Virus record (IMG/VR): IMGVR_UViG_3300025840_000201
Span: 1-27,241 of that record
Origin: a virus
Reading direction: 5' to 3' (one strand)
Length of the DNA stretch: 27,241 nucleotides
In this document: piece after piece, positions 1-27,241 of the stretch
Numbering within the stretch: position 1 is the stretch's first letter
Layout of the letters: each line of letters begins with the position of its first letter
The notes under the pieces: generated by a model
The model's input: only the letters and a program-made list of their open reading frames with translations
Told to the model about the DNA's origin: nothing
Databases searched by the model: none
Program-made: the position numbers and the translations under genes

Positions 1-626
1 ATCAGCTTTGCACGTTCAATGTCCTGATCTGGATAGGCTAAGAAATCAGGTATATCTATGCCCTGATCTTTTAAATACTTTTCCTCTGCTACTTTAATTG
101 GCAGAATATCGCGTGAAGAAAAGCGTTCACCTTCCATTGCAACCGCAGGCGGTTTGCCCTCACGGCCTAGCATATTAACATCTGGGTCTGTTTCTAAAGT
201 TTCACCCAACAAGTATGGCCTTGCACGTTTCGTCATAGCCCCAAATTCTGTTGCCCGATCTATCAGACCAGCAAATGGTGCTACCTCTGTGAAAGGCAGT
301 TCATTTGTTAATGCCATCAGATCACGCGCCAACCGATCGCTGGAATTACGCGACATGCCTAAATCTTCTGTGACATTTTGAACAGTATCTACGCCTGTTG
401 CTGTACTTGCTTGAAGCAAAGAAGGTAATGCAGCCACCCCGCGCAGAACACCTACAAGCGGATTGTACTTGATATAAGCTGGGCCATCTCTGCCTAGCTC
501 ACCTATTTCGTCTAGTGTGTTAAGCGCATCTGTTCTAGCTCTACTTGCAAAGCCACGATCCCTGCGCTCTAAATCACGCTCTAACATCGTGCGCCCATAG
601 TCTTGCAAAAACTCTATCAGGTTCAT
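1..626 (-). CDS. partial phage protein, possible virion or polyvalent protein (C-terminus off window)
   Basis: An open frame runs from an ATG at 626 to the left window edge without a stop, giving 208 residues of a longer protein. The start is set by a four-base ATGA overlap with the stop of the ART-like gene upstream, so the two are probably translationally coupled. The N-terminus is helical and charged (MNLIEFLQDYGRTMLERDLE). A more hydrophobic Gly/Ala/Leu segment follows at about residues 56-75, and the rest is mixed and soluble-looking. I do not recognise a family. Its place downstream of terminase and behind an ART-type polyvalent protein suggests a structural or ejected protein, but that is inference from position only. 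Confidence 0.75.
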   Translation of the reverse strand, partial: MNLIEFLQDYGRTMLERDLERRDRGFASRARTDALNTLDEIGELGRDGPAYIKYNPLVGVLRGVAALPSLLQASTATGVDTVQNVTEDLGMSRNSSDRLARDLMALTNELPFTEVAPFAGLIDRATEFGAMTKRARPYLLGETLETDPDVNMLGREGKPPAVAMEGERFSSRDILPIKVAEEKYLKDQGIDIPDFLAYPDQDIERAKL

Positions 627-1663
627 AGCGCACCTACGCTTTTCAAGTATTCTTCTATGTCATCTTTTGTAACATCGCCACCTTGCAACATTTGAGCTAG
701 TCCAACGCTTGCGGGTACTGCTGCTGCTGACAGGTTTTTAAGGTGGGAAAATTCTGGATCAAATCGCGCAAACCGTGATCTAAGCCTGCCACCTTCGTCA
801 AAAGTTATCTGATCTGTAGAGGGCTTTCGGGTTTCTGCTTGCATGGTGCGCTCCCAAGCCCTGTTTGCTGCGTCTGTTTCTTTGTATTCTTCAAAACTTC
901 TACTTCTGCCAAAGCCACCAATTGGGTGCGCTCTTGGGCTATATGGGCCGCGATCCAACACGTTTTCTATTCTTGCATGTGGTACGCCTTCATCACGCAT
1001 GGCGTATGCAATCTGATCTGTTGATGTCACTGGCCCAACTATTCTTTCTCCATCAATCATGTGCGGGATATTTTCGCCATGGCTTTCTGGATACAAATAG
1101 ACATCAAAGAAGTTCTGCAATGTGTTGCCTGATGCCTTGTCCTTAAAATCAGGACTAATCGCAGCATATGAAGCACCTTGCACGTCTACATCTAAAGCCT
1201 TTTGACGCAGATTGTTGATCTGATCCGCTACATCATCACTTGCGCCTTGCTTTACCAGCAAGTCAAACATAGCGCTATCTTCACCCGCTGTGTATGTATT
1301 AGATACCGCAGGGTTATCTGACGTATATACAGGCGTGATGTCGCTTTCAAAAGTAAAACGCTCTGGATTGTCCATTGCACCGTGAATAGATCGTTCTTCT
1401 GGTCTAAATCCTAACAGACCAGCACGTTCCATTCTTGCTTCTGTTGACATATCTAGTGGCGTGTACGCAGCCATCGTCTGTGGGTCTGCCGCAGCCATCA
1501 TTTCTTCCGTGACTTCGTTGGCTCTACCTTGCTGCCGTAGCTGCAAAATACGCTTTGCCATCTGTTGAGCATCAGTCTTCGCGGGTATATCATCAGCTTG
1601 CAACAGAAAGTCTAATAGACTTCTTGCAAATGCTGCTGCCTGTCTTGCACCACGACCTGCCAT
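623..1663 (-). CDS. ADP-ribosyltransferase-like (ART-PolyVal type) phage protein
   Basis: A 346-aa protein. The ATG at 1663 overlaps the upstream stop (TAATG), with an AAGG about ten bases before; a GTG two codons upstream is the alternative. The features recall the ART domain of phage polyvalent proteins. There is a His-Gly at residues 94-95 and an aromatic strand with PVYTSDNPAVSNTY at about 111-124. A segment DEGVPHARIENVLDRG at about 224-239 matches the family's usual 'G-x-DGVIIKNV-D' block. A C-terminal block with DQITFDE...RLRSRFARFDPE (about 284-304) resembles the family's 'IRS-FA-FDP' ending. Such domains transfer ADP-ribose from NAD to host targets and may be ejected with phage DNA. 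Catalytic competence is not shown: the third catalytic acidic residue cannot be assigned by eye. Confidence 0.6.
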   Translation of the reverse strand: MAGRGARQAAAFARSLLDFLLQADDIPAKTDAQQMAKRILQLRQQGRANEVTEEMMAAADPQTMAAYTPLDMSTEARMERAGLLGFRPEERSIHGAMDNPERFTFESDITPVYTSDNPAVSNTYTAGEDSAMFDLLVKQGASDDVADQINNLRQKALDVDVQGASYAAISPDFKDKASGNTLQNFFDVYLYPESHGENIPHMIDGERIVGPVTSTDQIAYAMRDEGVPHARIENVLDRGPYSPRAHPIGGFGRSRSFEEYKETDAANRAWERTMQAETRKPSTDQITFDEGGRLRSRFARFDPEFSHLKNLSAAAVPASVGLAQMLQGGDVTKDDIEEYLKSVGAL

Positions 1664-1926
1664 TACCACTTAACCTTATTTGCCCAGTATGCCGCGCTCA
1701 TCTTGCCCTTGGCGATGTTCTTAGCATGTCTTGCTTTGAATGATTTGGCGCGTTTCGTCATTGTCTTATCGCCTGTCTTACCCTGCTGCCCAAAGCGGAT
1801 TGTCTTAACCTTGTCACCCTCTTTTGCCACAACAACGTGTGACTTGGTTTTGTGATTAGGTGTACGCTTCGGCTTGTTGTAGCCGCTAACACCCGCACGG
1901 GCTAATCTAGGGTCTTTCTTAGACAC
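1663..1926 (-). CDS. small basic conserved phage protein
   Basis: An 87-aa, Lys/Arg-rich protein that starts with GTG at 1926. The GTG overlaps the TAG stop of the preceding gene by one base, which fixes the start. The N-terminus (SKKDPRLARAGVSGYNKPKRTPNHKTKSH) and the C-terminal SFKARHAKNIAKGKMSAAYW are patterns I recognise as recurring in small proteins of marine phages near packaging or structural genes. The function is unknown to me. The strong positive charge and His/Lys-rich ends would suit nucleic-acid or capsid contact, but this is inference. It sits in the terminase operon between an unknown 172-aa gene and the ART-like gene. Confidence 0.8.
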   Translation of the reverse strand: MSKKDPRLARAGVSGYNKPKRTPNHKTKSHVVVAKEGDKVKTIRFGQQGKTGDKTMTKRAKSFKARHAKNIAKGKMSAAYWANKVKW

Positions 1927-2444
1927 TACATATTACCCTGTACTTGCTGCAAGAAACGCATGTAGTCTTGTGGACTATTTTGCTTCAACATCGCTGAAAA
2001 CCCTTGACCATACTGCGCATCAATCGCCTGATCTGCATATGTCTGACGTTCACCCATGTCTTGACCAGACAATGCAGCACCAATGTTTGCTAGTACGCTG
2101 TACCCACCACCATCTTGGTACAAACCGCCAGAAGCATATCTACCGCCACGATCAAACATATCAGTGGTATCACGATAGCCAAACATACGAGGAATGACGT
2201 TGTTGCCGCCTGTGTTGTTGCTTTGATTGCCACCGCTCATAAACGCAAAAAGACCACCCCTTTGAGGAAGTCCACGATCTAGCATCTTATTGTAGTAATT
2301 CATTCCTGAATTGCCACCTTGGTTGCGCTGAATAGTCTTTGCAGTTCTATGATAATAGCTTTCATCACGATCTTTCAGGCCAAGACCCATCGCAAGATCA
2401 TTCAGCAAACCACCTGACTTTTTCTTTTTGTCATCTTGCGGCAT
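1926..2444 (-). CDS. hypothetical Gly/Asn-rich phage protein
   Basis: A 172-aa protein. Its ATG at 2444 overlaps the TAA of the upstream lysine-rich gene (TAATG), so translation is probably coupled. The N-terminus is Lys-rich (DDKKKKSGG). The middle is rich in Gly, Asn and Tyr with low complexity (GGNQSNNTGGNN near residue 70, and RGGRYASGGLYQDGGGY near 100-115). The C-terminus is Gln-rich and helical (QNSPQDYMRFLQQVQ). No known domain is recognised. The composition resembles small virion-associated proteins. Position downstream of TerL suggests a late structural role; the evidence does not go further. Confidence 0.7.
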   Translation of the reverse strand: MPQDDKKKKSGGLLNDLAMGLGLKDRDESYYHRTAKTIQRNQGGNSGMNYYNKMLDRGLPQRGGLFAFMSGGNQSNNTGGNNVIPRMFGYRDTTDMFDRGGRYASGGLYQDGGGYSVLANIGAALSGQDMGERQTYADQAIDAQYGQGFSAMLKQNSPQDYMRFLQQVQGNM

Positions 2445-2605
2445 TACTTCTTCGCTTTCTTTTTCTTGGTTGTCTTTGCGGCTGCTTTAAACGCTGCTGC
2501 TGTTGGCGCACCTTTAGACCCAGCCTTGCGCATCTTCTCGCCAGAACCAGCCTTAATCCGCTTCCGTTTAGCGTGAATGTTGGAATACAAACCTTTTTTG
2601 GGCAT
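2444..2605 (-). CDS. 53-aa lysine-rich conserved phage protein
   Basis: A short gene of 53 codons starting at the ATG at 2605, with a clear AGGAG Shine-Dalgarno sequence seven bases upstream. It ends in a TAA that overlaps the next start. The protein begins MPKKGLYSNIHAKRKRIKAG, continues with SGEKMRKAGSKGAP, and ends in a run of Ala and Lys (KTTKKKKAKK). I recognise the 'KKGLY-NI-AKRKRI-AGSGEKMRK-GSKGAPT' pattern from small genes near terminase in marine phages. The function is unknown. The extreme positive charge suggests DNA or RNA binding or a minor DNA-associated virion component. The gene is too short for most ORF thresholds and could easily be missed. Confidence 0.8.
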   Translation of the reverse strand: MPKKGLYSNIHAKRKRIKAGSGEKMRKAGSKGAPTAAAFKAAAKTTKKKKAKK

Positions 2606-2638
2606 GGGCAACTCCTACGTTAGCTGCACCTTACCACA

Positions 2639-3913
2639 CTAGGCTATGCCGCGCAAATTCCTTCTTATTGGCTCACCCCAATCGCTCTGCGACCTGTAAC
2701 CTACCGCAAGATACCTGAAAGCATCCGCGCCGTGTGATGTCCAATCGTGTAGCGGTCTGCCCCGCCAAGTCTTCAGCTTTTCGTCAAAGTCTCTGCGATA
2801 TTGCCTTAGAGCCTCTATGCCTCTGGTGCAGTTATCAGCATCAAACCAACACTTGGGGATCATGGTACGCGCAGCCTGTATGCCATCCTCTACCGCTAGT
2901 TTTGGCGCAATCTCAATGTTCCGTATGCCCAGCGCGTCAAGCGTTTCAAGCCTGCTTTTCCCTGTTCCCAGTTCCTTGACTTGGACATCATGCGGCAAAA
3001 TGTGTTGCTCGTAGTGATATTCTTTGTCCAAGAGAACTTTTGCATAGTGATCTAATCCTACTCCGCTGTTTTCGTAATAGTCTATAATCCTGATTTCTTG
3101 GCCTACGAACTGAGCAAACCATATTGCTGTACTGTCGCCTATGCCCAAGTCCCATGCAGTGATGACAGATGCAGCGCGATCATACGGCACACGGGTAATG
3201 CGCCCGTCCTCTGTGGCCTCTTTCATTTCTTTTGCGTAAAAAGCCCCTTGGATTGCCGCTTCAAAGCTGCACTCAAATTCTTGCTCGTAGCGGTCATCGC
3301 CCATTGTACGTCTTGCTTCATCAAGTTCTTCTTGATCCAAGATTGACGTATCTGATGCTTTGAGCATTGCGGTGAACCAGTTAGGATCGTCTTGCGCTTC
3401 ATGCCACAGTTCCCAAAACTCGTTCTTTCCTTTAGGCGTTGAGATAAAGGTAGCAGAGCCGCGCCTATCTGCCAATGCGGGACGGATAACATTTGACCAA
3501 GCTGACGCAGGGAAATCTGCCATCTCGTCAAGTACCACTGCATCAAAGTACAGACCACGCATTGCGTTGTAGTTATCAGCACCAAACAATCTGAACCGCG
3601 CACCATTCAGGAAGTCTATGCGCAATTCACTGTGGTTTACTTTTATCTCTGGAATATCTCTGGTGAACTCCAATGCATAATCCCACGCAACTGCTTTGGC
3701 TTGGGAAAGGTATGGAGCAATATAGGCTACCCGTACATTCGGGCGATCTATTTCAAAGCAAGAACGGATTAGATCGTTAATCGCTGCTACGGTTTTGCCA
3801 AAGCGTCTGTGTGCTACGATAATCGCAAAGCGTTCTTTCCTGTTGTGGAATGCTCTAATCTGATCGCGTGGTTTGTAGTCTATCTCTTGATCTACTTCTA
3901 TCACTCGCGCCAT
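2639..3913 (-). CDS. terL: terminase large subunit
   Basis: A 424-aa DNA-packaging motor. The N-terminal ATPase has a Walker A at residues 34-41 (AHRRFGKT), a Walker B ending in the acidic pair DE at about 124-130 (FDAVVLDE), and a coupling motif FISTP at about 156-160. The C-terminal nuclease domain begins with ITAWDLGIGDST (candidate metal ligand Asp255) and ends with HDWTSHGADAFRYLAVGY (candidate Asp397). Length and order fit a complete phage TerL, which translocates DNA through the portal and cuts concatemers. The start overlaps the TerS-like gene by 13 bases, with a weak AGG upstream. Family assignment is secure; which packaging mode it uses (cos, pac or direct terminal repeats) cannot be told from sequence alone. 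Confidence 0.96.
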   Translation of the reverse strand: MARVIEVDQEIDYKPRDQIRAFHNRKERFAIIVAHRRFGKTVAAINDLIRSCFEIDRPNVRVAYIAPYLSQAKAVAWDYALEFTRDIPEIKVNHSELRIDFLNGARFRLFGADNYNAMRGLYFDAVVLDEMADFPASAWSNVIRPALADRRGSATFISTPKGKNEFWELWHEAQDDPNWFTAMLKASDTSILDQEELDEARRTMGDDRYEQEFECSFEAAIQGAFYAKEMKEATEDGRITRVPYDRAASVITAWDLGIGDSTAIWFAQFVGQEIRIIDYYENSGVGLDHYAKVLLDKEYHYEQHILPHDVQVKELGTGKSRLETLDALGIRNIEIAPKLAVEDGIQAARTMIPKCWFDADNCTRGIEALRQYRRDFDEKLKTWRGRPLHDWTSHGADAFRYLAVGYRSQSDWGEPIRRNLRGIA

Positions 3914-4251
3914 TTGAGCCTAACCACATGCTGCACTTCACCCTCTACCTCTGCTTTGACCTGCATCGGTAGAACCTTACCCATGAGGGACATAAAGGCT
4001 GTTGGGTTTTGTTCTGCTTGGAACTGTAGGTATTCAGTCATGCCCTCTTTCTTAGCTGCTTCTATGAAGCGAGGGTCTACGTCTTTTCTACCTGCGTATC
4101 TTTCATCTACGATATGCTGACCTGCACGATGGGCCGCATCAAGTATGGCATCTTTAAGTAATCTGTTTACTTTGTTTGGCCTTCCCTTACGAGAACCGCC
4201 AGTAAGCACTCTGCTTGAATGTTCTTGTTTCGTACTCATAGTACCGTCCAT
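3901..4251 (-). CDS. terminase small subunit-like protein
   Basis: A 116-aa protein directly upstream of TerL and overlapping it by 13 bases. The N-terminus carries a KGRPNKVNRLLKDAILDAA segment that resembles the helix-turn-helix entry of small terminase subunits. The C-terminal MTEYLQFQAEQNPTAFMSLMGKVLPMQVK matches the 'L-NP-AF-SLLGKVLP-Q' block common in short TerS-like or DUF5681-type phage proteins. Such proteins recognise the packaging site and load TerL. Two in-frame ATGs compete, at 4251 and 4239; the second lies behind a GGACGG purine stretch, so the start is uncertain by four codons. Family identity is moderately supported; neighbour position strengthens it. Confidence 0.75.
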   Translation of the reverse strand: MDGTMSTKQEHSSRVLTGGSRKGRPNKVNRLLKDAILDAAHRAGQHIVDERYAGRKDVDPRFIEAAKKEGMTEYLQFQAEQNPTAFMSLMGKVLPMQVKAEVEGEVQHVVRLKWRE

Positions 4252-4306
4252 AGTGGGTGCGTCTATATGTTGTGTATATTAGTGCATTTGTGTGGGAAAT
4301 GAAAGA

Positions 4307-4334
4307 CCCCCTGAACGTGACCGCGCTCAGAGGG
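4307..4334 (-). terminator. terminator-like hairpin upstream of the terminase operon
   Basis: On the minus strand, CCCTCTGA (4334-4327) pairs with TCAGGGG (4314-4308) around a 12-base loop, with one bulged base. The sequence TCTTTCATTT follows. It lies between the promoter-side of the TerS-like gene and the structured segment to its right. The U-rich tail is imperfect, so it may be a structural element and not a true terminator. Confidence 0.4.
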
Positions 4335-4340
4335 CCAGTG

Positions 4341-4400
4341 AGGAGAGCCAGTGTATGGAGCTACACAAACCAACAGGGAGGGAGAGAGGTTGGCTCTTGC
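4341..4400. other. structured non-coding segment next to terminase genes
   Basis: The gene-free stretch 4252-4480 contains nested inverted repeats here. AGAGCCA (4344-4350) mirrors TGGCTCT (4390-4396). Inside them, GTGTA/TACAC forms a six-base-loop hairpin at about 4351-4366. CCAAC/GTTGG (about 4370-4391) encloses a purine-rich loop with repeated GGGA/GGGAG. The second inner stem competes with the outer one. No open frame with a start signal was seen. Candidate roles are a packaging recognition site, a small RNA or a regulatory leader; the sequence alone does not choose between them. Confidence 0.4.
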
Positions 4401-4423
4401 TGAGAAGGTAACACAATTCTATG

Positions 4424-4462
4424 CAAAAAAATACCCCCTGCGGAGCGATCACGCTAGGGGGC
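4424..4462 (-). terminator. rho-independent terminator after the replication genes
   Basis: On the minus strand, GCCCCCT (4462-4456) pairs with AGGGGG (4439-4434). An inner AGCG/CGCT stem has a four-base loop, and a run of seven T residues follows after two bases (4431-4425). It begins 18 bases after the stop of the gene ending at 4481, so it closes the 5864-4481 minus-strand transcription unit. Confidence 0.8.
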
Positions 4463-4480
4463 AGTTTCAGTGAGGCAAAC

Positions 4481-4987
4481 CTATGAGATGATAGGTGGGT
4501 CAACCCTAGCAGGGATATTGTTAGCTGACAAGTATTCTAAATACGGCTGCAAGTGTGCGTCTGAGATAAGACCCATCTCTACCATCTTGTCTGCCAGCTT
4601 ACCGCGTATGTACATCTCACCTACTGGTTCGCCTGCGATGATACGCTTTGCGTTTAGCTGTAGTGTGTCTGGCTTCCACGGGCCGCTGCTTACTGAGCGC
4701 GTAGATGCAGATGTCATAGACTTAGAAACTGCTGCGCTGATTTCTGCTGATGTAGGCCAAGAGCGTGACTTGTGGGCCTCTTTTAGTTTCAGCATTGCGC
4801 GATCCATTGTTCCGCGAATATGATCTTCGCTTGTATCGTTAGGGAACTTCTGGTTAATCAGGCGACAGATACCCTCTACCTCTGCCTGCGCACGTTTCTC
4901 ATCTTCTAGGTGCTTTGGAATAGCGTAAGTGCCAAGGATGTTCATTAGCTCATTACGGATTAGCTGCATTCTTGTTTCATAGTTCAT
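4481..4987 (-). CDS. hypothetical protein paired with replication initiator
   Basis: A 168-aa protein. The ATG at 4987 is preferred because GAGG lies nine bases upstream; in-frame ATGs at 5002 and 5017 lie inside the upstream gene and are alternatives. The protein is largely helical and charged. It contains EVEGICRLINQKFPNDTSED and RSWPTSAEISAAVSK, patterns I associate with phage proteins that follow a winged-helix initiator. No catalytic motif or Walker box is visible. Its place immediately after a lambda O-like initiator is where lambda carries its helicase loader (P), so a loader-like role is possible, but this rests on position only. A strong terminator follows. Confidence 0.65.
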   Translation of the reverse strand: MNYETRMQLIRNELMNILGTYAIPKHLEDEKRAQAEVEGICRLINQKFPNDTSEDHIRGTMDRAMLKLKEAHKSRSWPTSAEISAAVSKSMTSASTRSVSSGPWKPDTLQLNAKRIIAGEPVGEMYIRGKLADKMVEMGLISDAHLQPYLEYLSANNIPARVDPPIIS

Positions 4988-4991
4988 AGCA

Positions 4992-5612
4992 TTATACCTC
5001 ATCTGCCCAGCGCTCACCGTTTAGCCAAGTAGCTAGGTGAGGCATGTATTGTTTGTCTTTACCGTCCAGTGTTGCAACGTATGCTTCCAGTTTAGGCAAC
5101 AGATCAAAAAAGTCTATCTTCTTAGAAGCTGCTACATATGCTTTTCTGGCCTGCCCCTTTCCTACCTTGCGTGGGTACATTTCCCATAATTGGTCAAAGT
5201 AATAATTCACCTCATCATCCTTTGATGATGTATATGGTTTACTTCCAAGGTTATTACTTACAAGGTTAGTGTTCGCATTCCGAACAAGGGGGGGTGCAAA
5301 ATCCGAACAAGGGTTGTCCGTATTCCGAACAAGGGTGTCATCCTTTAGCGTCAGTACATAGTCTGTGCTTTTGAATGCTCCATTGTTATCATACTTTCTC
5401 AGGCGTTCTATCAAACCTAGCTTTTCTAAGGTATCAAGATGACCGACTAAAGCAGTCTTACCCATCTCTGTTACCTTGCACAAACGTGCTAGACTTGGGA
5501 AACATTTGCCTGTTTCGCCATTATGGTGATCTGCAAGCCAATACAACACAATCTTTGTCGCAGGCTTCAAACCCTGTTGCTTCATTGCTAATGCTGTCAT
5601 ATAGTGGGACAC
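4992..5612 (-). CDS. winged-helix replication initiator (O-like)
   Basis: A 206-aa protein with a GTG start at 5612, chosen because a strong GGAG lies nine bases before it; an ATG at 5600 has no such signal. Residues about 15-75 form a helix-turn-helix_36-type winged helix (CFPSLARLCKVTEMGKTAL, then HLDTLEKLGLIERL). The C-terminal part (residues about 140-204) has YPRKVGKGQARKAYVAA and PHLATWLNGERWADE, a pair of blocks typical of phage and primosomal replication proteins. The middle (about 90-130) is Asn/Ser-rich linker and is encoded by DNA containing three iteron-like repeats. As in lambda O, such proteins bind repeats in their own gene to open the origin. Initiator family: good support; origin role: inference. 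Confidence 0.8.
   Translation of the reverse strand: MSHYMTALAMKQQGLKPATKIVLYWLADHHNGETGKCFPSLARLCKVTEMGKTALVGHLDTLEKLGLIERLRKYDNNGAFKSTDYVLTLKDDTLVRNTDNPCSDFAPPLVRNANTNLVSNNLGSKPYTSSKDDEVNYYFDQLWEMYPRKVGKGQARKAYVAASKKIDFFDLLPKLEAYVATLDGKDKQYMPHLATWLNGERWADEV
5277..5335. repeat. three iteron-like direct repeats, candidate replication origin
   Basis: The 11-base core CCGAACAAGGG occurs three times with no mismatch, at 5280-5290, 5303-5313 and 5325-5335. The spacing of 23 and 22 bases is about two helical turns. The first and third extend to ATTCCGAACAAGGG. The repeats lie within the initiator gene, next to AT-rich DNA (about 5200-5270). The middle copy is read in a different frame (NPCSDF) from the outer copies (LVRN), which implies that the DNA and not the peptide is conserved. 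GTTCGCATTCCGAAC (5271-5285) is also a dyad. Confidence 0.7.
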
Positions 5613-5644
5613 GAAAGTGTACTCCTTTCATCCTTGTTGAGTTG

Positions 5645-5675
5645 AAGACCCGTTGCTTTGGTAGGCGCGGGTCTT
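5645..5675. terminator. hairpin between regulator and initiator genes
   Basis: AAGACCCG (5645-5652) and CGGGTCTT (5668-5675) form a perfect eight-base-pair stem with a 15-base loop. It lies just after the regulator's stop codon and before the initiator's Shine-Dalgarno sequence. On the plus strand TT follows the stem directly to make a four-T run; on the minus strand the tail is CAACTC, so it would be a weak terminator or attenuator in the direction of the genes. Confidence 0.5.
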
Positions 5676-5678
5676 TTC

Positions 5679-5864
5679 CTATTCTACATCCATAAAATAA
5701 TCAGACAAGACTTTTACCGTATCGTATGTGACGTTTCCCACGCCATCCCGCACACGGTAGTAAGTATGCCGCGATAGACCTGTAGCTTCACAGACTTTTG
5801 ACGGTTGCCGATCCTTCATCAGTCGTTGGATATGCTCCAAGTTATACATCATCTTGCTATTCAT
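5679..5864 (-). CDS. Cro-like helix-turn-helix regulator
   Basis: A 61-aa protein. The ATG at 5864 is chosen because AAAAGGAG lies five to six bases upstream; a longer frame reaching 5951 would run through the promoter region. Nearly the whole length is one XRE/Cro-type DNA-binding domain: NLEHIQRLMKDRQPSKVCEATGLSRHTYYRVRDG contains the turn at about residues 23-43 (SKVCEATGLSRHTYYRVRDG), and a final helix follows (TYDTVKVLSDYF). The size fits single-domain phage repressors. It is transcribed away from the plus-strand recombination operon from overlapping promoters, so it probably represses its own promoter and the opposing early promoter. Confidence 0.85.
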   Translation of the reverse strand: MNSKMMYNLEHIQRLMKDRQPSKVCEATGLSRHTYYRVRDGVGNVTYDTVKVLSDYFMDVE

Positions 5865-5891
5865 GCGTTCTCCTTTTTTGCATTCTTGGGG

Positions 5892-5923
5892 TTGTATATA
5901 GGCTACACATGATATATATGCAA
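5892..5923 (+). promoter_or_regulatory. plus-strand early promoter within the divergent region
   Basis: TTGTAT at 5892-5897 and TATATG at 5915-5920, with 17 bases between, form a sigma-70-like promoter about 30 bases before the first plus-strand gene (5951). The -35 box overlaps the -10 box of the opposing promoter. Confidence 0.55.
5895..5923 (-). promoter_or_regulatory. minus-strand promoter for regulator and replication genes
   Basis: On the minus strand, TTGCAT (5923-5918) and TATATA (5900-5895) are separated by 17 bases, a good sigma-70-like match about 31 bases from the regulator start. The arms TTGTATATA (5892-5900) and TATATGCAA (5915-5923) are inverted repeats with one mismatch, so a dimeric repressor could cover both promoters. 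Confidence 0.6.
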
Positions 5924-5950
5924 GAGACAAACAGTAAAATGAGGTAAACA

Positions 5951-6124
5951 ATGCATAAACATCCTGTACCCGCAGATATTAAGAACCACATTATCGCTGC
6001 ACTAATATTGGCTGGCGATAAAATTGACAGCATAACTATGAGTAAAGTCTATGACGCAATAGACAATGGTATTCGCGCAGCTAACATAGCGCATGACAAA
6101 AATAAGGAAGCGATCAATGCCTAA
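5951..6124 (+). CDS. 57-aa hypothetical protein, first plus-strand early gene
   Basis: A short frame of 57 codons from the ATG at 5951, with GAGG six bases upstream, ending in a TAA at 6122-6124. That stop overlaps the start of the next gene, consistent with coupling. The product (MHKHPVPADIKNHIIAALIL then AGDKIDSITMSKVYDAIDNG) looks like a small all-helical soluble protein with an alternating hydrophobic pattern. No family recognised. As the promoter-proximal gene of the recombination operon it may be a regulator or host-takeover peptide, but this is speculation. It is the first gene after the divergent promoter. Confidence 0.7.
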   Translation: MHKHPVPADIKNHIIAALILAGDKIDSITMSKVYDAIDNGIRAANIAHDKNKEAINA

Positions 6125-6731
6125 TAAGTTTCAAACAGCAATGGATTTCGTTGCAGACCTCAACAAGTCACATGGGGTCATGCAGCGAGGCGGTAAGCAA
6201 TACACAGAGGTAGCAAAGCGCGTAGAAGCGTTCCGCACTGTGTTTGGTGGTGAATACGGTATTGATACAGAGATACTGATTTGCAATGAGGAGCGCGTAG
6301 TCATCAAGGCTACAATATGTGACAGCGAACATTTTATTGTCGGATCGGGCTTGGCAGAAGAAATCCGTGGATCATCACACATTACAAAGACATCTGCTGT
6401 AGAGGTATGCGAGACATCAGCCATAGGACGCGCTCTGGCTTCTATGGGTATGCATGGCGGTCAGTATGCATCTGCTAATGAGATGGAAGGTGTAAAGCGT
6501 AAGGAGCAAGCTATCAAAGCATCTGACGCTGCTCCAAAGCCATCAATGGAGTTAGACCTTGCAGCGCGTGTAGATGCTGCACTGACGTTCTATGAGAACT
6601 GCGATGCAAAGCGGTTTGCTGACAATGAGAACCGCTATAAGAAGCTAATCAACAGCCCTGACTTGTCAGAGCCACAATATGAACAGCTTGTAGAAGCACA
6701 CGACAAGCGCAAAACGGAGCTAATGGTATGA
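6117..6731 (+). CDS. single-strand annealing-like recombination protein (ERF/Rad52-like)
   Basis: A 204-aa protein. The ATG at 6117 is chosen because AAGGA lies eight bases before it and because it overlaps the upstream stop; an in-frame ATG at 6093 has no such signal. Residues about 20-130 carry the features of a phage protein family related to ERF-like annealing proteins. These are YTEVAKRVEAFRTVFGGEYG, then ICDSEHFIVGSGLAEEIRG, and the hallmark KTSAVEVCETSAIGRALASM with a following GGQYASANE. Such proteins pair single strands during phage recombination or replication. The gene directly precedes and overlaps SSB (ATGA), its natural partner. The family is recognised by pattern only, so function is probable, not certain. 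Confidence 0.65.
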   Translation: MPNKFQTAMDFVADLNKSHGVMQRGGKQYTEVAKRVEAFRTVFGGEYGIDTEILICNEERVVIKATICDSEHFIVGSGLAEEIRGSSHITKTSAVEVCETSAIGRALASMGMHGGQYASANEMEGVKRKEQAIKASDAAPKPSMELDLAARVDAALTFYENCDAKRFADNENRYKKLINSPDLSEPQYEQLVEAHDKRKTELMV

Positions 6732-7108
6732 AAGTATGCACTATTATCGGGCGTGTCACCAAAGACAGTCAAATTCAAGAGAACGAGAGAGGGGGATTTC
6801 TCAAGTTTTCAGTCGCAGTTGATGATGGCTATGGAGCAAATAAAGGCACGATCTTCTTTGACGTTGACTATCACCGAACAGGAATTGCCCAGTTCGTTAC
6901 AAAAGGCAAACAAGTAGGCGTATCAGGTGAGCTAAAGACCCGTGAGTATAACGGTAAAACTTACCTAAGTATTCGCGCAAATGACGTTAAGCTAATCGGT
7001 GGTGGTCAGCAGCGTCAAGAAATCATGCATACTGAGCATGAGCCGCAGCGCTGGGCAGAAGGCCAGACCCTAAATGAACAACCAATGAACGATGAGATAC
7101 CCTTTTAG
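6728..7108 (+). CDS. ssb: single-stranded DNA-binding protein
   Basis: A 126-aa SSB. The N-terminal hundred residues form an OB fold, with the opening strand TIIGRVTKDSQIQ, then FLKFSVAVDDGY, and QFVTKGKQVGVSGELKTREY with YNGKTYLSIRANDVKLIG. After a short Gln/Glu-rich linker it ends in NDEIPF, the acidic tip that binds partner proteins in bacterial and phage SSBs. The start overlaps the annealing-protein stop by four bases. It protects single strands and recruits recombination partners. The linker is short compared with host SSBs, as is usual in phages. A large GC-rich hairpin follows the stop. Confidence 0.93.
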   Translation: MKVCTIIGRVTKDSQIQENERGGFLKFSVAVDDGYGANKGTIFFDVDYHRTGIAQFVTKGKQVGVSGELKTREYNGKTYLSIRANDVKLIGGGQQRQEIMHTEHEPQRWAEGQTLNEQPMNDEIPF

Positions 7109-7117
7109 GGTGTAACT

Positions 7118-7179
7118 GGGGGGGTGGGGTAGGCAACCAACAATGACGTTGGCCCTACAGGAAGCCCCGCCCCCTTTTT
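7118..7179 (+). terminator. long GC-rich hairpin with T tract after ssb
   Basis: GGGGG-T-GGGG (7120-7129) pairs with CCCC-G-CCCCC (7165-7174), including one wobble, and five T residues follow at 7175-7179. Inside, TAGG/CCTA (7130-7133 and 7154-7157) and CCAAC/GTTGG (7137-7141 and 7148-7152) extend the structure. A terminator is likely, perhaps partial, since genes on the same strand continue downstream. Confidence 0.8.
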
Positions 7180-7190
7180 AGAGGCATACA

Positions 7191-7583
7191 ATGACAAAAT
7201 TACAAATGGAACTGCGTAACGGATATTTAGTACCTGTTTCTCAATATGACGCAGAGCGCATGGAAGACTTGCCAGACGGGACACTGTTTAACCTGTCACA
7301 AACAGGCAAGCGATCTAACCCGCATCATAACCTATATTGGTCTACGCTGCGCAGGGTAGCTAGGGACACAGGAAAATGGCCTACAGAGCATCACCTGCAC
7401 GATGAGCTAAAGATCGCGTGTGGTTATGTGCGGATCAAGCTGTCTGCGCTGAATGGTGAACTGGTAAACATACCAGACAGCATCAGCTTTGATAAGATGA
7501 ACCAAGCGGAGTTTTTCAAATACTTTGAGATGGCAATGAAAAAGCTGGCAGAGGGAATAGGATATGACCCACTGGAAACCTAG
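7191..7583 (+). CDS. NinB/DUF1367-like recombination-associated protein
   Basis: A 130-aa protein starting at the ATG at 7191, with AGAGG six bases before it, just past the terminator hairpin. Conserved-looking blocks are KRSNPHHNLYWSTLRRVARD (about residues 40-60), then TEHHLHDELKIACGY and DSISFDKMNQAEFFKYFEMA. These resemble phage NinB or DUF1367-type proteins, which have an 'H-LYW-L' entry and a 'M-Q-EF--YFE' exit and are linked to recombination with single-stranded DNA. The operon (annealing protein, SSB, nucleases) agrees. Similarity is by eye and family choice is uncertain. The end overlaps the next gene by 20 bases. Confidence 0.5.
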   Translation: MTKLQMELRNGYLVPVSQYDAERMEDLPDGTLFNLSQTGKRSNPHHNLYWSTLRRVARDTGKWPTEHHLHDELKIACGYVRIKLSALNGELVNIPDSISFDKMNQAEFFKYFEMAMKKLAEGIGYDPLET

Positions 7584-8010
7584 TGAGGAAATGGTGCAGC
7601 GCGAGTTAGACTTGTGTGCGCGTTTAGGTAAGAAGTGGAAATGCACAGTAGAGATGCAGCACAAGTACAGTGTGTTTGATGCTGTGGCCCACAAAGACAA
7701 CAAACCGCAGGCATTCGTAGAATTACGCATCATCAATTACGCTTTCTATGATTTGCCAGACATCATGATAAGTTTGACAAAATGCACTTCGGGTAAAAAC
7801 CAAACTGAGATAACAGGATTGCCCAGCCTGTTTGTGGTACACTGGAAAAAAGACGATACCATTGGCTACATAGACATCAATAAGACTTATCACGGTGAGC
7901 CTGATTACAGGGTGTCAAAGAAAGGCATGAACAGACTGAATGATGAGGAAGAAATAGAAGTCTGCCGCCATGTCAGAACGTCACAATTCAAAATATTAAC
8001 GGATATATGA
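7564..8010 (+). CDS. PD-(D/E)XK nuclease-like protein (possibly degenerate)
   Basis: A 148-aa protein starting with ATG at 7564, inside the end of the previous gene. The centre has YSVFDAVAHKD (Asp39), then QAFVELRIIN (Glu53, Arg55) and DIMISLTKCTSG (about residues 66-76). It closes with LPSLFVVHWKKDDTIGYID. This order of strand, Asp, 'ExK'-like strand, helix with Lys and terminal strand matches the PD-(D/E)XK fold of phage nucleases and resolvases. The usual Lys of ExK is Arg here, which could lower or remove cleavage; Lys73 in the next helix might substitute. It sits between a NinB-like protein and an HTH protein in the recombination operon. Fold assignment is moderate. Confidence 0.5.
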   Translation: MTHWKPSEEMVQRELDLCARLGKKWKCTVEMQHKYSVFDAVAHKDNKPQAFVELRIINYAFYDLPDIMISLTKCTSGKNQTEITGLPSLFVVHWKKDDTIGYIDINKTYHGEPDYRVSKKGMNRLNDEEEIEVCRHVRTSQFKILTDI

Positions 8011-8318
8011 TGAGCAATATTCCACACGCCAGAAAGATACTAGAACAGCTAATGAAAGACTTAGAGGGTTTTGAGACAGACCTGATGCACATACGCGCGT
8101 CTGTCAAAGCTGCACTGCGACACATGTACCGTGACAAGCATAAAGCCGTAAAGGGCAAGAGGACGTCCAACCGCATGACCGCTACAATTCGCGATCAGAT
8201 TAAATCAATGTGTAAACATAATCCAGAAATGCACACCCGTGATGTAGCAGAAAAATTAAATGTAAACCAAGGGCGAGTGACAGAAGTTTTGGCAGGTAAA
8301 TATGACGAACTTAGCTAA
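8007..8318 (+). CDS. small helix-turn-helix protein
   Basis: A 103-aa protein starting ATGATG at 8007, overlapping the upstream stop by four bases. The N-terminal half is helical and basic (ALRHMYRDKHKAVKGKR). The C-terminal half, residues about 58-100, holds a helix-turn-helix: RDQIKSMCKHNPEMHTRDVA followed by EKLNVNQGRVTEVLAGKYDE. The 'vN-GRV-EvL-GK' ending is common in small phage DNA-binding proteins. Its role could be regulation of the early operon or assistance to the neighbouring nucleases; nothing in the sequence decides. The HNH-like gene begins inside its last codons. Confidence 0.6.
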   Translation: MMSNIPHARKILEQLMKDLEGFETDLMHIRASVKAALRHMYRDKHKAVKGKRTSNRMTATIRDQIKSMCKHNPEMHTRDVAEKLNVNQGRVTEVLAGKYDELS

Positions 8319-8649
8319 ACGCCCACCTCTTGGTCTAAAGAAAGACAAGCCACTGCGCAGCAAGAAGATGTTGGACAAGATACGCGAACTGCCTTGTGCG
8401 GTCTGTCAGGCCCACGGTGAGGTGCAGCTATCACCCACAACAGCGCACCACCCGATCCATGACCGCTACGGCGTGTACAAGCGCGGGGATGATTGGGCTA
8501 TCCCCTTATGCGATGGACACCATCAGGGGAACTTTGACGATACCAAGCAGGCTATTCACAAAGACAAACGCGCATGGCGTGAGAAATACGGCGCAGACTG
8601 GTCTTATGCGCCCTATGCGCCCTCATCAGTCCAAGACACTGATATGTAA
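8302..8649 (+). CDS. HNH-like nuclease (DUF968/Ref-like)
   Basis: A 115-aa protein from the ATG at 8302, with AGG about seven bases upstream. It has a zinc-finger-like pair CAVC (near residues 32-35), then TAHHPIHDRYG and a KRGDDWAIPLCDGHHQGNF block, followed by IHKDKRAWREKYGADW. The Cys-x2-Cys, the HH and the LC-x2-HH arrangement is that of HNH-type nucleases in the DUF968 and P1 Ref group, which cut DNA in recombination or processing of branched intermediates. It is the last gene of the plus-strand recombination operon. Its final 37 bases overlap the 3-prime end of the convergent RusA gene, an unusual tail-to-tail overlap of two nuclease genes. Confidence 0.75.
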   Translation: MTNLAKRPPLGLKKDKPLRSKKMLDKIRELPCAVCQAHGEVQLSPTTAHHPIHDRYGVYKRGDDWAIPLCDGHHQGNFDDTKQAIHKDKRAWREKYGADWSYAPYAPSSVQDTDM

Positions 8650-9050
8650 AGCACTGGCCCACGGTCAGGATGACAGAACGTCTTTTTGACCTTCATGCTT
8701 GTCACCTGCTTGTCATCAGCAAAGATAGTACCTGAGAGGCCATCCAAAGCGATTTTAGCGATGTTGTCTACGTCTGGCTTAGTCATAGGGCTTATCGCAC
8801 CATACTCTGCCTCTAATCGCTTTTTCTTAGACCATGATTGCGGGATGTCCATAAACGCGATGATTTCAACCGCCACTGGCCTCAGTGTCTGGTCAATATC
8901 GTGCTTTGCCATCTCTGCCCATGCAGCCGCATGAATACGCCTCTCGTACTCCTTGGTTTTCTGCGGAGTGTAAGTGTGGCCTACTTTGGTGAACCTTGGC
9001 CTGCCCTTGCCAATCGGCTGCCCTGATACTTCCAGTTCAATTTTATACAT
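8613..9050 (-). CDS. rusA: RusA-type Holliday junction resolvase
   Basis: A 145-aa protein on the minus strand from the ATG at 9050, with AAAGGA six to seven bases before. It starts with the RusA opening strand and KGRPRF (residues 15-20), and has the catalytic centre KPDVDNIAKIALDGLSG (91-107) followed by DDKQV (112-116). Asp93, Asp95 and Asp112 or Asp113 are the metal-binding candidates known for RusA. It resolves four-way junctions made during recombination and before packaging. It runs opposite to all neighbouring early genes and converges on the HNH-like gene with a 37-base overlap. It has its own promoter region at about 9082-9109, so it may be expressed at another time. Confidence 0.93.
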   Translation of the reverse strand: MYKIELEVSGQPIGKGRPRFTKVGHTYTPQKTKEYERRIHAAAWAEMAKHDIDQTLRPVAVEIIAFMDIPQSWSKKKRLEAEYGAISPMTKPDVDNIAKIALDGLSGTIFADDKQVTSMKVKKTFCHPDRGPVLYISVSWTDEGA

Positions 9051-9081
9051 GCCCGATCCTTTGTGTAAGAACTGCTGTCAG

Positions 9082-9109
9082 TTATTACCTTTACTTAATT
9101 TTTTTGCAA
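9082..9109 (-). promoter_or_regulatory. candidate promoter for rusA
   Basis: On the minus strand, TTGCAA (9109-9104) and TAATAA (9087-9082) are separated by 16 bases, about 32 bases from the rusA start. TTGCAA is self-complementary, so the same box could serve as a -35 for the opposite strand too. Confidence 0.45.
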
Positions 9110-9117
9110 ATACCCCC

Positions 9118-9146
9118 TTGCAATGTATCATATAAGATACTATTGT
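9118..9146 (+). promoter_or_regulatory. candidate promoter for the small early genes
   Basis: TTGCAA at 9118-9123 and TATTGT at 9141-9146 are 17 bases apart; the second TTGCAA in 15 bases. An alternative pair is TTGCAA at 9104-9109 with TATCAT at 9126-9131 (16 bases). A dyad GTATC/GATAC (9125-9140) lies between the boxes and could be an operator. Confidence 0.4.
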
Positions 9147-9176
9147 ATGTGTATGTTAAACAGAAAGGGCAAACCA

Positions 9177-9611
9177 ATGAACGTATGTAAGCAAAAAATC
9201 AAAGATCGCATTGCTGAATTAGAAGCAGAATTAGCAGATGTTTCAGATGAACAAATTGAAGCATCAAACAATGACCGTAACCGCTGGCATGAGTTACTAA
9301 ACATGGCATTGCTAGAGCGTGAATTAACGGAAGAAGAAAAAGCAGAATTTAGGTCATTGGATACAAAAACTGCTACACTGCAAGATGAACTAAACAATTT
9401 CCGCGAGACACTTGCCACACCGCTAATGCAGGCTTTCACAAAGTTTATTCTTACGAACACACCAAAATTGGTTAGCCCTGCTGGCTATCACCCCGATGAA
9501 AAGGTGTTCGTGCAAACAGAAGTTGCCGTGCATTACAATGACCGCCTTCCGTATGTCGGATATGACGGTGACCTTTATGTTCACCAAGTAGACGGGTTCA
9601 TTCAAGTTTAA
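9177..9611 (+). CDS. hypothetical early protein with N-terminal coiled coil
   Basis: A 144-aa protein. The ATG at 9177 is preferred over an in-frame ATG at 9123 because it has AAAGGG and the same CAAACCAATG start context as the next two genes; the earlier ATG lies in the promoter. Residues about 5-85 are strongly helical and acidic with heptad-like spacing (KIKDRIAELEAELADVSDEQ). The C-terminal third (about 100-144) is predicted beta-rich (VFVQTEVAVHYNDRLPYVGY). No known domain is recognised. A small early gene without homology in my knowledge; host-directed or anti-defence function is possible but unsupported. Confidence 0.7.
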   Translation: MNVCKQKIKDRIAELEAELADVSDEQIEASNNDRNRWHELLNMALLERELTEEEKAEFRSLDTKTATLQDELNNFRETLATPLMQAFTKFILTNTPKLVSPAGYHPDEKVFVQTEVAVHYNDRLPYVGYDGDLYVHQVDGFIQV

Positions 9612-9617
9612 TCAACA

Positions 9618-9633
9618 GGGGGCTTCGGCCCCC
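9618..9633 (+). other. GC-rich UUCG tetraloop hairpin
   Basis: GGGGGC-TTCG-GCCCCC is a perfect six-base-pair stem closed by a UUCG-type tetraloop, between two small genes and just before the next Shine-Dalgarno sequence. There is no T tract, so it is more likely an RNA-stability or processing element than a terminator. Confidence 0.6.
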
Positions 9634-9653
9634 ACCAACAAGGAGACAAACCA

Positions 9654-9908
9654 ATGAAAACTTTAGATAAGCTAAAAGAAATCTGCAAAGAGCATGGTTG
9701 CGATATGGACATTATGTATGATGTGTCGTGGGAAGAATGGAACCTAGTATTCTTTGCACCACCCAAGATGCAATGGAACAGTGCGACTAGCACAGCAATC
9801 ACATGGACAGGATCGCTGAAAGGCACGATTGCATTCCTTCGGTCAGAAATAAAATGCGGATTTAGCCGCGCGTCAAAAGCGCAGCTCTGGGAAACTGGTC
9901 AGATATAA
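9654..9908 (+). CDS. hypothetical small early protein
   Basis: An 84-aa protein from the ATG at 9654, with AAGGAG eight bases before in the context AAGGAGACAAACCAATG. It begins with an acidic and basic helix (KTLDKLKEICKEHGCDMDI). It continues with an aromatic-rich strand region (SWEEWNLVFFAPPKMQW) and ends with GSLKGTIAFLRSEIKCGFSR. Two Cys are in the first 16 residues and one later, without a clear metal-site spacing. No family recognised. The composition suggests a compact alpha-beta fold. Genes of this size in this position are often host-takeover or defence-evasion proteins; that is inference from location only. Confidence 0.65.
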   Translation: MKTLDKLKEICKEHGCDMDIMYDVSWEEWNLVFFAPPKMQWNSATSTAITWTGSLKGTIAFLRSEIKCGFSRASKAQLWETGQI

Positions 9909-9919
9909 GGAGCAAACCA

Positions 9920-10171
9920 ATGGGATTTTTTACACTAGGACGCACACCGCACCACGCATTCACAACAGTAACCATCAAGGGCGTGGAAATTGAGATTGTC
10001 ATTGAGGGATCACTAGACCACGATGAACACTACTTTGAACTGGACACGGTTTACCTTCAGGAGCCACGCGCTAAGACCAAAGATTTTGCACTGCCAGAGC
10101 GCATCTACAACAAGCTAACTAGCGGTGCATATGATGAGCAGTTCCACGAAGTAGCATGGGGGTCAGTGTAA
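9920..10171 (+). CDS. hypothetical small early protein
   Basis: An 83-aa protein from the ATG at 9920, with AAGGAG seven bases before (AAGGAGCAAACCAATG), the third use of this start context. Residues 10-35 look like two beta strands (HHAFTTVTIKGVEIEIVIEG). A His/Asp-rich turn follows (SLDHDEHYFELDTVYLQEP), and then a helical end (LPERIYNKLTSGAYDEQFHE). The His and acidic cluster might bind metal, but no known motif fits. No family recognised. The stop overlaps the start of the following 33-aa membrane peptide (TAATG). Confidence 0.65.
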   Translation: MGFFTLGRTPHHAFTTVTIKGVEIEIVIEGSLDHDEHYFELDTVYLQEPRAKTKDFALPERIYNKLTSGAYDEQFHEVAWGSV

Positions 10172-10272
10172 TGGACTACGGAAAGTGGACATGGGAAGAT
10201 ACAGTTATCGGGATCATCTTTGCAGTGATGATCCTGACTTGGACAGCAGGCACAATTAAAGGATGGTGGTGA
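10171..10272 (+). CDS. 33-aa single-pass membrane peptide
   Basis: A very short frame between 10171 and 10272, whose ATG overlaps the upstream TAA and whose TGA overlaps the next ATG (TGATG). The product starts with a short Trp/Asp-rich stretch (MDYGKWTWEDT), has one hydrophobic segment of about 18 residues (VIGIIFAVMILTWTAGTI) and ends KGWW. This is a typical single transmembrane helix with aromatic belts. The tight coupling at both ends argues that it is real. The function is unknown; small phage membrane peptides can alter the host envelope or exclude other phages, but no evidence here decides. Confidence 0.65.
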   Translation: MDYGKWTWEDTVIGIIFAVMILTWTAGTIKGWW

Positions 10273-10451
10273 TGAAACTAAACCCAGCCGATGAGCAGAT
10301 ACTAAAATACTTGCGCAAGCAGGTAGATCGGTTGCAAGATGAACGATACCGCACAGATGCAAGACCTAGCATCAACAATGAAATATTTGCAGCACAGCAA
10401 GAACTGCGGCGGTTTACATCTGAATTGAGGAAAAAAGGATACAACATCTAA
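10272..10451 (+). CDS. small helical hypothetical protein
   Basis: A 59-aa protein. The ATG at 10272 is chosen because AAAGGA lies eight bases before it and because it overlaps the upstream TGA; an ATG at 10263 has no good signal. Almost the whole length is a charged helix or coiled coil (EQILKYLRKQVDRLQDERYR then NNEIFAAQQELRRFTSEL) with heptad-like Leu/Ile spacing, so it probably forms a dimer. No family is recognised. The stop overlaps the next start (TAATG). A role as a small adaptor or regulator is possible but not shown. Confidence 0.65.
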   Translation: MKLNPADEQILKYLRKQVDRLQDERYRTDARPSINNEIFAAQQELRRFTSELRKKGYNI

Positions 10452-10810
10452 TGGTGAACTATTACGATACTTTGACGCGAGTATTGAAACGCACCCCAAC
10501 AGAAGCAGAAATTGGTGCAATGATGAAACTTAGACGTGAACAAGAGGGGTGGAAGAACTCTACGCAGCCAACACCCCCAGAGAGGCCAAAGAAACGCCTG
10601 AGAGAGCCGAAACAGCCTACAGGGGTCAACACTAACGATAGACAGTATCGGTGGCCTAAGAGAGCCACTCAGATAGCCCAGCGCATTAACCGCATGATGT
10701 TACGGCAGATTACGATAGAAAACATCGCATTCATTGAGGGTGTTTCGCAGTCACGCATCATGCAAGAAATCAGGCATTGGGATTTGCCAAAAGTAGAAAC
10801 TGATGAATGA
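10451..10810 (+). CDS. hypothetical protein with basic linker and HTH-like C-terminus
   Basis: A 119-aa protein from the ATG at 10451, coupled by TAATG. The N-terminus contains a helical pair (RTPTEAEIGAMMKLRREQEG). Then comes a basic Pro-rich linker (about residues 40-66: TPPERPKKRLREPKQP). The C-terminus (about 75-113) has MMLRQITIENIAFIEGVSQS and RIMQEIRHW, which looks like a helix-turn-helix with GVSQSRI as turn and recognition helix. The charge (many Arg/Lys) supports DNA or RNA binding. The family is not recognised. It precedes a structured inverted-repeat segment and the MarR-like gene. Confidence 0.65.
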   Translation: MVNYYDTLTRVLKRTPTEAEIGAMMKLRREQEGWKNSTQPTPPERPKKRLREPKQPTGVNTNDRQYRWPKRATQIAQRINRMMLRQITIENIAFIEGVSQSRIMQEIRHWDLPKVETDE

Positions 10811-10814
10811 TCGT

Positions 10815-10881
10815 GTGGGCGGCGCTTGGTGTCGGGATAAGCTAGGGGATTACCAACAAAAACTGGGTAAAAACCGCCCAC
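10815..10881 (+). other. long inverted-repeat element upstream of MarR-like gene
   Basis: GTGGGCGG (10815-10822) and CCGCCCAC (10874-10881) are perfect complements. Inside, TTGGT (10826-10830) pairs with ACCAA (10852-10856). The stretch lies between two genes and ends 33 bases before the MarR-like ATG. No T tract follows, so a regulatory leader or a binding site is more likely than a terminator. A weak 48-codon frame (10803-10949) crosses it without a Shine-Dalgarno sequence. Confidence 0.45.
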
Positions 10882-10914
10882 TGCGAAAAGATAACAAAAC
10901 AGAAAGTGAGTGCA

Positions 10915-11232
10915 ATGGAAAAGAAATTAAAAATATTATTGACATACTCTAATAACGCCTCTTGGTTTACCTTGCGGCATGTTTTGGTCATCAACCATAT
11001 CTTTGAAAATTATAAAGATGATGGTTGCCTGTATGGCCATGAAATAATCAAAAAAGTTGGGTTAGATCAAAGTACCGCAAACCGCATATTTCAATCACTG
11101 TCCAATATTAGCATGAGGCAAAACGCAGTTTCATGGATTACTTATGAAATGTGCATAGAAGATCGTAGGCATAGACAAATAGGACTAACTCCTCTTGGGA
11201 AAGCAGTCCAACAACATTATTTGGGAGCGTAA
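10915..11232 (+). CDS. MarR-like winged-helix protein
   Basis: A 105-aa protein from the ATG at 10915; an in-frame GTG three codons upstream (10906) is an alternative, and neither has a strong Shine-Dalgarno sequence. The order resembles a MarR domain: a first helix with WFTLRHVLVINHIFEN, then the turn region YGHEIIKKVGLDQSTANRIF (recognition helix about residues 50-62), and a wing that ends with EDRRHRQIGLTPLGKAVQQH. The 'DRR....LT--G' close is the usual MarR signature. It probably regulates a phage or host promoter; the target is unknown. The upstream inverted repeat is a candidate operator or leader. Confidence 0.7.
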   Translation: MEKKLKILLTYSNNASWFTLRHVLVINHIFENYKDDGCLYGHEIIKKVGLDQSTANRIFQSLSNISMRQNAVSWITYEMCIEDRRHRQIGLTPLGKAVQQHYLGA

Positions 11233-11233
11233 C

Positions 11234-11464
11234 ATGGAGTGGTTCACAGCGTTATACATAGAATATTCACTGCGTGGGATTGACATAGAAACATATTTGA
11301 TTTTGCCAGACTATGAGGCTTGTCAAATAGCAATCCGCGACAATGAAGATATGTATAAGTATTTCAACGTGGATAGCGATGTTAATATGTACTGTGTACG
11401 CACCAACACCCTATCCAGATCAATAAAGCCTAAACTTAGGCCAACCACCGATAAATCTTCTTAG
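11234..11464 (+). CDS. hypothetical protein, last early gene
   Basis: A 76-aa protein from the ATG at 11234, with GGGAG six bases before; a longer in-frame start at 11195 lies inside the MarR-like gene and is less likely. It has an aromatic N-terminus (MEWFTALYIEYSLRGIDIET), an acidic middle (DNEDMYKYFNVDSDVNMY) and a basic tail. No family is recognised. Its last 29 bases overlap the end of the convergent endolysin gene, so this point is the junction of the early plus-strand and late minus-strand regions. No terminator hairpin was seen between them. Confidence 0.6.
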   Translation: MEWFTALYIEYSLRGIDIETYLILPDYEACQIAIRDNEDMYKYFNVDSDVNMYCVRTNTLSRSIKPKLRPTTDKSS

Positions 11465-12059
11465 TCTTATCCATGCGGTCTTCTAGGCCATGATAGCCAC
11501 CGTTCACACGCTTGGTAATACTTTTGATAATACTATCAGTGACACCTTTATCAGCCATTGCGAACAAACCGTTTTTTTCAAAGAAGAATATCGCACTGTC
11601 CATCGCTAGTTCATCTGCAATTGGCGATGGATCATCAACTAAACTATCGCGCCCAATATGCTCTGCAAAGGCTCGTACGTTGTCCTTGCCTGTAAGCTGA
11701 ATGAAACCTTTTCCCGCGTACAGCCAGCCATCATTAGAACCAACCTTATTCCCCATGCGACCATTATAAACTCTGTTAGCAAGCTTCTGTGGGTTCATAG
11801 CATAAGGCTCTGCGTCTGCCTCAGACTTAAACCGTGAGGGCCATACCCGACACATTGTTTCTGCGCGGTAATTTAGGTTTTCTTCAGAAATCATAAAGTT
11901 GCCGCTTTCGTGCGCTGCCTGACCAAGCAAGTGTGCGCCACGGTTTGCATTCAATCCGTAATGCTCTGCAATAGCACGGGCAGTGTTAGGCCCAAACGCT
12001 CCGTCTGGTGTTACGCCGCATTTCTTTTGCAGCATCTTTAGTGCATCACCTCTAGCCAT
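11436..12059 (-). CDS. GH19-type endolysin
   Basis: A 207-aa lysis enzyme, last gene of the late operon, starting at the ATG at 12059 which overlaps the holin stop (TAATG). Residues about 8-34 resemble half of a peptidoglycan-binding repeat (LQKKCGVTPDGAFGPNTARA). The catalytic domain follows: AHESGNF with Glu51, then EENLNY with Glu59/Glu60, YNGRMGN, and GWLYAGKGFIQLTGKDN. It closes with ITKRVNGGYHGLEDR, as in chitinase-like GH19 lysozymes of phages, which hydrolyse the glycan strands of peptidoglycan. No signal peptide is seen, so export depends on the holin. The family is well supported. Confidence 0.9.
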   Translation of the reverse strand: MARGDALKMLQKKCGVTPDGAFGPNTARAIAEHYGLNANRGAHLLGQAAHESGNFMISEENLNYRAETMCRVWPSRFKSEADAEPYAMNPQKLANRVYNGRMGNKVGSNDGWLYAGKGFIQLTGKDNVRAFAEHIGRDSLVDDPSPIADELAMDSAIFFFEKNGLFAMADKGVTDSIIKSITKRVNGGYHGLEDRMDKTKKIYRWLA

Positions 12060-12463
12060 TACTTTGATACTCCCTTAAACTTCTCAAAGGTGCGCATCCC
12101 ACCTAAACCAAGCATTCCCAACAACACTGTCATCAGGCTTTGCATATCAAACTCTGGCAGTGGTGGATGCTGTAAATCAAACCACCCTGTCACAAAAAGT
12201 GTGACGGGTAAGCCCAAGAAGTGCCAGAACAACGCCAACCCGCAAGTCCAACCAACAAATGGACGCCACCCTGCTATGAAGATGTTGCGTGATTTAGCTT
12301 CCTCTTTGTTTATCTCTATCTGACCACGCGCCAACTCTTGTGCATGACGCTCTGCCATTGTTGCGATTTCGTGCGCAAGTTTGGCTTTCTGGTCTTTATC
12401 CTCAACAACCTTGTCAAGAATGTTGCTTACTGGATCAACCAGCTTTCCCAACAAATCAAGCAT
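12059..12463 (-). CDS. holin (3TM GTA-holin type)
   Basis: A 134-aa protein. Residues 1-60 are an amphipathic charged helix (DKDQKAKLAHEIATMAERHA). FIAGWRPFVGWTCGLAL (about 63-79) then opens the membrane part, with hydrophobic segments at about 70-92 and 108-123 and a LLGMLGLGGMRTFEKFKGV ending. The GWRP-F-GW and 'LGLGG-RT-EK' blocks identify the holin family first described in alphaproteobacterial gene transfer agents. It makes the membrane hole that releases the endolysin. The ATG at 12463 overlaps the stop of a 31-aa frame, and the stop overlaps the endolysin start, so lysis genes are tightly coupled. Confidence 0.88.
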   Translation of the reverse strand: MLDLLGKLVDPVSNILDKVVEDKDQKAKLAHEIATMAERHAQELARGQIEINKEEAKSRNIFIAGWRPFVGWTCGLALFWHFLGLPVTLFVTGWFDLQHPPLPEFDMQSLMTVLLGMLGLGGMRTFEKFKGVSK

Positions 12464-12558
12464 TACACCATAACCCCCTGATATAGCGTCATCTCAACGC
12501 CTAGAATAATCTCTAGCAGCTTCACAATAACGTGCGTTAATAACTGCTCACCTGACAT
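12463..12558 (-). CDS. 31-aa hydrophobic peptide coupled to the holin
   Basis: A very short frame from the ATG at 12558, starting within the end of the EF-hand gene and stopping with a TAA that overlaps the holin ATG. GGAAAG lies about ten bases upstream. The product is mostly hydrophobic (LLTHVIVKLLEIILGVEM) and could be one amphipathic or membrane helix. The frame fills the otherwise empty gap between the two genes with no stop. It may be a real peptide that tunes lysis timing, or only a reading frame that couples ribosomes to the holin gene. Confidence 0.45.
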   Translation of the reverse strand: MSGEQLLTHVIVKLLEIILGVEMTLYQGVMV

Positions 12559-12880
12559 CTACGTTTTCTTTCCGCGAAACATTGGCTTCCATTGCGTTGA
12601 AACCAAAGTATGCCGCCACAACACCGCTGGCCCCAATCACATAAACACTAGCAATGTCCGTAATTAGCTCTGCCGCACGATCTAAGCCCACCCAGACTGC
12701 GAGAAATATAACTAGCGGGTAGACAAGCATTCCAGCCGTACACGCCACTGTGAGCCGCCTCTGCGTGTCTCTCTTAGCGTCTTGGTCTAGCATACGCCTG
12801 CGACGATCTTCCAACATGATCTCGCGTTCATCGGGATCAATCTTTCCGTTTCCGTTTAGATCGTAGTTTTCCTTGTTCAT
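12548..12880 (-). CDS. EF-hand loop membrane protein in the lysis cluster
   Basis: A 110-aa protein from the ATG at 12880, with AAAGG seven bases before. Residues 7-18 are a perfect EF-hand loop, DLNGNGKIDPDE, with Asp, Asn, Asn, Ile, Asp and Glu in the calcium-binding positions. A charged helix follows (EREIMLEDRRRRMLDQDAKR). Two membrane segments come next at about 44-66 and 72-97 (VACTAGMLVYPLVIFLAVWV and VYVIGASGVVAAYFGF), then a basic-acidic tail. I recognise this architecture from small membrane proteins of marine phages. A second holin or calcium-dependent lysis factor is plausible. The position between other membrane genes and the holin supports a lysis or envelope role. Confidence 0.75.
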   Translation of the reverse strand: MNKENYDLNGNGKIDPDEREIMLEDRRRRMLDQDAKRDTQRRLTVACTAGMLVYPLVIFLAVWVGLDRAAELITDIASVYVIGASGVVAAYFGFNAMEANVSRKENVDVR

Positions 12881-12974
12881 TGAAATACCTTTCGGCTATC
12901 CGCTTATGCGTGGTGATGATAACCACTTTATTATCATCCGTCAAAACAACCCACTGACCCAGTTTATTTTCCAC
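12837..12974 (-). CDS. 45-aa basic small protein (GTG start, tentative)
   Basis: A short frame ending at 12837. The GTG at 12974 is the likely start because it overlaps the end of the preceding 58-aa gene by 11 bases; longer in-frame starts lie inside that gene. The product (VENKLGQWVVLTDDNKVVII then TTHKRIAERYFNEQGKL) has two beta strands, a helix and a Lys/Arg tail, a sensible small fold. There is only a weak Shine-Dalgarno sequence. It overlaps the start of the EF-hand gene by 44 bases. Real gene status is uncertain; the family is not recognised. Confidence 0.4.
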   Translation of the reverse strand: MENKLGQWVVLTDDNKVVIITTHKRIAERYFNEQGKLRSKRKRKD

Positions 12975-13140
12975 TAACTTCAAGGCAAACCACAGTCTGG
13001 CTGTTGTGAACAACCAAACCCTCTCTTGCCTTTCTGCGCTCCTGTTCGCATTCCTCATATGTCGCGTGTGTTGGGCCGATCTGATAATATTTTAACTCAG
13101 CAGATGGAATGTATTGTATAAACACAAGAACGTAAATCAT
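12964..13140 (-). CDS. 58-aa protein with N-terminal membrane or signal segment
   Basis: A 58-aa protein. The ATG at 13140 overlaps the upstream TGA (TGATG), and AAGGGGG lies upstream, so TTG and GTG starts before it are not needed. It begins with a hydrophobic stretch (MIYVLVFIQYIPSAELKYYQ). A small domain with THATYEECEQERRKAREGL and a final QTVVCLEVSGK follows, containing two Cys that could form a disulphide outside the cytoplasm. I recall similar small proteins in phages and bacteria, usually unannotated. A secreted or membrane-anchored lysis accessory (spanin-like) is possible but not demonstrated: no lipobox is seen. Confidence 0.55.
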   Translation of the reverse strand: MIYVLVFIQYIPSAELKYYQIGPTHATYEECEQERRKAREGLVVHNSQTVVCLEVSGK

Positions 13141-13616
13141 CACCAACGCCCCCTTGCTTTACCAACAATATAAATAGCCAAAACCAAGATCACTCCACCA
13201 ACCGCAAACGCAGTCAAACCAACCGCCCAGTTAATGCAGTTATCTATAAACTCTTGTTTTTTGTATGCAGCCTCTTTGCGAATACGCCGCTGTTCAGCTT
13301 CTATTCTAAGAACCTCATCCCATGCCGATGGCCCATATATGAAAGAAATATGATCCTTAATTTCTTTGCGCATTTGCTCCATTTTGCGCTTTTCATTCCA
13401 AAGCAACACGGCATTTTCGGGGTCAGATGCCTTGAACGTCTTTTCCCACCAAGGCGGGTTTTTCTGGCGTTCTTCTAATCTATTGAAATCGGAAAAGGCT
13501 TGGCCCCACGTTGCAATCGTGTTGCCCATTTCTTGGATGTCTTTACCCGTGGAAATAGCTGCCTTGAGCGTTTTATACGCTCCTGTCGCTAATGCTACGC
13601 AGCTAACGGGATCCAT
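13140..13616 (-). CDS. conserved marine-phage membrane protein
   Basis: A 158-aa protein from the ATG at 13616. The N-terminus MDPVSCVALATGAYKTLKAA is a pattern I recognise from small proteins of marine phages. The middle is a charged coiled-coil region (about residues 74-125: KRKMEQMRKEIKDHISFIYG, then WDEVLRIEAEQRRIRKEAAY). One transmembrane segment lies at about 129-151 (WAVGLTAFAVGGVILVLAIY), with a basic end. The arrangement is a cytoplasmic coiled coil anchored at the C-terminus. The function is unknown. It belongs to a run of membrane proteins that leads to the holin, so a role in lysis or at the membrane during assembly is likely. Confidence 0.7.
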   Translation of the reverse strand: MDPVSCVALATGAYKTLKAAISTGKDIQEMGNTIATWGQAFSDFNRLEERQKNPPWWEKTFKASDPENAVLLWNEKRKMEQMRKEIKDHISFIYGPSAWDEVLRIEAEQRRIRKEAAYKKQEFIDNCINWAVGLTAFAVGGVILVLAIYIVGKARGRW

Positions 13617-13620
13617 CGCA

Positions 13621-13872
13621 TCACTTGTTTTCTATATAGTCGCGGATATGCTTTAGGTTTTCGTCAATACGCCCAAGCATTACCGCATGGTCATTTACAC
13701 GGTTTTCCAACATCTCTACGTCATTCGTATTGCGCATGATGTTGTTAGTATTCGTTTCAATCGTATTCTGCGCATCTGCAATAAGCCAACCCAAGATGAA
13801 GGTTTGCGCCACAATGCCAACTAAAAAAGATATAGGAATTGTCTTTGACAAATGCCAATTCTCGTTCGCCAT
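13621..13872 (-). CDS. membrane-anchored coiled-coil protein
   Basis: An 83-aa protein. The ATG at 13872 is chosen because GAGGA lies seven bases before it; the in-frame ATGs further upstream lack this. A transmembrane helix at about residues 12-33 (IPISFLVGIVAQTFILGWLI) is followed by a coiled coil (TIETNTNNIMRNTNDVEMLE then NRVNDHAVMLGRIDENLKHI). This topology is shared by XhlA-type proteins and other phage membrane proteins linked to lysis. It lies between a small head-region gene and the MDPV-type membrane protein. Family is not certain. Confidence 0.7.
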   Translation of the reverse strand: MANENWHLSKTIPISFLVGIVAQTFILGWLIADAQNTIETNTNNIMRNTNDVEMLENRVNDHAVMLGRIDENLKHIRDYIENK

Positions 13873-13882
13873 GTTCTGATCC

Positions 13883-14167
13883 TCAATAACCATTTGCAAT
13901 CAGCTTGCTAAATTCACCACTCATCAACTTCTTTTTAACATATTCTGCGAACTCTTGCGATCCTATTTTGGCACCACACTCCCGCGACCACATTTCAGCA
14001 ACCACAAAAGGTATTGAGCCAGCTAGACGCATGTCAGACTTACGGTTGTGACCGTCAATATTGCGCTCTTTGTTAAAGTCCAGAATGCTTTGAATATCTT
14101 GGCTACGCTTTACAATAACCTTGTCATCTTCTGTGTGCCATTCAGTGTTTAGAATAGTGTCAGACAT
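13883..14167 (-). CDS. small conserved phage protein next to capsid genes
   Basis: A 94-aa protein from the ATG at 14167, overlapping the previous gene's end by eight bases. The N-terminus has ILNTEWHTEDDKVIVKRSQD and the middle DGHNRKSDMRLAGSIPFVVA, with EFAEYVKKKLMSGEFSKL at the end. I recognise the 'MSDTI-T-WH' opening with a following 'EMR-AASFP' block as a recurrent family in marine podovirus-like phages. The function is unknown. Its place three genes after the major capsid protein suggests a head-completion or host-related role, not proved. Confidence 0.65.
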   Translation of the reverse strand: MSDTILNTEWHTEDDKVIVKRSQDIQSILDFNKERNIDGHNRKSDMRLAGSIPFVVAEMWSRECGAKIGSQEFAEYVKKKLMSGEFSKLIANGY

Positions 14168-14417
14168 TCTTCTTTGGCCTTCCGCGTTTCTTAGGTGCTT
14201 TCCCGCCTTCCCACGCTTCGTTTACATCTGGCGTAGAAGGGTCATCAGCTTTTAGCTTTCCTTTAGCATCACGCGCACGTTTGACTGTAACTTCTTTTGC
14301 AAACCCATTGGCAATCATTGCTTTGCCATCTGCTGCCGTGACCTCAATAACATCGCCTTTGTTTTTTCTCGCCCCATCAACAAAGGGCTGGCGATCTGTT
14401 GTAATTTCAATCTTCAT
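14160..14417 (-). CDS. small head-region protein with basic tail
   Basis: An 85-aa protein. The ATG at 14417 is chosen because GGGAG lies seven bases upstream; the longer in-frame start at 14447 would run through the terminator hairpin. Residues 1-45 (MKIEITTDRQPFVDGARKNK, then GDVIEVTAADGKAMIANGFA) resemble a small beta-rich fold common after the capsid gene, with a 'KGDV-EV-A-Ak-LIA-G-A' motif. The tail is charged and ends KAPKKRGRPKKNV, an AT-hook-like GRP core that could touch packaged DNA. It is likely a minor head or connector protein; the exact role is not known. Confidence 0.6.
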   Translation of the reverse strand: MKIEITTDRQPFVDGARKNKGDVIEVTAADGKAMIANGFAKEVTVKRARDAKGKLKADDPSTPDVNEAWEGGKAPKKRGRPKKNV

Positions 14418-14434
14418 AACAAGCTCCCGATAGG

Positions 14435-14458
14435 AAAAGGGGGCCATGATAGCCCCCT
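14435..14458 (-). terminator. terminator hairpin after the major capsid gene
   Basis: On the minus strand, GGGGGC (14457-14452) pairs with GCCCCC (14444-14439) over a seven-base loop, followed by TTTT (14438-14435). The T run is short, so read-through to the downstream genes is probable; this would lower their expression relative to capsid. Confidence 0.65.
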
Positions 14459-14464
14459 CTAATA

Positions 14465-15424
14465 TTATGAGCAGTCTGCGATAACGCCGTGTGCTTTCTC
14501 TGAAGTGACCTGTAGGCCATATTCCGCAGAGATCAAACGGCGCTCTGACAAACCAGTTTTTGCAAGAGGCTCTTGCTTCGCTGTTTGCAAGAATGCAACC
14601 GCTGCATAGTTTGGATCAAGCACGAACACGTCACGCGCACGAATGTGACGCGCTGGAACAATTTGAAGTTCACCAAAATCAGAGATGTAAACGTCAATTG
14701 CTGCGTTCAACTTGCTATCTTCTGCTTCTTTGTAACGTGTTGCGTTACCTGTGAAAGTAGAGATAGTTTGCTTGTTTGATGATCCACAAAGAACAACGCT
14801 TGGCTCTGCGCCTGCATCCCAACAATCAGCAATGACACCCTTTAGGATTGTCTCTGTGATTGCACGTTGTGTACCATCTGTTGCTGCCGCATCAGGATAA
14901 CCAGCAGAACCAGAACCTGATGTTGTACCGTCAGCACCGCCTGTGCCACGCGCAGTGTTTGTTGTCAAAAACGCTGGTAGACCCGCAGTTTGACGCGCTG
15001 TGCCTGATGCACCCGCTGACGCTGCTACGTTGTCCAACAACATTTTTTCCATGTCGCGCTTCATTTCAGACAGCTTGTAAGCAACTTGCTTCGCAACTGT
15101 TTGAGCATCTGCAACACCGTTTACCGCTTGGTTTGTTGATGATACTTCAACAACTTTCGCAGAAATCTGTGTGTAGTTACCCTTACGAACCGCGTTTGTT
15201 GGTGCAGTGTTGGAAAGGCCAACGTCACCCTCAATCTGGCGGTTTGATGCAGCCGCTGCAAGGTCTACTTCACTCCACTCAAAGTAAGTGTTGTCTACGT
15301 TGCGTGTGCCGATTGTTGACATGAAAATAGTTTCAGTCGGGCTGATTGAGGCTAATGCGGGTGCAAGATCCTCTCTTATTGTGCTTACATCGTAAGTTTC
15401 GTTTGTGTTTGCTGTTACAGCCAT
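14465..15424 (-). CDS. major capsid protein (DUF5309/SU10-like)
   Basis: A 319-aa protein from the ATG at 15424, with AAAGGA about nine bases before, the strong initiation expected for capsid. The N-terminus has EDLAPALASISPTETIFMST and NTYFEWSEVDLAAA (about residues 46-59) followed by NRQIEGD. The C-terminus has IVPARHIRARDVFVLDPNYA (about 257-276) and TGLSERRLISAEYGLQVTSE. The 'FEW--D-L' and 'EG' signature matches the DUF5309 family of HK97-fold capsid proteins (phage SU10 type). It forms the icosahedral shell. Gly/Ala/Ser-rich residues 136-185 are probably a surface loop. The gene follows the scaffold, as expected. Confidence 0.88.
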   Translation of the reverse strand: MAVTANTNETYDVSTIREDLAPALASISPTETIFMSTIGTRNVDNTYFEWSEVDLAAAASNRQIEGDVGLSNTAPTNAVRKGNYTQISAKVVEVSSTNQAVNGVADAQTVAKQVAYKLSEMKRDMEKMLLDNVAASAGASGTARQTAGLPAFLTTNTARGTGGADGTTSGSGSAGYPDAAATDGTQRAITETILKGVIADCWDAGAEPSVVLCGSSNKQTISTFTGNATRYKEAEDSKLNAAIDVYISDFGELQIVPARHIRARDVFVLDPNYAAVAFLQTAKQEPLAKTGLSERRLISAEYGLQVTSEKAHGVIADCS

Positions 15425-15447
15425 TGTCTTATTCCTTTAGACAAAAG

Positions 15448-16431
15448 TTAAGAGGTTAGCCAGTTAGCAATATCATCTATGCTTCCTGACCGCTTCATAG
15501 CCGCTGATGCTTTTTTAGCCTTTGATGCCTTGCCAGCCGTTGCCGCTCTTTTAGCTGCTGGCTTCACTACTGGACGCGCACCCTCTGCCTTTTTCTGGGC
15601 ATTGGACTTGTTCGCCTGTAGCTCCCGCCATTTCAGCGCATCATTCAAGATCATAACTTCCTCTGCTGTTTTCACTGTGCTGATCTGCTCATCTGTCAGA
15701 TCGTAGTGCTTTTTAGCTTTAGAAGACATTTCCTGTATGAACACTGTACGCTTTTCAGGGTCAGCAAATTCAGGCATCCATTCCGACAAACGCTGGGCTT
15801 GCTGTTCAAGATACTGGTTATGCTGCTGTTCCTCTTGGGCGCGTTGCTGCTGCGTCACATACTGAACTTGACGTTCCCACTGTTGACGCTGTTCTACGGC
15901 GCGACGATATTCTTCTGCTTGTAGCTGAAAACCAAGAGGGTCACTGTCTTTCAGTTCCTCAGAAGGATATTCAGGCACAACAGGAATACCACCTTGCTGG
16001 GCTTGGTTAATCAAATGCTGTAGCATCTGGCTTTGTTGGACAAATTGCTGTGCTTGCTGATCTAATTGCTTCTTAGTCTCAGCGTTTTCAGCCATGCCCT
16101 TTTGGATGTACTTTTGCCCTGAGTAACCACGGGTAAGCTCATCTAGGTCTACCTGACGCTCCTCACCATCAACTTTGACAGTGAAATATGTCGGCTCCTC
16201 TTGAGCTGCGGGTTCCTCAACCTCAACATCCTCATCATATGTCTCTGTGTCGTCATATGATACGTCATCATCCTGATCTTGTGCTTCAATCTCTACTGCT
16301 TCAGGCTGAGTGTCCTCAGTTACCGCAACAGCTTCCTCTGATGCATCATCAGAATTACTAGGCGTTTGCAAAATCAAGTTTTCAGTAACCGCCTCTAAAT
16401 CGTTACCGTTGATTGGGTTAGTCGTTTCCAC
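15448..16431 (-). CDS. capsid scaffolding protein
   Basis: A 327-aa protein starting with GTG at 16431, after AAGGGAAAG; the start overlaps the preceding gene by 14 bases. Residues 1-77 are very acidic (QDQDDDVSYDDTETYDEDVE). FTVKVDGEERQVDLDELTRGYS follows at about residues 83-104, then a long Gln-rich coiled coil (about 115-220: KKQLDQQAQQFVQQSQMLQH). A Lys/Ala-rich basic C-terminus (about 275-318) comes last. The architecture of acidic head, coiled coil and basic tail that binds capsid is that of P22-type and related scaffolds. Position between portal-side gene and major capsid confirms it. It guides shell assembly and then leaves. Confidence 0.85.
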   Translation of the reverse strand: METTNPINGNDLEAVTENLILQTPSNSDDASEEAVAVTEDTQPEAVEIEAQDQDDDVSYDDTETYDEDVEVEEPAAQEEPTYFTVKVDGEERQVDLDELTRGYSGQKYIQKGMAENAETKKQLDQQAQQFVQQSQMLQHLINQAQQGGIPVVPEYPSEELKDSDPLGFQLQAEEYRRAVEQRQQWERQVQYVTQQQRAQEEQQHNQYLEQQAQRLSEWMPEFADPEKRTVFIQEMSSKAKKHYDLTDEQISTVKTAEEVMILNDALKWRELQANKSNAQKKAEGARPVVKPAAKRAATAGKASKAKKASAAMKRSGSIDDIANWLTS

Positions 16432-16666
16432 GGTGCTTTCCCTTCCGTTGTACTAGCGCCAAGGCATCTACATCAGCCTGTAGTTGACGCTCTATTGCTG
16501 TTAATGCCCTCAAAATGGCGTGAGCATCCTCACGTTTCTCCACCTCTTGGGCGCTGCTATCTGCGAAAGTCCTCATTTGGGTGTCCCGCAAATCCTTTAT
16601 GGTTTCCTTAAACCATTCATTCTCTAACAGTGATTTTGAGCGTTTAGCTCTTTGCTCAATATCCAC
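16418..16666 (-). CDS. small helical head-morphogenesis protein
   Basis: An 82-aa protein starting with GTG at 16666, inside the last codons of the portal gene, with GGGA seven bases before. It is all-helical and charged (MDIEQRAKRSKSLLENEWFK). A SSAQEVEKREDAHAILRALT stretch (about residues 37-56) then leads to a final ERQLQADVDALALVQRKG helix. Similar short helical proteins sit between portal and scaffold in many phages and have no firm function. The tight overlaps with portal (11 bases) and scaffold (14 bases) show that it belongs to the head operon. Confidence 0.7.
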   Translation of the reverse strand: MDIEQRAKRSKSLLENEWFKETIKDLRDTQMRTFADSSAQEVEKREDAHAILRALTAIERQLQADVDALALVQRKGKHRGND

Positions 16667-18767
16667 CTTGCATTCCCATCATCTGCGCGTTGTGTTCGCG
16701 TACTGCGTCTTGCTCTGCTTTCACGCTTGCTACATCAACCGCTGTTCCGTACTTGCCAAGTATCTCAGCAACCTTAACCGCCAAGTCTTGAACCATGTCA
16801 TCACGCGCCAAGTCATCATCCATGCCCAACTTGTGCATCTTATACTGATAGTCCATCTGAGCCTTAGTCATGTCTACTTGCGCTTTCGTTTGCGCTTTCA
16901 TGGCTTCGGTCTGCATAAACGCTGCATTCGGATCAGGCTGTTGCGCTTGCATCATTGCTTGCTGCTGCGCCATCTGCTGTTGCTGCATCATCATCTGTTG
17001 CTCAATCTCTGGGGTCATCGGCATGAAGTAACGATCCGCATTGCGCAATCCACCAAGAGCCAACAAATCAGCCAAAGTGTTTCTGATCTGCGTAAGCGTT
17101 ACAACACCGTTCATAGGGCCATACGCTTGGTAGATACCTTGCTGTATCTGTAGGGCTTGCTGTAGGGCCGCTGCGCGTTCATTCTCGCGTCCCGTGCCAA
17201 TACCTACGTTGACAATCAAATCCATGTCTGTGTCCCAAGCTCTGGGGTCTACAGGGACAAATGAACCATTCAGGCGCATGATTTCTTCGTTGTCAGTATT
17301 CTTAACCATCAAATCCAACATGATGCGGAACATCTGGCGCATACCGCCCTCTGCAAAGTTACGCGCAATCACCTCTGCTTGACCTGTCTGACCTTCCATA
17401 GATGCTGCAACCGCTGTTGCTGTAGAAGATGCCAATACGTCTGGATCAAGACCCTGCGCCATTTTAGAAACGCCTGTCTTGTTATCTACTAACTGGTCAA
17501 AGTATTGCAGTGCTGGAAGTGTCTGACCCGCTGTAAACGGTACTGCCATCTCCATGACGCTGTTTGGCGCTTTTACCCGCACAATCCGCCCGATCTCGTT
17601 GTTCAGCAAATCATCAATCGCAACCTGACCATCAACAATCTGCAACGCTGGGTTATTAGTCAGAGCCACGTTATCAAGAACACCGCGCAGCATCGCTGTA
17701 GCCGCGTCCTGATCGTCCATTACCAAATCAACCAATGAAGACCCAAAGAAAGCGTGTGGCTCTGGATCGCACTCAAAGATCGCGTATGGTGCTGTATCTG
17801 CTTCGTAGAAGTTCAACAGTTTGAACGTAGCGCCTGCGCACAAGAACTGATACAGGCGCGGAATACCCGTACCCTCAATGTCCAATTCCATGTATGCGTT
17901 TGTAACTGTGATTTTCTTAGAAGCGGCAGAGATGTTTTCGTCTTCGCCCTCATCTACAGCATAACCACGGCGCTCAAACTCAGCCTCATCATCTACAACG
18001 CTGTACTCTGTGCTGTCTAACCCAGCCAAATCATCAATGCTAAATCCCATCGCAATTAGATCAGATACGCGCATTTCTGTGCTGTGACCGCACACATAGA
18101 AGTTATCAATTCCACGCGCATTGCGGTCTACAAAGAAATCTTCTGGGGGAACGCTCTCAATGCAGATGTCGCCGTGAGGAATAGACCGCGCAATCTTTAC
18201 GTCATGCTCTGGTACTTCAATCTCCATGCCCATCTGATCCATAGAAATGCTCATGCGCATCTCATGCTCAAGAACCTCTACGTCATCGTCTTCAATGATT
18301 ACCGCAAATTCTTCATCGGTCAGATTAGTGAAGGTATGGATTTCTGTTTCCATTTCCTCATTGTAATAAACGTATGCAATCCCAGCTTTCTTAACCATAG
18401 CATCTTGGAATACATCGTTTAGTACGCGGTATCCGTCATGCTGCTGGAACTTATAAGAAATATAGCTAGTCGCTTGCTCTGCTGCTGCAACATCCTCTGG
18501 GCCACGCGGTACAAACTCTACAGGCTTTTCGCTAGTAAGGAATATGCGCTGAATGCTTGGCTTTAGACCACGAACAACCTCACGGCACTTTGTTGCCACA
18601 ACTCTGCTGCGACCTTCCTCATAGCCAATGTCTACCTCACCATCAAAGTAACGCTGTGCCTTGATACGTTGCGGTGCAATCTCGCTGTCTACAAAGTCCA
18701 CCGCGTCTTGGATTGCTTTGGAAACAATGCTTTCAATCTGTGTCTGATCTAGTGGTTCTAGTCTCAT
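16656..18767 (-). CDS. portal protein (P22-like)
   Basis: A 703-aa protein from the ATG at 18767, with AAAGG seven bases before and a four-base ATGA overlap with the upstream gene. It contains the wing and stem features of P22-type portals: RIKAQRYFDGEVDIGYEEGR near residue 40, then ESVPPEDFFVDRNARGID in the middle and LDNVALTNNPALQIVDGQVA near residue 365. A GVSKMAQGLDPDVLASSTAT block marks the stem. The C-terminus is a long Gln/Met-rich coiled coil (about 595-700) like the P22 barrel. The ring of twelve copies forms the packaging channel and tail attachment site. The length equals P22-type portals of about 700-725 residues. Confidence 0.92.
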   Translation of the reverse strand: MRLEPLDQTQIESIVSKAIQDAVDFVDSEIAPQRIKAQRYFDGEVDIGYEEGRSRVVATKCREVVRGLKPSIQRIFLTSEKPVEFVPRGPEDVAAAEQATSYISYKFQQHDGYRVLNDVFQDAMVKKAGIAYVYYNEEMETEIHTFTNLTDEEFAVIIEDDDVEVLEHEMRMSISMDQMGMEIEVPEHDVKIARSIPHGDICIESVPPEDFFVDRNARGIDNFYVCGHSTEMRVSDLIAMGFSIDDLAGLDSTEYSVVDDEAEFERRGYAVDEGEDENISAASKKITVTNAYMELDIEGTGIPRLYQFLCAGATFKLLNFYEADTAPYAIFECDPEPHAFFGSSLVDLVMDDQDAATAMLRGVLDNVALTNNPALQIVDGQVAIDDLLNNEIGRIVRVKAPNSVMEMAVPFTAGQTLPALQYFDQLVDNKTGVSKMAQGLDPDVLASSTATAVAASMEGQTGQAEVIARNFAEGGMRQMFRIMLDLMVKNTDNEEIMRLNGSFVPVDPRAWDTDMDLIVNVGIGTGRENERAAALQQALQIQQGIYQAYGPMNGVVTLTQIRNTLADLLALGGLRNADRYFMPMTPEIEQQMMMQQQQMAQQQAMMQAQQPDPNAAFMQTEAMKAQTKAQVDMTKAQMDYQYKMHKLGMDDDLARDDMVQDLAVKVAEILGKYGTAVDVASVKAEQDAVREHNAQMMGMQGGY

Positions 18768-20665
18768 TGTAGCGCCTTTCTTGCCCCTTCATATGTTTCC
18801 AGTGTTATCGGGCCTAAAAGACCTGACGCTGGGCCAGCGGTTTCCCGCGCTCCAAAAGTTGCACCAGACTTAGTAATAAACGGCGCAATTCTACCAATGA
18901 ACTCTTGTGCCTGCGCTATTGCGCGTTCATCTGTTATAGCGCGACGAACTAAATCAGGATTTTCAGATACTAAGATTTGTGCAATCTTGTTGCGCTCTGC
19001 ATCCGTTAAATCACGGCTAAAGCTATCTACAAATTTTCTTGTCACAGATAGCAAAGCGTTAATATCACCAGATGCTGCGGCTACACCCTCTGCTGCTGTA
19101 ACGCCTGCATTCTGTGCTTGACGGGCCATGATGGTTTCTGCTGTTTGTGTGTTGCGTAGAACTGTCTGCGCTACATCTTCACTCTCTACAGCAATGTCTA
19201 GCTTACGCAAAATAGCCGCTTGGTCTTTTGGATCAGGGATCAATGCCCGTAAAAGCATTCCTTCTTTCTGACCTTCTTCCAACATTCTACGCAGAACTGT
19301 ACGCTCTTGACCTGTGGTAAATTTACCTTGCAACGCAGCTAGGAACCCAGCGCGGAAACTTGCCAATGTCTGTGGGTCTTTGGCCCATTTATCCTCTAAA
19401 TCAACCATGACCTCATTCACATCACCAGCTAATGCCCTACGCCCAGCTTGGAATGCATCGCGGTTTGAACGCACTGCCGCTGCTTGCGCCCTTGTAGACA
19501 TCAAATCTGGAACATCTACGTCCAAAGCAGAGCGTAATGATTGCTCAATATCTTTTGTCGCACCAGATAAATCTATATCACCCGCTATTTGTTCTTTGCG
19601 AGAAGTTTGACTTAACACGCGCCGTATCTTTTCAGCTTCCTCAACTGTAGGTCTACGCGCAAACCTTACGATACCGTCTTCTCCAACTGAATATAAATCT
19701 TCAACACCTTGTCGCCGCGCAATCTTGTTTAGACCTTCACCTACATCGGGAGCATTTTCCAGAACTCTTGCAAGTTCCATAAATACATCATTGCTTACAG
19801 GCTCAGTTTTAAACGGCGCATATGCTGCACGTTCTGCGGCTGCTGTTTCTGCTTCACTGGTGGCACGGCGGCGAACTGCCGTTGCTGCTGGATCAGAACT
19901 AACATCATCTAAGTAGCTTGCAATTTCTGCTTGCGCTGCACTACGCAGTTTGCGTGGTCTTTGCTCTAAAGCAGTTTGGATCGTACCTGCCGCTGGGCCA
20001 CCTTGACCTCTTAGTGCTTTCACCGCTGCTGCAATCGTGCGGTTTTCAGCTAATATCTTACCATCAACGATGTCTTGCACAATCTCATCTGGTGTTTTGC
20101 CTGTTTGCTCTACAAGTCGCTGTATTTCGTTTTCTACAACAGAGGCACCCTTGCGACCTGTAGTACGCCGCGCTGCATCAACCAAAGCCTCAAATCCTTG
20201 TATCCCATACTGGGCCAGCTTACCGCCTACAACTCCACCACCCGCGCCAAATGCTACCCCTGAAGGAACTCTTGCCGCTCTCTCAGAAACACCACCTTCG
20301 CCAGTACCAAACGCATATGCACCACCCTCTAAACCGCCGCGTAATGCCAACCGCCCAGCAGTTGGAATAGCTGCGCCACCGCCAGTAAACAACATTGGAG
20401 CAACAGCACCGCCTAACTCTAATGCCATAGCTTCTTTCGGGTATGCTTCTTGATATGCTTTTACGCCGCTGCGGATTTCTTCCAGTATTTCTTCTACTGG
20501 GCGACCTGTTGCCATAGACCGCGTGTAAGCCTCTAATTCATCAGCAAATCCAAGCGTTAGACCCTGCGCTGCGGTGCGAAATCTCTCTGTTGGAACCTCA
20601 CCAGCAGGCGTGACACCCTGATTGGCTTGGGCTACAAGTTCCCGTAATTTCTTTTCATCAGCCAT
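18764..20665 (-). CDS. internal virion or DNA-ejection-like protein
   Basis: A 633-aa protein from the ATG at 20665, overlapping the tail lysozyme gene by eight bases. The N-terminus has QGLTLGFADELEAYTRSMAT (about 34-53), a pattern I know from phage internal virion proteins. A glycine-zipper-like hydrophobic region follows at about 84-150 (GGAVAPMLFTGGGAAIPTAG then VAFGAGGGVVGGKLAQ), which could insert in the host membrane. The rest is long helical and coiled (RKLRSAAQAEIASYLDDVSS and many similar). The combination suggests a protein that is packed in the virion and ejected to help form a channel through the envelope. The family assignment is by pattern and position, not by a catalytic motif. 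Confidence 0.6.
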   Translation of the reverse strand: MADEKKLRELVAQANQGVTPAGEVPTERFRTAAQGLTLGFADELEAYTRSMATGRPVEEILEEIRSGVKAYQEAYPKEAMALELGGAVAPMLFTGGGAAIPTAGRLALRGGLEGGAYAFGTGEGGVSERAARVPSGVAFGAGGGVVGGKLAQYGIQGFEALVDAARRTTGRKGASVVENEIQRLVEQTGKTPDEIVQDIVDGKILAENRTIAAAVKALRGQGGPAAGTIQTALEQRPRKLRSAAQAEIASYLDDVSSDPAATAVRRRATSEAETAAAERAAYAPFKTEPVSNDVFMELARVLENAPDVGEGLNKIARRQGVEDLYSVGEDGIVRFARRPTVEEAEKIRRVLSQTSRKEQIAGDIDLSGATKDIEQSLRSALDVDVPDLMSTRAQAAAVRSNRDAFQAGRRALAGDVNEVMVDLEDKWAKDPQTLASFRAGFLAALQGKFTTGQERTVLRRMLEEGQKEGMLLRALIPDPKDQAAILRKLDIAVESEDVAQTVLRNTQTAETIMARQAQNAGVTAAEGVAAASGDINALLSVTRKFVDSFSRDLTDAERNKIAQILVSENPDLVRRAITDERAIAQAQEFIGRIAPFITKSGATFGARETAGPASGLLGPITLETYEGARKALQ

Positions 20666-22088
20666 TTAGTGCCTCCAAATATTCTTTACGGTACTGTTCT
20701 GTAGCTGTCTGCCAATGCGTAACCCAAGCAGCATCATCACCTGCAAACTCTACTGGACGCGGTGGCACTTGCAAGATTGTTGGCTTTTTCAACAATTCAC
20801 CAGAGTATCTGAAATCTGGTAGAATATCGTCATCAAAACCAGCTTCGGTTGCGTAAGTGATGTATTGATTTCTCGTGTTGTCGTATAGGCTTTCTGCTTC
20901 TGTGTACAATTTGTTTGCACGATCAACAAAATCTGCACGTTGCGCTGCGGTGAGCAATGTACCATCTTTTAGCTTTTGAACCATCGCTGCAATACGTTCA
21001 CCATAACCACCCGCTGCCGCTGCTGCTGCAAATTCACCCTCTCGGACAACAGACTGAGGATCAAGCATTTTCATGTAGTTAAAGATCAAAGACAAGTCAC
21101 CCGCTGCGCTTGGCTCTTTGACGCTTGCAGAGATACGACCATAAGCATTTGCAACTTTGTCAAAATCTTTAACGCGCTGCAAACCAGTAAACTCTTTACG
21201 CGCCTCTGAAATCATTTTTGTTTTATCTTTTGCAGAAATCGGTTGCTTCAGGCTTTCTGATAAATACGTTGCCATTGCTGTTTTTGCATCAATCGCTTTT
21301 GTCTCTAAAGCCGCTAATACTTGTGCCGCTATTCTGTCTCCACCTCGCGCCTTTGCTTGCAACATTGCAATAGTCTGGTTTCGTGATCCACTCGCTAGAC
21401 GTTGCGCACCACGCGCTCTAATCTGCTCACCCATACGCGCTTCTGGAAGGATCAATGCATCTAGTGCTTGTGCAAAGTTCTCTGGGCCTGTTAAGCCTGT
21501 TGTCTGGTTAGGCTGCATAAACCTTTGAAGCAATCCTTGTAAACCTTGCTTTTGCTGTTGCTGGGGAAAGATAGTGCCAGCAGTCGGTACTCCCGATCCA
21601 AATGTTGTTTGTACCATTGGTTTTTCTCCGTTCATTCCCGCAAATTTTAGCAGATTTTCCAATCTAGGGCCACGCCATTGCGCAATGCCCAATGCGCCTT
21701 GACCACCACCACTTGGATTGTATGCCGCTGGGTCTATTGATCCAAAACTTTCAGCCATTAAATTCCCAACAATACCCGATGCTTGTGGCGGGTTTAGACC
21801 TTTGTTCAGCAGGTAGTTATAAGCAATCGCAGCGTTCTGCGATAATCCTTGTGGGTTCAATGGGTCTTCCATACTTCTGAAGACTTCCAAAGCGTAATTC
21901 TTACGTTTATCCAATGCGGAGCCACCCGAACGCTCAAACAGCTTTTCAAAAGCCTCTGCATAGTCTTGCGGCGTAATATAACCACCAGACTGAAACGCCT
22001 CTAAGGTTTTCTTCTCTGGCCCCTCTAGCTCAGACCACAGAAAGTCTAACTGCGTTTGAAAGGGTATCCGTGGAAAAGGGCTGTCCAT
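20658..22088 (-). CDS. tail lysozyme protein with swapped domain halves
   Basis: A 476-aa protein from the ATG at 22088, with AAAGG six bases before. The N-terminus, residues 11-66 (QTQLDFLWSELEGPEKKTLE ... FERSGGSALDKRKNYA), matches the C-terminal half of the phage tail lysozyme domain (Phage_lysozyme2 type). Residues about 84-151 (AYNYLLNKGLNPPQASGIVG, NLMAESFGSID with Glu113, then QGALGIAQWRGPRLENLLKFA) match the N-terminal half including the catalytic Glu. The halves are therefore in reversed order, joined by EDPLNPQG. Residues 160-476 are Gln-rich and then long helical, like an ejected internal protein. It probably opens peptidoglycan at infection. The domain recognition is strong; activity is unproved. 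Confidence 0.75.
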   Translation of the reverse strand: MDSPFPRIPFQTQLDFLWSELEGPEKKTLEAFQSGGYITPQDYAEAFEKLFERSGGSALDKRKNYALEVFRSMEDPLNPQGLSQNAAIAYNYLLNKGLNPPQASGIVGNLMAESFGSIDPAAYNPSGGGQGALGIAQWRGPRLENLLKFAGMNGEKPMVQTTFGSGVPTAGTIFPQQQQKQGLQGLLQRFMQPNQTTGLTGPENFAQALDALILPEARMGEQIRARGAQRLASGSRNQTIAMLQAKARGGDRIAAQVLAALETKAIDAKTAMATYLSESLKQPISAKDKTKMISEARKEFTGLQRVKDFDKVANAYGRISASVKEPSAAGDLSLIFNYMKMLDPQSVVREGEFAAAAAAGGYGERIAAMVQKLKDGTLLTAAQRADFVDRANKLYTEAESLYDNTRNQYITYATEAGFDDDILPDFRYSGELLKKPTILQVPPRPVEFAGDDAAWVTHWQTATEQYRKEYLEALNG

Positions 22089-22097
22089 AGTAAACCT

Positions 22098-22889
22098 TTA
22101 TTTAGGCATCATCTGTGCGCCAAGCTGCAAGTAATTAAAGAGGCTTGGCTGGAACGATTGCTGCTGACCTGTCACATTCGGCACACCTGATAGAGTGCTT
22201 AGAAGTGTACTTAGCCCTTGTGCTGGCGCACCTGTGTATCTCTGGAAGCCGCCACGCGCTTGGTCAATCAACTGTTGCTGGATTTGACGCTGCATAGCAC
22301 CTTCACGCGCTTGTTGCTGCTGTATCTGCTGACCGTAGCCAAAGGACTGACGACCTAAGTTTCCTAGCTGCGAAGCTGCGCCTAGACGCTGCTGTGCGCC
22401 TTGCAAACCTGCCATCTGGTTCAACTGCTGCGCCGTCATACCAGATTGTGCGCCAAACTGTGCTGCTGCGTTTTGTGCTGCTGCTTGGTTTTGTGCTGCT
22501 TGTAACGCTGTATTAAAGCCCTGCTGACGTAGCTGACCTATGGTATTTGCTGCTTGCTTGCCGTATCCCAAACGTGTCTGCGCTTCTGCAACGCCTTGGC
22601 GCGATCCACCAAAAGCATTAGCAGCTTCTGCTTGTGCGCCCATCTGGTTCAATGCAATGTCTTGTGCTTCACCAATGTCTGCCAGTGTTTGTTGAACTAC
22701 TTGGCTTTCGTATGGGTTTTGAAACCCAGAAATCAACTGTGTCGGATCGGCTGCTTGATATGATGTCGCTTGAACCTGTGAGGGTTGGTAGGTCATACCT
22801 GCCGCTGTGCCTGCCAATGCGCCTTGTTGCGCTCCCGATGCTTGTGCGAACGGGTTGGCTGTCATTTGTGGATTTGCGCCTGCGCCCAT
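22098..22889 (-). CDS. Gln/Ala-rich internal or tail protein
   Basis: A 263-aa protein from the ATG at 22889, with AGGAG six to seven bases before, overlapping the stop of the upstream gene. It is very rich in Gln, Ala and Gly. FQNPYESQVVQQTLADIGEA (about residues 56-75) and then NAFGGSRQGVAEAQTRLGYG (91-110) are blocks I recognise from podovirus-like marine phages ('NPY---VV--TL-D' and 'AFGGSR-GVAEA'), in genes next to internal virion proteins. Long Gln/Ala helices follow. Probably a virion protein ejected or placed in the tail; the exact role is not known. Confidence 0.65.
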   Translation of the reverse strand: MGAGANPQMTANPFAQASGAQQGALAGTAAGMTYQPSQVQATSYQAADPTQLISGFQNPYESQVVQQTLADIGEAQDIALNQMGAQAEAANAFGGSRQGVAEAQTRLGYGKQAANTIGQLRQQGFNTALQAAQNQAAAQNAAAQFGAQSGMTAQQLNQMAGLQGAQQRLGAASQLGNLGRQSFGYGQQIQQQQAREGAMQRQIQQQLIDQARGGFQRYTGAPAQGLSTLLSTLSGVPNVTGQQQSFQPSLFNYLQLGAQMMPK

Positions 22890-22898
22890 GTCTGTCTC

Positions 22899-23330
22899 CT
22901 ACTTGCCGCCGCCGCTAGGCTGCATTTCCAATGAAACAGGTTGGTTTTGTGGCGATCTTGAGCCAACTTCACCCATTTCTGTTAATCCAAAACTCTCAAT
23001 ATAATCGCGCTGACCTTGCGGAACATTGCCAATCATCTGGTCAACCATTGGCTGCGCTGAATACCCTTGTATGCCGCCCATGTTCTGTACTGGCGGCAGA
23101 TAGCTAGATGTATCAACCGTAGGCATTCCAAACGATTGCGCTGCCATGTTTGTATATTGCTGAGAAAGTTGTTCTTGCGGTGACAATGCCGCAACTGTTG
23201 GGCCAGTTTCTGGAATGTATGTACTCATCAAGGGAGCAATGTCTGTTCCCATTCCTACGCCCTGCTGCAAGCCTGTTTCCAACCAACTTGGCAACGTAGC
23301 TTGTGTTGACTGTGTGCCACCTTTAGCCAT
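22899..23330 (-). CDS. small virion-associated hypothetical protein
   Basis: A 143-aa protein. The ATG at 23330 is chosen because AAGGAG lies seven bases before it; the longer in-frame start at 23357 is inside the upstream gene. It begins MAKGGTQSTQATLPSWLETG, with a Pro-Trp entry often seen in such proteins, then has low-complexity Gln/Pro/Gly-rich segments (SSYLPPVQNMGGIQGYSAQP) and a Gly-rich end. No enzymatic motif. It is located between the GNAT-like gene and the Gln/Ala-rich protein, within the ejection-protein group, so a small structural role is likely. Confidence 0.6.
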   Translation of the reverse strand: MAKGGTQSTQATLPSWLETGLQQGVGMGTDIAPLMSTYIPETGPTVAALSPQEQLSQQYTNMAAQSFGMPTVDTSSYLPPVQNMGGIQGYSAQPMVDQMIGNVPQGQRDYIESFGLTEMGEVGSRSPQNQPVSLEMQPSGGGK

Positions 23331-23706
23331 TTTCAATCTCCTTGTGGAAATGCACATGCTGCAATTTCCAACCGTTTTCCGTTAATGGTTTTTTCCATCC
23401 TAACCGACCTGTCATCATTCCACCAGTGCAACCGTGCGATTTCGCCCACTGCCCTATGTCATGCTCCATGTCCATTATCTGATCCAATTCACCACCAGCA
23501 AGGAAAATGTTTATAACCTTCTTTCTAGGATATACCACAATTTCCGTAACTATGCACCCCCTTGGCGCTGCCCACAGTTGCATCTTGCTAGACGCGATCC
23601 CTGCAACGATGTCATCCCACTCATGTGTGCCATTACAATGAACCAAAGCTGCCTCAATCCAAGGCTTACATCTTTCTAGGTCTGGGCTAAGTTTCCAATG
23701 CTTCAT
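23323..23706 (-). CDS. GNAT-fold-like phage protein
   Basis: A 127-aa protein from the ATG at 23706, overlapping the upstream stop (ATGA). The sequence fits an alpha-beta fold: an N-terminal helix region (LERCKPWIEAALVHCNGTHE), beta strands with QLWAAPRGCIVTEIVVYPRK and VINIFLAGGELDQIMDMEHD, and the end GCTGGMMTGRLGWKKPLTEN with GWKL. The final 'GR-GW-K-L---GW' block resembles the last strand-helix of GNAT acetyltransferase-like phage proteins that occur next to tail genes. No clear acetyl-CoA loop (Q/R-x-x-G-x-G/A) is seen, so catalysis is doubtful. It may be a structural or modified-acceptor-binding protein. Confidence 0.5.
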   Translation of the reverse strand: MKHWKLSPDLERCKPWIEAALVHCNGTHEWDDIVAGIASSKMQLWAAPRGCIVTEIVVYPRKKVINIFLAGGELDQIMDMEHDIGQWAKSHGCTGGMMTGRLGWKKPLTENGWKLQHVHFHKEIENG

Positions 23707-24356
23707 CCATGCAACCTCGTAATTGCAATCGTTGACGCAGGCGCGGCAGGCGCAAATGCAGTTGCAACCGTGGCATCTAAAAACCCGCTTGTGCTATCTA
23801 CTGCCCACATAGCCTCTAAATAATCATTGGCACTTACATCAAAAATAGCAGAGCGTGACACAACCAGCACCGAACCGTTTTGGTGCAGCGCGTTTTTCAT
23901 AGTTGACCCTGTAACGTCAGTGCCATTGATACGAGGCCAAAACCAGAAGTTCACTGTGCTGCTAGACGTTGATGCAATCTGCGCTGAAAAGCTAATCATG
24001 TATTGACCAGCTTCAGCGAACACAATGCGGCTTGCAGGCGTTCCATTTGTTACACCCTCTGCAATGCTAGAGGTGTACGTTAAAGCATACGCTGTGTTTA
24101 TGGATGCCGCTGTTTGGTCTGTCGTTACTGCGCCAGCGTATTGACCATCCTCTAAGACGATCTGCACAAACGCGCCATTCTTTGACACAACGGGATAACC
24201 GTTTTCGTCATCCCACAAGATCACGCCGTTCTCCGATGGATTGTCGTCTGCTGTCTTAAAGTACAAGCGCGGAAGCTGCCTGCGCAGATATGCAGTAAGG
24301 TTATTACCCCAAGCCTTTACGTTGTCGCCAATCGGTGGAAGTACGGGTGCCGCCAT
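23703..24356 (-). CDS. tail fibre/receptor-binding-like protein (jelly-roll C-terminus)
   Basis: A 217-aa protein from the ATG at 24356, overlapping the upstream TAA (TAATG). The N-terminus (GDNVKAWGNNLTAYLRRQLP) is a helix followed by a short strand-rich linker. Residues about 85-215 are a beta sandwich rich in aromatic residues (RIVFAEAGQYMISFSAQIAS, then NFWFWPRINGTDVTGSTM and LVVSRSAIFDVSANDYLEAM). This resembles C1q/TNF-like or collagen-tip jelly rolls used in phage fibres and tail spikes to bind receptors. No enzymatic site seen. It follows the nozzle-like protein, so it is probably a virion-exposed protein. Confidence 0.6.
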   Translation of the reverse strand: MAAPVLPPIGDNVKAWGNNLTAYLRRQLPRLYFKTADDNPSENGVILWDDENGYPVVSKNGAFVQIVLEDGQYAGAVTTDQTAASINTAYALTYTSSIAEGVTNGTPASRIVFAEAGQYMISFSAQIASTSSSTVNFWFWPRINGTDVTGSTMKNALHQNGSVLVVSRSAIFDVSANDYLEAMWAVDSTSGFLDATVATAFAPAAPASTIAITRLHG

Positions 24357-25855
24357 TACCTACGCCCACCCGCTTTTGCATCTACCCGCATTGTGCCAAC
24401 ACGCCACGCTGCGTAAGGTGTGTCACCCTCTACGCGCATTCTAATCTGGCGACCTGAGAAGCGCACGGCAGTCGGGCTAGACGGTGTATACGGCCCATGC
24501 GTGTATTCTGTGTCGTTGGGGTAGAAACGTGACTTGAATGTAACGTCTACATCGCCCTGCGTCTTTTCATCAGGGATCAAATCTGTGACCTGCATGATAT
24601 TATCGCCGTTGCCAATACTGATCGGGCCGCTTTCTGCGAATACAGATTGCTCTGTGCCGCTGACTGCGTAGGACAATCCAACCTCATGGTCATACATTGC
24701 ACCATCAGCATCCATGAGCATTGGATACTCAAACACGCCGCGTGACGCGCCAGTGGTGCGGGATAAGTTGCCGATAAGCCAGTGGTTTTCTTTGTAATCA
24801 AACGCCACATAGCGGTCTATTTCAGTGCTATCCGCTGAGCAATAGAACCACCAGATTTCGCCAAACTGACCGTTGGTAAACGCCCATGTTTTGCTTTTCT
24901 GTGAGGTGTTGATGTCGTTGAAAACATAGTCGTGGACATCGCACGGTATCTCAGAAACCAAGTTACCGTCAAAGCGATAGAACCCGCCGTTGCCCATCCA
25001 AAACACGCCCATGTCAACGTCTGCCGCTGCCTTGCGTGAAATAATACCGCAAGATGTGCCGACACGCTCAAAGCCATACACATAGGGTGGGCCGATATAA
25101 CGTGCTGTATGCGCGTCAATGTCTGTGATGATTAGCGTCTGACCGCGTGTCCGAACCGCCGTTTCAATCTGGCCCGACGTTTGCAATTCAATATCGCCAG
25201 CCTCGTTTGTCGCGGCGGGTGTCCATGTCGTGTTGTCCTCGCGGTCACACCACTGAACCTTACGCGGGTTTGCGCCTGCACCCAGTGCAAAGATAAAGCG
25301 TTCTTCTGTAACGACTAAGCCAAGGTTGTTTATAGGCGCGTTTGCAATTACCGCTGCGTCTGATGATGTGCCAAGCTGCCACTCTAGCAAGCGTCCGTCT
25401 GCCGTAGAACACGCGACAAGGTATTCACCCCAGTTGTCTAGCGACCATGTGGTTGCAGCAACTAGGTTGCCAGTGTCAGGACGCGGTGTGCCGTATGTAC
25501 CCGCACCGTAAAAGCCATAACCATAACCGATGTTGACCGCTGCATCCTCTGACCCCGCTGTTAGGTCAGTCGGCGCAATGTCGTATGCAGTGCCACCAGA
25601 GACAACTGCGAACAGTTCATTATACGATCCCGCCGCAACGTAGCGTGTGCCGTTGTTGCTCTCCCAAGTATGCATTCCGCGCGGTGCGTTTGTCGTAATA
25701 CTGGCGATGTTCTCATTTACGCGCCAGCCACCGATAGGGCGCAGCGATCCGTCACGCCAACGAACAAGTGAGCCATCACGCCAACGACCAGATGCATCTA
25801 GCTCCGTACCTGTGCGGTAGAAGCCTGCGGGGATTTTAAGCGGTATGAGAGCCAT
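24356..25855 (-). CDS. tail nozzle/stabilisation-like protein (beta-rich)
   Basis: A 499-aa protein from the ATG at 25855. The N-terminal MALIPLKIPAGFYRTGTELD and SGRWRDGSLVRWRDGSLRPI (about 22-41), with GGWR, are characteristic of a tail protein family in marine podovirus-like phages. The rest shows repeated strands with Trp and Gly (FIFALGAGANPRKVQWCDRE, and FWMGNGGFYRFDGNLVSEIP) consistent with a beta-propeller. The length and position next to fibre and fibre-chaperone genes fit a tail-hub, nozzle or DNA-stabilisation (P22 gp10-like) protein. The protein would close the tail and connect to fibres. Which of these roles applies cannot be told without structure. Confidence 0.65.
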   Translation of the reverse strand: MALIPLKIPAGFYRTGTELDASGRWRDGSLVRWRDGSLRPIGGWRVNENIASITTNAPRGMHTWESNNGTRYVAAGSYNELFAVVSGGTAYDIAPTDLTAGSEDAAVNIGYGYGFYGAGTYGTPRPDTGNLVAATTWSLDNWGEYLVACSTADGRLLEWQLGTSSDAAVIANAPINNLGLVVTEERFIFALGAGANPRKVQWCDREDNTTWTPAATNEAGDIELQTSGQIETAVRTRGQTLIITDIDAHTARYIGPPYVYGFERVGTSCGIISRKAAADVDMGVFWMGNGGFYRFDGNLVSEIPCDVHDYVFNDINTSQKSKTWAFTNGQFGEIWWFYCSADSTEIDRYVAFDYKENHWLIGNLSRTTGASRGVFEYPMLMDADGAMYDHEVGLSYAVSGTEQSVFAESGPISIGNGDNIMQVTDLIPDEKTQGDVDVTFKSRFYPNDTEYTHGPYTPSSPTAVRFSGRQIRMRVEGDTPYAAWRVGTMRVDAKAGGRR

Positions 25856-25860
25856 GCGCG

Positions 25861-26232
25861 TTACTCTGGTTTAGTGGGCCAGTTGATGGTGTTTGGAAAG
25901 CCTGCTTGCTGTGGAACGTTGAGCAAATCAGTGCGGTACTGCGTCCATTCGTTTTGTTTTGCTGCTGTTAAGTCTGCCCAGCGTAATGGGTTGGTTACGA
26001 TAGGGTCTACTTCATCGCGTAATTTAAAGTCACGCATTCCACGCACCTCAAGCGAAAGCGCCTCTGTTTTTCGTGCAGTATCTTCAACCCATGTATCACC
26101 TACGCGGTCATAGAATGGTGATGGACGCGCATCTACTTCAGTTGCCCCATCAGGTATTTCTGGCATGGGATCATTACCACTGTCTTGCACAATGTATTCA
26201 CCCGATGCGTCTATTATGTGTCTTAAAGCCAT
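25861..26232 (-). CDS. tail fibre assembly chaperone-like protein
   Basis: A 123-aa protein from the ATG at 26232, with AAAGGA about ten bases upstream. The end matches the Phage_tail_APC type: RGMRDFKLRDEVDPIVTNPL (about residues 64-83), then ADLTAAKQNEWTQYRTDLLN with VPQQAGFPNTINWP. The 'R-RD-L---D' entry and 'W--YR--L-dipqq-gfp--i-WP' close are its usual blocks. Such proteins assist folding of fibres or are minor tail parts. It follows directly after the fibre gene, as expected. Confidence 0.75.
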   Translation of the reverse strand: MALRHIIDASGEYIVQDSGNDPMPEIPDGATEVDARPSPFYDRVGDTWVEDTARKTEALSLEVRGMRDFKLRDEVDPIVTNPLRWADLTAAKQNEWTQYRTDLLNVPQQAGFPNTINWPTKPE

Positions 26233-26249
26233 CTTGTGATTATCCTTTA

Positions 26250-27113
26250 TTATGCAAGTTTAAATTGAGAAACAAAAGAGGAGCCGTTGACGTAAAAGTA
26301 GTGATTAGGGGGAACCACAAAGTATATTGGGATAAACTCACCACTGTCGCCATCACGCATATCAAGCGTTACATAACTGCTAGTGCTAGTGCCTACACGC
26401 ACTGTGCCAGCCTGACCACTGCCTTGGCGAACTTGCCACGCTTCCGCCTTGGAGCTTGTGTTCTGATACCAAGTTTGAACACTTATGCTTGTTGTTTGCC
26501 AAGACTGAGAAACACCAAAAGTCTGAGATGTTGTTGCGTATCCACTAAGTGAGCTACTTGTCAAATAGCCCTGAGATGAGTGATCGCCCCAACCATACGC
26601 CGTGTCCCAGTTGGATTGGCTTGACGTTGTTGGGATGCTGTAACCAGATTGCAGGGAAACCGCCAATGTGCCTGACGTTGTGATTGGCGTTCCGCTGACA
26701 GTCAGACCAGTTGGTACCGTCATCGCAACTTCTGTGACTGAGCCAGAACCTACAGAGGCATTGATGTACGTTTTAAGATCGCTCATTGCGACCTGTTTCA
26801 TTGTGCCATCATCGTTAAACACAACGCGGTCAGCATCAACGACAGTTGTAGATGTTGCCGATGTATCACCGTCTAAGATATTTAGCTCTGCTGTTGTAAC
26901 GGTTGCGCCATCAAGGATGTTTAGCTCTGCCGCAGTTGACGTAACTGCAACGCCGCCAACTTCCCAGCCCGACCCAAGATTAGGCGTGACCGTATTCGTA
27001 CCGTCAGCATTGCTGTTTATCTCTAGGACAATATCGTCCAACGCGGTATTGATGGTTGTTCCCCAGCTATCCTCAGAACCGCCTACCGTGGGTTTCGTAA
27101 TGGTTATAGCCAT
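26250..27113 (-). CDS. tail fibre protein
   Basis: A 287-aa protein. The ATG at 27113 is chosen because AAAGGAG lies six bases before it; a longer in-frame start at 27152 would overlap the upstream gene's stop. The N-terminus (MAITITKPTVGGSEDSWGTT) is the virion-attachment segment of many marine phage fibres. Two tandem copies of T-AELNILDG follow at about residues 59-83 (TSTAAELNILDG and VTTAELNILDG), then a Ser/Thr-rich shaft with NWDTAYGWGDHSSQGYLTSS, and a beta-rich tip (DSGEFIPIYFVVPPNHYFYV). The product probably forms a trimer and binds the host surface. Confidence 0.8.
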   Translation of the reverse strand: MAITITKPTVGGSEDSWGTTINTALDDIVLEINSNADGTNTVTPNLGSGWEVGGVAVTSTAAELNILDGATVTTAELNILDGDTSATSTTVVDADRVVFNDDGTMKQVAMSDLKTYINASVGSGSVTEVAMTVPTGLTVSGTPITTSGTLAVSLQSGYSIPTTSSQSNWDTAYGWGDHSSQGYLTSSSLSGYATTSQTFGVSQSWQTTSISVQTWYQNTSSKAEAWQVRQGSGQAGTVRVGTSTSSYVTLDMRDGDSGEFIPIYFVVPPNHYFYVNGSSFVSQFKLA

Positions 27114-27124
27114 GTAAATCTCCT

Positions 27125-27241
27125 TTACGCCGCGTCCTGCACGACCGTCCATATGTCTGTTATATCAGAAACTTCTGTCCATGTCTTGTCTACTGGCTCC
27201 TGATAATCCCACAAGAACCTGACAGGCAATGTTGGTACGCC
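27125..27241 (-). CDS. C-terminal end of a tail-associated protein (N-terminus off window)
   Basis: An open frame enters at the right window edge and ends at a TAA at 27127-27125, giving 38 residues of the C-terminus (GVPTLPVRFLWDYQEPVDKT ... VVQDAA). It is in phase with no other frame and ends 11 bases before the tail-fibre ATG, whose Shine-Dalgarno sequence overlaps the stop. The Trp spacing (TWTEV and IWTVV) looks like a repeat at the end of a fibre or tail protein. Family not identified because most of the protein lies outside. Confidence 0.6.
   Translation of the reverse strand, partial: GVPTLPVRFLWDYQEPVDKTWTEVSDITDIWTVVQDAA

Follow-up and report, generated by a model that had tools for sequence, protein, structure and literature searches.

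The locus and the 476-aa protein

The analysed window is the whole stretch of 27,241 nucleotides of the IMG/VR virus record IMGVR_UViG_3300025840_000201, and the gene studied here encodes a protein whose N-terminal part matches the phage tail lysozyme family PF18013 (Phage_lysozyme2) in two stretches. The half that normally comes first in this family is referred to as A and the normally second half as B, so that the protein of the window has the order B-A. The features of the locus are listed in Table 1. The gene belongs to a virion module beside portal, scaffold and capsid genes, the synteny of which was found in about 20 contigs. The window has its own holin and endolysin, and lysis therefore need not depend on the 476-aa protein.

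Table 1. Features of the hydrolase locus and its surroundings in the window.
Feature	Position	Strand	Remarks
Separate endolysin	11436-12059		
Separate holin	12059-12463		
SU10-type major capsid protein	14465-15424	-	PF17236, E 2.3e-88
SU10-type portal protein	16656-18767	-	703 aa; PF23899, E 2e-180; marks the podovirus type
Downstream gene, phrog_5880	18764-20665	-	633 aa; neighbour in most relatives
Virion (ejection-type) protein with N-terminal permuted lysozyme	20658-22088	-	476 aa; open reading frame and syntenic homologues
C-terminal domain phrog_13634, residues 295-416 (within 290-430)	20841-21206 (within 20799-21221)	-	Conserved
Low-complexity linker, residues 157-200	21489-21620	-	Low model confidence where covered (157-162)
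A half, residues 85-156	21621-21836	-	AYNYLLNKGL..QASGIVGNLMAES...GIAQWRGPR; N-terminal half of canonical PF18013
Glu113 (putative catalytic)	21750-21752	-	In alignment with Glu45 of phi29 gp13, proposed as catalytic
New linker, residues 72-84	21837-21875	-	Old C-terminus to old N-terminus
B half, residues 10-71	21876-22061	-	QTQLDFLWSEL...FERSGG...R..YA; C-terminal half of canonical PF18013
Glu20, within the B half	22029-22031	-	Conservation count
Shine-Dalgarno-like AAAGG	22095-22099	-	6 bases ahead of the ATG, from sequence
Upstream gene	22098-22889	-	263 aa; low-complexity, Gln/Ala-rich, virion-type

The ATG lies nine bases past the stop (22098) of the upstream gene, so that no first half is concealed ahead of it, and since the permuted relatives all start 6-13 residues ahead of the common motif PxFxTQL, this start codon is considered real. 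The view of the earlier note, that the ATG with its Shine-Dalgarno sequence excludes a half hidden upstream, is thereby borne out. The product of the upstream gene contains no lysozyme half; across the relatives, a low-complexity protein of 214 to 589 aa is always encoded directly upstream of the hydrolase gene. Full-length homologues including the permuted domain are present in five other contigs with 56-99% identity, so that an assembly artefact is ruled out, and many further contigs carry the permuted domain with identities within the domain down to 48%. The broken copy of one relative (L010, 6001-6721) has a frameshift within the A half, near GNL/MAES, which may be a true lesion or an error of sequencing. 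For the C-terminal domain phrog_13634, neither an annotated function nor a solved relative was found by sequence. In dozens of phages, this domain, with its motif of the type FNYMKMLDP.SVVREGEFA, follows N-terminal regions that differ widely from each other.

Order, conservation and predicted fold of the two halves

Searched as a whole, the 476-aa protein matches PF18013 with an E-value of 1e-24. When residues 1-76 were scanned alone, residues 11-71 matched positions 76-138 of the 140 profile positions (E 1.1e-7, above the Pfam cut-off), and in a separate scan of residues 74-161, residues 85-156 matched positions 2-71 (E 3.9e-17). The first half of the family thus does not precede the second half in this protein, as the earlier note had read from the motifs. 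In addition, the profiles of 23 permuted and 29 canonical sequences were compared with hhalign. In native order, two crossing alignments were obtained, one for A spanning canonical columns 3-72 of 139 (70 columns, E 8.8e-33) and one for B spanning canonical columns 74-136 (63 columns, E 4.1e-17). After the permuted columns had been re-sorted to the canonical order, a single alignment of 135 columns with 44% identity remained (E 7.4e-50). The A and B halves therefore tile the canonical domain without loss, overlap or duplication, and residues 157-200 showed no remnant of another B half.

On both sides of the cut, the permuted set retains those residues that hardly vary in the canonical set. Conserved alike in both sets are G108, N109, E113, S114, G134, Q137 and R142 in the A half, and Q13, E20, E52, R53 and R62 in the B half. 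Glu113 is kept in all 23 permuted and all 67 canonical sequences, and Glu20 in 22 of 22 permuted and 66 of 67 canonical sequences. The Glu of the GNxxES motif and the G..Q(W)..R cleft motif of PF18013 are present, with E113, S114, G134, Q137 and R142 found in 23/23 permuted sequences, while position 138 is Trp in 18 of the 23 and Phe in the others. The dN/dS values of about 0.02-0.2 indicate purifying selection on A as well as on B. By sequence, the best solved relative is the N-terminal muramidase of phi29 gp13 (PDB 3csr, 3csq, 3ct5), which is matched by the A half with a profile E-value of 3e-5 and, within this one hit, by the B half weakly. The residue of gp13 with which Glu113 is aligned has been proposed as catalytic (PMC10394673).

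For the structure prediction, residues 2-163 were submitted to AlphaFold2 together with the 23 permuted sequences. The best of five models brings both parts into one compact domain with a mean pLDDT of 86 and a pTM of 0.84, and the other four models reached a pLDDT of 76-79. The linker between B and A (model residues 71-80) was modelled with a mean pLDDT of 71. A canonical control, L170, modelled with the 29 canonical sequences, gave a pTM of 0.91. The helix lengths are 13, 8, 13 and 16, then 12, 14, (short strands) and 10 in the permuted model, and 10, 15, (strands) and 13, then 13, 8, 13 and 15 in the control, so that the permuted model is predicted to contain the helices of the canonical domain in rotated order. 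In order-dependent Foldseek searches, the control matched phi29 gp13 in the PDB (TM 0.78, E 1e-5), and the permuted model had no credible full-length match in the PDB and only half-length tail lysozyme matches among viral models. Such half-length matches are expected, since Foldseek needs the same chain order. Order-dependent searches thus detect just one half of the permuted domain, with consequences for its annotation.

Distribution and position of the permuted domain

To sort the proteins of the scanned viral contigs, separate A and B profiles were used. This resulted in 173 distinct proteins, 45 of which have the order B-A and 122 the order A-B, and the remaining six, with one recognised half, are fragments or have a diverged second half. 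A mixed order or an extra half (BAB, ABA, ABAB) occurred in none of the 173. Since 45 distinct proteins share the order B-A, the domain is regarded as a permuted variant of PF18013 and not as an ordinary member. It resembles the family in that both halves match, the invariant residues are kept and the domain is attached to virion proteins, but differs from it in the reversed halves and in being always placed at the extreme N-terminus. In every one of the 45 permuted proteins, the first residue of the B half falls between 6 and 13; by contrast, no more than 19 of 114 canonical copies are located at the N-terminus. The linker between B and A comprises 10-15 residues in 45/45 permuted proteins, and the loop between A and B in the canonical proteins is mostly 7-8 residues long. 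The profile evidence, the predicted structure and the homologues of the same order agree with each other and support the natural circular permutation that the earlier note had put forward as one reading. As far as the profile scans and the structure prediction reach, neither of the outcomes that the note named as refuting its observation came up.

Among the matches examined, the cultured phages of the searched collection showed the canonical order alone. Two scans of the genome collection with exact peptide patterns, which are weak evidence, found no permuted relatives. The order B-A was at first indicated for the cultured Bacillus phage P59 and for Staphylococcus phages by single tblastn pieces spanning both halves. 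This assignment was rejected, as the B profile detects the downstream copy alone, a search with B by itself matches just the copy that follows A, and the pieces are extensions across a helical, low-complexity stretch.

The permuted domain occurs in two genomic contexts and in two unrelated kinds of proteins. In the first context, to which the window belongs, it is part of ejection-type proteins encoded by podoviruses whose portal and capsid are of the SU10 type. The second is a protein of about 1085 aa (phrog_11190) in a myovirus baseplate cluster, which adjoins genes for the gp53-like baseplate wedge and the gp5-like hub of T4-type myoviruses. In one representative of 1082 aa (L162, 4749-7997), a C-terminal stretch resembles M15-type peptidases by eye (GSGRHNGFAAD...HHFDIA); the stretch had no Pfam match and is possibly a second cell wall enzyme.

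In the podoviruses, the orthologous position between the gene for the 263-aa protein and the portal region is occupied by the permuted lysozyme in most relatives. Other enzymes were also found there: a canonical tail lysozyme (L235-237, which share their contigs with L107-109), an SLT transglycosylase (L008; PF01464, E 1.4e-25) and, in Octadecabacter Antarctic DB virus 2, whose portal is 47.5% identical, a Hydrolase_2 domain in gp19 (PF07486, E 3.9e-19). The close relatives L006 (4345-5262) and L007 (5980-6897) encode a 306-aa protein without a recognised N-terminal hydrolase at this position. The N-terminal slot is a hot spot of domain exchange with unchanged neighbours (L008, 5548-6867; L394, 8137-9708; L235-L237). 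That four kinds of cell wall hydrolases replace each other at this position argues strongly, if indirectly, for the permuted domain being functional as a cell wall hydrolase.

Function, origin and alternative explanations

The lysozyme domain is very probably a natural circular permutation of the PF18013 domain of the phi29 gp13 type, which would fold into the canonical active site and cleave peptidoglycan. Judging from the conserved residues and the gene position, it is most likely an active muramidase that would open the peptidoglycan during genome delivery. In terms of structure, the loop between A and B would have been opened to give the new N-terminus, and the old C-terminus would have been joined to the old N-terminus via the linker. 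Phi29 gp13 is a tail protein with the halves in canonical order, whereas the protein of the window would be of a head-borne ejection type. In phage SU10, gp20 is one of five ejection proteins, for which a transglycosylase activity degrading peptidoglycan has been described (PMC9509320), and T7 gp16 contains an N-terminal transglycosylase (PMC8954989). With both, the 476-aa protein would share the role of an ejected cell wall hydrolase, N-terminal also in T7 gp16, and with SU10 its type of portal and capsid; however, both are lytic transglycosylases in normal order. By analogy with SU10 (PMC9509320), the locus and the domain make-up suggest that the capsid contains the 476-aa protein and that it is let out together with the DNA. 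Packaged in the head, it would exit with or before the DNA and refold in the periplasm, where the N-terminal lysozyme would cut glycan strands and thereby let the channel through the wall, and the phrog_13634 region would perform the work of the ejection protein.

Circular permutations usually arise when a domain is duplicated and the outer parts are then lost. The earlier note had also considered that the domain is what is left of two tandem copies, with one half lost from each. This may describe the route of origin, but not the product, which is one complete domain and not debris, as shown by the exact tiling (columns 3-72 and 74-136) and by the absence of an extra half among the 173 proteins. 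If the two halves were degenerate, enzymatically dead and kept as a spacer or binding module, such a remnant stage would be conceivable from the usual route, and the frameshift in one relative would fit it. We consider this extremely unlikely, because none of the invariant residues for catalysis and fold has been lost, purifying selection acts on both halves, and these tile with neither overlap nor gap and are predicted as one compact domain. In a domain swap, the A half of each chain would be complemented by the B half of a neighbouring chain, and the enzyme would be active only in the oligomeric ejection complex and switched on after assembly. Such a swap could draw on the short linker, which is modelled at lower confidence, and on the fact that ejection proteins are generally multi-copy. 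Nevertheless, the single-chain prediction packs both halves together and a linker of 12 residues is long enough to span a small domain, which leaves this explanation very little probability.

The permutation could also have altered the substrate or turned the enzyme into a binding domain, for which the permuted NlpC/P60 members (YaeF/LRAT-like) provide a precedent in another cell wall hydrolase superfamily. These are likewise natural circular permutations, and their specificity is for lipids and not for peptidoglycan (PMC12994826), but they have the unrelated fold of a cysteine enzyme and in their case the permutation accompanies the lipid specificity. For the protein of the window, an altered substrate or a binding role is highly improbable, given that the putative catalytic Glu and the cleft residues are unchanged and that the gene position is interchangeable with three other types of cell wall hydrolases. 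The earlier note had proposed that this order could help the protein to unfold and refold on its way through the tail; that a true permutation was selected for this reason is very unlikely. The protein does sit in an ejection-type locus, but the same permuted domain is found in the phrog_11190 protein of the myovirus baseplate cluster, and canonical, non-permuted hydrolases fill the slot in relatives. The permutation is therefore not needed for ejection, and an advantage of this kind is not supported.

Engineered circular permutants of T4 lysozyme demonstrate that a lysozyme-type fold tolerates permutation, although they are man-made, have another cut site and belong to another family. To our knowledge, no natural circular permutation is known in the lysozyme superfamily, and no earlier report of a naturally permuted lysozyme was found in the literature searched. 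The permuted lysozyme is widespread enough to be studied and has close non-permuted counterparts at the same gene position, which offers a natural comparison for the effect of chain order on folding, regulation and delivery of a cell wall enzyme.

With regard to the origin of the permuted lysozyme, a domain duplication may have come first; a start codon would then have appeared within the first copy, and the second copy would have been truncated or fused beyond its A half. The extreme N-terminal position of the permuted form would follow from such a duplication with a new start codon in the first copy; a duplicated intermediate was not present among the 173 distinct proteins. The tree calculated from the A and B columns contains two well supported permuted clades, and one common origin of these clades is not rejected (AU p 0.44); the permutation may have arisen a single time and then been transferred, or on two occasions. 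A GGGxGA motif had been considered as proof of one origin and was dropped, since it is present in 6 of 67 canonical sequences. It is possible, if doubtful, that a single ancient permutation gave rise to a functionally distinct module, which would have been passed between the ejection proteins of podoviruses and the baseplate proteins of myoviruses while its extreme N-terminal position was kept; for instance, opening the loop between A and B and creating another N-terminus may alter the switching-on or the orientation of the enzyme.
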